64,000 nt of DNA from Shinella zoogloeoides (GTDB taxonomy: Bacteria; Pseudomonadota; Alphaproteobacteria; Rhizobiales; Rhizobiaceae). Positions 1-64,000 of this stretch are shown here, in pieces. Location of the stretch: the NCBI RefSeq assembly GCF_003574625.1, contig NZ_QNUJ01000005.1, positions 310,001 to 374,000 on the forward strand, in the 5' to 3' direction. The notes beneath the pieces are model-generated. The model saw only the letters and a program-made list of their open reading frames with translations. It made no database searches and was not told where the DNA came from. A program made the translations under genes and the position numbers. Each line of letters begins with the position of its first letter. The first letter of the stretch is position 1.

Positions 1-562
1 CGCCCTTGCGGAAGGTGCGCCTGCCGAAGCCGGTCAGCGCTGCCAGCCGCGCGATGACTGCGATCTGGCGCTGGCTCATCGACTGGCCGGCGAGCGCGAT
101 GAAGGGCGCGATGAGCGCCATGCGCTCGATGCGGTTCTCCAGCTCCGGCGCCATCGAAAGGGCGACGAGCGCCCCGGTGGAATGGGCGACGATGTAGAAG
201 GGCAGGCGCGCGTCCGGCAGCACGATCTTTTCCAGGAAGAGCGAAAGATCGGCCTCGTATTCGGCAAAGCGGGTGACATGCCCGGCGCGATTGCCGGGAA
301 TGAGCCGGCCGGAGCCGGCCTGGCCGCGCCAGTCGAAGGTGGCGACCCACAGGCCGCGCGCGGTCAGGTCGTTGATGGTCTCGAAATATTTCTCGATGCA
401 CTCGCTGCGGCCCTGCAGCAGCACGACGGTTCCCTTGGCCTCGCGCTCCTTCGAGCGAAACACCGCGTAACGCAGCTTCACGCCGCCCCGGCCTTCCAGG
501 AAGCCGGCGAAATGGTTTTCCGGAACGGGATTGTCGGCGGTGGCGTAAAGGATGGAATCCAT
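1..562 (-). CDS. alpha/beta hydrolase, lysophospholipase-like (3' end outside window)
   Basis: This partial gene runs leftward off the window; about 187 N-terminal codons are visible. The translation starts MDSILYATADNPVP and shows the alpha/beta-hydrolase plan of the PldB/monoacylglycerol-lipase group: an early strand with VVLLQGRSE, then FDWRGQAGSGR (the DxRGxGxS-type segment after the oxyanion region), then the nucleophile elbow VAHSTGA near residue 127, where the serine sits in A-H-S-T-G rather than strict G-x-S-x-G. The catalytic acid and histidine would lie beyond the edge. The ATG at 562 is the first sensible start, but its ribosome-binding site is weak. The natural substrate cannot be told from sequence; lysophospholipid or carboxyl-ester hydrolysis is a family-level guess. 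Confidence 0.8.
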   Translation of the reverse strand, partial: MDSILYATADNPVPENHFAGFLEGRGGVKLRYAVFRSKEREAKGTVVLLQGRSECIEKYFETINDLTARGLWVATFDWRGQAGSGRLIPGNRAGHVTRFAEYEADLSLFLEKIVLPDARLPFYIVAHSTGALVALSMAPELENRIERMALIAPFIALAGQSMSQRQIAVIARLAALTGFGRRTFRKG

Positions 563-654
563 CGGGCGGGCTGGCTCGGCGACGATTTGCTTGGGCGGAA
601 AACCGCTGGGGGAACTGCTTGTTCGATGGATAGGCGCTGGTTCCCGCGCCGTCA

Positions 655-707
655 AAGAAAAAAGCCGGACGCATGCGGCACGGGGGTGGCAACACATGCA
701 GTCCGGC
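655..707 (-). terminator. terminator-like inverted repeat on the minus strand
   Basis: GCCGGACGCATG (664-675) is mirrored by CATGCAGTCCGGC (695-707) with one extra base, and on the minus strand the stem is followed by a run of Ts (656-663 read in reverse). This resembles a Rho-independent terminator with a 19-nt loop. No protein gene enters it from the right, so it may end a short minus-strand RNA starting near 750-760. The minus-strand text upstream carries a CU-rich stretch at 716-730. Apart from this hairpin I see nothing coding between 563 and 876. Confidence 0.4.
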
Positions 708-876
708 ATAATTTAACCGGGGAGGAAGGGACGTTACACCCCGGTCGTCGAAAGTATTCGCTTCCGATGCTGCCGTTCTAGCAAGGTCAAGCTGAACGCT
801 ATCCGAAACCGCCGTTCATTTGGCGTTCATCTCGAAAGTTTTTTCAGGACCACCGTTTTTCGCCTGCAGTGAACCT

Positions 877-906
877 CTTGAACGGGCCGGAAGCCATTCC
901 CATCTC
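877..906 (+). promoter_or_regulatory. candidate heat-shock (RpoH) promoter of hsp20
   Basis: CTTGAA (877-882) is followed after 17 nt by CCATCTC (900-906). This fits the alpha-proteobacterial sigma-32 pattern CTTG-N17/18-CYTATNT at the -35 and loosely at the -10. Transcription would start near 913 and give a leader of about 130 nt, long enough for the thermometer described next. This is pattern matching only. Confidence 0.5.
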
Positions 907-944
907 ATTCTCACGGGCGCCGAAAGGGTCCGTCGAGGCTGCCG

Positions 945-1042
945 TCGCCAGAATGGGGCGGAGGCCGGATGAACCGGGCTGCCCCTTCGGAAATCAGGGC
1001 AGCCTTTTTGAAGATCGCAACGTTGCTCTGAAGGAGGACACC
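945..1042 (+). ncRNA. ROSE-type RNA thermometer in the hsp20 leader
   Basis: The leader contains GGCTGCCC (978-985) pairing perfectly with GGGCAGCC (997-1004). A short 3' element follows in which TTGCT (1024-1028) lies just ahead of the Shine-Dalgarno AAGGAGG (1031-1037). A U(U/C)GCU motif facing the Shine-Dalgarno sequence is the hallmark of ROSE elements, which in rhizobia mask the ribosome site of small heat-shock genes at low temperature and melt on heat shock. The outer borders are approximate. Confidence 0.7.
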
Positions 1043-1504
1043 ATGCGTCACGTCGATTTCTCCCCCCTCTACCGTTCCACCGTCGGTTTCGACCGTCTCT
1101 TCACCATGCTCGACAGCCTCGGCCAGCCGGACCAGAGCCAGAGCTATCCGCCCTACAATATCGAGCGCACCGGCGAAAACACCTATCGCATCACCATGGC
1201 GGTCGCCGGTTTCGACGAGAGCGAACTGTCGATCGAAGCGCGTGAACATGCGCTGACGGTCAAGGGCGAGAAGAAGGACGAAGCGTCCGAGGAAAGCCAG
1301 TATCTCTATCGCGGCATTGCCAAGCGCGCCTTCGAGCGCCGCTTCCAGCTCGCCGACCATGTGGAAGTGCGCGCCGCTTCGCTGAAGAACGGCCTGCTCC
1401 ACATCGATCTCCTTCGCGAGATCCCGGAAGCCGCCAAGCCGCGCCGTATCGAGATCGCTGCCGTCGCACGCGAAGCCAAGCAGATCGAAGCGCAGACCAA
1501 CTGA
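1043..1504 (+). CDS. small heat-shock protein, Hsp20 family
   Basis: This 153-aa ATP-independent holdase keeps unfolding proteins soluble until DnaK/ClpB can refold them. The alpha-crystallin domain spans roughly residues 35-140, beginning [16 protein letters not shown] and including [12 protein letters not shown] and the late NGLLHIDL segment that closes the beta sandwich. Length and layout match class A IbpA-like rhizobial Hsp20 proteins, with a short N-terminal arm [20 protein letters not shown]. The ATG at 1043 was chosen because AAGGAGG lies six bases upstream; the longer reading frame from 869 runs through the thermometer leader and is not credible. The gene stands alone, with an RpoH-like promoter, a ROSE leader and its own terminator. 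Confidence 0.93.
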
Positions 1505-1527
1505 GCGTTTCGTTCGGGAATGAAGAG

Positions 1528-1558
1528 GGCGGTGCCGCAAGGCACCGCCTTTTTGTTT
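1528..1558 (+). terminator. Rho-independent terminator of hsp20
   Basis: GGCGGTGCC and GGCACCGCC form a perfect 9-bp stem around a GCAA loop, followed by TTTTTGTTT. It lies 24 nt after the hsp20 stop codon. Confidence 0.88.
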
Positions 1559-1578
1559 GAGGGATTACCCTGCGTGAA

Positions 1579-2625
1579 TCACAGTGCCGAAAGGAAGCCG
1601 TCGACGTCCGTTTCCGTCGTCGCGAAGCTGGTGACGAGGCGGATGAGCGTTTCGTCGTCGCGCATCGTCGCCTTCAGGTCAGGGCCGGCCGGCCAGTCGT
1701 AGAAGACGGCGCCCTTTTCCTGCAGGGCCTTCATCGCGTCGTTCCGGATGATGGCGAAGAGTTCGTTCGAGCCCGTCGGCCAGGCGAGGCGTGCCTTTTC
1801 GGATGCGGCGAAGCCGCTCGCGAGGCGTGCGGCCATGGCGTTGGAATGGCGGGCGAGCTTCAGCCAGAGGTCGTCGCGGAAATAGGCGTCGAACTGGGCG
1901 GCGATGAAGCGCGACTTGGAGAAGAGCTGGGCCGAGCGCTTGCGCAGGAAATGCATCTGCTGGGCCTTGGCCGGGTCGAAGAGCACCAGCGCTTCCGCAC
2001 ACCAGCAGCCATTCTTGGTGCCGCCGAAGGAGAGGATGTCCACGCCGCGCTTCCAGGTCATTTCCGCCGGCGTGGCGCCGAGATGGACGAGGGCATTGGC
2101 GAAGCGCGCGCCGTCCATGTGCAGCGGCAGGCCGGCCTGCTTCGTCACGTCCGAAAGGGCGGCGATCTCGTCCAGCGTATAGGCGGTGCCGGCTTCCGTC
2201 GCCTGGGTGACGGTGACGGCCATCGGCTGGCCGCCATGCACGAAATTCGGCGGGAAGCGGCCGATGGCGGCGGCGAGCGCTTCGGGCGCAAGCTTGCCGG
2301 CGGGGCCGTCGATGGGCACGAGCTTCGAGCCGGTCGCGAAGAATTCCGGCGCGTTGCATTCGTCCACGTTCACATGCGCTTCGCGGTGGCAGAAGACCTG
2401 CCCGCCCGGCCGGTTGAAGCTGGCGAGCGCCAGCGAGTTCGCCGCGGTGCCGGTTCCCACGAAGAAGACGGCGACCTCCCGCTCGAAAATCTCCGAAAAA
2501 GTCTTTTCCACACGCTTGTCGAGATCGCTCGTGCCATAGGCCGAGGCAAAGCCGCCGGCCGCCTCCACGAGACTTCCTGCGATGTCGGGATGGGCGCCTG
2601 CCCAGTTGTCGGAAGCGAAAAACAT
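1579..2625 (-). CDS. ltaE: low-specificity L-threonine aldolase
   Basis: This PLP enzyme of fold type I cleaves L-threonine or allo-threonine to glycine and acetaldehyde. The 348-aa translation starts MFFASDNWAGAHPDI, shows the cofactor-contacting HMDGARFANAL (Asp171) and the Schiff-base lysine in SFGGTKNG (Lys204), and has the family's usual length. The ATG at 2625 is preceded by a GGAAA-type ribosome site; the in-frame extension to 2703 has no family similarity. It is convergent with hsp20 and divergent from gltB. It probably feeds glycine into one-carbon metabolism. The call rests on the motifs; substrate stereopreference cannot be read from sequence. Confidence 0.9.
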   Translation of the reverse strand: MFFASDNWAGAHPDIAGSLVEAAGGFASAYGTSDLDKRVEKTFSEIFEREVAVFFVGTGTAANSLALASFNRPGGQVFCHREAHVNVDECNAPEFFATGSKLVPIDGPAGKLAPEALAAAIGRFPPNFVHGGQPMAVTVTQATEAGTAYTLDEIAALSDVTKQAGLPLHMDGARFANALVHLGATPAEMTWKRGVDILSFGGTKNGCWCAEALVLFDPAKAQQMHFLRKRSAQLFSKSRFIAAQFDAYFRDDLWLKLARHSNAMAARLASGFAASEKARLAWPTGSNELFAIIRNDAMKALQEKGAVFYDWPAGPDLKATMRDDETLIRLVTSFATTETDVDGFLSAL

Positions 2626-2829
2626 GCGATTTCCAATGCGGTTGAGGGCTTTTGCGGACCATAATGGAGAAAAAACGGCGATCAATCGCCGGATTTGGCT
2701 CAAAGCACCGTTTTCCTCGAAAATGAAAGGAACGGAAACAATGCGCCGGACGCCCGTAATTTAATTTCAAGCGGCGGAATGTGTGGGCAATTTTTCTTCA
2801 TGATGTGGTGATTATTTGGCATGATGGCC

Positions 2830-2858
2830 TTGCGGGTTAGGGGTGTTTCTGGCATAGA
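2830..2858 (+). promoter_or_regulatory. candidate gltB promoter
   Basis: TTGCGG (2830-2835) and CATAGA (2853-2858) are 17 nt apart, resembling the rhizobial CTTGAC-N17-CTATAT pattern. Transcription would begin at about 2865, exactly where the palindrome described next starts. The gene-free stretch 2626-3104 otherwise shows only a GC-rich leader. Confidence 0.4.
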
Positions 2859-2865
2859 GCACATG

Positions 2866-2892
2866 AAATAGGACAGCGTTACTGTCCTATTT
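2866..2892. promoter_or_regulatory. perfect 11-bp inverted repeat, candidate operator upstream of gltB
   Basis: AAATAGGACAG (2866-2876) is followed by CGTTA and then CTGTCCTATTT (2882-2892), a perfect mirror. It begins 8 bp after the candidate -10 box, a classic position for a repressor operator. I do not recognise the cognate regulator; the site does not match the NtrC or Lrp consensus as I know them. Confidence 0.55.
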
Positions 2893-3104
2893 CGGTCAGG
2901 AGACCGAAGAGGCGCCGCTTCCACCGCGGAAGGCGCCGAAAACGGCGCCGGGAGGAACACGTTCCGAAAGCCCGCCGCCCCGACGGTTTCGATGATCCAT
3001 TGGATCGGCCGTCATTTCGCGGCCGCATCCCGTTCATGCAACAGGCGACGCTCCCCTGGAGCGGACGGAATGCCCGCACGATGCCGGGCCCACGGAGAGA
3101 GACA

Positions 3105-7829
<4,725 letters not shown>

Positions 7830-7967
7830 GGCAGCGGTTCACCTACCTTCACTGACCGATTGCGCGAAACGCGATCAGGATCGATTTCATCTTCACCGGT
7901 ACGACAGCGGAGCTGCGCACCGGTAACGGGGCCCGAGAGGCACCCGTCTTGAGCAAGGATTATTGAA

Positions 7968-9425
7968 GTGGGCAAGGTAACTGGTTTCATGGAAATCGAC
8001 CGGCAGGTGATGAAGTATCAGCCGGCCTCCGACCGCATCCGCCATTTCCGCGAATTCACCATTCCGATGTCGGACCCCGAAGTGCAGAAGCAGGCTGCGC
8101 GCTGCATGGACTGCGGCATTCCCTATTGCCACGGTCCGACCGGGTGTCCGGTGCACAACCAGATCCCGGACTGGAACGATCTCGTCTATAACGGCAACTG
8201 GGAAGAGGCGATCCGCAACCTGCATTCGACCAACAACTTCCCGGAATTCACCGGCCGCGTCTGCCCCGCACCCTGCGAGGAGGCGTGCACGCTGAACCTC
8301 GAGGACACGCCGGTCTCCATCAAGACCGTCGAGCAGGCGATTGCCGACAAGGCCTATGAGATGGGCTATATCGTGCCGCAGCCGGCGACGGTGAAGACCG
8401 GCAAGAAGGTCGCCGTCATCGGCTCCGGCCCGGCCGGCATGGCGGCCGCCCAGCAGCTCGCCCGCGCCGGCCACGAAGTCCATCTCTACGAGCGTGAATC
8501 CAAGGCCGGCGGCCTGCTGCGCTACGGTATCCCGGACTTCAAGATGGAGAAGAACTTCATCGACCGCCGCGTCGACCAGATGCGCGGCGAGGGCGTCACC
8601 TTCCACTACGGCGTCAATGTCGGCGTCGACAAGCCGATGGACGAGATGCTGGCGGAGCACGATGCCGTGCTCTATTGCGGCGGCTCGGAAACCCCGCGCG
8701 ACGCCGGCATTCCGGGCGTCGATTTCGCGGGCGTGCATGATGCCATGCCGTACCTCGTGCAGCAGAACCGCCGTGTCGGCCGCGAGAACATCGACAGCGT
8801 CGGCTGGCCCTCCGCGCCGATCCTTGCCGGCGGCAAGCACATCGTCGTCGTCGGCGGTGGCGATACCGCGTCGGACTGCGTCGGCACGGCGTTCCGCCAG
8901 GGCGCGGTGAAGGTCACGCAGCTCGACATCCGCCCGCAGCCGCCGGAAAAGGAAGACAAGCTCGCCGTCTGGCCCTTCTGGGCGACGAAGATGCGCACCT
9001 CCTCCTCGCAGGCCGAAGGCGCTGTGCGCGAGTTCCAGGTCGGCACGCTCGAATTCGTCGGTGACGAGGACGGCGTGCTGACGGGCGTGAAGTGCTGCCA
9101 GGTGGACGACCGCCGCAAGCCGATCCCCGGCACGGAGTTCATCATCAAGGCGGACCTCGCCTTCATCGCCATCGGCTTCCGCGGCCCCTTCACCACCAGC
9201 GTGCTGAAGGATCTCGGTGACAAGCTTGCGATCAACACCGACAAGCGCGGCTCGTCGAACGTCATCGCCAATGACCGCGATTACAAGACCTCGGTCGACA
9301 AGCTCTGGACGGCCGGCGACGTGCGCCGCGGCCAGTCGCTCGTCGTCTGGGCGATCCGCGAAGGCCGCCAGGCGGCACGGGCCATCGACGAGGCGCTGAT
9401 GGGCTCGACCACGCTGCCGCGGTGA
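7968..9425 (+). CDS. gltD: glutamate synthase (NADPH), small subunit
   Basis: This 485-aa subunit passes electrons from NADPH via FAD and Fe-S clusters to GltB. An N-terminal Fe-S region has CMDCGIPYCHGPTGC and CPAPCEEAC cysteine clusters (about residues 45-105). The FAD dinucleotide fold VIGSGPAGMAAA lies near residue 150 and the NADPH fold VVVGGGDTASDC near 290. The C-terminal GDVRRGQSLVVWAI is the FAD-contacting signature. Translation starts at a GTG (7968) with AAGGA eight bases upstream. The frame stays fully open through family-typical length, and the gene is a partner of gltB upstream. Confidence 0.96.
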   Translation: MGKVTGFMEIDRQVMKYQPASDRIRHFREFTIPMSDPEVQKQAARCMDCGIPYCHGPTGCPVHNQIPDWNDLVYNGNWEEAIRNLHSTNNFPEFTGRVCPAPCEEACTLNLEDTPVSIKTVEQAIADKAYEMGYIVPQPATVKTGKKVAVIGSGPAGMAAAQQLARAGHEVHLYERESKAGGLLRYGIPDFKMEKNFIDRRVDQMRGEGVTFHYGVNVGVDKPMDEMLAEHDAVLYCGGSETPRDAGIPGVDFAGVHDAMPYLVQQNRRVGRENIDSVGWPSAPILAGGKHIVVVGGGDTASDCVGTAFRQGAVKVTQLDIRPQPPEKEDKLAVWPFWATKMRTSSSQAEGAVREFQVGTLEFVGDEDGVLTGVKCCQVDDRRKPIPGTEFIIKADLAFIAIGFRGPFTTSVLKDLGDKLAINTDKRGSSNVIANDRDYKTSVDKLWTAGDVRRGQSLVVWAIREGRQAARAIDEALMGSTTLPR

Positions 9426-9546
9426 GGTTCGACAGGGCCACGATTTGAGAGGGTGCGCCGGTATGCCGACGCGCCTTCATGCGTTCTCCAGTTCCATCGG
9501 CTGACAATACCGTAATCCGCCACGTTTCTTTCGTCAGTCTCCACGG

Positions 9547-9595
9547 CACGGCTTTGCCCGTGGCGTGGATTCTCGGGTCAAGCCCGAGGGTGACG
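9547..9595. repeat. small palindromic intergenic repeat
   Basis: Two adjacent hairpins lie between convergent gltD and the SGNH gene: CACGG/CCGTG (9547-9562) and CTCGGG/CCCGAG (9572-9588), followed by GGTGACG. This wording, a CTCGGGTCAAGCCCGAG core, is a short dispersed repeat commonly seen between genes in Rhizobiales (from memory). No other function is evident in 9426-9680. Confidence 0.5.
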
Positions 9596-9680
9596 AAGGA
9601 GAGGGAGTGAGCTTGGTGGGAGCAACGCACTTTGCGTGATTTGCGGAATGCCGTGTCCCGCCGCAGGGGGCCTTGCTCTC

Positions 9681-10835
9681 CTACGGCGTCGCCATTTTGT
9701 CCAGCCGGAAATCGTCCACGCGGCCGAGCGGGGCGTCGGCGGTCTCGCCCTTTTCCACCAGCTTGTCGCGCAGGCTCTTGCCGGTGCCCTTGATCGGCGC
9801 GGCGCCGAGGAGGGCGGTGCCGCCGTCCAGCGCCGGGTCGGCGAGGCTGATGGGCTGGGTCTTGGTGATCTCGGCGTCTTCCGCCGGGGGCGTCGCGACG
9901 ACGAGGTCCTTGAGGTCGCCCTGCAGGCCCGGGCCGTCGGCGGCGGCAGCGCCGAGCAGGCGGCGGATTTCCTTTTCCACGTAGAAGGCGAGCTTGCGCT
10001 TGCCGGCCTTGGTGAAGTTGATGCCATCGGAGCCGCGCAGGCGTACCTGCTGGCCGTTGATGTCGGAACCGGAAATGACGAACTTGCCGTCCTCGTCGAC
10101 GAAGCCGTCCCAGATGTCGACGAACTCGCCGCCGGCCTTCTCCGCGCTCGCGTGATAGAGGGTGTTGAGCGTCGTCATGTCCGCGGTCAGCGCGGAGGAC
10201 TGGAAGGGGGGCATGCCCATCCAGAGCAGCGGCTTGCCATCCTGCCGGGCCAGCGCCGCGATGCGGGCGATGCGCGCCTCGTATTCCTTTGTCCAGGCCT
10301 CGGAGCGGAATTTCTCCTTCTCGCCGGCCACAGTCATCTGCTGGCGGTCGTTGGCGCCCATGCTGACGACGATGAGGGCTGGCTTGGTCTCCGCGATCAG
10401 GGCGGGAAGCGATGCGGGCCAGTTGTAATAGTCCTCGCGCACGATGCCGGAGGAACCGTTGGTGCGGCGCTCGACGCGGATGCCGGGTGTCGTCTCGAAG
10501 GCGGCGTCGAGACCGTCGCCGAGGCTGCCGGCGATGAAGTCGCCGACGACGAGCACCACCTTGGCGTCGGGCAGCTTCTCGACCGGCGGCGGCTCGGCCT
10601 TCTTGGCGACCGTCGGGGCCGGCTTCTTCTTGCGGATGACGGCGCGCGGCTTCTGGATCTGCGGCTCGGGCTCGACGACCTTGCGCTTCGGCGTGCCGAA
10701 GAGAAGCTCGAGGATCGTCTTGCGCTCGCGGCGCTGCTCCTGCGCGCTCGCGGGCAGGGAGGTGACGACGACGCTTGCGGCCGCCACCAGCGCGAGGGCG
10801 AGGCGCACAATCCGGGTGGTCGTCGTCCTGTTCAT
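9681..10835 (-). CDS. exported SGNH-hydrolase-like protein (DUF459 family)
   Basis: This 384-aa protein begins with a basic-hydrophobic signal peptide (MNRTTTTRIVRLALALVAA, cleavage near ASAQ) and a Lys/Pro-rich linker of about 60 residues. A GDSL/SGNH-like hydrolase domain follows from about residue 90: VVGDFIAGSLGDGL carries the first block with Asp-Phe in place of the usual Asp-Ser, VVSMGANDRQ is block III with Asn-Asp, and GINFTKAGKRKLA resembles the final block with an Asn-Phe-Thr in place of Asp-x-x-His. The loss of the block I serine means esterase activity is doubtful. It is periplasmic or cell-wall associated and likely involved in envelope polymer modification, by family analogy. 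ATG at 10835 was chosen because the signal peptide follows it directly. Confidence 0.78.
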   Translation of the reverse strand: MNRTTTTRIVRLALALVAAASVVVTSLPASAQEQRRERKTILELLFGTPKRKVVEPEPQIQKPRAVIRKKKPAPTVAKKAEPPPVEKLPDAKVVLVVGDFIAGSLGDGLDAAFETTPGIRVERRTNGSSGIVREDYYNWPASLPALIAETKPALIVVSMGANDRQQMTVAGEKEKFRSEAWTKEYEARIARIAALARQDGKPLLWMGMPPFQSSALTADMTTLNTLYHASAEKAGGEFVDIWDGFVDEDGKFVISGSDINGQQVRLRGSDGINFTKAGKRKLAFYVEKEIRRLLGAAAADGPGLQGDLKDLVVATPPAEDAEITKTQPISLADPALDGGTALLGAAPIKGTGKSLRDKLVEKGETADAPLGRVDDFRLDKMATP

Positions 10836-10973
10836 CGTGAAGGCTCCGTTCTCGCCGCGATCCTGCGGCCGGTCGGTGGCGGCATGATGGCAAATGCCGG
10901 CGGCGAGCGGAAGCACCCGCCAGCAAAAAGGGGCGCCGCAGCGCCCCTCAACCTGTCGAGAAACCGCATTCGG

Positions 10974-12197
10974 TCAGCGGCGCAGCGCCCGCAGGAGCTG
11001 CTGGCTCGGCTCGCCATCGGCGGCAAGGCCCACGCGGTTCTGGAAGGCCTGGATGGCGGCCTTGGAGCCGGAGCCGAAATTGCCGTCGACCTCGCCCTCG
11101 TAATAGCCGAGTTCCTTGAGGCGGGTCTGGAGCTCGAACTTTTCCGTGATGTCGAGCGCGCCGTCCGGGCGCGGCCAGCGCTGCTTGACGCCGCCATAGC
11201 CGGCGATCTGGTCGGCCAGCATGCCGACGCCCATCGCGTAGGAATCCGACGCGTTGTAGCGCTTGATGACGAAGAAGTTCTTGGTCATCAGGAAGCCTGG
11301 CCCGCCATTCGCCGGCAGCTTGAGCTCGGCCCGGTCGGAGCCGTTCTTGAAGCCGTTGCCGCCCGGGCGCGTGAAGCCGAGCTTGGCCCATTGGGCAAGC
11401 GTCTTCGTCTGGCCGGAATATTTGTTGCCGCCCTTCGGCACGACGATCTCGTAGCCCCAGGTCTTGCCGGCCTGCCAGCCATTCTTGGCCAGCAGGTTCG
11501 CGGCGGTCGCCAGCGCGTCCGGCACGGAGTTCCAGATGTCGCGGTGGCCGTTGCCGTCGGCGTCGACGGCGTAGATCAGGTAGCTCGTGGGGATGAACTG
11601 GGTGTGACCCATGGCGCCGGCCCAGGAGCCGGTCATGTCGGCGGCGTCGATGTCGCCGCGCTGGATGATCTTGAGAGCGGCGATGAGCTGCTTGCGCGCA
11701 TAGTTCGCCCGCTTGGAATCGGCATAGGCAAGCGTCGCCAGCGCGCGCGGCACGTAATGCAGCCGGTCGTCCTTCTTCAGCACGGCGCCGTAGTTGGATT
11801 CCATCGACCAGATGGCGAGCAGCACGTTGCGGTCGACACCGAAATGCCGCTCCAGCGCGGCGAGCGTGCGGCCGTGCTTGGCCGCCATTTCGCGGCCGAT
11901 CTTCACCGTGTAGGGGTTCACGCGCGAATCGAGATAGTCCCAGATCTTGTTGGTGAATTCCGGCTGGTAGGTCGCCTTCTGGATCACGTCGGGATCGGGC
12001 GTCTTCACGCCGGCAAAGGCCTTCTGGTAGGTCGACTTGCTGATGCCGGCGTCGGCCGCCGTGGCATAGAAATCGGCAATCCATTTCTGGAAGCGGGGAT
12101 CGGCCGCGCGGGCCATGGAAGCCTGCGCGAGAAGCCCTGCCGACAGAAGAAGGGTGAGCGCGGATCGGCGCAGAACGGTTCTCAGATTCTGTGTCAT
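10974..12197 (-). CDS. lytic murein transglycosylase, MltB family with peptidoglycan-binding tail
   Basis: This 407-aa periplasmic enzyme cuts the MurNAc-GlcNAc glycan bond to leave 1,6-anhydro ends. A signal peptide (residues 1-31, ...SMARAAD) precedes the MltB-type catalytic domain (about 35-330) with the catalytic glutamate in IWSMESNYG (Glu133) and the family blocks GSWAGAMGHTQFIPTSYL and AVDADGNGHRDIWNS. A C-terminal PG_binding_1 domain (about 345-405: LKELGYYEGEVDGNFGSGSK) anchors it to murein. It has no lipobox, unlike E. coli MltB, so it should be soluble. It is divergent from galU and follows the same strand as the SGNH gene, 138 nt upstream of it. Confidence 0.92.
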   Translation of the reverse strand: MTQNLRTVLRRSALTLLLSAGLLAQASMARAADPRFQKWIADFYATAADAGISKSTYQKAFAGVKTPDPDVIQKATYQPEFTNKIWDYLDSRVNPYTVKIGREMAAKHGRTLAALERHFGVDRNVLLAIWSMESNYGAVLKKDDRLHYVPRALATLAYADSKRANYARKQLIAALKIIQRGDIDAADMTGSWAGAMGHTQFIPTSYLIYAVDADGNGHRDIWNSVPDALATAANLLAKNGWQAGKTWGYEIVVPKGGNKYSGQTKTLAQWAKLGFTRPGGNGFKNGSDRAELKLPANGGPGFLMTKNFFVIKRYNASDSYAMGVGMLADQIAGYGGVKQRWPRPDGALDITEKFELQTRLKELGYYEGEVDGNFGSGSKAAIQAFQNRVGLAADGEPSQQLLRALRR

Positions 12198-12397
12198 CAG
12201 CTGTCGTGTCCGTTTCTTAAATTTCGGGACGGCGGCATGGAACCACCGGCTGAACGCAAAACTTATAAAAACGAAGTCAACAAATTCTTTACCATCAAAC
12301 TTTTGCCGCGTCTCTCTTTGTAAAAAAATAGCAATTGGCTTCTAATTGGGCTCGGCTAGGCCCAGGCCATGAGGACGTGGGCACAACGAGGTGAATA

Positions 12398-13285
12398 ATG
12401 TCGCAGACACGTAAGGTTCGCAAAGCAGTCTTTCCAGTGGCGGGCCTCGGCACCCGCTTCCTTCCGGCCACCAAGGCCGTTCCGAAGGAAATGCTGACCG
12501 TCGTGGACAAGCCCGTGATCCAGTATGTCGTCGATGAGGCGCTGGATGCCGGCATCGAGCACCTGATCTTCGTGACGGGCCGCTCCAAGGCGGTCATCGA
12601 GGATTATTTCGACATCCAGGTCGAGCTGGAGCAGACGCTGCGCCAGCGCAACAAGACGGCCGAGCTGACGCTGCTCGAAAGCATCCTGCCGGTCGCCGGT
12701 TCCACCAGCTTCACCCGCCAGCAGGAGCCGCTCGGTCTCGGCCATGCCGTCTGGTGCGCCCGCGAGCTCGTCGGCAACGAGCCCTTCGCCCTGCTCCTGC
12801 CCGACATGATCATGAAGGCGGAGAAGGGCTGCATGAAGGGCATGGTCGAACTCTTCGAGCAAAGCGGCGCGAACGTCATCGCCGTCGAGGAATGCGCGCC
12901 CGACCAGGCGCACAAATACGGCATCGTCGGCGTCGGCGAGAAGATCGGCGACGGTTTCGCCATCACCCAGATGGTCGAGAAGCCGGCGAAGGGCACCGCG
13001 CCTTCCAACTTCTTCATCAACGGCCGCTACATCCTCCAGCCGGAAATCTTCCCGATCCTCTCCACGCAGGAGCGCGGCGCGGGCAACGAAATCCAGCTCA
13101 CCGACGCGATGGTGAAGCTTGCCGACAGCCAGAAGTTCGCCGCCTATCATTTCCGCGGCGAGACCTATGACTGCGGCGCCAAGGATGGCTTCATCCTCGC
13201 CAATATCGCCTTCGCGCTCGCCCGTGCGGATATCCGCCCGGCCGTCGAGGGTCCGCTGAAGCAGCTCGTCGCGGGTCTCAAGTAA
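12398..13285 (+). CDS. galU: UTP-glucose-1-phosphate uridylyltransferase
   Basis: This 295-aa cytoplasmic enzyme makes UDP-glucose from UTP and glucose-1-phosphate for exopolysaccharide, LPS and cyclic glucan synthesis (called exoN in some rhizobia). The nucleotide-binding signature [18 protein letters not shown] lies at residues 14-31, with VEKP and FINGRYIL blocks further on, as in GalU/ExoN proteins. ATG at 12398 has GAGGTGA upstream. The region before it (about 12230-12350) is markedly AT-rich and shared with divergent mltB. The stop codon abuts the stop of the convergent beta-barrel gene with no bases between. Confidence 0.95.
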
Positions 13286-14782
13286 TCAGCGGCGAAGGAC
13301 AAGGCCGATGCCGGCACGCGTGATGCCGGTATCGGAGGCGCCCGACTGGCGCGTCACCTCGTAGGAGACGTCGCCGGTCATCGCCAGCCAGCGGTTGATG
13401 TTCCAGGTGAGGCCGGCGCCGACCAGATAGATGTTCTGGTTGGCGGTGCCCGCCGTGGAGAAATCGCGCAGCGTATAGGCGGCGCTGAGGCGTGCGACGA
13501 GATTGCCGCGCAGCTCATGCGTCAGGTCGGCCGTCGTGCCATAGGAGACGTAGCCGCTTTCGCCGCTCGTGGAAGAGGGCTCCAGATCCGTGCGCAGGCC
13601 GAGCCTCAGGTCGGTGCCGCGCAGCGGTGACCAGTTGACGGCGCCGTCCATCGTCAGCCCTTCGAGGGCGGCGAGGCGGCTGTCGTCGAACTTGGCGCGC
13701 TTGTAGCCGGCGCCGAGATCGCCGCGCAGCTTTTCCCCGAGATCGATTTCCAGGCCTGCCCGCGCGCCGAGCGTCGAGAAGGAGCGTTCGTATCCGGCCG
13801 AAAGCTTGTCGTCATAGACCGCGCGGCCCACCGAGGCTTCGAGATAGGGGATCAGCGCGGGGGAGAGCTCGTAGCCGACCCGACCCGTCAGCGTCCCTTC
13901 CGTATAGTTGCGGAAGGACTGGTCCAGCTTGCTGCCGTTGGTGGCGGTTGCCGAACCGTAGGTGTGCCGTTCGACATTGGCGCCGAACGTGCCGCGGATC
14001 AGGCCGAAATCGCGCATGATATTGGCCCCGCCGGACAGCGTCTGCACGCCGGACTGGGTGCTGGCGCCGACGATGGCATTGGGATCGGTGGCGCTTTCGC
14101 GCTCGAACGCGTAGCCGCCGGTGATATGGGCGACGGTGTCGTCGCTGAGGTCGAGCCGGAGGTCGCCGTTCACCCGCGCCTCAGGCTCGGTTTCCCCCGT
14201 GCCGCTGATATTGCGCTGGTAGACGCCCTCGGCATCGATGGTGAGCTGGTGGCGCGACCAGTCGGAGGTGAGGGAGCCGCGGAAGCCGGTCTGGGAATAG
14301 GTGCGGCTCGTCGTGGTGTTTCCGCCTTTCGTGCGCTCGAAGCCGATGCCCTGCGTGATCGAGGGGCGCAGGACGAACGTCCCGACGCGGACGCCGACCG
14401 GCTCCCAGGGATCGCCGAGCCGGCTGTTGCGGACACCGCTGAGGCTGTTCTCCCGCTGGTTCAACCGCTCGGCGCGCCGCTCGACGATGCCGTCGCGGTC
14501 GCCGGCATCCGAAAGCGCGGCCACCGCTTCGTCGCTGAGGGCAGGACGGGGCGTCGTGGCGGTCGTGGTCGCGTCGGTCGTATCGGGGTTTTCCGTGGCT
14601 CCCGCCGAAGGATCCGCGGCTCCCGCCGCCAGCGTCTCGAGGGCGGAGGGCGTGAGGGAATTCGCCTGCTGGGCAGCGGCGGGAACGGCGGCAAGCATGG
14701 TGCCGGCGAGCAGAAGCCCGGCCAGTCGCCGTCTCGGGCGGGGCACCAGTGCCTCGCGTTCCATTGCCATTGCCTCTGCCAT
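13286..14782 (-). CDS. outer-membrane beta-barrel protein
   Basis: This is a protein of about 498 aa with a signal peptide (LAGLLLAGTMLAAVPAAAQQ), a Thr/Ala/Pro-rich segment (about residues 35-75) and a stretch ERRAERLNQRENSLSGVR. A long C-terminal half follows of alternating polar/aromatic strands (GVRVGTFVLRPSITQGIG, YSQTGFRGSLTSDWS, LVARLSAAYTLRDFS) that ends near a barrel-type terminal strand GITRAGIGLVLRR. It resembles the outer-membrane beta-barrel (BBP2/OMB_2-like) proteins found beside exopolysaccharide genes, but I cannot name a substrate. Several ATGs are possible; 14782 gives a compact leader, while 14830 or 14764 are alternatives with no better ribosome site. It is tail-to-tail with galU and divergent from kpsF. 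Confidence 0.72.
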   Translation of the reverse strand: MAEAMAMEREALVPRPRRRLAGLLLAGTMLAAVPAAAQQANSLTPSALETLAAGAADPSAGATENPDTTDATTTATTPRPALSDEAVAALSDAGDRDGIVERRAERLNQRENSLSGVRNSRLGDPWEPVGVRVGTFVLRPSITQGIGFERTKGGNTTTSRTYSQTGFRGSLTSDWSRHQLTIDAEGVYQRNISGTGETEPEARVNGDLRLDLSDDTVAHITGGYAFERESATDPNAIVGASTQSGVQTLSGGANIMRDFGLIRGTFGANVERHTYGSATATNGSKLDQSFRNYTEGTLTGRVGYELSPALIPYLEASVGRAVYDDKLSAGYERSFSTLGARAGLEIDLGEKLRGDLGAGYKRAKFDDSRLAALEGLTMDGAVNWSPLRGTDLRLGLRTDLEPSSTSGESGYVSYGTTADLTHELRGNLVARLSAAYTLRDFSTAGTANQNIYLVGAGLTWNINRWLAMTGDVSYEVTRQSGASDTGITRAGIGLVLRR

Positions 14783-14913
14783 GATGGGGCCTGCGATTCT
14801 CGAATTTCCTAAGCGAACGTAAACCGCCATGGTTAACGCTTGGTTGCTAACCGCGCGCTTTTCGCGCGCCGGTCCGCGATGGACAGGCACGGGCAAAAAC
14901 GCTAACGAGGGGC

Positions 14914-15909
14914 ATGATCACAAGACAGGCAAAAGTTGACGTCGAGGGCGCCATTTCCTCCGCGATCCGGACGATCGAGACGGAGAAGGCGGGGCTCGTC
15001 GCCCTTTCCGCGGTGCTGGAAGGCGAGCTGCACGACGTCTTTCGCGAGGCGGTCGGCCTCATCGGCGGCATCGCCGGGCGGTTGATCGTCACCGGCATCG
15101 GCAAATCCGGCCATATCGGCGCGAAGCTCGCCGCGACGCTCGCCTCGACCGGCACGCCGTCCTTCTTCGTCCATCCCGTCGAGGCCAACCATGGCGACCT
15201 CGGCATGATCGGCCGCGACGACGTGATCCTGGCGCTGTCCTGGAGCGGCGAGACCGCCGAGCTGCAGGGCATCGTTTCCTATTCCCGTCGCTTCGCCATT
15301 CCGCTGATCGCGATGACCTCCGGCGAGCGCTCGGCGCTGGCGCGGGCGGCCGATATCGTGCTCCTGCTGCCGAAGGTGCAGGAGGCCTGTCCGCATGGGC
15401 TGGCGCCGACGACCTCGACGCTGATGCAGCTTGCGCTGGGCGATGCCATCGCCGTCGCGCTGCTGGAGGCGCGCGGCTTCACGGCGACGGATTTCAAGAC
15501 CTTCCATCCCGGCGGCAAGCTCGGGGCGAGCCTTTCCCATGTCGGCGACATCATGCACAGCGGCGAGAACATGCCGCTCGTCGCGCTCGGCACCTCGATG
15601 CCGGATGCGGTGCACATGCTGGCGCAGAAGCGCTACGGCTGCGTCGGCGTCGTCGACGGGGCGGGGACGCTGGTCGGCATCGTCACCGACGGCGATATCG
15701 CGCGCAACCTGTCGCGCAATCTCTCCGAGCTCACCGTCGACGAGGTGATGACGCGCAGCCCCAAGACCGTGAAGCCGGCGACGCTCGCGACGGCCGCGCT
15801 CGGCCTTCTCAACCAGCATAACATTTCCGCGCTGATCGTCACCGACGAGGCCTTCCGCCCCGTCGGCATCGTGCATTTCCACGACCTGCTCAGGATCGGC
15901 GCCGCTTAA
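14914..15909 (+). CDS. arabinose-5-phosphate isomerase, KpsF/GutQ/KdsD family
   Basis: This 331-aa enzyme interconverts ribulose-5-phosphate and arabinose-5-phosphate, the first committed precursor of Kdo for lipid A core. An N-terminal SIS domain (about 40-175) contains the sugar-phosphate loop TGIGKSGHIG and SWSGETAEL. The linker FKTFHPGGKLG is diagnostic of the family, and a pair of CBS domains follows (about 205-325: VGDIMHSGENMPLV, VGIVTDGDIARN, VDEVMTRSPKTV). ATG at 14914 is preceded by GAGGGG. It lies close to galU, consistent with a surface polysaccharide role. kdsD versus kpsF/gutQ paralogues cannot be separated here. Confidence 0.93.
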   Translation: MITRQAKVDVEGAISSAIRTIETEKAGLVALSAVLEGELHDVFREAVGLIGGIAGRLIVTGIGKSGHIGAKLAATLASTGTPSFFVHPVEANHGDLGMIGRDDVILALSWSGETAELQGIVSYSRRFAIPLIAMTSGERSALARAADIVLLLPKVQEACPHGLAPTTSTLMQLALGDAIAVALLEARGFTATDFKTFHPGGKLGASLSHVGDIMHSGENMPLVALGTSMPDAVHMLAQKRYGCVGVVDGAGTLVGIVTDGDIARNLSRNLSELTVDEVMTRSPKTVKPATLATAALGLLNQHNISALIVTDEAFRPVGIVHFHDLLRIGAA

Positions 15910-15914
15910 GGGCC

Positions 15915-16379
15915 TCAGACGGGCTCGACCGTGAGGTCGCGACCGTTGCTGGCCGTGACGCGCACGCGTGCGCCGACCGGCAGATCCGGCCCCTGGACGC
16001 TCCACATCGTATCGTCGAGCCTGATGCGGCCGCGGCCCTCGGTGATCGGCTGCTCCAGCGTCGCCGTGCGACCGATAAGGCTCTGGCCCCGCTGGTTGAG
16101 ATGCGGCTGGTCGCTGGCCTCTCCGCTTCTGCTGACGATGCGCCGGCCGATCAGGGCCGAGACGAGCGACAGCACGGCGAAGACCAGCCATTGCACATGC
16201 CAGGACCAGAGGGCCTCGCCCCACAGGGCGAGGGAGAGGACGCCGGTGACGATGGCCGCGATGCCGATCCAGACCAGGAAGACACCGGGCAGCAGCACTT
16301 CGAGGATCAGGAGAACGATCCCCAGCACCCACCAGGCCCAGGGCCCGAGTTCGCCGATGATGCCCTGGATCATGCTCAC
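15915..16379 (-). CDS. NfeD-like membrane protein
   Basis: This 154-aa protein has a hydrophobic N-terminal half with three to four membrane segments (about residues 10-80: [23 protein letters not shown] is the first) and a C-terminal OB-fold (about 90-152: [21 protein letters not shown] ... [19 protein letters not shown]). It is the short NfeD form without a protease domain. Its start overlaps the stop of the upstream SPFH gene by four bases, so the two are translationally coupled and should form a membrane microdomain complex, as known for NfeD/stomatin pairs. Confidence 0.88.
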
Positions 16380-17398
16380 GTTCCCTGCGGCGTGTCGAAC
16401 GGATTACGGAAGGAGCCCGTGCCGGTGGTTGCCGGCGTGGACTGGCGCGCGCGCTGGGCACCGGCCGCCGGGGCCGGGCCGTCGCCGAACACTTCCTTTG
16501 CGATGGCGCCGATGCCGCCGAGCGAGCCGACCAGCGAGGAGGCCTCCATCGGCATCAGCACGATCTTCGAATTGGGCGCCTTGCCGATCGCGGCCATGGC
16601 CTCGGTGTATTTCTGTGCGACGAAGTAGTTGATCGCCTGCACGTTGCCGGCCGCGATGGCCTCGGAGACCATCTTCGTCGCCTTGGCTTCGGCCTCGGCG
16701 AGACGCTCGCGGGCCTCGGCATCGCGGAAGGCGGCTTCGCGCAGGCCCTCGGCCTCGAGAATGGCGGACTGCTTGGCGCCTTCGGCGCGCAGGATCTGCG
16801 CGTTGCGCGAGCCTTCGGCCTCCAGCACCTGCGCGCGCTTTTCGCGCTCGGCCTTCATCTGGCGCGCCATGGCGTCGACGAGGTCCTTCGGCGGGGCGAT
16901 ATCCTTGATCTCGACGCGGGTGATCTTCACGCCCCAGGGATTGGCCGCCTCGTCGACGACGCGCAGCAGCTGGTCGTTGATCTTGTCGCGGTTGGAGAGC
17001 AGCTCGTCGAGGTCCATCGAGCCCATCACCGAGCGGATGTTGGTCATGGTCAGGTTGATGATGGCGTGCTCGAGATGGGCGACCTGATAGGCCGCCTGGG
17101 CCGGGTTCAGGATCTGGTAGAAGGCGACGGCATCGGCGGAGACGCTGGCATTGTCGCGGGTGATGACCTCCTGCGTCGGAATGTCGAGCACCTGTTCCAT
17201 GACGTTCATCTTCGAGCCGATACGGTCGATGAAGGGGACGATCAGGTTGAGGCCGGGCTGCAGCGTGCGCGTATAGCGGCCGAAACGCTCCACCGTGTAC
17301 TGGTAGCCCTGGGGGACAGTCTTGATCCCGGCAAAGAGGATCAGGATGACCAGGACCACGAGGGCGATGACGACGATATCCAGTCCGGCAAACGGCAT
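16376..17398 (-). CDS. SPFH/Band 7 (stomatin/QmcA-like) membrane protein
   Basis: This 340-aa protein starts with one membrane anchor ([18 protein letters not shown]) and then a Band 7 domain (about 25-190) with [19 protein letters not shown] and the [18 protein letters not shown] block typical of paraslipins/stomatin-like proteins. An Ala/Glu-rich coiled region (about 190-260) and a C-terminal tail with proline, ending [11 protein letters not shown], follow. These proteins form large cytoplasm-facing oligomers that organise lipid domains and control membrane proteases. It is the first gene of a two-gene operon with the NfeD gene. Confidence 0.92.
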
Positions 17399-17496
17399 GT
17401 TCTTCTACTCCACGAAAGACGGTGCGGCGCGGTGCCACTCTACGGTATACGTTCCGCGACACCAGTCTATTTGGGCGGGAAGAGGAATTATCGCAC

Positions 17497-18525
17497 TCAG
17501 ACCCAGCCGGAAAGCTCCCGGCGCACCACCTTTTCCAGAACGGCCATGCCTTCCGGGGAATCGTTCAGGCAGGGGATGTGCGAGAACTTCTCGCCGCCAT
17601 TGTGCAGGAAGCTCTCGGCGGCCTGCTCGGCGATCTCCTCCAGCGTCTCGAGGCAGTCGGAAACGAAGCCCGGATTGAAGACGGCGATGCGCTTGATGCC
17701 CTCCTCGGCCAGCTTCTCGACGGTCTTGTCCGTATAGGGCTGGAGCCATTCCTCCGGGCCGAAGCGGGACTGGAAGGTGAGGACCAGCTTCTCCGCCGAC
17801 CAGCCGAGGCGCTCGCGCAGCAGCCGCGCGGTCTTCTGGCACTGGCAGTAATAAGGGTCGCCCTTCTCGAAATAGCTTTTCGGAATGCCGTGGAAGGAGG
17901 CGAGCACGCGCTCCGGCTCCCAGTCGAGCGTTGCGATGTGCTTTTCGATGGAGACGGCGAGGGCGTCGATATAGGCGGGATCGTCGTGATAGGGCGGCAC
18001 GGTGCGCAGCGCCGGCTGCCAGCGCATCTTCAGCAAGGTCTCGAAGGCCTTGTCGTTGACGGTCGCCGTCGTCGCCGCCGCATATTGCGGATAGAGCGGG
18101 AAGACGAGGATGCGCTCGCATCCTTCCTTCTGCAGGTGCTCCATGCGCGAGGCGATGGAGGGTTGGCCGTAGCGCATCGCCCAGTCGACGACGACATTCG
18201 GGTGCTCGGAAAGCGACTTCGCCATCAGCTCGGCCTGGCTGCGGGTATAGGTGCGCAGGAAGCTCTCGTTCCGTTCCTTGTTCCAGATCGTCTCATAAGC
18301 CTTGCCGACCTTGCCGGGGCGCGTGTTGAGCACGATGCCGAAGAGGATGGGATACCAGGCGATCCTCGGCCATTCGATGACGCGCTTGTCGGTCAGGAAC
18401 TCCTTCAGGTAGCGCCGCATCGAGGTGTAGTCGGTGCCGTCCGGCGTGCCGAGATTGACGAGCAGCACGCCGACCTTGCCATGCTTGACGGTCGGATGGT
18501 TGGCGGGCTTGGCGGCGATGTCCAT
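17497..18525 (-). CDS. hemH: ferrochelatase
   Basis: This 342-aa enzyme inserts Fe2+ into protoporphyrin IX as the last step of haem synthesis, at the inner face of the membrane. Evidence includes VGVLLVNLGTPDGTDY near the N-terminus, the metal-binding/catalytic His212 in LASFHGIPKSYFEKGDPY, YCQCQKTARL, and the C-terminal NPGFVSDCLETLEEI with the conserved acidic ridge. ATG at 18525 has AGGA upstream and gives the normal rhizobial length; the 11-residue extension to 18558 is unlikely. It is followed on the same strand by the SPFH/NfeD pair after 98 nt, probably as a separate unit. Confidence 0.95.
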   Translation of the reverse strand: MDIAAKPANHPTVKHGKVGVLLVNLGTPDGTDYTSMRRYLKEFLTDKRVIEWPRIAWYPILFGIVLNTRPGKVGKAYETIWNKERNESFLRTYTRSQAELMAKSLSEHPNVVVDWAMRYGQPSIASRMEHLQKEGCERILVFPLYPQYAAATTATVNDKAFETLLKMRWQPALRTVPPYHDDPAYIDALAVSIEKHIATLDWEPERVLASFHGIPKSYFEKGDPYYCQCQKTARLLRERLGWSAEKLVLTFQSRFGPEEWLQPYTDKTVEKLAEEGIKRIAVFNPGFVSDCLETLEEIAEQAAESFLHNGGEKFSHIPCLNDSPEGMAVLEKVVRRELSGWV

Positions 18526-18591
18526 CGTGGATCCTGTGCGTGCTGGTGTCGTTCTCATGCGCGGCGAAAGCCGGTTCGTTCAGAACGGTTC

Positions 18592-18628
18592 TAAAAAGAA
18601 ATGCCGGCCCGGGAAAGCCCGGACCGGC
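18592..18628 (-). terminator. terminator of the 5'-nucleotidase gene
   Basis: The arms 18603-18613 and 18618-18628 pair (GCCGGCCCGGG with CCCGGACCGGC, one mismatch) around AAAG. On the minus strand the stem is followed by ATTTCTTTTT, 25 nt downstream of the 5'-nucleotidase stop. Confidence 0.8.
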
Positions 18629-18652
18629 GGAAAAAGTGGAGACAAATTGTCC

Positions 18653-20602
18653 TTATTTGGCGGGAATCGAGAGCTCCCTGCCGATATGGAGCGCGCGCGG
18701 ACGCGGATTGCCGTTGGCTTCGGCGATCCTGCGCCACAGCGTGCCATCGCCATAAGCGGCCTTGGCGAGATCCCAGAGCGTGTCGCCGCGTGCGATGACG
18801 TGCCTGCCGCCCGCCGCGACGCCGCCTTCGGCCGTCGTGGCGGCTGCTTCCGATCCGGTCGTTGTGGTGCCGGACCCGGTATTGCCGGTCGTCGCCGCGC
18901 CTTCCGTCGCGGTCGTGCCGCTGTCGGCGGGCGTTGCCGCCTCGCCAGCGGTGGCCGGCTTCGTCTCGGTTCCGGTTGCGCCTTCCGCCATGCCGGTGGC
19001 GGCGGCCTCGGTGATGCGGCCGTCGGTATAGGGCTTGTAGGGGCGGTGGGCGGAGAGGTAGTCGGCGACCACCAGTTCCAGGTTCGGGCCGAAGTCATAG
19101 GGGGTCACGGCGGCCTTCGCGAAGATGGCATAGCCGTCCCCGCCGGCACGCAGGTAGTTGTTGGAGGCGACGCCGTAGGTCTTGCCCGGGTCGAGCGGCG
19201 CGAAGGCGTCGCCCTCCTTCACCTCGACCGAGACGACACGGCTGCCGGCCGGCTTCGACTTGTCGAAGGCGTATTTCAGGCCGGAGACCTGCGGGAAGCG
19301 GCCCGCGCCTTCCTCGATCTGGCTGAGGCCGTTTTCGAGCGCGGCGACGAGGTCGGCGCCCTTGAGCTGGAAGGTCGCGACGGTGTTCTGGAAGGGCAGC
19401 ACCGAGAGCACCTCGCCCATGGAAACCGGCCCGGCATCGATGGAGGAACGCAGCCCCCCGCCATTGGTGATGGCGACGGTCATGCCCTGGTTCTTCGTGC
19501 GGTCGAGGATGGCGTCGGCCACGAGGTTGCCCATGGCGCATTCGGCGGCGCGGCAGGTTTCGCGCGAGCCGTCGACCGGCTCGGCGGTTTCCGCGACGAT
19601 CTTGTTCTTCAGCTCGTCGATGGGGCCGGACAGTTCCTTGATGCGGGCAAGGACGGCCTCATCCGGCTTGATGGAGGAATCGATGGTGATCGGCGCGCCG
19701 GTCGCTTCCTTCACCAAGCCGGCATCGTCGAAGACGACCTTCAGGTTGCCGAGATATTTCGAATAGGCGCCGGCCTGCACGACGGGCACCTTGTAGCCGC
19801 CGGGATTGTCGACCATCGTCGGATAGGGGCCTTCCGCCTTGTCCGACGTGCTGGAAAGGAAGCTGTGGGAGTGGCCGCCGACCACGACGTCAACATCCGG
19901 AATCTTGGCGATGGCGGCGAGGTCGCGCGGATAGCCGACATGGGTGAGCGCGACGATCTTGTCGACGCCCTCCTTCTTCAACTCGGCGACGGCGGCGGTG
20001 ATGTCGGCGACATCGTTGCCGATCAGCACGTTCGGGCCGGGGGAGGAGAGTTCCTCGGTGTCGTTGGCGACCGCGCCGACGATGCCGATCTTCTGGCCGC
20101 CCTTGTCGAGGACGATGAAGGGCTTGATGCGGTCGCCGATCTTGGAGCTCGCGCCCGCCGCGACATTGGCGGTGACGACGGGGAACTGGACCTTGTCGAG
20201 GAAGGTGGCAAGGCCGTCCTCGCTGTCGTCGAATTCATGGTTGCCGACCGTCATGGCGTCGAACTTCATGAGGTTGAGAAACTCGGCTTCCGCCGCGCCC
20301 TTGTAGGTCGTGTAGAAGAGCGAGCCCTGGAAATTGTCGCCGGCATTGAGGAGCAGCACGTTCTTGCCGGAAAGCTTCTGGCGCTCGGCATCGATGGCGG
20401 CTTTCAGGCGCGCGACGCCGCCGAAGCATTCGCCCTTGCCTTCCTCTTCGGCCGAGCAGGTCGAATCGAACTTGTTGATCGCCTCGATGCGCGAATGCAG
20501 GTCGTTGATATGCAGGATGTTCAGCTCGTAATCGGCGAATGCCGCACCGCTGGAGAGCGCGATGAGGGAGGCGGCCAGAAGGCCGGATCGGATAAGCGTC
20601 AT
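18653..20602 (-). CDS. periplasmic 5'-nucleotidase/2',3'-cyclic phosphodiesterase with C-terminal LysM
   Basis: This 649-aa exported enzyme should dephosphorylate extracellular nucleotides for phosphate and nucleoside scavenging. A signal peptide (1-23) precedes the metallophosphoesterase domain (about 25-300) with metal ligands in INDLHSR (Asp34, His36), AGDNFQG, VGNHEFDD and VVGGHSHS. The 5'_nucleotid_C domain (about 330-500) includes NGGGLRSSI and SNNYLRAGGDGY, which stack the nucleobase. A Thr/Gly/Ala-rich linker (about 530-590) and a LysM domain (about 598-647: HVIARGDTLWDLAKAAYG) follow. The LysM tail is additional to E. coli UshA and probably tethers the enzyme to peptidoglycan. ATG at 20602 has GAGGAG upstream. 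Confidence 0.9.
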   Translation of the reverse strand: MTLIRSGLLAASLIALSSGAAFADYELNILHINDLHSRIEAINKFDSTCSAEEEGKGECFGGVARLKAAIDAERQKLSGKNVLLLNAGDNFQGSLFYTTYKGAAEAEFLNLMKFDAMTVGNHEFDDSEDGLATFLDKVQFPVVTANVAAGASSKIGDRIKPFIVLDKGGQKIGIVGAVANDTEELSSPGPNVLIGNDVADITAAVAELKKEGVDKIVALTHVGYPRDLAAIAKIPDVDVVVGGHSHSFLSSTSDKAEGPYPTMVDNPGGYKVPVVQAGAYSKYLGNLKVVFDDAGLVKEATGAPITIDSSIKPDEAVLARIKELSGPIDELKNKIVAETAEPVDGSRETCRAAECAMGNLVADAILDRTKNQGMTVAITNGGGLRSSIDAGPVSMGEVLSVLPFQNTVATFQLKGADLVAALENGLSQIEEGAGRFPQVSGLKYAFDKSKPAGSRVVSVEVKEGDAFAPLDPGKTYGVASNNYLRAGGDGYAIFAKAAVTPYDFGPNLELVVADYLSAHRPYKPYTDGRITEAAATGMAEGATGTETKPATAGEAATPADSGTTATEGAATTGNTGSGTTTTGSEAAATTAEGGVAAGGRHVIARGDTLWDLAKAAYGDGTLWRRIAEANGNPRPRALHIGRELSIPAK

Positions 20603-20757
20603 GGTCCTGTTCTCCTCGGTTGCCGCGCCCGATGGCGCGGAGGGCATGCCCGGCTTCCGGATAGGCCGGAAACATGACAGCCGGCCGGCGGATGTTTCCA
20701 CCGGACGAAAGCAACTTCAAGTGAAAAGACGGTCCCTGCCGGCTACCCGGCCCGAAA

Positions 20758-20783
20758 CGAAAAAAGGGCCTTGCGGCCCTTTT
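20758..20783 (-). terminator. Rho-independent terminator of omp10
   Basis: AAAAGGGCC and GGCCCTTTT pair perfectly around a 4-nt loop (20762-20783), ending in a T run on the minus strand 19 nt after the omp10 stop. Confidence 0.85.
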
Positions 20784-20801
20784 GAGAAGCGGGGTGCCGG
20801 A

Positions 20802-21173
20802 TCAGGTGCGGCGCGCCAGCGAGAACTGCGCCCCTTCGGCCGTGGTGCAGTTGAGCTGGTGCTGACTGACCAGCGCGCAATTGACCTTGGACTGCGTGTT
20901 GCGCACCAGCGAGGTCATGTTGATCTCGACCAGCGTCGGCGAGGTCTTGATATAGGTGCCGGAGGCGAGGAGCTGGTTCGTGTCGGTCGTGCGCGTCGTG
21001 AAGGTGCCGCTCGAGAAGGTCGAGACGATGCCGTTCGGATCGACCCAGGCGCCCTCGACGCCCTGCTGCATGGGCTGCTGGGCGACCGGAAGGCTGCGCG
21101 GCGCCGGTTCCGTCTGGCACGAAGCAAGCGCTGCGGCGGCGGCAAGCAGGCTGAGGGCTGCGATCGGCTTCAT
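20802..21173 (-). CDS. omp10: outer-membrane lipoprotein, Omp10-like
   Basis: This is a 123-aa lipoprotein. The signal peptide [19 protein letters not shown] ends in an LASC lipobox, so Cys19 should be lipidated and the protein sorted to the outer membrane. The mature part contains [50 protein letters not shown] and [15 protein letters not shown], which line up block by block with Brucella Omp10 as I remember it. Two cysteines in the C-terminal half could form a disulfide. Omp10 folds like a small lipocalin-type barrel and is a surface antigen in Brucella. ATG at 21173 has GGGAGA upstream. It is a single gene with its own terminator. Confidence 0.88.
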
Positions 21174-21295
21174 CTGGTTCTCCCAAAGTCTCGGCGGCGC
21201 GAAGCACCCGTCCGGTTCGCCAGAACATGCCGTGAAGAGAAGTCGAAAGCAAGACGCGCCGCCCGGCCGGCGGGCATTATCCCATTGAAAGCGAA

Positions 21296-21320
21296 GCGCC
21301 CGCGGGATTGCCGCGGGCGC
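21296..21320 (-). terminator. hairpin downstream of hss
   Basis: GCGCCCGCGG and CCGCGGGCGC form a perfect 10-bp stem around GATTG. The minus-strand tail TTCGCTTTC is only moderately T-rich, so termination may be inefficient. Confidence 0.55.
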
Positions 21321-21345
21321 TTTCCTTGGAAAATTACGGGCCGGT

Positions 21346-22797
21346 TCAGCGAACGAGAACGTTCCTGAACTGCCACGGATCCTTCGTGTCGAGATCTTCC
21401 GGGAAGAGGCCCGGGCGGCCGTCGAGCGGGGTCCAGTCGGTGTAGTGGCCTTCGACCGGGCCGAGATAGGGCATCTGCACTTCAAGGCAGCGCTTGTAGT
21501 CGACCTCGTCGGCTTCCACGATGCCGGCCTTCGGGTTTTCCAGCGCCCAGACCATGCCGGCGAGCACGGCGGAGGTCACCTGCAGGCCGGTCGCGTTCTG
21601 GTAGGGGGCGATGCGGCGGGTCTCTTCCAGCGACAGGCGCGAGCCGTACCAGTAGGCGTTCTTGTCGTGGCCGTAGAGCAGCACGCCGAGCTCATCGACG
21701 CCATCGACCAACTCATTCTCGTCGAGGACGTGCAGCACCGGCTGCTGGTGGCCGCCATTGCCGAACATTTCATGCAGCGACAGCACTGCGTCGTTGCAGG
21801 GATGGTAGGCATAGTGGCAGGTCGGGCGGTAGGTGACGTCGCCGTCCTTGTCGCGCACCGTGAAGAAGTCGGCGATCGAGATGGATTCGTTGTGGGTGAC
21901 GAGGAAGCCGTATTGCGGGCCGGGCGTCGGGCACCAGGAGCGCACGCGCGTGTTGGCGCCGGGCTGCTCCAGATAGATGGCGGCCTTGCAGCCCTTCTTC
22001 TGCTTCTTGGCGTTCTTCGGAATCCACTTCTCATGGGTACCCCAGCCGAGTTCGGCCGGCTGCAGGCCTTCCGAGATGAAGCCTTCCACGGACCAGGTAT
22101 TCCAGAAGGTGTTGAAGGGCTTGGGGTTCTTGGTGCGCTGGGTGTCGCGCTCGGCGATGTGAATGCCCTTGACGCCGACCTTCTTCATCAGCTTAGCCCA
22201 GCCTTCACGGTCGTCCTGCGAGGGCTCTTCGAACTTGACTTCGAGGTCCTTGGCAAGGTTCAGCAGCGCCTGCTTGACGAACCAGGAGACCATGCCCGGA
22301 TTGGCGCCGCAGGTCGAAACGGCGGTCGTGCCGCCCGGGTGCTTTTCCTTTTCCTTGCGCAGGGTTTCGCGCAGGGCGTAGTTCGTGCGGTCGGCGTTCT
22401 TCATGTCCTTGTCGAAATAGAAGCCGAGCCAGGGCTCGACGACCGTATCGATGTAGAGCACGTCGAGCTTGCGGCAGAACTTGATGAGATCGACCGAGCC
22501 GGTATCGACGGAGAGGTTGACGCAGAAGCCCTGGCCTTCGCCTTCCGTGAGGAGCGGCTTCAGGAGATCCTTGTAGTTTTCCTTGGTGACATGGGCCTTG
22601 ATGTGGCGAACGCCGTGGCGGGCATAGAGCTCGGCGTCGGCGTCGTCTTCGCGCGGCTCGATGACGATCAGCCGGTTCCGGTCATACTTGAAGTGGCGCT
22701 CGATCAGTGGAAGCGTGCCGCGACCGATGGAGCCGAAACCGATCATCACGATCGGGCCGGTGATTTCGCCATGTACCGGATAGGTGCTGTCTGCCAT
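21346..22797 (-). CDS. hss: homospermidine synthase
   Basis: This 483-aa NAD-dependent enzyme makes sym-homospermidine from putrescine, the characteristic triamine of many rhizobia. A Rossmann fold at the N-terminus carries [19 protein letters not shown] (residues 14-32) and IVIEPREDD after strand two. The catalytic part (about 120-480) includes [29 protein letters not shown] and [17 protein letters not shown], the last part of the diamine pocket. Length matches the family. ATG at 22797 is preceded by GGAGACCC. The leader contains a small GGGGC/GCCCC hairpin (22837-22852). It is a single-gene unit, and polyamines support growth and stress tolerance. Confidence 0.95.
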
Positions 22798-22948
22798 TTG
22801 GGTCTCCTGCGGACGGCCGCTTTGCGCTGAAAATCAGGGGCTCCAAGGCCCCTTAGCATAGTATGGCAGCGCTAGAGCACAGATTTCTGTCACAATAAAG
22901 GGCGGCCAAGTATTTCTGCGGCGATATGCTTAAGCCGCCGTCGCCGCC

Positions 22949-23722
22949 TCAGGCGAGGACGCAGCGGATCAGCCCGCGCAGCGAATTGCCGACGAGGATG
23001 GTGCCGCCGGCAAGGTCCTCCGGCCGCAGCACCGCCTCGACGGCGCTGCCGGTTTCCAGCAGCTCCTCGCGCAGAACGCCGGCGAGCAAGCCCGAGGCGA
23101 GCGGCGGGGTCTTCAGCGGACCGGTGCCGTCGTCGAGGAACAGCGAGGTGATGGTGCCCTCGCAGAGTTCGCCGCGCTCGTTGAGGAGGATGACTTCGTC
23201 GGCCTCGGTCGTGGGGAATTCGGCGCGTGCCGCGGCGTAGAGGGCGCGGCGGGATGTCTTGTGGCGCAGCAGCGGATCGGCGGAGGAGAGGCGGGTGGCG
23301 GCGAGCTTCACGCGCCAGACCGCATCCGCCGTAAGGGGTGTGAAGGCTGCGGTCTGCACGTCGATCCGGCCATCGGGGAAGAGTTCGAGGCGGATACGGA
23401 GGGGTTGCGGTTGCGGCGCAGCCCCCTCTGCCCTGCCGGGCATCTCCCCCACAGGGGGGGAGATTGGATGGGGGGATGCCTTGCCCATTTCAGTGGCCGC
23501 GGTTGAGAGATGACCTTGCCTCTTGCCAATCTCCCCCCTTGTGGGGGAGATGCCCGGCAGGGCAGAGGGGGGTAGCACAGCGAACAGGGCGTCCCGTGCC
23601 TTCTCCGCCCCCGGCAAGCCAAGCGCCTCCGCCGATCGCGCCAGCCGCCCAAGATGCCGCTCCAGCCTGACGAAGCCGGTTTCCGGTTCCCAGCGCAGGG
23701 TCTCGATCAACGAGATATCCAT
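22949..23722 (-). CDS. pabC: aminodeoxychorismate lyase-like class IV aminotransferase with inserted palindromic element
   Basis: This PLP fold type IV enzyme is expected to split 4-amino-4-deoxychorismate to p-aminobenzoate and pyruvate for folate. The 257-aa product starts MDISLIETLRWEPETGFVRLERHL and ends with the typical EVILLNERGELCEGTITSLF and TPPLASGLLAGVLREELLE blocks. The PLP lysine is in LRHKTSRRALY. Between DALFAVLPP and PQPLRIRLEL lie about 50 residues (roughly 51-104) encoded entirely by a palindromic DNA element that keeps the frame open; ordinary homologues of about 210 aa lack it. ATG at 23722 has GGGGGA upstream and overlaps the end of pabB by 16 bases, implying coupled translation. 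Confidence 0.85.
   Translation of the reverse strand: MDISLIETLRWEPETGFVRLERHLGRLARSAEALGLPGAEKARDALFAVLPPSALPGISPTRGEIGKRQGHLSTAATEMGKASPHPISPPVGEMPGRAEGAAPQPQPLRIRLELFPDGRIDVQTAAFTPLTADAVWRVKLAATRLSSADPLLRHKTSRRALYAAARAEFPTTEADEVILLNERGELCEGTITSLFLDDGTGPLKTPPLASGLLAGVLREELLETGSAVEAVLRPEDLAGGTILVGNSLRGLIRCVLA
23422..23572. repeat. composite palindromic element inside pabC
   Basis: Two arms of 46 bp (23422-23467 and 23526-23571) are inverted copies differing at one base, separated by 58 nt. Each arm also contains its own palindrome of the ATCTCCCC/GGGGAGAT kind and the block TGCCCTGCCGGGCAT. The structure is that of dispersed REP/BIME-type elements, different in sequence from the three intergenic elements at 46, 55.4 and 61.4 kb. 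It lies wholly within a reading frame, and all codons on the pabC strand are sense. Confidence 0.9.
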
Positions 23723-24864
23723 TGGTCCCCCACGGCGAAGCGCGCCTTCAGCAGGCATTCCTCATATTCCGCCTCTGCGGTGGAATCGAAGACGATGCCG
23801 CCGCCGACATTGAAGACGGCGTTGCCGTCCTCGAAGAGCGAGATGGTGCGGATGGCGACGTTGAAGCGCATGGTGCCGTCGGGGGCGATCATGCCGATGG
23901 CGCCGCAATAGGCGTCGCGTGGGCCGTCCTCCAGGTCGTGCAGGATTTCCATGGCGCGCATCTTCGGCGCGCCGGTGATGGAGCCGCAGGGGAAGAGGGC
24001 GGCGAAGATATCGCGGATGGAGATGCCCGGGGTCAGCTTCGCCCGGACGTGGCTCACCATCTGGTGCACGGTCGGGTAGGTCTCGACCGCGAAGAGTTTC
24101 GGGACGTGCAGCGTGCCGACCTCGGTGATGCGCGAGACGTCGTTGCGCAGCAGGTCGACGATCATGCGGTTTTCCGCCTGCGACTTTGGATCGGCCTGCA
24201 TGGCGGCGATAATGCGCTCGTCCTCGTCCGCGCTGCTCCCACGCGGCGCGGTGCCCTTCATCGGATGCGTCTCGATCCAGCCCTCCTTATCGATATCGAA
24301 GAAGAGTTCCGGCGAGCGCGAAAGCAGTTTCGGACCGTCCAGCGAGACGAAGGCGCCGTAGCGCACGGGCTGGCGTTCGATCAGCGACCAGAAGGCGGCG
24401 AGCGGGTCGCCGTTCCAGCGGGCGCGGATCGGCATGGTGAGGTTGGCCTGGTAGCAGTCGCCCTGCCGGAGGTGCTGGTGCAGGCGATCGAAGCGGCCGC
24501 GGTAGGTCTCGAAATCCCAGTCGGCTTTCGGCTCGGTAAGGAAGGGCTCGTTTTCGACACGTTGGCGCGGTGTTGCGAGCGGGTGATCGTCCGCCGGCTT
24601 TTCGAAGATGCCGAAGCTCATCAGCGGGGTCGGGCGGTTCTCCTCGGCGAGTGGAGCCAGCTTCTTCTCGAAGAGATGGCCGGCCTCGTAGCTCATGAAG
24701 CCGGCGATCCAGTGGCCCTTTTCGTGGGCGGCCTGAAGGGCCGCGAAGGCGGGCTCGAAGCCGGCGCGCTCGCGCATGGTGACGACCGCGAGCGGATCGG
24801 CGAAAACCACCGTCCGGTCCTCACGGTCGTCCCTGAGGAGCACAAAGCGTTCGCGGTCGGTCAT
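23707..24864 (-). CDS. pabB: aminodeoxychorismate synthase component I
   Basis: This 385-aa chorismate-utilising enzyme converts chorismate and ammonia (from a PabA-type glutaminase located elsewhere) to 4-amino-4-deoxychorismate for folate. The C-terminal chorismate-binding domain (about 115-375) contains CYQANLTMPI, SRSPELFF, THPMKGTAPRG, ENRMIVDLLRND, the metal/chorismate loop PCGSITGAPKMRAMEI and GGGIVFDSTAEAEYEE. The short N-terminal part is the reduced form seen in stand-alone rhizobial PabB. It lies 18 nt downstream of pepF and overlaps pabC, so pepF-pabB-pabC form an operon. Confidence 0.93.
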   Translation of the reverse strand: MTDRERFVLLRDDREDRTVVFADPLAVVTMRERAGFEPAFAALQAAHEKGHWIAGFMSYEAGHLFEKKLAPLAEENRPTPLMSFGIFEKPADDHPLATPRQRVENEPFLTEPKADWDFETYRGRFDRLHQHLRQGDCYQANLTMPIRARWNGDPLAAFWSLIERQPVRYGAFVSLDGPKLLSRSPELFFDIDKEGWIETHPMKGTAPRGSSADEDERIIAAMQADPKSQAENRMIVDLLRNDVSRITEVGTLHVPKLFAVETYPTVHQMVSHVRAKLTPGISIRDIFAALFPCGSITGAPKMRAMEILHDLEDGPRDAYCGAIGMIAPDGTMRFNVAIRTISLFEDGNAVFNVGGGIVFDSTAEAEYEECLLKARFAVGDQWISR

Positions 24865-24882
24865 GCGGGCTTCCGGCTTCTT

Positions 24883-26736
24883 TTAAGATGACGCCTTATC
24901 AAGCGCTTCCAGTTCGTCGATCAGCCCCTCGATCATCGACAATCCCTTGCTCCAGAACGACGGATCGCTCGCATCGAGGCCGAAGGGCTTGAGGAGTTCG
25001 GTGTGATGCTTGGTGCCGCCGGCCTTGAGCAGGTCGAAATACTTCGCCTGGAAGCCGGTTTCGGCCTGTTGATAGACGGCATAGAGCGAGTTCACCAGGC
25101 AGTCGCCGAAGGCATAGGCATAGACGTAGAAGGGCGAGTGGATGAAGTGGGGGATATAGGCCCAGTAGGTCTCGTAGCCCTCGGAGATGCGGATCGCCGG
25201 GCCGAGGCTTTCGCCCTGCACGGAGAGCCAGAGTTCGCCGATCTGGTCGCTGGTGAGTTCGCCTTCCTTGCGGGCGGTATGCACCTTGCGCTCGAATTCA
25301 TAGAAGGCGATCTGGCGCACGACCGTATTGATCATGTCCTCCACCTTCTGGGCGAGCATGGCCTTGCGCTCGCGCTTGTCCTTCGTCTTGTCGAGCAGGC
25401 TGCGGAAGGTCAGCATCTCGCCGAAGACGGAGGCAGTCTCGGCAAGCGTCAGCGGTGTGGAGGCCATCAATGCGCCCTGGCCGCCGGCCAGAACCTGATG
25501 CACGCCATGGCCGAGCTCGTGGGCAAGCGTCATCACGTCGCGCGGCTTGCCCATGTAGTTGACGAGAACATAGGGGTGCGCGGAGGGCACGGTCGGATGG
25601 GCGAAGGCGCCGGGGGCCTTGCCGGGACGCACCGGCGCGTCGATCCAGCCCTTGTCGAAGAAGTCCCTGGCGATGGCCGCCATTTCCGGCGCGAAGGCAC
25701 TGTAGGCCGCGAGCACGGTGTCGCGCGCCTCGCTCCACGGAATGGTTGCATCCGATGTCTCGGGAAGGGGCGCATTGCGGTCCCAATAGTCCATCTGCTC
25801 CATTCCGAGCCACTTTGCCTTCATCGCATAATAGCGATGGGAGAGGCGCGGATAGGCTTCGCGCACGGCTTCCGCCAGCGCCGCAACCACTTCCGGCTCG
25901 ACGCGGTTGGCGAGGTGCCGGCTGTCGGCGATGTCCTCGAAGCCGCGCCAGCGGTCGGAGATTTCCTTGTCCTTGGCGAGCGTGTTGGTGATCAGCGTGA
26001 AGGTACGGATATTGTCCTTGAAGGTCTTCGCCAGCGCTTCGGCAGCCTTGCGGCGCGCCTCGCCGTCCGGCGACTGGAGTTGGTTGAGGGCGATTTCCAG
26101 CGGCAGTTCCTCGCCGTCGATCGTGTAGCGCAGCGAGGCCATGGTCTCGTCGAAGAGGCGGTTCCAGGCGGCCGCGCCCGTCATCGACTTTTCGAGGAAG
26201 AGCTGTTCGGTCCTGTCGTCGAGCTGGTAGGGCTTGTCCTTGCGCAGGTCCTCGATCCAGGGGCGGTAATGCGCGGCAAGGGCGTCGTTCGCCAGCGCCG
26301 CCTCGATGCGCTCGTCTTCTATCCTGTTGAGTTCAAGGGAGAAAAACAGGAGATGCGCGCCGAGGTCGGTCAGCTTGGCCTGCACGTCGCCGTAGAACTT
26401 GCCGTTCGCCGGCTCGGTTGTGTTGGTGAAATAAGTGAGGCCTGCGAAGGAGATCAGGCGGCCCATCACGTCTTCCAACGCTTCGAATTCGCGCACGGCC
26501 GCGCCGATGCCCTCGTCGCCCGTCTTTTCCGTCGCGGCATCGAGCTTGCCCTTCCACTTCGCCTCGAAGGCGAGCGAATCCGCCTCGGCCTTCTGCATGT
26601 CGGCCTTGAATTCGGGCGAGGCCGGCGCGGGGTAGAGGTCGGTAAGGTTCCAGCCGGGCAGGTCGCCCAGCTCGGCGCCGGCTGCGGCCTCCGCGGTCGC
26701 GAAATCGATCCGGGGTTCAAGGAAAGTGCGGGTCAT
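24883..26736 (-). CDS. pepF: oligoendopeptidase F (M3 family metallopeptidase)
   Basis: This 617-aa cytoplasmic zinc peptidase degrades short peptides. The N-terminal oligopeptidase domain (about 95-175) leads into the M3B catalytic domain (about 190-600) with the zinc motif TLAHELGHGVHQVL near residue 405 and the third ligand glutamate in TLAETASVFGEML. YVYAYAFGDCLVNSLY and the FWSKGLSMIEGLIDELE tail are family-typical. ATG at 26736 has GGAAGAGAG upstream. It is the first gene of the pepF-pabB-pabC operon and divergent from the response regulator gene. Confidence 0.93.
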   Translation of the reverse strand: MTRTFLEPRIDFATAEAAAGAELGDLPGWNLTDLYPAPASPEFKADMQKAEADSLAFEAKWKGKLDAATEKTGDEGIGAAVREFEALEDVMGRLISFAGLTYFTNTTEPANGKFYGDVQAKLTDLGAHLLFFSLELNRIEDERIEAALANDALAAHYRPWIEDLRKDKPYQLDDRTEQLFLEKSMTGAAAWNRLFDETMASLRYTIDGEELPLEIALNQLQSPDGEARRKAAEALAKTFKDNIRTFTLITNTLAKDKEISDRWRGFEDIADSRHLANRVEPEVVAALAEAVREAYPRLSHRYYAMKAKWLGMEQMDYWDRNAPLPETSDATIPWSEARDTVLAAYSAFAPEMAAIARDFFDKGWIDAPVRPGKAPGAFAHPTVPSAHPYVLVNYMGKPRDVMTLAHELGHGVHQVLAGGQGALMASTPLTLAETASVFGEMLTFRSLLDKTKDKRERKAMLAQKVEDMINTVVRQIAFYEFERKVHTARKEGELTSDQIGELWLSVQGESLGPAIRISEGYETYWAYIPHFIHSPFYVYAYAFGDCLVNSLYAVYQQAETGFQAKYFDLLKAGGTKHHTELLKPFGLDASDPSFWSKGLSMIEGLIDELEALDKASS

Positions 26737-26900
26737 CGGTATCTCTCTTCCTGATGGGCAGGTCGGGTTCATTGCTTGCGTCGGCGTTGGTTAAAATGCA
26801 AGCCTTTCTCAAAACGGCATGTTCAACCCTTTCTGCCATGGTCCGCTGGTATCCAGTTCCCCAGGGCGTGCATGACGCGCGCCTCGGCAAGGAGGTTCCA

Positions 26901-28430
<1,530 letters not shown>

Positions 28431-28605
28431 AACCCCTTGGAATCCCGGCCACTTGGGATTTCTCGATTGCCGTTTATTCCCTGTTAGTGGATTGTTCACT
28501 ATAACGGGTGCGCGATGACGAGTGTGGCGGATTTGCCATGCTCTCACCGCAATTGGCAGTCATCTGGGGCAACGGACGTTCGTTGTCCTTCGGACGGGGA
28601 AAGAG

Positions 28606-30393
28606 TTGGCAAATTTGTTCGCATCGATGAAGCGCCCGGGGACGACCCTGGGCAGCCTCTGCAAGACAGTGTTGCAAAAGCTGCCCAAGGCTGTGACCAC
28701 GGCCGTGCTCTCTGCTGCCCTCATCCTGCCCGCAGCCATTCCCGCGACCGTCCAGGCCGAGAGCGGCAGCCGCACGCTCAAGCTCTATTTCATCCATACC
28801 AAGGAAAAGGCCGAGATCACCTTCAAGCGCAACGGCCGCTATGACCAGCGCGGCCTGAAGCAGCTGAACGAGTTCCTGCGCGACTGGCGCCGCAATGAGC
28901 CGACGAAGATGGATCCCCGCCTCTTCGACCTCGTCTGGGAAGTCTACCAGAAGGTCGGCGCCACCGGTTACATCAACGTCGTCTCCGCCTATCGCTCGCC
29001 GGCCACCAACGGCATGCTGCGCTCGCGCACCAAGGGTGTCGCCAAGAAGAGCCAGCACATGCTCGGCAAGGCGATGGACTTCTACATTCCGGGCGTGAAG
29101 CTCGCGACGCTGCGCGCCACGGCCATGAAATTCCAGGTCGGCGGCGTCGGCTACTATCCGACCTCCGGCTCGCCCTTCGTCCATCTCGACGTCGGCGGCG
29201 TGCGCGCCTGGCCGCGTATGAGCCGCCAGGAACTCGTCAGCCTGTTCCCCGACGGCAAGACCATGCATGTGCCGACCGACGGCAAGCCGCTGCCGGGCTA
29301 CCAGCAGGCGGTCGCCGACTACAAGCGCCGCGTCGGCTCGGATGCCATCCAGGTCGCCGGCGGCGGTTCCAAGCCCTCGGCCTCCAAGCGCAAGGGCGGC
29401 TTCCTCGCCAACCTCTTCGGCGGAGGCGGCGACGAGGATGAAGAACCCGAAATGATTGCCAGCAGCGCGGCGATCGCCGACGACTTCGACGAGGGCGGTT
29501 CCGGCCGTCCGGCGGCGAAGGCCGTGCAGGAGGCGCAGCCCGCCGCGGCCGAAGCGGAGACGGAGCTTGCCTTCAACGCGCCCGTTCCCGGCAGCCGCCC
29601 GGCCTTCAAGTCCGCCGAGACGAGCGAGCTTGCGCTTGTCGCACCGCCGACGAGCGGTGCCGTCGCGGCGCTCGAAGCGGCGACGACCGAAGAGCAGACG
29701 CCTGAATACGAAGACCTTGCCGCCTACAAGATCCCGCTTCCCGTCATGCTCGGCGCGCGCGGCCAGGCCGGCGATGCCCAGCCGGGCGACGTGATGACCG
29801 CCGAAGCGGCGGCCGAGGATGGCGAGGAGCTGGCCATGGTGCCTGTGCCGGGCCTGCGCCCGCAGGTCGAGCTGGACAAGACGCAGACGGCGCTGATGGC
29901 GGCCGCGGAAGCGGACGTCGCCCTGCCGACGACTGCCGATCGCTCCGGCCTTGCCGCGCTCTCCGATCCGGCGACGGGCGGCGGCGGCAACGCGCCGGTC
30001 GAGATGGCCGCGCTGATGCCGACGAATGGCGGCGCGACCCGCTCGCTTTCCGGCGCCGACGCCTTCGACGCCAAGACGGCGGAAGAGGTGCCGGCCAAGG
30101 GCGGCCGTCCGAAGAAGAAGGATGCCGATGCCGCCAGCCGCGGTGCGATCCGCACCGAGCCGAAGCTGTCGCAGAAGATCCTGTCGCAATGGGCGCTGAC
30201 CCAGGGCCGTGTCGCGACACTGTCCAAGCCGGTCAAGGCGCCGCGCTTCGTCAGCCGCACGCTGCGCGCCGCGCCGACCACCGTCTACATGGCCGGCTTC
30301 CAGTCGGAAGGCCACTCGGTCGACGCCGGCCGCTTCAGCGGCAATGCGGTGAACTTCATGGAAGTCCGCAAGTTCGAGAGCGCCGAGAACTGA
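28606..30393 (+). CDS. secreted DUF882/YcbK-like peptidase M15A protein
   Basis: This protein of about 595 aa has a cationic signal segment (about 20-52: KAVTTAVLSAALILPAAIPATVQAE, shown in parts) and a D-Ala-D-Ala carboxypeptidase-like domain (about 55-210). Zinc ligands appear in SQHMLGKAMD (His151, Asp158) and FVHLDVG (His193). A long low-complexity Ala/Glu/Pro tail (about 260-595) ends ENAVNFMEVRKFESAEN-like. It probably trims or binds peptidoglycan in the periplasm; activity is inferred from ligands only. Start choice is uncertain: a TTG at 28606 has GGGGA five bases upstream, while ATG 28627 has no ribosome site. Confidence 0.83.
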   Translation: MANLFASMKRPGTTLGSLCKTVLQKLPKAVTTAVLSAALILPAAIPATVQAESGSRTLKLYFIHTKEKAEITFKRNGRYDQRGLKQLNEFLRDWRRNEPTKMDPRLFDLVWEVYQKVGATGYINVVSAYRSPATNGMLRSRTKGVAKKSQHMLGKAMDFYIPGVKLATLRATAMKFQVGGVGYYPTSGSPFVHLDVGGVRAWPRMSRQELVSLFPDGKTMHVPTDGKPLPGYQQAVADYKRRVGSDAIQVAGGGSKPSASKRKGGFLANLFGGGGDEDEEPEMIASSAAIADDFDEGGSGRPAAKAVQEAQPAAAEAETELAFNAPVPGSRPAFKSAETSELALVAPPTSGAVAALEAATTEEQTPEYEDLAAYKIPLPVMLGARGQAGDAQPGDVMTAEAAAEDGEELAMVPVPGLRPQVELDKTQTALMAAAEADVALPTTADRSGLAALSDPATGGGGNAPVEMAALMPTNGGATRSLSGADAFDAKTAEEVPAKGGRPKKKDADAASRGAIRTEPKLSQKILSQWALTQGRVATLSKPVKAPRFVSRTLRAAPTTVYMAGFQSEGHSVDAGRFSGNAVNFMEVRKFESAEN

Positions 30394-30414
30394 GCGGCAA
30401 GACATAGCCAACAA

Positions 30415-30446
30415 AAAACCCGCCGGAGCGATCCGGCGGGTTTTTT
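30415..30446. terminator. bidirectional Rho-independent terminator
   Basis: ACCCGCCGGA (30418-30427) and TCCGGCGGGT (30432-30441) pair around GCGA, with A-run before and T-run after, so it serves both the DUF882 gene (+) and gapR (-). Confidence 0.9.
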
Positions 30447-30464
30447 ATTGGCCTTGCGGGAGGC

Positions 30465-30731
30465 TTATTCGGCGTCCGGCGGCAGCTCGACCATGCCGAG
30501 GGCCTGGAGATAGGTGTCGAGGATCGCTTCCTGCTCCATGCGCTCGTCCTTGTCCTGCTTGCGGATCTGGATGACCTTGCGCAGGATCTTGGTGTCGAAG
30601 CCGACGCCCTTGGCTTCGCCGTAGACGTCCTTGATGTCGTCGGCGATGGTTTTCTTTTCTTCCTCGAGCCGCTCGATGCGTTCGATGAACGCGCGAAGCT
30701 GGTCGCGTGCGACGCCGTGGGCATCCGACAT
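30465..30731 (-). CDS. gapR: nucleoid-associated protein GapR (DUF2312)
   Basis: This 88-aa mostly helical, charged protein ([56 protein letters not shown]) belongs to the DUF2312 family, whose Caulobacter member GapR clamps overtwisted DNA ahead of replication and transcription and is essential there. The length equals the Caulobacter protein. ATG at 30731 has AAGGAGA upstream. It is a monocistronic gene with a shared terminator. A nucleoid role here is by homology. Confidence 0.93.
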
Positions 30732-30846
30732 GGTCTTCTCCTTGGATGGGCTGGTAGAAATTCGAAGGTGCCGTGACTTGCCGCGAACTTCCGGCAAGAT
30801 CAAGACCAATCGTGCGCCGCCTGCCGATTTTCGCGCGGCGAAGGCG

Positions 30847-31152
30847 TCATTCCTTCGGGCGGTTGTCCTCGAAGGCGGCCTTCTGCGCGTCGGTCGCCTC
30901 GCGCTGGTAGCGCGCGCGCCATTCCTCGTAGGGCATGCCGTAGACGATCTCGCGGGAGGCTTCCTTGTCGAGCGGCACGCCCGCCTCGTTGGCGGCGTCG
31001 CGGTACCAGTTGGACAGGCAGTTGCGGCAGAAGCCGGCAAGGTTCATCAGGTCGATGTTCTGCACGTCGGTGCGCTCGCGCAGATGCCGCACGAGGCGCC
31101 GGAAGGCGGCGGCCTCGAATTCGGTCTGCTGTTCCTTGCTGAGGTCGGTCAT
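30847..31152 (-). CDS. DUF1244 family protein
   Basis: This 101-aa protein of unknown function has cysteines close together in [17 protein letters not shown] and the family-typical ends [16 protein letters not shown] and [11 protein letters not shown]. The paired cysteines could bind metal or form a disulfide, which is unproven. It sits 10 nt downstream of the N-formylglutamate amidohydrolase gene on the same strand, suggesting cotranscription. The ribosome site is weak (GAGAC). Confidence 0.85.
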
Positions 31153-31162
31153 CGTCTCTGTC

Positions 31163-31951
31163 TCAATAGGGTCCGGTGCGGGACGGGTGTATCTCGTATG
31201 TGTGCAGGCTTTCGTCGGCATTCAAGCGCGAGAAGACCGGCGCCAGCCGGTCGACCCAGCGGGCGATGCCGGCTTCGTTGCCGATCTCGTCCTGGCGGAT
31301 CTCGATGAGCGCGTGGGCAATGCCGGGCTTCATGCAGTGGCGGAACATGGTGTCGCCGCGCAGCGCCCCGTCATAGGGCTCGTTGTCGCCGACGACGACG
31401 TCGCCCGGCGCTTCCAGCTCGGCCAGCAGCGGACGCACCGCGCGGGGGTCGCTGTCCCACAGCACCGTCACCTGCCAGGGGCGGGGAACGCCCTTCCAGG
31501 CCGGCGTGAAGGAATGCATGGACAGGACGAGCGGCGCCTTGCCCGTCTTGTCCGCAACGGCGGCGATCGTGCGGGACACGGCATCGTGATAGGGGCGGTG
31601 GAAGGTTTCCAGCCGGTATTGCCATTCTTCGGGCGTGATCGGATGATTGCCTGGAATGATCGCGCCGTCGGAGATACGCATGACGAGCGTCGGGTCGTCC
31701 TCGCCCCGGTTGGGATCGATGAGGAGGCGGGAAAAGCGGCTCATGACCACCGGCGCGTTCAGCCGGGCATTGAGGCCGCGCACCACCCCTTCGACGCCGA
31801 TATCGTAGGCGATGTGGCGCTCGAAGGCGCTTTCCGGCAGGCCGAGGCGGCCATAGCGTTCGGGCAGGCGGTTGGTGGCATGGTCCGCCAGGATGACCAG
31901 CCCGAGGGCAGGGTCGCCGTCGATGATCTCGAAAGGGGGGAGGTCCTGCAT
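31163..31951 (-). CDS. N-formylglutamate amidohydrolase family protein
   Basis: This 262-aa hydrolase resembles the HutG-type N-formylglutamate amidohydrolases that release formate from N-formylglutamate in histidine breakdown; many family members act on other N-acyl amino acids. Visible family blocks are VILADHATNRLPERYG, AYDIGVEGVVRGL, FSRLLIDPNRGEDD, SMHSFTPAW and ALIEIRQDEIG, which supply zinc-binding His, Asp and Glu. No hut genes are nearby, so histidine catabolism is not supported by context. ATG at 31951 is the first sensible start. Confidence 0.85.
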   Translation of the reverse strand: MQDLPPFEIIDGDPALGLVILADHATNRLPERYGRLGLPESAFERHIAYDIGVEGVVRGLNARLNAPVVMSRFSRLLIDPNRGEDDPTLVMRISDGAIIPGNHPITPEEWQYRLETFHRPYHDAVSRTIAAVADKTGKAPLVLSMHSFTPAWKGVPRPWQVTVLWDSDPRAVRPLLAELEAPGDVVVGDNEPYDGALRGDTMFRHCMKPGIAHALIEIRQDEIGNEAGIARWVDRLAPVFSRLNADESLHTYEIHPSRTGPY

Positions 31952-32136
31952 GCTTTTGCCGTCCGTCTGCCGCGCCGCGCGAGTGATCGCATGGGGCGAT
32001 CCGCCCCGCAACCCGCAATGCCTGGTGTTTCGGAAAGATTCCTTCGCTTTTTGTGACGATGTAATCGATTAGAGCCGCGTTGACATTCCTGCCCCGTCGT
32101 CGCAAGAAAGCGCATATTCAAATCAACGGAGTTCCA

Positions 32137-32622
32137 TTGGAAGCCGTGAGAGCCAATAGCCATCGCCCGACTTTCCTGAAAGCCAGCGGTCTTCTCCAGG
32201 CCGGCCTCTTCCTTTTCGCGGGTTTCCTCGCGCTGTCCGTGCCGGAGGAGGCGAGAGCCGATTTCCGCGTCTGCAACGGCACGCAGAACCTCGTCGGCGT
32301 CGCGATCGGTTATCGCGCCAAGGAAGGCTGGATCACCGAGGGCTGGTGGCAGGTCCCCGCGACGACCTGCGCCACGCTGATCGAGGGCGAGCTGCAGTCG
32401 CGCTATTATTACCTCTATGCCGAAGACGCCGCCCGCGGCGGCCGCTGGACCGGCGACGTCAACATGTGCGTGGCCGAGAACGAGTTCAAGATCACCGGCG
32501 TGCAGGACTGCTTTGCCCGCGGTTTCCAGCGCATGGGCTTCAAGGAATATGACACGGGGCGGCAGGGAAGCTGGATGGTACAGCTTTCCGATACGCCAGG
32601 GACGCAGGAAAGCCAGAACTGA
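32137..32622 (+). CDS. secreted DUF1036 protein
   Basis: This 161-aa protein has a signal peptide (LLQAGLFLFAGFLALSVP ... ARADF) and a DUF1036 domain (about 45-150) with FRVCNGTQNLVGVAIGY, GWWQVPATTCATLIEG and RYYYLYAEDAA. Four conserved cysteines (VCNG, TTCA, NMCV, QDCF) probably form disulfides in the periplasm. The function is unknown. A TTG at 32137 is preferred because ACGGAG lies five bases upstream; GTG 32146 is an alternative. Its TGA overlaps the pyk ATG by one base, so pyk translation is likely coupled to it. Confidence 0.85.
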   Translation: MEAVRANSHRPTFLKASGLLQAGLFLFAGFLALSVPEEARADFRVCNGTQNLVGVAIGYRAKEGWITEGWWQVPATTCATLIEGELQSRYYYLYAEDAARGGRWTGDVNMCVAENEFKITGVQDCFARGFQRMGFKEYDTGRQGSWMVQLSDTPGTQESQN

Positions 32623-34061
32623 TGAGACGGAACAGAAAAGTCAAAATCCTCGCCACGCTCGGACCGGCATCGTCTGACGAGCAGATGATCCAGAAGCTGC
32701 ACGAGGCGGGAGCAGACCTGTTCCGCATCAACATGAGCCATGCCAGCCACGACGTGATGCGCACGCTGATCAGCCGCATCCGCGCCGTGGAGGCCCGCTG
32801 CGGCCGCCCGATCGGCATCCTCGCCGACCTGCAGGGCCCGAAGCTGCGCGTCGGCAAGTTCGCCAACGGCTCGGAAGAGCTGAAGCCCGGCCAGACCTTC
32901 ACGCTCGACAACAAGGATGTGCCCGGCGACAATACCCGCGTGTTCCTGCCGCATCCGGAAATCCTGGAAGCGGTCAAGCCCGGCCATCGCCTGCTGATCG
33001 ACGACGGCAAGCTGCACCTGCGGGCCGAGAGCGCCGACGGCAAGTCGATCGTCTGCACGGTCGTCTCCGGCACCAAGATCTCCGACCGCAAGGGCGTCAG
33101 CCTGCCCGACACGCTGCTCGGCGTCGGCGCGCTGACGGAGAAGGACCGCGTCGACCTCGACGCCGTTCTGGCGACCGGCAGCGTCGACTGGGTGGCGCTC
33201 TCCTTCATCCAGCGCCCGGAAGACCTTGCCGAGGTGCGCAAGGTCGCGCGTGGCCGCGTCGGCCTGATGTCGAAGATCGAAAAGCCCCAGGCCGTCGAGC
33301 GCATCGACGAGATCATCGAGCTTTCCGACGCCCTGATGGTCGCCCGCGGCGACCTCGGCGTGGAAATGCCGCTGGAAGCCGTCCCCGGCATCCAGAAGCA
33401 GCTCATCCGCGCCTGCCGCCGTGCCGGCAAGCCGGTCGTCGTCGCCACGCAGATGCTGGAATCGATGATTTCCGCGCCGGTCCCGACCCGCGCCGAGGTC
33501 TCCGACGTCGCGACCGCCGTCTTCGAGGGCGCGGACGCCGTCATGCTTTCGGCCGAATCGGCGTCCGGCGCCTATCCGGTCGAGGCCGTCTCCACCATGG
33601 CGTCCATCGCCAGCACGGTCGAGCGCGACCCGCACTACCCCGGCATCATCTACGCCCAGCGCTCGACGCCGGAAGCGACCGGCGCGGATGCCATCTCGCT
33701 CGCCGCCCGCCAGATCGCCGAGACGCTGAAGCTGTCGGCCATCGTCTGTTACACCTCGTCGGGTGCGACGGGCCTGCGCACGGCCCGCGAGCGGCCGGAC
33801 GTGCCGGTTCTGGCGCTCTCGCCGGTCATCGAGACGGCGCGCCGCCTCTCGGTCGTCTGGGGCCTGCACTGCGTCGTCACGGGCGATGCGGAAGACCTCG
33901 ACGACATGGTGAACCGCGCCTGCCGCATCGTCGTCAGCGAGGAGTTCGGCAAGCCGGGCGACCGCATCATCATCTCGGCCGGTGTCCCGCTCGGCACGCC
34001 CGGCGCGACGAACATGTTGCGCATCGCCTATATCGCCGCGGACGGCGTCAGCGGCGTCTGA
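32622..34061 (+). CDS. pyk: pyruvate kinase
   Basis: This 479-aa enzyme makes pyruvate and ATP from phosphoenolpyruvate. It starts MRRNRKVKILATLGPASSDE, with the substrate blocks FRINMSHASHD, GILADLQGPKLRVG, and the active-site helix MSKIEKPQAVERIDEI followed by MVARGDLGVEMP. The C-terminal allosteric domain runs from about residue 345. The family-typical length and complete motifs leave little doubt. It is cotranscribed with the DUF1036 gene and closed by a strong terminator. Confidence 0.96.
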   Translation: MRRNRKVKILATLGPASSDEQMIQKLHEAGADLFRINMSHASHDVMRTLISRIRAVEARCGRPIGILADLQGPKLRVGKFANGSEELKPGQTFTLDNKDVPGDNTRVFLPHPEILEAVKPGHRLLIDDGKLHLRAESADGKSIVCTVVSGTKISDRKGVSLPDTLLGVGALTEKDRVDLDAVLATGSVDWVALSFIQRPEDLAEVRKVARGRVGLMSKIEKPQAVERIDEIIELSDALMVARGDLGVEMPLEAVPGIQKQLIRACRRAGKPVVVATQMLESMISAPVPTRAEVSDVATAVFEGADAVMLSAESASGAYPVEAVSTMASIASTVERDPHYPGIIYAQRSTPEATGADAISLAARQIAETLKLSAIVCYTSSGATGLRTARERPDVPVLALSPVIETARRLSVVWGLHCVVTGDAEDLDDMVNRACRIVVSEEFGKPGDRIIISAGVPLGTPGATNMLRIAYIAADGVSGV

Positions 34062-34086
34062 GGGCTTTCCCGGAATGATTTGGGAG

Positions 34087-34110
34087 AGGCGGGCTTCGGC
34101 CCGCCTTTTT
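34087..34110 (+). terminator. Rho-independent terminator of pyk
   Basis: AGGCGGGC and GCCCGCCT form a perfect 8-bp stem with a TTCG tetraloop followed by TTTT. Confidence 0.9.
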
Positions 34111-34136
34111 CGTTTCAGGCGGCCGGAGACGACTGT

Positions 34137-34745
34137 TCAGGTGCGCTGGCCGGTGAGTTTCTCGGAAAGGTCGCCGAATTCCTTCTGGGCGTCCCGCTCG
34201 GCGGGATAGACGTCGAGGAACTTTTCCCAGGCCTTGAGGGAGAGTTCGTCGCGTCCGGTCTGGGCCATGATGGCGGCCATGCCGGCGAGGGCGCCGAAGT
34301 GGCGCGGCTCGATCTTCAGCACCTGATTGAGGTCCGACATGGACTTGCGATAGTTGCCCATCTTGAAATGCAGCGTCGCGCGGCGGTTCCAGCCCTCGAC
34401 ATAGTCGGGGCGCAGGCGAATCGCCTCGTCGAGATAGTCGAGCGCCGCGGCGTTCTTGTCCTCGTCGACGGCCTTGTCGGTCCATTGCATCAGGAGATTG
34501 ACGGTGGCGCTGCCGGAATCCTGCCATTCCCTGCGGATCTGGTTGGCGATCCCCTTGGCGGCGTCGGGATTTGCCTCGCGTTTCAGCGCGTCGAAGAGCT
34601 TGTCGAGACGCTGGGCCTGCGTGGCGAAGGCGGTGGACGAGGCGTCCACGGAGGCCTTGTCCGCCTGTTGCGCAAGGGCATCGGCCGGCGCGGAGGCGAC
34701 GAGGGAGAAGGAAAGATAAAGTGCAGCAAGCATGAAAAAGCGCAT
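34137..34745 (-). CDS. exported TPR-repeat protein
   Basis: This 202-aa protein has a signal peptide (MRFFMLAALYLSFSLVASAPADA) and a helical TPR array in about residues 80-190 (ALDYLDEAIRLRPDYVEGWN, RATLHFKMGNYRKSMSDLNQ, VLKIEPRHFGALAGMAAI, ELSLKAWEKFLDVYP). It is a probable periplasmic protein-protein adaptor. It lies on the same strand as rpmJ, 92 nt downstream, and convergent with pyk. No specific function can be assigned. Confidence 0.85.
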   Translation of the reverse strand: MRFFMLAALYLSFSLVASAPADALAQQADKASVDASSTAFATQAQRLDKLFDALKREANPDAAKGIANQIRREWQDSGSATVNLLMQWTDKAVDEDKNAAALDYLDEAIRLRPDYVEGWNRRATLHFKMGNYRKSMSDLNQVLKIEPRHFGALAGMAAIMAQTGRDELSLKAWEKFLDVYPAERDAQKEFGDLSEKLTGQRT

Positions 34746-34837
34746 GGCGGTTATGGTAAACCGCCATGGCCCAATTTCAAATCGATATTTGTCGATCAAC
34801 GCTTCCCGCAAGGCGGAAAGGCGACCGTGACGCCCGA

Positions 34838-34963
34838 TCAGCCCTGACGAGCCTTGAAGCGCGGGTTCTGCTTGTTGATGATGTAAACACGGCCCTTGCG
34901 GCGAACAAGGCGGTTCTCGCGGTGGCGAGCCTTGAGCGACTTGAGCGAATTCTTGATCTTCAT
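34838..34963 (-). CDS. rpmJ: 50S ribosomal protein L36
   Basis: This 41-aa basic protein begins [17 protein letters not shown] and ends FKARQG. It is the cysteine-free L36 form lacking the zinc ribbon, normal as the main copy in alpha-proteobacteria. The ribosome site is weak. It stands between purK and the TPR gene on the same strand. Confidence 0.95.
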
Positions 34964-35016
34964 TTTTCTGATCCGCGTATTGCAGGGCGACTCGAGTTCG
35001 CCGGATTTCCTCAATC

Positions 35017-35041
35017 AAAAACGCGCCGTTTCGGGCGCGCT
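35017..35041 (-). terminator. terminator of the purEK operon
   Basis: CGCGCC (35023-35028) and GGCGCG (35035-35040) pair around a 6-nt loop, and on the minus strand TTTTTG follows. It separates purK from rpmJ. Confidence 0.7.
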
Positions 35042-35143
35042 TTCAGGTTGGCAGGCATGTAACCCGTGACATTTGCGCTGTCAACCGTGGCCGGCGGGTT
35101 TTCCGTGGAACTATGCCGGTTTTCCAGCCCCCGGCACGGCTTT

Positions 35144-36202
35144 TCAGCCGATAATCTGCGTCACATGCCCCATCTTGCGGCCGGGACGGGCCTCCGTCTT
35201 GCCGTAGAGATGGACCAGCACATCGGGCTTTGCGAGCCAGGCGGGAACGTCGTTGATGTCGTCGCCGATGAGGTTCTGCATCACGCAGTCCGAGTGGCGG
35301 CGCGGGTCGCCCAGCGCGTGGCCGGCGACGGCGCGGATGTGCTGCTCGAACTGCGAGACCACGCAGGCCGCCTCCGTCCAGTGGCCGGAATTGTGCACGC
35401 GCGGGGCGATCTCGTTGGCGACGAGGCCGCCATCGGGCAGCACGAAGAACTCGACGCCGATGACGCCGACATAGGCGAGGTGGTCGAGAAGGGCGCGCGC
35501 GGCCTTGCGCGCCTGGTCCGCCGTCGCCTCGCTGACGCGGGCAGGCAGGGTCGAGGTGTGCAGGATGCCGTTGCGGTGGACGTTCTCCGCCGGATCGTAG
35601 CAGGCGATGGTGCCTTCGCCGTCGCGGGCGGCGATGATGGAAATCTCCCGCTCGAAGGGCACGAGGCTTTCCAGGATCAGCGGCACGCCGCCGAGCGCCT
35701 CGAAGGCACCCTCGCGGCTTTCGGCCGGCGAGCGGAACAGGCGCTGGCCCTTGCCGTCATAGCCGAGCCGGCGCGTCTTGAGCACGCCGACACCGCCGAA
35801 GGCATCGAGCGCGGCCTCAAGGTCGGCCTGGCTGTCGACGGCGGCGAAATCGGCGGTGAGGATACCGCAATCGCGGATGAAGCTCTTCTCCACCAGCCGG
35901 TCCTGGGAGACCTCCAGCGCGCGCGGCGGCGGGAAGACCGGAACGGAGGCGGCGAGGGCGGCGGCGGCGGCGACGGGTACGTTCTCGAATTCGTAGGTCA
36001 CGACATCCGAGAGGCGGGCGAGCTCGGCGAGCGCGTCCGGATCGTCATAGGCCGCAACGATCTGGGCATTGGCGACCTGTGCGGCCGGGCAATCGGCCTG
36101 CGGCTCCAGGATGACGGTGTTGAGGTTGAGGCGGGCGGCCGCCATGGCCAGCATGCGGCCGAGCTGGCCGCCGCCGATGATGCCGATGGTGCGCGCGCTC
36201 AT
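35144..36202 (-). CDS. purK: N5-carboxyaminoimidazole ribonucleotide synthase
   Basis: This ATP-grasp enzyme of about 352 aa carboxylates aminoimidazole ribonucleotide with bicarbonate and ATP in purine synthesis. It starts [20 protein letters not shown]; the ATP-grasp part includes [33 protein letters not shown] and [18 protein letters not shown] at 36202 overlaps the purE stop by four bases (ATGA), so the pair is translationally coupled. Confidence 0.96.
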
Positions 36203-36702
36203 AGGGGGCCGTCCACGGGATATTCGGCGACCCCGCTGGACTGGTTCTCGCGCCATTCGTCGAGCCTGTGGGCGAGCTCGGGATCGCTGAGGGCCAGCAC
36301 GGCGGCGGCGAGCAGCGCGGCGTTGACCGCGCCCGCCTTGCCGATGGCGAGCGTGCCGACGGGAATGCCGGCCGGCATCTGCACGATGGAGAGCAGGCTG
36401 TCCTGGCCGGACAGCGCCTTGGACTGGACCGGAACGCCGAAGACCGGAAGCGGCGTCATCGCGGCCGCCATGCCGGGCAGGTGGGCCGCCCCGCCGGCGC
36501 CGGCGACGATGACCTTGAAGCCCTCCGCCTTCGCCCCGCGGGCGAAGCTGTAGAGCCGGTCGGGCGTGCGGTGCGCCGAAATGATGCGGGCCTCGTAATC
36601 GACGCCGAGCGCATCGAGCGTGTCGGCGGCGTTCTTCATCGTCTCCCAGTCGGACTGGCTTCCCATGATGATGGCGACGGGGGGCGTTTCTGTGGTGTCC
36701 AA
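36199..36702 (-). CDS. purE: N5-carboxyaminoimidazole ribonucleotide mutase
   Basis: This 167-aa enzyme shifts the carboxylate made by PurK to give CAIR. Active-site blocks [31 protein letters not shown] and [13 protein letters not shown] are all present and the length is normal. It follows a DUF465 gene by 14 nt and precedes purK. Confidence 0.96.
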
Positions 36703-36716
36703 GGCGTCTCGTCCGT

Positions 36717-36920
36717 TCAGGCGATGATGTCGGGAATGATCTGGTCTTCCAGCTTGGAAATCTTGTCCTTGAGGATCAGTTTCTTCTTCTTCATCCGCTG
36801 GATTCTGAGGGCTTCGCAGCCGGTCTGGATCATGGCGTTGATCGCGGTGTCGTAGTCTTCGTGTTCCTGGCGCAGCCGTGCAACGGCAAGCCGCAATTCA
36901 GCCTGTTCCTGGTCTGCCAT
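36717..36920 (-). CDS. DUF465 (YdcH-like) small protein
   Basis: This 67-aa charged coiled-coil protein ([40 protein letters not shown]) is of unknown function. It lies at the head of the purEK operon. A second, smaller DUF465 gene faces away from it 217 nt upstream. Confidence 0.85.
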
Positions 36921-37137
36921 GCTATTCGTTCCCCTCGGCGGAGAGGGCGGACCGACCGCCCTCCTCCAGTCTCAACAAAGGCTGCTCCTACCACGAAAGC
37001 CCTGGTAACGGGAAGTTATCCCTTGCCACGTTTTCGCCTTCGACAAATGAAAAATGACATGGCACACTGACTTTGTTGCAACCTGGATCATCCGGCACGC
37101 AAGTGACCGGGTGCAAGCAAAAGGAAGGAACTGTCAC

Positions 37138-37311
37138 ATGACGATTGAGGCTCATCTGGCCACGCTCGAAAAGAAGCACGTTGCTCTGGAGGAAGAGCTG
37201 CATGCTGCAATGAATCGCCCCTCCGCAGAGGACCAGGCGATTGCGGACCTGAAGCGTCGCAAGCTGCGCATCAAGGATGAGATTGAGCGTCTTCGCTCTT
37301 CCACCCACTGA
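37138..37311 (+). CDS. DUF465 small protein
   Basis: This 57-aa coiled-coil protein (MTIEAHLATLEKKHVALEEE, ADLKRRKLRIKDEIERL) is a second member of the same family as the divergent gene at 36717-36920. ATG at 37138 has AAGGAAGGA upstream, which rules out the longer frame from 37054. The function is unknown. Confidence 0.85.
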   Translation: MTIEAHLATLEKKHVALEEELHAAMNRPSAEDQAIADLKRRKLRIKDEIERLRSSTH

Positions 37312-37381
37312 AAAGACAGGGATTTTTCCAAAGTTACAAAGGAGTGAGGGTCGCGTAGAGACTGGTCTGTATGGGAAGACC

Positions 37382-37406
37382 CGGGTTTGAACCCGTTTCG
37401 CGAAAC
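37382..37406. repeat. two overlapping perfect palindromes
   Basis: CGGGTTTGAACCCG (37382-37395) and GTTTCGCGAAAC (37395-37406) are perfect palindromes sharing one base, downstream of the DUF465 gene. They have no T-run, so a simple terminator is unlikely. The rest of 37312-37498 shows nothing coding. Confidence 0.5.
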
Positions 37407-37498
37407 CGCCCTTCAAAGACGAATTTTCAGATGTCGTGACGCCCTGGCCCGTTCGAAAGACGCGCCGGGGCGTTTTGTTTCAGGATGGGACGGGTGGC

Positions 37499-37759
37499 TC
37501 ACGACCAGAACTGGTCGAGCCAGAGATTGAGCCTGTCGAAGCCCTTCGCATTGATGGCGTAGATGCGCTTCGTGCCCTCGGCCTTCACGCTGACGAGGTT
37601 GGAATCGAGCAGGGCCTTCAAGTGCTGGGAGACCGCGGGGCGGCTGATCGGCAGGCCTTCGGAGAGTTCGTTGACCGTGCGCGGCGCGCGTCGGAGTTCC
37701 TCCAGCAGGAACCTGCGGTTGGGATCGGCAATCGCAGCAAAGGGATCCGGGTGCGCCAT
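37499..37759 (-). CDS. ArsR-family winged-helix regulator
   Basis: This 86-aa HTH protein (ADPNRRFLLEELRRAPRTVN, ISRPAVSQHLKALLDSNLVS, VKAEGTKRIYAI) is of the SmtB/ArsR fold. It has no ELCVCD metal motif and no spare cysteines, so it is probably not a metal sensor of the classic kind. It lies 62 nt downstream of the TauE/SafE gene on the same strand, which may be its regulatory partner. Confidence 0.87.
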   Translation of the reverse strand: MAHPDPFAAIADPNRRFLLEELRRAPRTVNELSEGLPISRPAVSQHLKALLDSNLVSVKAEGTKRIYAINAKGFDRLNLWLDQFWS

Positions 37760-37821
37760 GGCCGAAAGCTATGGCAAAGCAGCATTTCCGGCAAGCAAAT
37801 TGTGCAGTGCCGAAAAGCCTC

Positions 37822-38592
37822 TCAGACGAAGGCGGCTGCCCCGTCATAGACGAGTTTCAGGCCGGCGATGAGGGCCATGGCATACATGAAGGGATAGAAG
37901 ACATCCGGCTTCATGCGCTTGACGACGAAGCCGCCGCAGGCCGTCGCCGCGATGGCGAGGGGAACGAGCGTCGCGGAGATCGTCAGGTTCTCGGCATCGA
38001 GCTGGCCGAGGGCGAAATAGGGGCCGAGCTTGATGAAATTGAGGATGGCGAAGAAGCGCACGCCAGCGCCGGTATATTCGCGCGGCGGCAGCTTCAGCGG
38101 CAGTCCGTAGACCTGGAATGGCGCGCCGCCCGCATGGGCGACGAAGCTGCCATAGCCGGAAAGCGTGCCGAGGAAGGCCGCCGGCACCAGCCGGTGCGGC
38201 TTCGCGGCGATGACGTAGCCGTGCCGGGCGCGCCAGCTGTTGTAGAAATAGCGGGCGACGAAGAGCACGGTAATGAGGCCGATGATGAGGCGCAGCGCAT
38301 CGCGCGGCACATAGGCCGAGGTCGCCCAGCCGATGGCGATGCCGAAAAGCGCGCTGGGCAGCATCATCTTCAGGAGCGTGCGGTCGTTGTGCCGGCGCCA
38401 GATATAGAGCGACACGCAATCCATCACGACGAGGATCGGCAGGAGGATGGCGGCGGCCTGCACCGGCGGCACGGCCATGGCCAGCAGCGGCACGCCCATG
38501 AGGGCAAGCGCCTCGCCCATGCCGCCCTTGGTGAGTCCGACGAGCAGGACTGCGGGGATGGCGGCATAATAGATGGCGGGGTCGATGGGCAT
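37822..38592 (-). CDS. TauE/SafE-family membrane permease
   Basis: This 256-aa integral membrane protein has seven to eight hydrophobic segments. Blocks such as PAVLLVGLTKGGMGEALALMG near the N-terminus and SGYGSFVAHAGGAPFQVYGL centrally are typical of the sulfite/organosulfonate exporter family. The substrate is unknown. It is divergent from the thiE-like gene. Confidence 0.88.
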   Translation of the reverse strand: MPIDPAIYYAAIPAVLLVGLTKGGMGEALALMGVPLLAMAVPPVQAAAILLPILVVMDCVSLYIWRRHNDRTLLKMMLPSALFGIAIGWATSAYVPRDALRLIIGLITVLFVARYFYNSWRARHGYVIAAKPHRLVPAAFLGTLSGYGSFVAHAGGAPFQVYGLPLKLPPREYTGAGVRFFAILNFIKLGPYFALGQLDAENLTISATLVPLAIAATACGGFVVKRMKPDVFYPFMYAMALIAGLKLVYDGAAAFV

Positions 38593-38685
38593 GGAAGGCG
38601 ATTGATCCTCTTCGTCCTTCCGTCTATCCGCTTTGATCTGTTATGACGAGCCCCGAACATCTCAATCCGAGGGAAGTGCCCATCC

Positions 38686-39339
38686 ATGTCCGACGTCGAA
38701 AACCGCTGCCGCCTTGTGCTGATCCTACCCGAGGGGGAGGAGCTTTCCGCGCGGGCCGCCATGCTGGAGGGCGCGCTGAAGGGCGGTGACGTCGCTTCCG
38801 TGATCCTGCCGCAATACGGCCTCGACGACGGCCAGTTCCAGAAGCATGCCGAAGTGCTGGTATCGATCGTCCAGAAGGCGGGCGCGGCCGCGCTCCTCGC
38901 CGGCGACACGCGCGTCGCGGGCCGGGCCAAGGCCGACGGCATCCATGTGACGGGCGGGCTGGAAGAGCTCGGCGAGACGGTGGAGAAATTCACCCCGCGC
39001 CTCATCGTCGGCGGCGGAAACGCCACGGACCGGCACAAGGCGCTGGAGATCGGCGAGGTGCAGCCGGACTATATCTTCTTCGGCAAGATCGGCGGCGACA
39101 TCAAGCCGGAGGCCCATCCGAAGAACCTCGCGCTTGCCGAATGGTGGGCCTCGATGGTGGAGATTCCCTGCATCGTGCTCGGCGGCACCGATCCGCAGTC
39201 GGCGCTGGCCGTTGCGGAGAGCGGGGCCGAATTCGTGGCGCTCGACAAGGCGGTCTTCGCCGATCCCGCGCAGGCGCCGCATGTCGTTGCGGCCGTGAAC
39301 GCGCTGCTTGACGAAAAAGCGCCACGGTTTGGGGAATAG
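38686..39339 (+). CDS. thiamine-phosphate synthase-like protein
   Basis: This 217-aa TIM-barrel protein resembles ThiE, which joins the thiazole and pyrimidine halves of thiamine. It shows GIHVTGGLEEL, IVGGGNATDRHKALEIGE, PDYIFFGKIGG and CIVLGGTDPQSALAVAESGAEFVAL. The usual HLGQ/D motif is reduced to HVTG, and the barrel is more divergent than genuine ThiE, so a paralogue with altered substrate is possible. ATG at 38686 has GAGGGAAG upstream. A Sel1-repeat gene follows after nine bases. Confidence 0.8.
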   Translation: MSDVENRCRLVLILPEGEELSARAAMLEGALKGGDVASVILPQYGLDDGQFQKHAEVLVSIVQKAGAAALLAGDTRVAGRAKADGIHVTGGLEELGETVEKFTPRLIVGGGNATDRHKALEIGEVQPDYIFFGKIGGDIKPEAHPKNLALAEWWASMVEIPCIVLGGTDPQSALAVAESGAEFVALDKAVFADPAQAPHVVAAVNALLDEKAPRFGE

Positions 39340-39348
39340 TAGGCGCTC

Positions 39349-40482
39349 ATGATCAGGGCCGTTTTCTCGCACGCTCGCCGCATCGCGCCTCTGGCGCTTC
39401 TCGCCACGGTTGCCCTTGCGGCCGTGCCCGCTGCCGCGGAAACGGCGAAGAAGGGCCCCGCCGTCACCGCCGGCGAGGCGGATGCGAAGGCGAAGGATGC
39501 CCAGCAGCCCGCCGCCACATTCGAAAAGCCGGCGGACAAGCCTGCGGACGGGGACACGCCTGCCGACGGACCGTCGAGCGGCCTGACGGTGCTTGACCGC
39601 ATGGGCGCCGATCTGCCGGACCTGCCGGCGGAAAAGCCCTTCACCGGCAAGGTCGACGAGGCCTACGGCGCCTTCCAGCGTGGGCGCTACCTGACGGCGA
39701 TGGACCTTGCCCTGCCGCGCGCGCAGCTCGGCGATCCGTCCGCCCAGACGCTCGTCGCGGAAATCCTCGACCGCGGGCTCGGCGTGAAGCGGGACCGCGA
39801 CCAGGCGATGTTCTGGTACCAGCAGGCGGCCAACGGCGGCGACCCGACCGGCATGTTCAAATATGCCGTTCTGCTGATGGAGCGCTCGCGCTCCAAGGAC
39901 GACCGCAAGAAGGCCGACGAGCTGATGAAGAAATCGGCCGAGCTGGGCAATCCCTCGGCGCAGTTCAACTATGCGCAGGTGCTGGTGGCCGACAGTCCCG
40001 GCGAGAAGGGGCTGCGCGAGGCGCTGCCCTACTACGAGAAATCCGCCGAGCAGGGCATTGCCGACGCGCAATATGCGCTCTCGCAGATCTACGCCAACAT
40101 TCCCGACCTGCCGGAGGCGAAACGCAAGCGGGCGCGCGAATGGCTGCTGCGCGCCGCCCGCGCCGGCTTCGACACCGCCCAGCTCGATCTCGGCATGTGG
40201 CTGGTGAACGGCACGGCGGGCGAGCGTGACTACGACGCCGGCTTCAACTGGCTGAAACGGGCGGCCGAAGGCGGCAATGCCGTCGCCCAGAGCAAGCTCG
40301 CCCAGCTCTACATCCACGGCATCGGCACCAAGTCCGATCCGGTGGAGGCGGCGAAATGGTTCGTGCTGGCACGCCGCGCCGGGCTCAACGATCCGTCGCT
40401 GGAGGATTTCTATCTCGGGCTGAACGACCAGCAGCAGAAGGCGGCGGTCGACGCGGCGAACAAGTACCGCTCGGGCTCCTGA
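39349..40482 (+). CDS. exported Sel1/TPR-repeat protein
   Basis: This 377-aa protein has a signal peptide (HARRIAPLALLATVALAAVPAAA), a Lys/Ala/Asp-rich spacer, and then five or six Sel1-like repeats between about 100 and 350 (GDPSAQTLVAEILDRGLGVK, GNPSAQFNYAQVLV, GIADAQYALSQIYA, GNAVAQSKLAQLYIHGIGTK). Sel1 proteins scaffold periplasmic signalling, and rhizobial ExoR is one, but this protein is longer and cannot be called ExoR. It is cotranscribed with the thiE-like gene upstream. Confidence 0.85.
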   Translation: MIRAVFSHARRIAPLALLATVALAAVPAAAETAKKGPAVTAGEADAKAKDAQQPAATFEKPADKPADGDTPADGPSSGLTVLDRMGADLPDLPAEKPFTGKVDEAYGAFQRGRYLTAMDLALPRAQLGDPSAQTLVAEILDRGLGVKRDRDQAMFWYQQAANGGDPTGMFKYAVLLMERSRSKDDRKKADELMKKSAELGNPSAQFNYAQVLVADSPGEKGLREALPYYEKSAEQGIADAQYALSQIYANIPDLPEAKRKRAREWLLRAARAGFDTAQLDLGMWLVNGTAGERDYDAGFNWLKRAAEGGNAVAQSKLAQLYIHGIGTKSDPVEAAKWFVLARRAGLNDPSLEDFYLGLNDQQQKAAVDAANKYRSGS

Positions 40483-40663
40483 AACGGCTGCCGTTTACCC
40501 TGTTGCACGACGCGAGACCCTGCATTGCATCGCTTGCACGCGGCTAAGGCTTGAAACTTCGGGGGATTTGTGGTCTTGAGGCGCATCCCGGTCCCGGTGC
40601 GCTTCCCGCGCCGCGGCTTTTGCCGTCTCCGAAGCGCCGGACATTCCCGAAGGACTTTAGTTC

Positions 40664-41464
40664 ATGGCTCGTTCAGCTCTTCTCAACGTCATGGTTCAGG
40701 CCGCCTTCAAGGCCGGCAAGTCGCTCGCGCGCGATTTCGGCGAAGTGCAGAACCTTCAGGTCTCGCTCAAGGGGCCCGGCGACTACGTCTCTCAGGCCGA
40801 CCGCAAGGCCGAGAAGCTGATCCGCGAGGAGCTGATGAAGGCCCGGCCGACCTACGGCTTCCTCGGCGAGGAATCCGAGGAGATCGTCGGGACGGACGGC
40901 GCGCATCGCTGGATCGTCGATCCGCTCGACGGCACGACCAACTTCCTGCACGGCATTCCGTGCTTCGCCATCTCCATCGCGCTCGAGCGCAACGGCGAGA
41001 TCGTCGCGGCCGTGGTGCTGAACCCGGCTACGGATGAGCTCTTCACCGCCGAGCGCGGCGGCGGGGCCTTCCTCAACGATCGCCGCCTGCGCGTCGCCGC
41101 GCGCAAGAACCTTTCCGATGCCGTCATCGGCTGCGGCGTGCCGCATCTCGGCCGGGGCAACCACGGCAAGTTCCTCATCGAGCTTCGCCATGTCATGGGG
41201 GAAGTGGCCGGCATGCGCCGCCTCGGCTCCGCCTCGCTCGACCTTGCCTATGTCGCGGCCGGCCGCTTCGACGGCTTCTGGGAACGCGACCTCTCGGCCT
41301 GGGACATCGCGGCCGGCATTCTGCTGATTCGCGAGGCCGGCGGCTATGCGACGGATCTGGAGGGCGGTAACGCCATGCTGGACAACGGCACGATCATCGC
41401 CGGCAACGAATATATCCACAAGGCGCTCCGCGAGGTCGTGCACCGCCCGGTGCCGACGCGCTAA
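40664..41464 (+). CDS. suhB: inositol monophosphatase family protein
   Basis: This 266-aa Mg2+-dependent phosphatase has metal-binding motifs GEESEEI, WIVDPLDGTTNFLHGIP and WDIAAGILLIREAGG, all intact. The family hydrolyses inositol-1-phosphate or related sugar phosphates, and SuhB additionally acts in rRNA antitermination in E. coli; which role applies here cannot be told. ATG at 40664 follows AAGGAC. The 181-nt region before it shows no clear element. Confidence 0.9.
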   Translation: MARSALLNVMVQAAFKAGKSLARDFGEVQNLQVSLKGPGDYVSQADRKAEKLIREELMKARPTYGFLGEESEEIVGTDGAHRWIVDPLDGTTNFLHGIPCFAISIALERNGEIVAAVVLNPATDELFTAERGGGAFLNDRRLRVAARKNLSDAVIGCGVPHLGRGNHGKFLIELRHVMGEVAGMRRLGSASLDLAYVAAGRFDGFWERDLSAWDIAAGILLIREAGGYATDLEGGNAMLDNGTIIAGNEYIHKALREVVHRPVPTR

Positions 41465-41574
41465 GCGATTGAAAGGCGCGGCGCATTCCTGCGCCGTGTT
41501 GCGGGCTAGCCCCTTCAATTCGGCGCAATCTTCCTCTAGTCTCCGCCCCGACGAGGAAGCGGAGATGCGACTAC

Positions 41575-42642
41575 ATGGCTAAGCTGGCGCTGCCGGGCTG
41601 GGGAGGTTCGGCCGAGACCGGGGACGATTACCCGCACAAACTCTCAAGCCCCATGGCCTTCTTCTGGACGATGGTGATCTTCCTCATCATCGTCGGCTTC
41701 GTGGCCGCGATCCTCTTCCGCCAGGCGCAGACCGCGTTCCTTTCCAATCCCGGCCTCAACGGCCTGATCCTCGGCGTGCTGCTCATCGGCGTGCTGCTGG
41801 TGTTCAACCATGTGCTGGCGCTCCGGCCGGAGGTGCGCTGGTTCAATTCCTTCCGCGCGGCGGGCAGCGCCGAGAAGGTCGGGCGCGATCCCGTCCTGCT
41901 CGCGCCGATGCGCGCGCTGATCGGTCGCCACCATTCCGTGGCGCTTTCGACGGCGACGCTCCGCTCGATCCTCGATTCCATCGCGACCCGCCTCGACGAA
42001 TCGCGCGACACGTCGCGCTACCTGATCGGCCTTCTCGTCTTTCTCGGCCTGCTCGGCACCTTCTGGGGCCTGCTCGGCACGATCGGCTCGATCAGCTCGG
42101 TCATCCAGTCGCTCGATGCCGGCGGCGGCACGGCGAACGATATCCTGACAGCGCTGAAGGAGGGCCTCTCCGCGCCGCTGACGGGCATGGGCACGGCCTT
42201 CTCGACCTCGCTCTTCGGTCTTTCTTCCTCGCTCATCCTCGGCTTCCTCGATCTTCAGGCCGGGCGCGCGCAGAACCGCTTCTACACGGAGCTGGAAAAC
42301 TGGCTCTCCTCGGTGACGGATGTCGGCTCCGAGCTTCCGGCGGCCGCCGGCCTTGCGGGAACGTCTCCCGCCGACGTCCAGGCTCTCGCCGAGCAGATCC
42401 TCAAGCTCTCGCAGGAGAGCGGCGGCGGCAACCGCTCGACCGCCGCCATGGCGAGCCTTGCCGAAGGCATCCAGGGCCTCGTCAAGAACATGCGCAGCGA
42501 GCAGCAGATGCTGCGCGACTGGATCGAGGCGCAGCAGGAGGAATCGAAGGCCCTGCGCCGCACGCTCGACCGCCTTGCCGCGCGCAGCGGCGAGAAGGCC
42601 GAGCGCGCCGCTGAAAAGGCCCATCCGGCCGGGGGCGAATAA
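41575..42642 (+). CDS. MotA/TolQ/ExbB-family proton-channel protein
   Basis: This 355-aa membrane protein has hydrophobic segments near 20-45 and 55-75, then a pair at about 140-170 and 200-225 (LIGLLVFLGLLGTFWGLLGTI, AFSTSLFGLSSSLILGFLDL) that match the two pore helices of MotA/TolQ. A cytoplasmic coiled-coil tail (about 250-350) is rich in Arg/Glu/Gln. It abuts a peptidoglycan-binding partner gene with no gap, forming a stator-like pair. It is not part of a flagellar cluster. Confidence 0.85.
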   Translation: MAKLALPGWGGSAETGDDYPHKLSSPMAFFWTMVIFLIIVGFVAAILFRQAQTAFLSNPGLNGLILGVLLIGVLLVFNHVLALRPEVRWFNSFRAAGSAEKVGRDPVLLAPMRALIGRHHSVALSTATLRSILDSIATRLDESRDTSRYLIGLLVFLGLLGTFWGLLGTIGSISSVIQSLDAGGGTANDILTALKEGLSAPLTGMGTAFSTSLFGLSSSLILGFLDLQAGRAQNRFYTELENWLSSVTDVGSELPAAAGLAGTSPADVQALAEQILKLSQESGGGNRSTAAMASLAEGIQGLVKNMRSEQQMLRDWIEAQQEESKALRRTLDRLAARSGEKAERAAEKAHPAGGE

Positions 42643-43674
42643 ATGGCGCTCGGGCGCAACCGGCGCAGCCAGCGCACGATCGATTACTGGCCGGGCTTCG
42701 TCGATGCGCTGTCGACGCTGCTGCTCGCCATCATGTTCCTGCTCACCGTCTTCGTGCTGGCGCAATTCTTCCTGAGCCGGGAAATCTCGGGCAAGGACGA
42801 CGTGCTGAACCGGCTGACGAGCCAGATCAACGAGCTGACGCAGCTTCTGGCGCTCGAAAAGAGCGGCAAGCAGGATCTCGAGGATGCGCTCGCCAACCTG
42901 CAGGCCTCGCTCGCCCAGTCGGAAAGCGACCGCACGCGTCTCCAGCAGCTGCTCGACAGCGGCGCGGGCGTTTCCGCCGCCGCGAGCGCCCGCGTGACGA
43001 CGCTCGAAGGCGAGCTCGACAGCGAAAAGCAGGTGAGCGCACGGGCGATGAGCCAGATCGAGCTGCTGAACCAGCAGATTGCGGCGCTGCGCAGCCAGAT
43101 CGCCGCCGTGGAGGAGGCCCTGCAGGCCTCCGAGGCGAAGGACAAGAACTCGCAGGCCAAGATCGCCGATCTCGGCCGCCGCCTCAACGTGGCGCTGGCG
43201 CAGCGCGTGCAGGAACTCAACCGCTACCGCTCCGATTTCTTCGGGCGCCTTCGGGAAATCCTCTCCGACCGGGAGAATATCCGCATCGTCGGCGACCGCT
43301 TCGTCTTTCAGTCGGAGGTGCTGTTCCCCTCGGGCAGCAGCGACCTCAACGAGGCGGGGCAGGCGGAGATGCGCAAGCTCGCCGCCGCGCTGCTCGACCT
43401 TGCGAAGGAAATCCCCTCCGAGATCAACTGGGTGCTGCGTGTCGACGGTCATACGGATGCCGTGCCGCTTTCCGGCACCGGGCGCTATCGTGACAACTGG
43501 GAGCTTTCCTCGGCCCGTGCGACGTCGGTGGTGAAGTTCCTGATCGCCAACGGCGTGCCGGCCAACCGGCTCGTCGCGGCGGGCTTCGGCGAATTCCAGC
43601 CGATCGCCGAGGGCGACGATGCCGCCGCCCGCGCCACCAACCGCCGCATCGAGCTGAAACTCACCGAGAAATAG
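42643..43674 (+). CDS. OmpA/MotB-like peptidoglycan-binding protein
   Basis: This 343-aa protein starts with one membrane helix (ALSTLLLAIMFLLTVFVLAQF) and a following long coiled coil (about 50-195). A C-terminal OmpA domain (about 215-343) has FQSEVLFPSGSSDLNEAG, VDGHTDAVPL, NWELSSARATSVVKFL and GFGEFQPIAEGDD. The aspartate expected in the plug helix of MotB/TolR-type proteins may be the one in GFVDALST. It is the partner of the preceding MotA-like protein and ends convergent with the ABC exporter gene. Confidence 0.87.
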   Translation: MALGRNRRSQRTIDYWPGFVDALSTLLLAIMFLLTVFVLAQFFLSREISGKDDVLNRLTSQINELTQLLALEKSGKQDLEDALANLQASLAQSESDRTRLQQLLDSGAGVSAAASARVTTLEGELDSEKQVSARAMSQIELLNQQIAALRSQIAAVEEALQASEAKDKNSQAKIADLGRRLNVALAQRVQELNRYRSDFFGRLREILSDRENIRIVGDRFVFQSEVLFPSGSSDLNEAGQAEMRKLAAALLDLAKEIPSEINWVLRVDGHTDAVPLSGTGRYRDNWELSSARATSVVKFLIANGVPANRLVAAGFGEFQPIAEGDDAAARATNRRIELKLTEK

Positions 43675-43692
43675 CCTAGGTGGAACGCACGG

Positions 43693-45516
43693 TCAGCCGA
43701 CCGCGCGCTCCTCGTCGAGGAATGCCTGTCCGCCATGGTCGAACTGGAGGCGGGCGAGGCGGGCATAGAGGCCATCCTGCCGGATGAGCGACTGGTGCGT
43801 GCCTTCCTCAACCACGCGGCCGTCCTCCATGACGAGGATGCGGTCGGCCTTGAGCACGGTGGCGAGGCGGTGCGCGATGACGATGGTCGTGCGCTTGCCC
43901 ATCTGGCTGTCGAGCGCCTTCTGGACGAGTGTCTCGCTCTCGGCGTCGAGGGCGGAGGTCGCCTCGTCGAGCAGCAGGAGCGGCGCATCCTTGAGGATGG
44001 CGCGGGCGATCGCGATGCGCTGGCGCTGGCCGCCCGAAAGCGTCACGCCGCGTTCGCCGACCATCGTGTCGTAGCCGTTGTCGAGCCGTTCGATGAATTC
44101 CTCGGCCTGCGCGGCGCGGGCGGCTACGCGGATCGCCTCGTCGCCGACGCCGCTCATGCCGAAGGCGATGTTGTCGCGGATCGTCGCGGCGAAGATGGTG
44201 ACGTCCTGCGGCACGAGCGCGATGCGCCGGCGCAGCTCTTCCGGATCGGCGGCCCGCAGGTCGACGCCGTCGAGGAGGACGCTGCCGGAATCCGGGTCGT
44301 AGAAGCGCAGCACGAGCGAGAGGATCGTACTCTTGCCGGCGCCCGAGGGGCCGACGACGGCGACGGTCTCGCCCGGCTTCACGGCGAAGGAGAGGCCGTT
44401 GATGCTGCGATAGCCGGGGCGGGCGGGATAGGAGAAGTGGACGTCCCGGAAGGCCAGTTCGCCGCGGGCAGGGACGGGCAGGGCGACCGGATTGACGGGG
44501 GCGGTGATCGCCGGCTGTTCGGCGAGCAGTTCCGTCAGGCGCTCGGCGGCGCCGGCGGCCTGCGACAGCTCGCCCCAGACCTCCGAGAGCGCGCCAAGGC
44601 TGCCGGCGGCGAAGACCGCATAGAGCAGGAACTGGCCGAGCGTGCCGGCCGACAGCGTGCCGGACAGCACGTCGCGGGCGCCGAACCAGAGCACGGCGAC
44701 GACGGAGCCGAAGATCATGGCGATGGCGAAGCCCGTCAGCAGCGAGCGGGCGCGGATGGCCGAGCGGGCGGCCTCATAGGCGCTTTCGACATTGCCGAAG
44801 AAGCGGTCGCGGGCGGCCTCTTCCGCATTGAAGGCCTGCAGGGTGCGCGTCGCGCCGATGGCCTCGCCGGCATAGGCGGAGGCGGCGGCAAGCGTATCCT
44901 GCGCCTCGCGCGAGCGGCGGCGCACGGAGCGGCCAAAGGCGACGAGCGGGAAGACGATGACGGGAATGGCGGCGAGGACGAGGCTGGAGAGCTTCGGGCT
45001 CGTATAGACCATCATCGCGATGGCGCCGAGACAAAGGATGAGGTTGCGTAGTGCGACCGAGGCGGTGGCCCCGACGGCGGACTTGATCTGCGTCGTGTCG
45101 GCCGTCAGGCGTGAAACGATCTCGCCGGACTGGTTGACGTCGAAGAAGGCGGGCGAGAGCTTCGTCACATGGGCGAAGACGTCGCGGCGCAGGTCCGCCA
45201 CGATGCGCTCGCCGAGCGTGATGACGAAATAGTAGCGCATGGCGCTCGCCAGCGCGAGCAGGCCCGCCAGCACGAAGAGCATCGTGAAATAGGTGTTGAT
45301 GAAGCCGGTGTCGGCATTGGAGAAGCCGTGGTCGATCATGCGGCGCACGGCGACCGGCAGCGCCAGCGTCGTGACGGCGGCAAGGACGAGCGCGATCAGC
45401 GCGCCCGTGACGAGGCCGCGATACCGGCGAATATAGGGGGCAAGCCTGCCAAGCGGACGAATGTTGCGGCGTGCGGATTTCTCCGCCGCGACTGTCTGAC
45501 TGTCTGTGGACACCAT
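43693..45516 (-). CDS. ABC exporter, MsbA-type half-transporter
   Basis: This 607-aa protein has an N-terminal six-helix membrane domain (about 30-320) fused to an ATPase domain (about 350-590) with Walker [12 protein letters not shown], signature [12 protein letters not shown], Walker [13 protein letters not shown] and the switch histidine IAHRLATV. Length and order fit homodimeric type IV exporters of lipids or drugs; the substrate is unknown. ATG at 45516 has GGGGGT upstream. It is convergent with the OmpA-like gene and divergent from rpmE. Confidence 0.92.
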
Positions 45517-45706
45517 ACCCCCGTTTCCAGTGCCTGGCGGCACGAATTGTCTTTCGGCTCTTGTTATCCAGACGGCCTTCATGTATAGGCTCGCCATCGA
45601 ATTGGGAAGCCGTAGGTCCGACCGACTGCGGCTTCATTTACGTCTTTGGCCCCGCTGCCGCAATCCGTTGCGACAAATGGCCCCCGGAACAGGCAGGAAA
45701 GTTGTC

Positions 45707-45928
45707 ATGAAGGCTGATATCCATCCCGAGTACCACACGATCAAGGTCGTGATGACCGACGGCACCGAGTACGAAACCCGCTCGACCTGGGGTTCGGAAG
45801 GCGCGACGATGAACCTCGAAATCGACCCCAAGTCCCATCCGGCCTGGACGGGCGGCAACCAGCAGCTCATGGACCGCGGCGGCCGCGTCTCCAAGTTCAA
45901 GAAGCGCTTCGAAGGCCTCGGCCTTTAA
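45707..45928 (+). CDS. rpmE: 50S ribosomal protein L31
   Basis: This 73-aa protein begins [16 protein letters not shown] and continues [20 protein letters not shown]. It is the cysteine-free L31 used by rhizobia. ATG at 45707 is preceded by AGGA. A terminator follows 26 nt after the stop. Confidence 0.96.
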
Positions 45929-45954
45929 TCTGCCTTCCGCAGTGGATTTTCGAG

Positions 45955-45978
45955 AACCCGGCTTCGGCCGGGTTTTTT
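45955..45978 (+). terminator. Rho-independent terminator of rpmE
   Basis: AACCCGGC and GCCGGGTT form an 8-bp stem with a TTCG loop, followed by TTTT. Confidence 0.9.
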
Positions 45979-45999
45979 GTTGCCTGCTGTTTGCAGATT

Positions 46000-46152
46000 G
46001 CCCCTCATCCCCCTGCCGGGACCTTCTCCCCGCAAGCGGGGAGAAGGGTGTGTTACACCGTTTTCCCCAAGCCTCGGAATGCAGGAAAACGGCGCTCCCA
46101 GCGCTCCTTGCCCCGCTTGCGGGGAGAGGATGCCGGCAGGCAGGTGAGGGGC
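46000..46152. repeat. RIME-like palindromic element, copy 1
   Basis: This is a 153-bp element bounded by GCCCCTCA and its mirror TGAGGGGC. Internally it has CTTCTCCCCGCAAGCGGGG on the left and a CCCCGCTTGCGGGGAGA arm on the right. It is one of three such elements in the window, each placed between convergent genes (here rpmE and rcdA). The name RIME is from memory of rhizobial intergenic mosaic elements. Confidence 0.85.
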
Positions 46153-46174
46153 AGCCCACCCGAAACGCAGGCAA

Positions 46175-46198
46175 CAAAAAACCCGGCCGAAGCCGGGT
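46175..46198 (-). terminator. Rho-independent terminator of rcdA
   Basis: ACCCGGC (46181-46187) and GCCGGGT (46192-46198) pair around CGAA, with a T run on the minus strand. It uses almost the same wording as the rpmE terminator. Confidence 0.88.
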
Positions 46199-46225
46199 CT
46201 ATGCATGGATGCGTGCGCCAGCCGC

Positions 46226-46744
46226 TCAGTTGTTCCCGAATGCCGTCTGCAGCAGGTTGAGCTGGGCCTGGACGCTGTTCTGGTTGTCCGGCTGGAAGGT
46301 CTGGACGTCCTGCGGGCGGTAGATCTCGCGGTCGAGCAGGGCGATGCGGTTCTGCAGGCGCAGCGAGCGTTCGATGAGGTCGCGGAAGGCTTCCGGCAGG
46401 TCGTTCCAGCCGGGTGCGGTCTTGTCGACGTTGAAGCTGTCGAGGCGCACCTTGCTCTTTTCGGAAAGCACCTGGTCGCGGCTCATCTCGCCGTTGTTGA
46501 CGGCGCGCTGGAGCAGGAGCCAGGAGGCCATCTGCATCAGGCGGGTGGTGAGGCGCATGGATTCGGCCGCATAGAGCACGGAGGCCATGCGCGGCAGAAC
46601 CTTCGATGCCTGCCTGCCGACGCCGTCGAGATAGCTCGCGGTTTCCTCGACCAGACCCATGCCTTCGGCGTACAGGGACTTGAACTGCGCCGACGACGCA
46701 ACATGGCCAGCGAAGCTGACGGTATTCAATCCTCTTTCGGACAT
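46226..46744 (-). CDS. rcdA: cell-cycle adaptor RcdA (DUF1465)
   Basis: This 172-aa helical protein belongs to DUF1465, the family of Caulobacter RcdA, an adaptor that helps CpdR and ClpXP degrade the master regulator CtrA. Visible blocks are VASSAQFKSLYAEGMGLVEE, ASYLDGVGRQASKVLP, ESMRLTTRLMQMASWLL and DLIERSLRLQNRIALLDREI. ATG at 46744 follows a GAAGAAA-type ribosome site. A perfect CtrA box lies about 120 bp upstream, matching the known feedback in which CtrA activates rcdA in Caulobacter. The function here is by homology. Confidence 0.88.
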   Translation of the reverse strand: MSERGLNTVSFAGHVASSAQFKSLYAEGMGLVEETASYLDGVGRQASKVLPRMASVLYAAESMRLTTRLMQMASWLLLQRAVNNGEMSRDQVLSEKSKVRLDSFNVDKTAPGWNDLPEAFRDLIERSLRLQNRIALLDREIYRPQDVQTFQPDNQNSVQAQLNLLQTAFGNN

Positions 46745-46862
46745 GGTTTCTTCCCTGTTGAACGCATCACTTGCAGGTAACGGCAGGTCGGCCCGAGGTG
46801 TTCCAAGTGGCCGGTCTATGGCTAGAAGATGATGCCATAACCCAATTCGCGCAAGGGTATTC

Positions 46863-46877
46863 TTAAGAAAGGGTTAA
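46863..46877. promoter_or_regulatory. perfect CtrA box upstream of rcdA
   Basis: TTAA-GAAAGGG-TTAA matches the CtrA consensus TTAA-N7-TTAA exactly. It is 119 bp upstream of the rcdA start codon. Only two perfect boxes were found by eye in the whole window, and both lie in this gap. Confidence 0.65.
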
Positions 46878-46924
46878 TCTCCACAATTCTTTCGGGACAG
46901 GTGCCGCGGGCGGCGCGCGGCAAA

Positions 46925-47027
46925 TAAAAAAAGAGCCGCGGAAAGCGGCTCTCAAGGTAAAACAGGGAGAAAAATCAGACCGATACCCCGGAGGGAGAAA
47001 ATGTCTGAAGCCGGAAGGACCGGATGT
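46925..47027 (-). ncRNA. candidate small regulatory RNA
   Basis: The minus strand between rcdA and the NUDIX gene reads as a structured RNA. A short CCGG/CCGG hairpin (47011-47023) comes first, then a TCAGAC/GTCTGA stem enclosing CUCCCUCC-type sequence, then a single-stranded U-rich segment with UCUCCCU. A strong terminator hairpin follows, AGAGCCGC/GCGGCTCT with seven Ts (46926-46952). The unpaired CUCCC motifs resemble the alpha-r8/suhB (MmgR) small RNA family as I remember it; membership is unproven. There is no protein gene that this terminator could serve. The 5' end near 47027 is a guess. Confidence 0.6.
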
Positions 47028-47048
47028 GCAAGTAATAACATGTAAGGC

Positions 47049-47064
47049 TTAATGGCCGGTTAAC
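47049..47064. promoter_or_regulatory. perfect CtrA box upstream of the small RNA and NUDIX gene
   Basis: TTAA-TGGCCGG-TTAAC matches the extended CtrA consensus. For the minus-strand RNA it would sit at about -22 to -37, the usual activating position over the -35 region. For the NUDIX gene it is about 100 bp upstream of the start codon. Confidence 0.65.
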
Positions 47065-47164
47065 TCTATTGTCGTTCGGTCTTTCCCTGTGTCTTTTCGG
47101 CAAGGCTGCGGCAATCCGGCGCGGCGGCCCCCGCGCAGGCAGGCGTGATTCGAGGAATGTGAAG

Positions 47165-47608
47165 ATGGCGTCCTATCTGATGGAGCTTCGCGGCCTGGTC
47201 GGCCGGCGGCTGCTTCTCGTCCCATCGGTCGCGGCCGTCATCCAGGATGGCGATGGCCGGCTGCTGCTGCAGGAGAAGGCTTCGGGAGAGGGCTGGAGCC
47301 TACCCGCGGGCGCCATCGAGCCGGGCGAGACGCCGCAGGAGGCGATAATGCGCGAGGTGTTGGAGGAGACCGGGCTCAAGGTCGCTCCGGTGGAAGTCCT
47401 CGGGGTCTTCGGCGGGCGGGACTTCCGCCATACCTATCCGAACGGTGACGAGGTCGAATATGTCGTCACCCTGTTCAGATGCGCGGTGGTCGAGGAGGGG
47501 GAAACCTGGACGGACCCGGAAACCCGGTCCCTCCGCTATTTCACGCGGGACATGCTGCCGCGCCTGACGCCGCCCTATCCTCTGTCGGCGCTGTTCCCCG
47601 AGGTCTAG
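47165..47608 (+). CDS. NUDIX hydrolase
   Basis: This 147-aa protein has a complete Nudix box from GAIEPGETPQEAIMREVLEE to TGLKV (about residues 54-76, with the REVLEE glutamates for Mg2+), preceded by AAVIQDGDGRLLLQEKA. It hydrolyses an unidentified nucleoside diphosphate derivative. ATG at 47165 is preferred; a longer upstream frame is not supported. It is convergent with the DUF1192-MFS pair, stops overlapping by four bases. Confidence 0.9.
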   Translation: MASYLMELRGLVGRRLLLVPSVAAVIQDGDGRLLLQEKASGEGWSLPAGAIEPGETPQEAIMREVLEETGLKVAPVEVLGVFGGRDFRHTYPNGDEVEYVVTLFRCAVVEEGETWTDPETRSLRYFTRDMLPRLTPPYPLSALFPEV

Positions 47609-47793
47609 CGGAAGAGGCTTTCCGCCGCCGAGCGGCTCGCGCCCTTCTTCGCCTTTTCCGATTCGAGGCGTTCGATCTCTGCGCGCAGGAGGTCTATGCG
47701 CGCGGAAAGCTCGTCCACCGAAAGCAGCGACAGGTCGCTGCCGATCTCGTGTGCGGTCTTCCTGGCCGGGCGGTCGTCGTCGAACAGGCTCAT
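47605..47793 (-). CDS. DUF1192 small protein
   Basis: This 62-aa protein starts MSLFDDDRPARKTAHEIG and contains the family core LSVDELSARIDLLRAEIERL, a short coiled coil. The function is unknown. Its start overlaps the stop of the upstream MFS gene by four bases, so the two are coupled. Confidence 0.87.
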   Translation of the reverse strand: MSLFDDDRPARKTAHEIGSDLSLLSVDELSARIDLLRAEIERLESEKAKKGASRSAAESLFR

Positions 47794-49067
47794 GCGGGGC
47801 GCTCCTCCTGTTGATCGTCGGCGGCCTGCGGCTGGGCGAGGGCGCGCGGCGAAAGCTGAAGGCTTTCCGGCGTGGTCAGCGTGCCGGGGTTGATGGTCGT
47901 GTAGGCGTCGCGCATCTCCGCCGGCACCGCGGCGCGGCGGCGGCTGCGGAAGATCGCGTAGGCGGTGATCAGGATATGCGCGACGAAGGTCACCATGAAG
48001 AGCGCATAGGGGCTGACCGCCGACATGATCGGGCCGCCGATCGTCGGGCCGATGATCGTGCCGACGCCATAGAGCAGCAGCAGGCCGCCGGAGACCTTCA
48101 CGAAGTCCTCGGGGCTGGCGAAGTCGTTGGCGTGCGAAACGGCGATCGGGTACAGCGCGTTGGCCATGGCGCCGTAGAGCGCGGTGAGCAGCAGCAGCGC
48201 GGGCACGGAGGCCGGCTGGAAGAGGAAGAGGCAAAGCCCGGCGATGGCGGCGATGGCCGACAGCACCGCGAGGACGATGCGGCGGTCGACCCTGTCGGAG
48301 ATGCGGCCGGCCGGCAGCTGCATGACGGCGCCGGCGAAGATGGCGCCGCTCATCATGATGGCGATGGTGCTCGGCGTGAGGCCGGCATTGGCGCCGAAGA
48401 CCGCGCCGAGCGTGCCGAAGGCGCCGTTGGCGATGCCGATCAGCACGATGCCGACGCAGGCGATCGGCGAGGTGCGGTAGAGCGCGGGGATGTCGAGCCT
48501 GACCTGTTTCAGCGGCTGCGGCGAGGCGGCCGTCGAGAGCGTCGTCGGCAGCATGGCGAGGCAATAGAGGATGCCGGCGAACATGAAGAGGATCGGCGTC
48601 GTGACGTCGCCGAGCGCGACGGTCATCTGGCCGCCCACGGTGCCGATGAGGGTGATGGCGATATAGAGCGAGAAGATCAGGCCGCGGCTCTCGTTGGTCG
48701 CGCGCTCGTTCAGCCAGCTTTCGATGATCATCGACGTGCCGGCGATGGAAAAGCCTGTGACGGCGCGCAGCACGATCCACCAGACCGGATCGACCAGGAT
48801 ACCCGTCAGCAGTGCGATGATGGCGATCAGCGAGGCGAAGCCGGAAAAGGCGCGCACATGGCCGATGCGCTTGACCACCGTCGGAGCCAGAAGGCAGCCG
48901 AGGACGAAGCCCGTCGCCCAGGACGTGCCGAGCAGGCCGAGCATCGTCGTCGCATATCCCTCGAAGGCGCCGCGCATCGGCAGGAGCAGGCCGTGCAGGC
49001 CGTTGCCGAGGAAGAGGAACAGCGTGCCCATCAGCAGCGCGAAGACGGAAATGAGGTTTTTACGCAT
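47790..49067 (-). CDS. major facilitator superfamily transporter
   Basis: This 425-aa protein has twelve membrane segments in two halves, with a loop motif RIGHVRAFSG after helix 2 and GRISDRVDRR, a good motif A variant, after helix 8. It belongs to the YcaD/YfkF-like MFS group, and the substrate is unknown. ATG at 49067 follows a GAAGGTCTC-type site. It is the first gene of an operon with DUF1192. Confidence 0.88.
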   Translation of the reverse strand: MRKNLISVFALLMGTLFLFLGNGLHGLLLPMRGAFEGYATTMLGLLGTSWATGFVLGCLLAPTVVKRIGHVRAFSGFASLIAIIALLTGILVDPVWWIVLRAVTGFSIAGTSMIIESWLNERATNESRGLIFSLYIAITLIGTVGGQMTVALGDVTTPILFMFAGILYCLAMLPTTLSTAASPQPLKQVRLDIPALYRTSPIACVGIVLIGIANGAFGTLGAVFGANAGLTPSTIAIMMSGAIFAGAVMQLPAGRISDRVDRRIVLAVLSAIAAIAGLCLFLFQPASVPALLLLTALYGAMANALYPIAVSHANDFASPEDFVKVSGGLLLLYGVGTIIGPTIGGPIMSAVSPYALFMVTFVAHILITAYAIFRSRRRAAVPAEMRDAYTTINPGTLTTPESLQLSPRALAQPQAADDQQEERPA

Positions 49068-49218
49068 GAGACCTTCGCAGTTTCGCCAATGGGAAAGGAA
49101 TAGCGTACCTGCCGGCGAATGCCAGATGCAAAGCTTGAAACCATGCGATTTTCAGGCCTTGCGCTGATCGCTTGGAAAAGTGTCCGAGGTGTGACAGGAA
49201 GGGGCGAGAAAGGCCGCC

Positions 49219-49374
49219 ATGTCGAAAATCCTTCCCGCCCTGCTTCTTGCCGCCATGCTGCTGCACATCATCCGGCCCATCGGCCTGCCGGGGCTGCGGC
49301 GGCGCACGGATTTCTGGAAGATCGCGGTTTTCGCGATCGGACTGATGATGCTGACGGTGCTGATCCGGCCTTAA
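49219..49374 (+). CDS. 51-aa membrane peptide
   Basis: This is a small reading frame with GAGAAAGG upstream of ATG 49219. The product has two hydrophobic segments (MSKILPALLLAAMLLHI and WKIAVFAIGLMMLTVLI) joined by a basic loop GLRRRTDF. It is likely a two-helix inner-membrane peptide of unknown role. It is divergent from the MFS gene. Confidence 0.6.
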   Translation: MSKILPALLLAAMLLHIIRPIGLPGLRRRTDFWKIAVFAIGLMMLTVLIRP

Positions 49375-49530
49375 ATTGAGGGCCCGGAGGAGGCCGGCCG
49401 TCACGCGGAAGACCATCCGTCCCTCGATTACGCCGATTTCCGACCTCTCCTTTGTCAAGCCCGCGGATGACGTCGAGGGGAGGTGAGGGCTTGGCCGGAA
49501 GGAGTGCGGTGTTTACGCGGCCCCCGAACG

Positions 49531-49555
49531 CAAAAGGGCCACCCGAAGGTGGCCC
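49531..49555 (-). terminator. terminator of the micro-ORF transcript
   Basis: GGGCCACC and GGTGGCCC pair around CGAA (49536-49555), followed on the minus strand by TTTTG. Confidence 0.8.
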
Positions 49556-49610
49556 CCATGAGGTCTGGTCCGGCACGGACCCGGGCCTATGGGCCCGAAG
49601 GAAGGTGGGT

Positions 49611-49685
49611 TCAGAGCGAGGGCTGCCTCGCTTTCGTCACCACTTTTCCCATGCCCGCGGCCAAAGCCAAAATCTCATTAGACAT
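49611..49685 (-). CDS. 24-aa micro-ORF
   Basis: The frame MSNEILALAAGMGKVVTKAR ends QPSL after 24 codons. ATG 49685 has AAGGAAGG seven bases upstream, a stronger ribosome site than most genes here. It has its own promoter-like sequence (-35 CTTGCG at 49746-49751, -10 CTACAT at 49724-49729, 16 apart) and terminator (49531-49555), giving a transcript of about 185 nt. It may be a genuine small protein or the coding part of a dual-function RNA. A second hairpin (GGGCCC repeats near 49583-49597) sits in the 3' part. Confidence 0.5.
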   Translation of the reverse strand: MSNEILALAAGMGKVVTKARQPSL

Positions 49686-49723
49686 CGGATCACCTTCCTT
49701 TCTGAACGTTGACGATACAGGAA

Positions 49724-49751
49724 ATGTAGGCGATCCGCGCCGGAGCGCAAG
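49724..49751 (-). promoter_or_regulatory. candidate promoter of the micro-ORF
   Basis: On the minus strand CTTGCG (49746-49751) and CTACAT (49724-49729) are separated by 16 nt, close to the rhizobial consensus. It lies within 10 nt of the end of pgk. Confidence 0.45.
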
Positions 49752-49760
49752 GCTTTCCTG

Positions 49761-50960
49761 TTATTTCTGCTGTTTCAGGATGTCGACGCCCGGCAGGGGC
49801 TTGCCTTCCATCCATTCCAGGAACGCGCCGCCGGCGGTCGAGACATAGGTGAATTCGTCGGCGACGCCGGCATGGTTGAGGGCTGCGACCGTGTCGCCGC
49901 CACCGGCGACGGAGACGAGCTTGCCGGCCTTGGTCTCGGCGGCTGCATGCTTTGCGGCGGAGACCGTCGCGGTGTCGAAGGGGGCGATCTCGAAGGCGCC
50001 GAGCGGGCCGTTCCAGACGAGCGTCGAGGCGCGCGAGATCCAGGCATTGACCGCTTCGATCGTCTTCGGGCCGACATCGAGCATCATGGCGTCGGCCGGG
50101 ATGGCGTTGACGTCGACCACCTCGTTCTCGGCGTTGGCCTTGAATTCGCGGGCGACGACGCCGTCTTCGGGGAGCACGATGGCGCAGGTGGCGGTCGCCG
50201 CCTCGATCATGATCTGCTTGGCGGTATCGGCAAGGTCGTGCTCGCAGAGCGACTTGCCGACATTCGTGCCGCGGGCGGCCAGGAAGGTGTTCGCCATGCC
50301 GCCGCCGATGACCAGCGCGTCGACCTTCTTCACGAGGTTCATCAGAAGGTCGATCTTGGTGGAGACCTTCGCGCCGCCGACGATGGCGACGACCGGGCGG
50401 GCCGGGTTGCCGAGGCCCTTTTCCAGCGCTTCCAGCTCGGCCTGCATGGTGCGGCCGGCATAGGCGGGCAGGAGATGAGCAAGGCCTTCCGTCGAGGAAT
50501 GGGCGCGGTGGGCGGCCGAGAAGGCGTCGTTGACGTAGATGTCGCCATTGGCGGCCAGCGCAGCGGTGAAATCGGGGTTGTTCTTCTCCTCGCCCTTGTG
50601 GAAGCGGGTGTTCTCGAGGAGCAGGATGTCGCCGTTCTGCATGGCGGCGATGGCGGCGGCGGCCTTCTCGCCGATGCAGTCGGCGGCGAACTGGACCTTG
50701 GTGCCGAGGACGTCGTTCACGGCGGGCAGGATCTGCTCCAGCGACATGTCGGCGACGACCTCACCCTTCGGGCGGCCGAAATGGGCGAGCAGGATGACCT
50801 TGGCGCCCTTCTTCGACAGTTCCCGGATGGTGGGAGCGACGCGCTCGATGCGGGTCGCATCGGTGACCTTGCCGTCCTTGACCGGCACGTTGAGATCGAC
50901 GCGGACGAGCACGCGCTTGCCGGCGATGTCGGTGAGGTTGTCGAGGGTCTTGAAGGTCAT
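49761..50960 (-). CDS. pgk: phosphoglycerate kinase
   Basis: This 399-aa glycolytic/gluconeogenic enzyme moves phosphate between 1,3-bisphosphoglycerate and ADP. The N-domain [19 protein letters not shown] and the HFGRPKG loop, the [20 protein letters not shown] hinge and C-domain GGGDTVAAL are complete. ATG at 50960 with CAGGAG upstream gives family length; the longer frame to 51095 runs through the gap terminator. It is separated from gap by a terminator, so it has its own unit or depends on readthrough. Confidence 0.96.
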
Positions 50961-50989
50961 GGTTGCCGCTCCTGAATGTGTCGTCTGGT

Positions 50990-51025
50990 CAAGAAAAAAC
51001 ACCCGGACATCTCTGCCCGGGTGTT
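50990..51025 (-). terminator. terminator between gap and pgk
   Basis: AACACCCGG (50998-51006) and CCGGGTGTT (51017-51025) form a perfect 9-bp stem, with TTTTTTCTT following on the minus strand. Confidence 0.85.
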
Positions 51026-51037
51026 TCGCGTTTCCGC

Positions 51038-52039
51038 TTAGATGAGCTTGCCGAGGGCAACCGCCGTGTCGGACATGCGGTTCGAGAAGCCCCATTCGTT
51101 ATCGTACCAGGAAAGGATACGAACGAGGTTGCCGTCGAGGACCTTGGTCTGGTCAGCGGCGAAGTTCGACGAATGGCTGTCGTGGTTGAAGTCGACCGAG
51201 ACAAGCGGCCCCGTGACGTAGTCGAGGATGCCCTTCAGCTCGCCTTCGGCGGCGGCCTTGACGGCGGCGTTGACTTCCTCGGCCGTGACGTTGCGCTTCG
51301 GCACGAACTTCAGGTCGACGACCGAGACGTTCGGGGTCGGCACGCGGATCGACGAGCCGTCGAGCTTGCCCTTGAGGTGCGGCAGCACGAGGCCGACGGC
51401 CTTGGCGGCGCCGGTGGACGTCGGGATCATCGACAGCGCGGCGGCACGGGCGCGATAAAGGTCCTTGTGCATAGTGTCGAGGGTCGGCTGGTCACCCGTG
51501 TAGGAGTGGACCGTCGTCATGTAGCCCTTCTCGATGCCGAAGGCCTTGTCGAGAACGTAGGCGACCGGCGCAAGGCAGTTCGTCGTGCACGAGGCGTTGG
51601 AGATGACGAGATCGTCCTTGGTCAGCGTGTCGTGGTTGACGCCGTAGACGATGGTCTTGTCGGCATTGTCGCACGGGGCCGAAACGATGACGCGCTTGGA
51701 GCCGTTTGCGAGGTGCGCGGAGGCCTTTTCCTTGGTGGTGAAGAGGCCGGTGCATTCCAGCGCGATGTCGACGTCGCCCCAGGGCAGTTCCTTCGGGTCG
51801 CGGATGGCCGTGACGCGGATCGGGCCGCGGCCGACGTCGATCGTATCGCCGGAAACGGTGACGGTGCCGGGGAACTTGCCGTGGACGGAATCGTAGCGGA
51901 CGAGATGCGCATTGGTCTCGACCGGGCCGAGGTCGTTGACGGCGACGACTTCGATGTCGGTGCGGCCGGATTCGACGATGGCACGCAGCACGTTGCGGCC
52001 GATGCGGCCAAAGCCGTTGATGGCAACTTTCACAGTCAT
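51038..52039 (-). CDS. gap: glyceraldehyde-3-phosphate dehydrogenase
   Basis: This 333-aa enzyme oxidises glyceraldehyde-3-phosphate with NAD(P) and phosphate. The Rossmann start is [17 protein letters not shown], and the active-site Cys151 lies in [26 protein letters not shown] and the C-terminal [13 protein letters not shown] are intact. ATG at 52039 is clear. It is cotranscribed with tkt (68 nt upstream gap) and followed by a strong terminator. Confidence 0.97.
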
Positions 52040-52078
52040 TTCGGGTTTCTCCCTATGGATAAACGTTTGGCGATGCGA

Positions 52079-52098
52079 GGCGCGGCCGGGGCCGCGCC
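52079..52098. other. intercistronic hairpin between tkt and gap
   Basis: GGCGCGGCC and GGCCGCGCC pair perfectly around two bases with no T-run. It may stabilise the mRNA or attenuate the upstream gene. No terminator function is evident. Confidence 0.5.
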
Positions 52099-52107
52099 CG
52101 ACGGCGC

Positions 52108-54090
52108 TCAGGCCAGCTTGGCTTCCGCGGCGGCAACGACGGCCTCCGGCGTGATGCCGAAGTGCTTGTAGAGCTCCTTGTACGGGCCGGAGGCGCCGAA
52201 GGAGGACATGCCGACGAAGATGCCGTCCGAACCGATGAAGTGATCCCAGCCCTGGCGGATGCCGGCTTCGACCGCGATCTTGACCGGCGAGTTGCCAATG
52301 ACGGCCTGCTGGTAGGCTTCAGGCTGCTCGGCGAAGAGCTCGAAGCAGGGAACGGAAACGACGCGGGTCGAGATGCCCTTGGCGGAAAGGGCCTGCTGGG
52401 CCTTCACCGCGATCTCGATTTCCGAGCCGGTGGCGAAGATCGTCACCTGGGCGTCGCTGGCCGAGACGAGATCGTAGGCGCCGCGGGCGCAGAGGTTCTC
52501 TTCCTCGTATTCGAGGCGTACCGGCATCAGGTTCTGGCGCGTCAGCGCGATGGCGGACGGACGGTTGTGGCTTTCGAGCGCGAGCTGCCAGCACTCCGCC
52601 GTCTCCGTGGCGTCGGCCGGGCGGAAGACGAGGAGGTTCGGGATGGCGCGCAGGGCGGCCATGTGCTCGACCGGCTGGTGCGTCGGGCCGTCTTCGCCAA
52701 GGCCGATGGAATCGTGCGTCAGCACGTGGATGACGCGGATGCCCATCAGCGCGGCGAGGCGGATCGACGGACGGCAGTAGTCCGAGAAGATCAGGAAGCC
52801 GCCGGAATAGGGGATGAGGCCGCCATGCAGCGCCATGCCGTTCATCGCGGCCGCCATGCCGTGCTCGCGCACGCCGTAGTGGATGTAGCGGCCGGAGAAG
52901 TCGTTCGGGGTGATCGACTTGGTCTGGCTGGTCTTGGTGTTGTTGGAACCCGTCAGGTCGGCCGAGCCGCCGATGGTTTCCGGCAGGACGCCGTTGATGA
53001 CTTCCAGCGCGTCTTCCGAAGCCTTGCGGGTTGCCGGGTTGGGCTTCGTCTCGGCAAGCTTCTGCTTGTAAGCGGAGATCGCGGAATCGAGGCTGCCTTC
53101 TAGGTCGCCGGCGAAGCGGCGGGTGAACTGCGCCTTCTTCTCGGCATCCGTCTTTTCGAGACGGGCTTCCCATTCCTTGTGCGCCTTGGTGGAGCGCAGG
53201 CCGGCGAGGCGCCAGGCGTCGAGCACGTCGGAGGGAACGACGAAGGCTTCCGCTTCCCAGTTCAGCGCCTTGCGGGTGGCGGCGATTTCCTCGGCTCCGA
53301 GCGGCGAGCCGTGGACCTTGTGCGTGCCGGCCTTGTTCGGCGCGCCGAAGCCGATGGTCGTCTTGCAGGCGATCATGGTCGGCTTGTCGGACTTGTGGGC
53401 TTCCTCGATGGCGGCGGCGATGGCGTCCGGATCATGTCCGTCGACGGCGATCGTGTTCCACTGGCTGGCGCGGAAGCGGGCGTGCTGGTCGGTCGAGTCG
53501 GCAATGGAGATCGGGCCGTCGATCGAGATGTTGTTGTCGTCCCAGAAGACGATCAGCTTGTTGAGCTTGAGGTGGCCGGCGAGCGAGATCGCTTCCTGGC
53601 TGATGCCTTCCATGAGGCAGCCGTCACCGGCAAGCACATAGGTGTAGTGCTCGATGAGGTCGGAGCCGAATTCGTCGCGCAGCTTGCGTTCGGCAAGCGC
53701 CATGCCGACGGCGTTGGCGATGCCCTGGCCGAGCGGACCCGTGGTCGTCTCGATGCCGGCGGCGTGGCCGTATTCCGGGTGGCCGGCGGTGCGGGCGCCG
53801 AGCTGGCGGAAATTCTTGATCTCGTCGATCGTGATGTCCTCGTAGCCCGTCAAATAGAGCAGCGAGTAGAGGAGCATCGAGCCGTGGCCGGCCGACAGGA
53901 CGAAGCGGTCGCGGTTCGGCCAGGACGGGGTCTTCGGGTCGAAGGACAGGAAGCGGGTGAAAAGAACCGTTGCGATGTCTGCTGCGCCCATGGGCAGGCC
54001 GGGGTGACCCGAGTTCGCCTTTTCCACGGCATCCATGGAAAGGAAGCGAATTGCGTTCGCCATCCGGTCGTGTTTTTCGCGAGAGATCAT
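52108..54090 (-). CDS. tkt: transketolase
   Basis: This 660-aa thiamine diphosphate enzyme of the pentose phosphate pathway has the cofactor motif from [19 protein letters not shown] to WDDNN near residue 155 and the N-terminal [16 protein letters not shown]. The pyrimidine domain has [19 protein letters not shown], and [15 protein letters not shown] is intact. ATG at 54090 is preferred; an internal ATG nine codons later is possible. It heads a tkt-gap operon behind a strong promoter. Confidence 0.96.
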
Positions 54091-54158
54091 GACTGTTCCG
54101 TCTTCTTCGGGGTGTCAGGGCCGATGCCGTTCCGGGTATCGGTTGGAAGCGGGGTGAC

Positions 54159-54186
54159 ACATAGCAGGTGCACCGTCGGAGTCAAC
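54159..54186 (-). promoter_or_regulatory. promoter of tkt
   Basis: On the minus strand GTTGAC (54181-54186) and CTATGT (54159-54164) lie 16 nt apart, close to CTTGAC-N17-CTATAT. The start would be about 60 bp before the tkt ATG. Confidence 0.6.
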
Positions 54187-54325
54187 GAATTCGGCGGGTT
54201 TTGCGGCACTTGGGCGCTGGTTCCGCGACGTTTTTTAGCAGTTCCGAAAGCCTTTGCCGGGCCGTTCGCGCGAGGGGTGCGGAACGCCGATCCACAGCGG
54301 CTTTGGCGCGCGGATTGCCATGCTG

Positions 54326-54355
54326 TTGACGCTCGGGCCCGCAGTTGAATACTGT
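54326..54355 (+). promoter_or_regulatory. promoter of the DUF4164-zapA operon
   Basis: TTGACG (54326-54331) is followed by TACTGT (54350-54355) after 18 nt, giving a leader of about 60 nt before ATG 54420. Beyond the two promoters I see nothing in 54091-54419. Confidence 0.5.
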
Positions 54356-54419
54356 CGCGCGAAGGGAACCGGCGCTGGCGGCGGCGATTCGTATTTTTGA
54401 AAGTGCCGGTGAAGGCTTC

Positions 54420-54692
54420 ATGACAAACGGGGAAACAGTCAGGGCGGCGATAGAGGAGCTTCGCAGGGCTCTCGCGAACCTCGACAACGCGCTCGACATG
54501 CGCTTCGACCGCGAGCGCGATCACGGCGAGGTCGAGGGCGAGGTCCGGCGGGTGAACGTCGACCGCTCGCGGCTCGCCCAGGAGCTCGATCAATCCGAAT
54601 TCCGCGCGAACCGTCTGGAAGAGGTGAACCGCGAGGTCTCCCGCCGCCTCGTCACGGCTATGGAGACGATCCGGGCCGTGCTCGACCGTTAA
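54420..54692 (+). CDS. DUF4164 coiled-coil protein
   Basis: This 90-aa, almost wholly coiled-coil protein (VRAAIEELRRALANLDNALD, NVDRSRLAQELDQSEFRANR, LEEVNREVSRRLVTAM) is known only as a neighbour of zapA in Rhizobiales. It may partner ZapA at the division ring, which is inference from position only. ATG 54420 has GAAGG upstream. Confidence 0.83.
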   Translation: MTNGETVRAAIEELRRALANLDNALDMRFDRERDHGEVEGEVRRVNVDRSRLAQELDQSEFRANRLEEVNREVSRRLVTAMETIRAVLDR

Positions 54693-54713
54693 TTCCAGAA
54701 AGAAAGACTTCGC

Positions 54714-55085
54714 ATGGCACAGGTGACCGTACAGATCGATGGCAAGGCCTACCGCATGGCCTGCGAGGAAGGCCAGGAGGGGCATCTCGAAGAGCTTGCC
54801 GCCGGCTTCGATCAATATGTCGGCCACCTGAAGAGCCAGTTCGGCGAGATCGGCGACCTGAGGCTCACCGTCATGGCCGGCATCATGGTGATGGACGAGC
54901 TCAACGACGTCACCCGGCGTCTCGCCAAGCTGGAAAAGGAAACCGAGGAGCTGCGCACGGGCCGCGAGGGCGTGATGAGCGAGGTTTCGCGCAACGAGGA
55001 AGCCATCGCCGTCGCCCTCAACGAGCTGACCAGCCAGATCCAGGGCATGGCCGCCAAGCTTACCGGCAAGCCGCCGGCGAACTGA
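54714..55085 (+). CDS. zapA: cell division protein ZapA
   Basis: This 123-aa protein cross-links FtsZ filaments at midcell. It starts MAQVTVQIDGKAYRMACEEG, then HLEELAAGFDQYVGHLKSQF and the dimer helix LRLTVMAGIMVMDELNDVTR, with a C-terminal coiled coil. ATG at 54714 follows AGAAAGA-type site. It is second in the DUF4164-zapA operon and directly upstream of the 6S RNA gene, the same arrangement as in E. coli. Confidence 0.93.
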   Translation: MAQVTVQIDGKAYRMACEEGQEGHLEELAAGFDQYVGHLKSQFGEIGDLRLTVMAGIMVMDELNDVTRRLAKLEKETEELRTGREGVMSEVSRNEEAIAVALNELTSQIQGMAAKLTGKPPAN

Positions 55086-55158
55086 TCCGCGGCGTCTCCA
55101 CGCCTTTGCGCGCGGCGAGGGCCTTTGCACTTTTGCTAAGCTGCTTCGGGAATTGCTA

Positions 55159-55187
55159 CTGGCGAAAACGCCGCTTTCATCCTATAT
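55159..55187 (+). promoter_or_regulatory. promoter of the 6S RNA gene
   Basis: A CTATAT box (55182-55187), an exact rhizobial -10, has a weak -35 CTGGCG (55159-55164) 17 nt before it. Transcription would begin near 55194. Confidence 0.6.
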
Positions 55188-55193
55188 GTCGGA

Positions 55194-55349
55194 TGCGATC
55201 TGCGCTTCCCGACAGGAACCACAATCCCTGGGGCCATACTCGATCCAAAGGGAGCTGTCCCTGACCCGGCCCGTGGGCTTGGTCACACGGTGCCCACCTA
55301 CGTTTGTAGGCACCCAGGATCGTAAACCTCCATCGGTCGTCGCGGATCG
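55194..55349 (+). ncRNA. ssrS: 6S RNA
   Basis: The RNA of about 155 nt closes on itself by pairing GATCTGCG (55197-55204) with CGCGGATC (55341-55348), one G-U allowed. The interior contains GGGAGCTGTCCCTGACCC and GGTGCCCACC, as in the rhizobial 6S RNAs I remember. Position right after zapA is the classical ssrS location. 6S RNA mimics an open promoter and sequesters sigma-70 RNA polymerase in stationary phase. Ends are uncertain by a few bases. Confidence 0.8.
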
Positions 55350-55377
55350 TACCTTGCTGAAATCACCGGCAAACGAA

Positions 55378-55410
55378 AAGGCCGCCCCACGGGGCGGCCT
55401 TCGTGTTTTC
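55378..55410. terminator. strong hairpin between 6S RNA and tal
   Basis: AAGGCCGCCCC (55378-55388 region) and GGGGCGGCCTT (55391-55401) pair perfectly around AC. T-containing tails on both sides (TCGTGTTTTC on plus, TTTTCGTTT on minus) allow bidirectional termination. Confidence 0.75.
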
Positions 55411-55432
55411 TTCCGGGCTGCTGCCCCTCATC

Positions 55433-55562
55433 CGGCCTGCCAGCCACCTTCTCCCCGCAAGCGGGGCGAAGGGATATGCCGCGCCGGTTTCCCCAAATCT
55501 TCATCGTTGCGTTGGGCAAGTCCCCTCTCCCCGCTTGCGGGGAGAGGGTTAGGGTGAGGGGC
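55433..55562. repeat. RIME-like palindromic element, copy 2
   Basis: This is a 130-bp element with GCCCCTCA and TGAGGGGC ends, and internal CTTCTCCCCGCAAGCGGGG and CCCCGCTTGCGGGGAGA arms. It lies between 6S RNA (+) and tal (-), both converging on it. Confidence 0.85.
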
Positions 55563-55577
55563 AGGGCGGCGAACGCT

Positions 55578-56540
55578 TTATGCGGCCGCCTTCAGCTGCT
55601 TGTCGACCATGGCGCGCAGGCTGCCGAGGTCCTTGGCGAAGGCGCGGATGCCTTCGGAGAGCTTTTCGGTCGCCATGGCGTCCCCGTTCAGCATCCAGCG
55701 GAAGGCCTTCTCGTCGATCTTGATCGGCGAGACCTTGGCGGCCTTTTCCGGCGAGAGCTTGCGCTCCAGCGTACCCGAGGCGGCGTCGAGTTCCTCGAGC
55801 AAGGCGGGGCTGATCGTCAGGCGGTCGCAGCCGGCCAGCGCTTCGATCTCGCCCGTGTTGCGGAAGGAGGCGCCCATGACGATCGTGTCGATGCCGTTGG
55901 ACTTGTAGTAGTCGTAGATCGCGCGGACGGAGAGGACGCCCGGATCGTCTTCGGCGGTGAAGGTCTTGCCGGAGGCCTTGACATGCCAGTCGAGGATGCG
56001 GCCGACGAAGGGCGAGATGAGGAAGACGCCGGCATCGGCGCAGGCGATGGCCTGGGCCTGGTTGAAGAGCAGCGTTAGGTTGCAGTCGATGCCTTCCTTC
56101 TGCAGCACTTCGGCGGCGCGGATACCTTCCCAGGTGGAGGCGAGCTTGATCAGGATGCGCTCGCGGGAAATGCCGCGCGCGTCATAGGCCTTGATGATCT
56201 CGCGGGCCTTGGCGATGGAGGCCTCGGTGTCGAAGGAGAGGTCGGCGTCCACTTCGGTCGAGACGCGGCCGGGCACCAGCTCGGCAAGCGCGGCACCGAC
56301 AGCGATGGCGAGGCGATCGCCGACGGCGGCCACGACGCCCTCGTGATTGCCGCCCTGCGACCGGCCCCAGCGGATGGCTTCGGCCACCGCGTCGGAAAAT
56401 GCCGGCGTGCCGAGCGCCTTCAGGACGATGGTGGGATTGGTGGTGCAATCGACCGGCTTCAGGCGGCGGACGGCGTCGATGTCGCCGGTATCTGCCACGA
56501 CGGTCGTCATCGCGCGGAGTTGTTCAAGCTTGGACGTCAT
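55578..56540 (-). CDS. tal: transaldolase
   Basis: This 320-aa enzyme transfers dihydroxyacetone between sugar phosphates in the pentose phosphate pathway. The Schiff-base lysine lies in [13 protein letters not shown], with [11 protein letters not shown] at the N-terminus and [15 protein letters not shown] near the C-terminus, as in classical TalB-type enzymes. ATG at 56540 is preferred over the much longer upstream frame. It is divergent from a SorC-type regulator, possibly its controller. Confidence 0.95.
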
Positions 56541-56723
56541 ATCCGAATTCCCGAAAGGTTGTTGCTGGGCCTCCGTCCCCGGCCCTTGCAGGGGAAACGT
56601 CGAACCCTCCTCCATGTTCCTATGCAGGCGTGCCTGCGGCCGTGCTTCCGTTTCGGCCGCCGGCTTGCCGGCACACACTGGCGACCGGCGGAAAACCGCC
56701 AGTCGACATGGGGCGACTATCGA

Positions 56724-56788
56724 CATTTCCCCGGGACAAAGTCAAGCACTTTTGCCCACTCTCGTGAACATATGTCGCATTTCCCCGG
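56724..56788. promoter_or_regulatory. direct repeat in the tal/regulator intergenic region
   Basis: CATTTCCCCGG occurs twice (56724-56734 and 56778-56788), each preceded by a CGACA- or GTCG-type flank, 54 bp apart start to start. It is a candidate binding site for the adjacent SorC-type regulator; the region 56541-56837 shows no other structure. Confidence 0.35.
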
Positions 56789-56837
56789 CGATGTGCTAAG
56801 GTACCCGCCGGAAACGAACGAGCAAGATGGAGGCGAC

Positions 56838-57824
56838 GTGGCAAGGCTCCGGCGCGACACACATACGGCCTATTCGGAATCGGCGGCACTGCGCCTGCGG
56901 GCCGCCTGGCTCTATTACAACCAGGGCCTCACCCAGAAGGACGTGGCGGAGAAGATCGGCGTCAGCCGCACCACGGTCGTGCGCATGCTCGACGAGGCGC
57001 TGAAGCGCTCCGAGGTGCAGATCTGGATCAACGAGGGCATTGCCGACTGCGTGGAACTTTCCGTGCGGCTGGAAAGGGCCTACGGGCTCGACGAGGCCGT
57101 TGTCGTGCCGGCGGCCGACAGCGCGGAGGGGACGGCCAAGAGCGTCGGCCTCGCGCTCGGCCAGTTCCTGACGGAGGCGATCCCCGACGACTGCACGGTC
57201 GGGGTCGGCTGGGGGCGTACGCTGACGGCCTCGCTGGCCAGCTTCCGCCCCGCCCGCCACGAGCGCGTCAAGGTCGTCTCGCTGCTCGGCGGCGTGGTGG
57301 AGGCGCATCGCATCAATCCCATCGAATATACCTGGCAGCTTGCCAGCCAGCTCGGGGCGGAGTGCTACCTGTTCCTCGCGCCGCTTCTCGTCGATTCGCG
57401 CGAGACCAAGCGCAGCCTCATCGAGAAATGCGGCCTCAAGACCCTGTTCGAACTGGCCGAGAACATGGATATCGCGGTGGTGAGCTGCGGCGATATCGGA
57501 CCGGAGGCAAGTTCGCTGTCGCGCGACTTCATCGCCCGGCGGGAGCTGGAGGAGCTGATCGCGGCGGGCTGCGTGTGCGATACGATGTGCAATTTCCTCG
57601 ATGCGGAGGGGCACACCATCGACCATCCGATCCGCCACCGGGTCATGTCGATCGATCTCGATACGGTGAAGAAGGCGCGTCATATCGTGCTCGTCTCCGG
57701 CGGGGCGCACCGGGCGCCGGCCATCCGCGCCACCATCCGCCGCGTCGGCTGCAATACGCTGATCACCGACGAGGGCGCCGCGAAGGCGATGCTGGCGCTG
57801 GCGGAAACCTCCGCCGCGGCCTGA
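56838..57824 (+). CDS. SorC/DeoR-type sugar-binding transcriptional regulator
   Basis: This 328-aa regulator has an N-terminal HTH (about 15-60: AAWLYYNQGLTQKDVAEKIG, VSRTTVVRMLDEAL) and a sugar-phosphate-binding domain (about 65-325) with VGVGWGRTLTASL, VVSLLGGVVEAH and LVSGGAHRAPAI. GTG 56838 is chosen because GGAGG lies four bases before; ATG 56772 would add 22 residues without a ribosome site. It is divergent from tal and upstream of fau, and probably responds to a pentose or sugar phosphate (inference). Confidence 0.85.
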   Translation: MARLRRDTHTAYSESAALRLRAAWLYYNQGLTQKDVAEKIGVSRTTVVRMLDEALKRSEVQIWINEGIADCVELSVRLERAYGLDEAVVVPAADSAEGTAKSVGLALGQFLTEAIPDDCTVGVGWGRTLTASLASFRPARHERVKVVSLLGGVVEAHRINPIEYTWQLASQLGAECYLFLAPLLVDSRETKRSLIEKCGLKTLFELAENMDIAVVSCGDIGPEASSLSRDFIARRELEELIAAGCVCDTMCNFLDAEGHTIDHPIRHRVMSIDLDTVKKARHIVLVSGGAHRAPAIRATIRRVGCNTLITDEGAAKAMLALAETSAAA

Positions 57825-57895
57825 CCGGATCATCGTGGGATTTGATTGCGGCACCGCCTGCTGCTAAGCGGAGTGAAAAGCAGCGGGAGACATCC

Positions 57896-58480
57896 GTGAC
57901 ACCGAGGGAAGAGAAGGCGGCCATCCGCAACGAGCGGCTGGCCCTGCGCGACGCGATGACGCCGGAAGCGCGCATCGAGGGCAGCCTTGCCATGGCCGGG
58001 CATGCGGGCGACCGCATCGAATTCGATCCCGGCACGGTGATCTCCGGCTTCTGGCCGATCCGCTCGGAGGCCGACATCCGGCCGCTGATGGCGCATCTGC
58101 GCACGCGCGGGGCACGGCTCTGCCTGCCGGTGGTGCTCGACCGGGAGACGATCGTCTTCCGCGAGCTCGTCGTCGGCGCGCCGGTGGTCAAGACCGGCTT
58201 CGGCACGACGGGGCCCGGACCGGAGGCGGCGGTCATCGATCCCGACATCCTCCTGATGCCGCTTTCCGCCTTCGATGCGGCGGGCAACCGCATCGGCTAT
58301 GGCGCCGGCCATTACGACCGGGCGATCGACCGGCTGAAGGCGAAAGGCCGCACGCCGATGCTGATCGGCATTGCGTTCGACTGCCAGGAAGTGGCATCAG
58401 TACCGGCCGAGCCGCACGACGTTCCGCTGGATGCGATCCTCACGGAAAGCGGCTTGCGGATGTTCCAACAGGTTTCATAA
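57896..58480 (+). CDS. fau: 5-formyltetrahydrofolate cyclo-ligase
   Basis: This 194-aa enzyme converts 5-formyl-THF to 5,10-methenyl-THF with ATP. It starts at GTG 57896 after GGGAGA and shows basic N-terminal RNERLALRDAM, LLMPLSAFDAAGNRIGYGAG and HYDRAIDRL of the family. In many bacteria fau follows 6S RNA; here tal and the regulator gene lie between. It is followed by the YmdB-type gene after nine bases. Confidence 0.93.
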   Translation: MTPREEKAAIRNERLALRDAMTPEARIEGSLAMAGHAGDRIEFDPGTVISGFWPIRSEADIRPLMAHLRTRGARLCLPVVLDRETIVFRELVVGAPVVKTGFGTTGPGPEAAVIDPDILLMPLSAFDAAGNRIGYGAGHYDRAIDRLKAKGRTPMLIGIAFDCQEVASVPAEPHDVPLDAILTESGLRMFQQVS

Positions 58481-58489
58481 GGCAGTTCG

Positions 58490-59314
58490 ATGCGTTTTCT
58501 CTTTCTGGGCGACATGGTGGGCAAGACCGGGCGGACGGCCGTCTGGGAGCGCCTGCCGGGCCTGATCGGCGATTTCAAGCTGGATTTCGTCGTCGTCAAC
58601 GGGGAGAACGCGGCGGGCGGCTTCGGCATCACCGAGGACATCTTCCTCGAGACGATCAATGCCGGGGCCGACGTCGTGACGACCGGCAACCATGTGTGGG
58701 ACCAGAAGGAGGCCGTGGGCTTTGCCGGCCGGCACGACCAGTTCCTGCGGCCCGCCAACTATCCGGCCGGCACGCCCGGTCGCGGCGCCAACCTCTTCAT
58801 CGCCCGCAACGGGGCGCGCGTGCTGGTCGCCAACATCATGGGCCGCGTCTTCATGCATCCCGAGCTGGACGATCCCTTCACCGCGGGCGAGGCGATCCTG
58901 GCGTCCTGCCCGCTCGGCGAGCAGGCGGACGCCGTCATCTTCGATTTCCACGCGGAAGCGACCAGCGAGAAGCAGTGCTTCGGCCATTTCGTCGACGGGC
59001 GCGCCAGCGTTGTCGTCGGCACGCATACCCATGTGCCGACGGCCGATTGCCAGATCCTCAACGGCGGCACGGGTTACATGTCGGATGCCGGCATGTGCGG
59101 CGACTACGATTCCTCGCTCGGCATGGACAAGGAAGAGCCGCTCAACCGCTTCATCTCCAAGATGCCGCGCGGGCGCTTCGAGGCAGCCTCCGGCCCGGCG
59201 ACGGTCTGCGGGCTGGCGGTCGAGATATCCGACCGCACCGGCCTTGCCGAAAAGATCGCGCCGCTGCGCCTCGGCGCGCGCCTTGCCGAGACGGTGCCGG
59301 ATTTCTGGAGCTGA
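58490..59314 (+). CDS. YmdB-type metallophosphoesterase (TIGR00282)
   Basis: This 274-aa protein has metal ligands in FLFLGDMVGKTGR, VVNGENAAGGFGI, TTGNHVWDQKE, IFDFHAEATSEK and VGTHTHVPTAD, the full set for the YmdB family of 2',3'-cyclic nucleotide phosphodiesterases. The Bacillus member governs biofilm and nanotube decisions; the role in rhizobia is unknown. It is cotranscribed with fau. Confidence 0.9.
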   Translation: MRFLFLGDMVGKTGRTAVWERLPGLIGDFKLDFVVVNGENAAGGFGITEDIFLETINAGADVVTTGNHVWDQKEAVGFAGRHDQFLRPANYPAGTPGRGANLFIARNGARVLVANIMGRVFMHPELDDPFTAGEAILASCPLGEQADAVIFDFHAEATSEKQCFGHFVDGRASVVVGTHTHVPTADCQILNGGTGYMSDAGMCGDYDSSLGMDKEEPLNRFISKMPRGRFEAASGPATVCGLAVEISDRTGLAEKIAPLRLGARLAETVPDFWS

Positions 59315-59323
59315 CCGCCCGCG

Positions 59324-59860
59324 TCAGATCATGTGACGCAGGTGGTCGGCCGAGCCGCTGCCGAAGGTCACATGCGCCTTCACGCCGACATCCGGCTCGT
59401 CGTCCGGGTTGAGGTTCGCCTTGGCAATCTCCCAGCCGAATTTCAGCCTGCTGCCGGTCGAGGCCCAGATTTCGGCGTCCTCGATCTCCAGCGCCAGCAT
59501 GGTGAGCTGCGGGTCGTGCTTGCCGTGGTCGAACCAGGCTTCGATGACGGAACTCCAGTATTCGTCGATCTTTGCCGGGTCCTTGCGAACGGAAATACGG
59601 CCGGCGACGCAGGCGTGGTAATCGTGGTCCTTGCCGACCACGCAGAAATGCGCGCGGGCGCCGGGCGTGATCGCCTCGACGATCTCCGCATCCGTCTTGG
59701 TGAAGAACCAGATGGTCGCGGTCTGGCGGTCGAGCTGCGGCGCCATCGGCTGCATGTGCATGTGGCTGCCCTCGATGCCGAGCATGCCGGCATGGATCCG
59801 GTCGATCTCGTCGAAAAGCTGTTCCTTCGGGTGTTCGCGCGCCCGGGTGAGGTTGGACAT
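59324..59860 (-). CDS. pyridoxamine 5'-phosphate oxidase-like protein
   Basis: This 178-aa FMN-binding split-barrel protein (MLGIEGSHMHMQPMAPQLD, RQTATIWFFTKTDAEIVEAI, HDYHACVAGRISVRKDPAK) is of the general-stress-protein-26 group. It is probably a flavin-dependent oxidoreductase and not a vitamin B6 enzyme. ATG 59860 has GAGGAA upstream. It is convergent with the YmdB-type gene. Confidence 0.85.
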   Translation of the reverse strand: MSNLTRAREHPKEQLFDEIDRIHAGMLGIEGSHMHMQPMAPQLDRQTATIWFFTKTDAEIVEAITPGARAHFCVVGKDHDYHACVAGRISVRKDPAKIDEYWSSVIEAWFDHGKHDPQLTMLALEIEDAEIWASTGSRLKFGWEIAKANLNPDDEPDVGVKAHVTFGSGSADHLRHMI

Positions 59861-60000
59861 GGCTGTTCCTCGCATTCGTTGGGTTGATGCCCGGAGGAAC
59901 GTGGGGCGGCGGACAAGGTTCCGGCGGCGCATGATCGCACGGCTTGCCGAAGCGGCCGGCGCTGCCTATTCTCCGCGGCTCCAGAGGCCGGGATTTCTTC

Positions 60001-60495
60001 ATGCGTCTTCTTCTTTCCGCTTCCCTCCTGCTCGTTTCCTCCGCCATCGCGCTTGCCGACGGCGCGCCGATGCCGGGCGGGCCGGCAGCGGAATCCGGCC
60101 AGCCGCACGGGGTGGCCAGGCAGCCGGTGGAGAAGGCGCCGGCGCGGTCCTTCGGGGTTGCCGAGGAATTTTCCATGCCTTCGGGCAATATCGGCTGCGT
60201 CTACATTCCCGAGGGCGGCACGGACGTCTACCAGCCGGAGGACGGCGGGCCGGAGCTTTCCTGCGACCGGATCGAGCCGAAATATGTGCGCGCCATTCTC
60301 GGCCGCAGCGGCAAGGGCAGGGTGCTTTCCAATGTCGGTGACCAGGGCTGCTGCGGGGCGGAGACGATCCTCGACTATGGCGAGGTCTGGCGCGCCGGCC
60401 CCTTCACCTGCCATTCGGAGCGCACGGGGCTGACCTGCGAGCGCGAGGACGGCCATTCCTTCCTCCTCAGCCGCGCACGCTTAAAGGCCGACTGA
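60001..60495 (+). CDS. secreted cysteine-rich protein, DUF6636-like
   Basis: This 164-aa protein has a signal peptide (MRLLLSASLLLVSSAIALAD), a Pro/Gly-rich spacer, and FSMPSGNIGCVYIP, a motif of the DUF6636 family as I remember it. Cysteines at DQGCCG, FTCHS and LTCERED suggest disulfides. The function is unknown. The ribosome site is weak. Confidence 0.72.
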   Translation: MRLLLSASLLLVSSAIALADGAPMPGGPAAESGQPHGVARQPVEKAPARSFGVAEEFSMPSGNIGCVYIPEGGTDVYQPEDGGPELSCDRIEPKYVRAILGRSGKGRVLSNVGDQGCCGAETILDYGEVWRAGPFTCHSERTGLTCEREDGHSFLLSRARLKAD

Positions 60496-60663
60496 AATCC
60501 TCCTTCGCTTTGTTCGCCGGACTGCTGGACGCGCGGCGACAATGAAATTATAAGGCGGCATTCCAAAAATCGGGGCAGCAAGCCGGCGCGTCACCGCGGT
60601 CGTCCTGTCCCGCTCAAAGACCGGCGACCGAAACAAAGGGCGCCAAACCAAGACAGGGGTGCC

Positions 60664-61410
60664 ATGGCTGGCCATTCACAGTTCAAGAATATCATGCACC
60701 GCAAGGGTCGGCAGGACGCCGTGCGGTCGAAAATGTTCTCCAAGCTCGCCCGTGAAATCACGGTGGCGGCGAAGACGGGCATGGCCGATCCGGCGATGAA
60801 CCCGCGCCTGCGCCTGGCGATCCAGAACGCCAAGGCCCAGTCCATGCCGAAGGACAATATCGAACGCGCCATTAAGAAGGCCTCCGGCGGCGATGCGGAG
60901 AACTACGAGGAAGTCCGCTACGAGGGTTATGGCCCGGGCGGCGTCGCCGTCATCGTCGAGGCGCTGACCGACAATCGCAACCGCACGGCCTCCTCCGTCC
61001 GCTCGACCTTCTCCAAGGCCGGCGGCGCATTGGGCGAAACCGGCTCGGTCTCCTTCTCCTTCGACCGCGTGGGCGAGATCACCTACAAGCTTTCCGCCGG
61101 CAGCGCCGACGCCGTCATGGACGCCGCCATCGAGGCCGGCGCCGAGGACGTGACGACGGACGAGGACGGCCACTCGATCATCTGCGGCTTCGAGGATATC
61201 GGCGACGTTTCCAAGGCGCTGGAAGACACGCTCGGCGAGGCCGAGACCGTCAAGGCGATCTGGAAGGCGCAGAACACCGTGCCGGTCGACGAGGAAAAGG
61301 CGCAGTCGCTGATGAAGCTCATCGACACGCTGGAAGACGACGACGACGTGCAGAACGTCTATTCGAACTTCGAGGTCTCCGACGAGGTCCTGGCCAAGCT
61401 TTCGGCCTGA
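60664..61410 (+). CDS. yebC: YebC/PmpR family regulator
   Basis: This 248-aa protein of the TACO1 family starts [18 protein letters not shown], with [28 protein letters not shown] and the acidic third domain [15 protein letters not shown]. YebC proteins act as transcription factors or as translation factors that relieve ribosome stalling at proline runs. It lies immediately before ruvC in many proteobacteria; here an LLM gene on the other strand intervenes. Confidence 0.95.
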
Positions 61411-61427
61411 TCGGGGGAGCTGCGACG

Positions 61428-61589
61428 GCCCCTCATCCCGCTGCCGCGACCTTCTCCCCGCAAGCGGGGCGAAGGCGGCAGACGGGAATGGCTTCCTTCC
61501 CACCCGTCGTCGAGATGGGAAGACGCCGGTACAACGAAACTCCTTCTCCCCGCTTGCGGGGAGAAGGTCGCGGCAGCGGGATGAGGGGC
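61428..61589. repeat. RIME-like palindromic element, copy 3
   Basis: This is a 162-bp element whose outer 42 bp on each side (starting GCCCCTCATCCCGCTGCCGC) are perfect inverted copies. It shares its ends and CTTCTCCCCGCAAGCGGGG core with copies 1 and 2, and sits between convergent yebC and the LLM gene. Confidence 0.9.
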
Positions 61590-61595
61590 AATCCC

Positions 61596-62597
61596 TTACT
61601 CTGCCTCGGCCAGTTTCCTCTGCGCCCCTGCAAACAACCGCAGCGATTTCACCCGCGCCTCCATGTCGTGGACCGGCATGGAGACGATCAGCTCGTCCGC
61701 TTTGGTAAGGGCGAGGAAATCGGCGATCCGACGCTCGATCTTCTTCGGCCCGCCGACGACGGCATATTGCAGAGTATGCTCCACCATGATGCGCTCCTGC
61801 TCGTTCCAGAAACCGTCCATGCTGCCGACCGGCGGCGGGAAGGCACCGGGCGTGCCGCGGCGAAGGCGCACGAAGGATTGCTGCATGGAGGTGAAGAGGT
61901 AATCGGCCTCCGCATCCGTATCGGCCGCCGCGCCCATCACGCCCACCATGACATGGGGCTTGTCGAGATATTGCGACGGCTCGAAGCGCTCACGGTAGAT
62001 CTCCAGCGCCGTCAGCAGCATGTCCGGCGCGAAATGCGAGGCGAAGGCGAAGGGCAGGCCGAGCATGCCGGCCAGATGCGCCGAATAATGGCTGGAGCCG
62101 AGCAGCCAGACCGGCACGTTGCTGCCCGCGCCCGGCACGGCGACGACCTTCTGGTCCGGCGCGGGCGGTCCCATGAGCTGCATCAGCTCGATGACGTCCT
62201 GCGGGAAATTGTTGGCGGCGCTGTCGAGATTGCGGCGCAGCGCCTGCGCGGTGCGCATGTCCGTGCCCGGGGCGCGGCCGAGTCCGAGGTCGATGCGGTC
62301 CGGGAAGAGCGCGGCGAGCGTGCCGAACTGCTCGGCGATGACGAGCGGCGAATGGTTCGGCAGCATGATGCCGCCGGAACCGACGCGGATCGTCTCCGTG
62401 CCCGCCGCGACGTGCTGGATGACGAGGGAGGTGGCGGCGCTGGCGATGCCGCGCATGCCGTGGTGCTCGGCGAGCCAGAAGCGCTTGTAGCCGTGCGCCT
62501 CGGCCTCCTGCGCCAGACGGCGGGAATTTTCCAGCGACTGGGCGACGGTGCCGCCTTCGATGACCGGGGACAGGTCGAGGATGGAGAAGGGCACCAT
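61596..62597 (-). CDS. LLM-class flavin-dependent monooxygenase
   Basis: This 333-aa luciferase-like TIM-barrel enzyme has [47 protein letters not shown] and [10 protein letters not shown], typical of the single-component group. The substrate is unknown. ATG 62597 has GAGG upstream. It stands between yebC and ruvC on the opposite strand. Confidence 0.9.
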
Positions 62598-62757
62598 GGG
62601 AGCGGCCTCTTTGTAAGGGATTTTGATCGCTTCCCCATGTAGGTTCAGTTTTCTCGAATCCAAGCAAGGAATTTCCGGAATTCGCATAGCGATGGTTTGT
62701 TTTTGTTTTGTTCACATTTCGCTGGCAGGGTCCGTCTGACAGGATTAGGGTTGGACA

Positions 62758-63270
62758 ATGCAGGACACGATTCGCATCATCGGCATCGATCCGGGGCTTC
62801 GCCGCACCGGCTGGGGCATTATCGAGACGCTCGGCAACTCCCTGCGCTTCGTCGCTTCGGGTACCGTGACGTCGGATGGCGACATGGATCTCGCTTCGCG
62901 CCTCTGCCAGCTCCATGACGGCCTTGCCGAGGTCGTGCAGAGCTACCAGCCCGACGAGGCCGCCGTCGAGCAGACCTTCGTCAACAAGGACGCGACGGCA
63001 ACCCTGAAGCTCGGCCAGGCGCGCGGCATCGCCATGCTGGTGCCGGCGCGTGCGGGCCTGCGCGTCGCCGAATATGCGCCGAATGCCGTCAAGAAGGCTG
63101 TGATCGGCGTCGGCCATGGCGAGAAGCAGCAGATCCACATGATGCTGAAAGTGCTGATGCCGAAGGCCACTTTCGTGGGCAACGACGCCGCCGACGCGCT
63201 CGCCATCGCCATCTGCCACGCCCACAACCGCCAGGGCCTCTCCGGCCGCCTCGCCAAGCTCGTTGGTTGA
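62758..63270 (+). CDS. ruvC: Holliday junction endonuclease RuvC
   Basis: This 170-aa resolvase cuts Holliday junctions with RuvAB. Acidic residues of the active site appear in [14 protein letters not shown] (Asp11), [13 protein letters not shown] (Glu near 70) and [16 protein letters not shown] (the Asp pair near 143-146). ATG at 62758 is clear. It is followed by a vapBC module; the window ends at what looks like the ruvA start. Confidence 0.95.
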
Positions 63271-63276
63271 TTTGTT

Positions 63277-63304
63277 CTTGACTTGTTCCGGTTATGACGA
63301 TAAG
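63277..63304 (+). promoter_or_regulatory. promoter of vapBC
   Basis: CTTGAC (63277-63282), a perfect rhizobial -35, is followed by GATAAG (63299-63304) 16 nt later. It starts seven bases after the ruvC stop. Confidence 0.6.
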
Positions 63305-63324
63305 TAATACCGCAGAGGTATTAC
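63304..63324. promoter_or_regulatory. vapBC operator palindrome
   Basis: GTAATACC and GGTATTAC form a perfect 8-bp inverted repeat around GCAGA, overlapping the GAGG ribosome site and ending one base before the vapB ATG. It is typical for autoregulation by the VapBC complex. Confidence 0.6.
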
Positions 63325-63325
63325 C

Positions 63326-63586
63326 ATGCGTGTGACGGAAAAAGGTCAGGTGACGATCCCGAAGGATATCCGCGACCGGCTCGCCATCGAGCCCGGTTCG
63401 GAGGTGGATTTCGTTGTCTCGAACGACGGCGTGATGCTGGTGAAGGTCGGTGATGGCAAAGGCGATTTCAAGGATTTCGATGCCTGGGCGGCCAGCGTCA
63501 GGGGAACGTGGGATATCGACGGCATGACGCCCGACGAATATTTCGAATGGCTGCGGGGGCCGCGTGATGACCTCGACCGTCGTTGA
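63326..63586 (+). CDS. vapB: antitoxin, AbrB/SpoVT (VapB) family
   Basis: This 86-aa protein has a swapped-hairpin AbrB domain at the N-terminus (MRVTEKGQVTIPKDIRDRLA, IEPGSEVDFVV) and an acidic C-terminal tail (MTPDEYFEWLRGPRDD) that should wrap the toxin. It overlaps vapC by 20 bases. It neutralises VapC and represses its own operon with it. Confidence 0.88.
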   Translation: MRVTEKGQVTIPKDIRDRLAIEPGSEVDFVVSNDGVMLVKVGDGKGDFKDFDAWAASVRGTWDIDGMTPDEYFEWLRGPRDDLDRR

Positions 63587-63983
63587 TACCAATGTTCTGA
63601 TCGACATCCTCGGGCCGGACCGTCCGGAACGGGTCTGGTCACTTGCCGCCCTGAAACGATGCGTGGAAGAGGGGGAGTTGGTTCTCCATTCCGTTGTCTG
63701 GTCGGAGCTTGCGTCATCGCCGCTCAGCGAACTGGAGCTGAATCTGGCCTTCGGTTGGCTTCGCATGCGGCGGGAGCCGTTTTCCTATGAGGCGGCATTC
63801 GCTGCCGGCAAGGCGCACTATGCCTATCGCCGGGCAGGTGGGCTTCGGGAGCGTACGCTGCCGGACTTCCTTGTCGGGGCGCATGCTTGCGTGCGTTCCC
63901 ACCGGCTGCTCACCCGCGATGCCGCCCGCTACCGCACCTATTTCCCCGCGCTCGACATCATCTCCCCCGAAATCCATCCCTGA
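63567..63983 (+). CDS. vapC: toxin, PIN-domain ribonuclease (VapC family)
   Basis: This 138-aa PIN protein (from ATG 63567; GTG 63564 also possible) has Asp7 in VVDTNVLIDIL, Glu in VVWSELASS and Asp in LPDFLVGAHACV, the metal-binding set of VapC RNases that cut tRNA or rRNA. It is coupled to vapB. Confidence 0.87.
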   Translation: MTSTVVDTNVLIDILGPDRPERVWSLAALKRCVEEGELVLHSVVWSELASSPLSELELNLAFGWLRMRREPFSYEAAFAAGKAHYAYRRAGGLRERTLPDFLVGAHACVRSHRLLTRDAARYRTYFPALDIISPEIHP

Positions 63984-63994
63984 CGGACCCATCC

Positions 63995-64000
63995 ATGATC
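63995..64000 (+). CDS. ruvA: possible start of ruvA (6 bases visible)
   Basis: The last six bases, ATGATC, encode Met-Ile, as RuvA starts, and lie 11 bases after the vapC stop. Together with ruvC upstream this suggests ruvA; the rest is outside the window. Confidence 0.35.

Follow-up and report, generated by a model that had tools for sequence, protein, structure and literature searches.

In the window, which is the whole 64,000-nucleotide stretch of Shinella zoogloeoides DNA that was analysed, the minus strand carries a pabC-like gene (22949–23722, ATG at 23722) encoding a protein of 257 residues with the aminotransferase class IV fold. The start of this gene is overlapped by pabB, also on the minus strand (23707–24864), which encodes aminodeoxychorismate synthase component I (PRK07508, 632 bits against a cut-off of 452). 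The pabC-like protein matches PF01063 with an E value of 4.9e-28, its best NCBIfam model is PRK07546, labelled 'hypothetical protein', and the aminodeoxychorismate lyase model TIGR03461 gives 28 bits against a cut-off of 177. We infer the name pabC from the sequence context, that is, from the fold and the overlapping pabB, and the gene probably serves folate synthesis. The closest solved chain is 3qqm from Mesorhizobium loti, with 41% identity, and the same entry is the best structural match of our AlphaFold2 model (E 6e-22).

The palindromic insert in the pabC-like gene

Two blocks of the protein flank a palindromic element. The N-terminal block (residues 1–50; 23573–23722, minus strand) is conserved in relatives to about residue 35, and the C-terminal block (residues 105–257; 22952–23410, minus strand) retains the HKT, CEGT and GNSLRGL motifs. 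The element itself (23422–23571, to which no strand is assigned) corresponds to about residues 51–101. An inverted-repeat search placed the arm that comes first in the gene sense at 23526–23571 and the second at 23422–23467, each 46 nt long and 98% complementary to the other, with a spacer of 58 nt between them (23468–23525). The element lies inside the open minus-strand frame 22949–23722 and contains no stop codon. Given that the Shinella alleles without a trace of it (n = 8) encode 204–216 residues, the element adds about 50 residues. Our analyses recovered what a preliminary description had read at this site, namely two 46-bp arms with one mismatch, a 58-nt spacer, some 50 stop-free residues added in frame and intact active-site blocks on both sides. 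It had also allowed for a sequencing error that shifts the frame in the repeat; however, G279, another assembly from this species, carries the same in-frame insert with 3 base differences in 159 nt, which argues against such an error.

In the AlphaFold2 model, built from an alignment of 5 sequences and with a mean pLDDT of 72.8, residues 58–103 have a pLDDT below 50 and no secondary structure, and are flanked by a helix (39–49) and a strand (108–114). A surface loop had been suggested before, and on this model the insert is indeed best seen as a floppy disordered loop. In the RNA, the minus-strand segment 23412–23581 is predicted to fold at −130.4 kcal/mol, against a mean of −77.0 and a standard deviation of 4.8 kcal/mol for 200 shuffled sequences, none of which was equally stable (z = −11.2). 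With up to 3 mismatches allowed, the window contains two copies of a 20-base tip motif, against an expectation of 0.02. Rfam returned 11 matches over the palindrome (E up to 1), every one below its gathering score; the microRNA families and two others found there were dismissed as reflecting mere likeness to a hairpin.

Copies of the element inside and outside genes

A blastn search of the own genome (G000; other G numbers denote the compared genomes) gave 70 pieces, which were merged by hand into 32 places, 17 of them holding two-arm or composite copies and 15 half or weak ones, the shortest of 24 nt. Thirty of these places are intergenic, and the two inside genes are in pabC and in a cobN gene that matches PF02514 and TIGR02257. 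The gene caller was a codon-usage script trained on the window, which by itself accounts for 29 of the intergenic placements; the remaining one, at L143, overlaps the start of a called gene, and element-free relatives place that start just downstream of the copy. The caller set the start of pabC downstream of the element too, but conservation of the frame and of the N-terminal block led us to count this copy as internal. The copy count that the preliminary description had proposed as a check thus identifies a dispersed repeat, with a second in-frame copy in cobN.

The usual element is about 155 bp long, with two long arms and the termini YACCCCCCTCTG...CAGAGGGGGGTR. Of 150 genomes searched within the order, 5 contain an exact 27-base arm motif and belong to a single family, and the other 145, all from other families, lack it; the motif counts (forward+reverse) are 15+12 in G000, 6+6 in G064, 36+35 in G108, 74+80 in G189 and 33+36 in G250. 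In a nucleotide contig search, 76 of the 80 matches listed are confined to a portion of the query containing the insert, and the records concerned are named Rhizobium, Sinorhizobium, Mesorhizobium, Agrobacterium, Brucella, Phyllobacterium and others.

Internal copies also occur in other genes of the relatives. Among 20 stretches picked by long open frames in the pabC phase, three hold such copies, in cobN of G013 (two sites), cobN of G016 (the same two) and ribD of G016. The own cobN copy (L148, 3001–3156) corresponds to the first site common to G013 and G016 (L242; L246), and in ribD (L249, 1748–2965) the element lies in frame, with the RibD_C match in two stretches. Further candidate matches fall in open frames of 1318–1507 residues in G279, G018, G010, G007 and G001. 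The genes invaded so far all make cofactors, which with so few cases may be chance. The internal copies read use the phase PSALPGISP...GEMPGRAEGG, with a shift in the first arm in Rhizobium herbae. The two remaining phases were represented by 20 stretches with long open frames, none of which holds an internal copy, although two overlap a called gene start; since the internal cases are few and the candidates were picked by open frame, we claim no phase preference.

Alleles, spacers and selection at the pabC loop

We compared 21 Shinella genomes, all of which have the pabC-like gene. Eight alleles carry the intact element (G000, G279, G013, G018, G007, G006, G003 and G010) and eight have no trace of it (G002, G004, G005, G008, G012, G014, G015 and G017); the others comprise one composite, one unrelated repeat, two remnants and one unexplained insert. 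The composite, in G001, joins 48 nt of the first arm (96% identity) to 35 nt of the far end (83%) with different sequence between. In G016 the site is occupied by an unrelated repeat with matches to 27 other compared loci, including three palindromes of the window, and the short additional stretch of G011 has no match among the compared loci. A remnant of the first arm is present in G019 and, probably, a shorter one in G009; such remnants indicate that losses of the element have occurred. On a Shinella tree computed from 3,012 alignment columns, in which several nodes are weak, these states are scattered, and none of the 10 repeat-bearing alleles has a stop or a frameshift. The alignment of relatives therefore yields element-free alleles in 8 of 21 genomes and, rather than the universal, palindrome-free insert that the preliminary description had named as contrary evidence, common traceless alleles and a dispersed palindrome. 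The inserts of G016 and G242, the latter from outside Shinella, gave no blastn match to the element at E 0.01, and a left-end trace of it in G016, suspected by eye, failed confirmation by blastn.

This distribution bears on the possibility that the mRNA hairpin regulates the pabB–pabC operon, as an attenuator, as a nuclease barrier protecting the pabB mRNA or as a brake on pabC translation. The hairpin is very stable, at about −130 kcal/mol, the insert site folds strongly in all eight intact Shinella alleles (−131.9 to −167.9 kcal/mol), and RNA roles have been reported for other REPs and MITEs in the available text of PMC2229807 and PMC3733652. A regulatory part is nevertheless unlikely, since 8 of the 21 genomes show no trace and two have remnants only, 30 of the 32 own copies lie between genes, and an unrelated palindrome, though itself hairpin-forming, can take the site (G016, G242).

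The same loop has received repeats in other genera. In a search of the family, 130 of 247 genomes returned a match at E 1e-10, most of these full-length and ungapped; in a second search 225 of 394 genomes match, some weakly and perhaps through other genes. Two-piece matches were found in 7 of the 394, and the reading covered five of these (G000, G013, G179, G242 and G208) but left out G448 and G551, as well as G425, G469 and G507, whose matches are somewhat longer (675, 648 and 645 bases). Outside Shinella, the site was read in four genomes of the first search that seemed to have a longer or broken gene, G242, G277, G208 and G179. Three genomes outside Shinella have repeats in this loop. The insert of G242 is an unrelated repeat that matches 13 other compared loci, G277 has the element with more repeat nested inside, partly a half copy of the element, and Rhizobium herbae, which came from the contig search, has the element at the same pabC site. 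Counted by eye from the start of the HL..RL block, the insert begins after 29 residues in the own protein, 31 in G277 and 33 in R. herbae, and we think that these unequal starts reflect separate insertions in one loop. The pabC-like gene of G208 is divided between the ends of two contigs (L228, L229), one of which lies in repeat sequence, matching 9 loci over about 33 nt.

G179 has a longer linker without a repeat, and its stretch, like that of G011, matches none of the compared loci. The length of the loop thus varies without repeats too, as would be expected if the own insert were a native variable loop of the enzyme and not a dispersed repeat. Such an origin is scarcely conceivable, given that the DNA of the insert recurs at 31 further genomic places, of which 30 are intergenic, that both its arms are palindromic, that element-free alleles are common in Shinella and that most family matches run full-length without a gap.

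Within the intact Shinella alleles, arms and spacers differ in their behaviour. The arms of the eight alleles are 89–98% identical over 28 pairs. The sister genomes G003 and G018 (support 96 in the tree) have spacers of 85 and 64 nt without a mutual blastn match. The own spacer and that of G013 (in a 64-nt cut) are 97% identical without gaps, and the flanking gene is 83% identical. A donor search was made for the pabC spacers among 155 distinct spacers from the fetched loci. The own and G013 spacers match one place of G003 at 76–79%, and the G018 spacer matches several places at 81–91% over 23–50 nt; for the spacers of G003, G006, G007, G010 and R. herbae, no donor beyond pabC alleles was found among the 155. 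These comparisons fit spacers that would have been replaced via the shared arms, or imported. Beside two conserved genes (L272–L313, 21 genomes), the regions hold the element, other palindromes or partial deletions, depending on the species. As far as the sequences go, the pabC site appears to behave as repeat sites between genes do, except that the reading frame acts as an extra filter.

The frame is kept in all eight intact Shinella alleles, whose spacers are 64, 85 or 88 nt long, leave a remainder of 1 on division by 3 and are stop-free. In a comparison set of 60 distinct non-coding Shinella spacers, 24 leave that remainder, and 44 of the 120 orientations are translatable. For six spacer types judged distinct, the chance is 0.37 to the sixth power, about 0.002, a value that assumes independent types and comes from a library partly gathered by peptide match. 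The simple spacer rule fails for the script-cut spacers of G277 (24 nt) and R. herbae (63 nt, with a stop in that frame), owing to the nested repeat in the former and the shift within the first arm in the latter; both reading frames are open.

We also compared dN/dS over the C-terminal block, in pairs that share genomes and are therefore non-independent. Among pairs with the intact element, the values are 0.21 (G000–G013), 0.22 (G003–G018), 0.20 (G003–G010), 0.25 (G000–G007) and 0.25 (G000–G006). Pairs without an intact element give 0.21 (G002–G004), 0.25 (G012–G015), 0.11 (G014–G015), 0.13 (G008–G019, where G019 has a remnant), 0.17 (G017–G014) and 0.24 (G017–G012). Five element-bearing pairs of distinct species thus span 0.20–0.25, and six other pairs 0.11–0.25. 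With a composite or another repeat in one partner, we obtained 0.23 (G000–G001) and 0.35 (G000–G016), and for G000–G279 the value is 0.49, on very few changes.

The last two of these values would suit an insert that damages the enzyme, so that the gene is decaying, and so would the addition of some 50 residues, along with a strong hairpin, to a protein that otherwise has about 205. We consider decay very unlikely, because the element-bearing pairs of distinct species resemble pairs without the element in dN/dS, the invariant motifs are intact, and the repeat-bearing Shinella alleles are free of stops and frameshifts. Of the two outcomes offered by the preliminary description, the impaired enzyme loses ground here, and the tolerated loop is better supported by the dN/dS values, which lie in the range of element-free alleles, by the frame kept in 8 of 8 cases and by the disorder of the modelled insert.

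Class of the element and its proposed history

The element is best read as a REP/MITE-like palindromic repeat of the Rhizobiaceae. It has terminal inverted repeats, as in a MITE; in 14 own two-arm copies, the left ends read CA in 8, TA in 4 and otherwise in 2, and the right ends TA in 7, TG in 3 and otherwise in 4. A GTAG or CGTC tag before the stem occurs in none of these 14 copies, although two read a run of G followed by TAG after the stem. The Y1 (RAYT) transposase model PF01797 has no match in G000 (27 contigs, completeness 99.97), while it matched in 5 of 14 control genomes. With respect to target duplication, no clean empty site was found beside the two conserved genes in 21 genomes, which show deletions, other repeats or unalignable sequence there.

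Several known systems resemble the present one, as far as the available text of the sources cited here describes them. The RPE of Rickettsia are palindromes of 105–146 bp that lie between genes and in frame in 19 protein genes (PMC2229807), so that the in-frame Rickettsia palindromes invoked by the preliminary description are borne out, and the RPE-bearing gmk product is active with a changed affinity (PMC2229807). By description, the likeness lies in a palindrome that is both intergenic and in frame in genes. The differences are that the host here is free-living and of another order, that 30 of 32 copies are intergenic, and that one loop takes several repeat types. The GTAG/CGTC REPs are short palindromes found between genes, and sometimes in ORFs, of many species, and the recB genes of two Xanthomonas species have different REPs at about one site (PMC3733652); their stems of 5–13 or 8–9 bp carry a tag, whereas the arms here measure 46 nt. 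Rhizobial genomes contain dozens of intergenic RIMEs, Sm-repeats and A, B and C palindromes (PMC2573895), and the present family, compared by description only, may be one of the RIME or A, B, C repeats, although these are described there as intergenic and ours is also in coding sequence. The MITEs ERIC, YPAL and Correia and the QMITE of Coxiella include copies fused in frame to ORFs (PMC2229807, PMC5896051); they share with our element the small size, the inverted repeats and the in-frame position, while a target duplication was not found here. In Nematomorpha mitochondria, long inverted repeats lie within working protein genes (PMC6649704), but both arms code for conserved protein there, whereas the arms here are added residues missing from many orthologues.

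Like other bacterial palindromes that lie in frame in genes, the element is multi-copy, resides in a conserved gene and has element-free orthologues. A literature search by titles and the start of abstracts, covering few subscription journals, found no report of palindromes in rhizobial pabC or in Shinella genes, and within this scope agrees with the preliminary description, which knew of no such case in rhizobial pabC. What seems new is a family of this kind in Rhizobiaceae coding sequence, and one enzyme loop that is used by several repeat types with turnover of the spacer.

Taken together, our analyses make it quite likely that a REP/MITE-like palindrome is tolerated in the loop of a working enzyme, with its spacer repeatedly replaced and its frame kept by selection. 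A copy would have moved into the loop that joins the second helix to the strand after it, either once in an ancestor of Shinella or several times within the genus, and the roughly 50 residues translated from it would be disordered and tolerated by the still active enzyme. The arms would then persist, and their spacer would be exchanged, probably when other copies or DNA from relatives recombine with the element. Other palindromes may nest in the element or take its place, and deletions may remove all of it but remnants of the first arm. Outcomes that fall out of frame would be purged by purifying selection on the enzyme.

A further-reaching reading, to which we give a rather small chance, takes the pabC loop for a permanent landing pad, where at least three unrelated palindrome types enter, nest and replace each other and spacers are swapped via the shared arms. 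The repeat would be suited to this because one arm phase gives a soluble, stop-free peptide from either strand, by which it could colonise genes harmlessly.

The best-known cases of palindromes in protein genes come from Rickettsia, and such palindromes can now be placed in cobalamin, riboflavin and probably folate genes of the Rhizobiaceae. The empty, filled, composite and decayed natural alleles of 21 genomes make the neutrality and the turnover of such inserts directly testable, and the same set could be used to test the effect of a −130 kcal/mol hairpin on the translating ribosome. Annotators are cautioned that a loop of variable length can be a repeat, and that an assembly may be interrupted within a gene by such repeats, as in G208.

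The window contains further palindromes. One of another type, with 48-nt arms that are 98% complementary, lies between called genes at 61428–61589 and is of the CCTTCTCCCCG type; the pabC insert of G016 matches it at 90–94% over about 50 nt. A palindrome of the CCTTCTCCCCG type with 35-nt arms is also found between called genes at 55446–55549. At 45999–46153, a palindrome with 43-nt arms sits inside two perfectly complementary 32-nt stretches (45956–45987 and 46167–46198), which have a terminator-like hairpin and runs of T or A.
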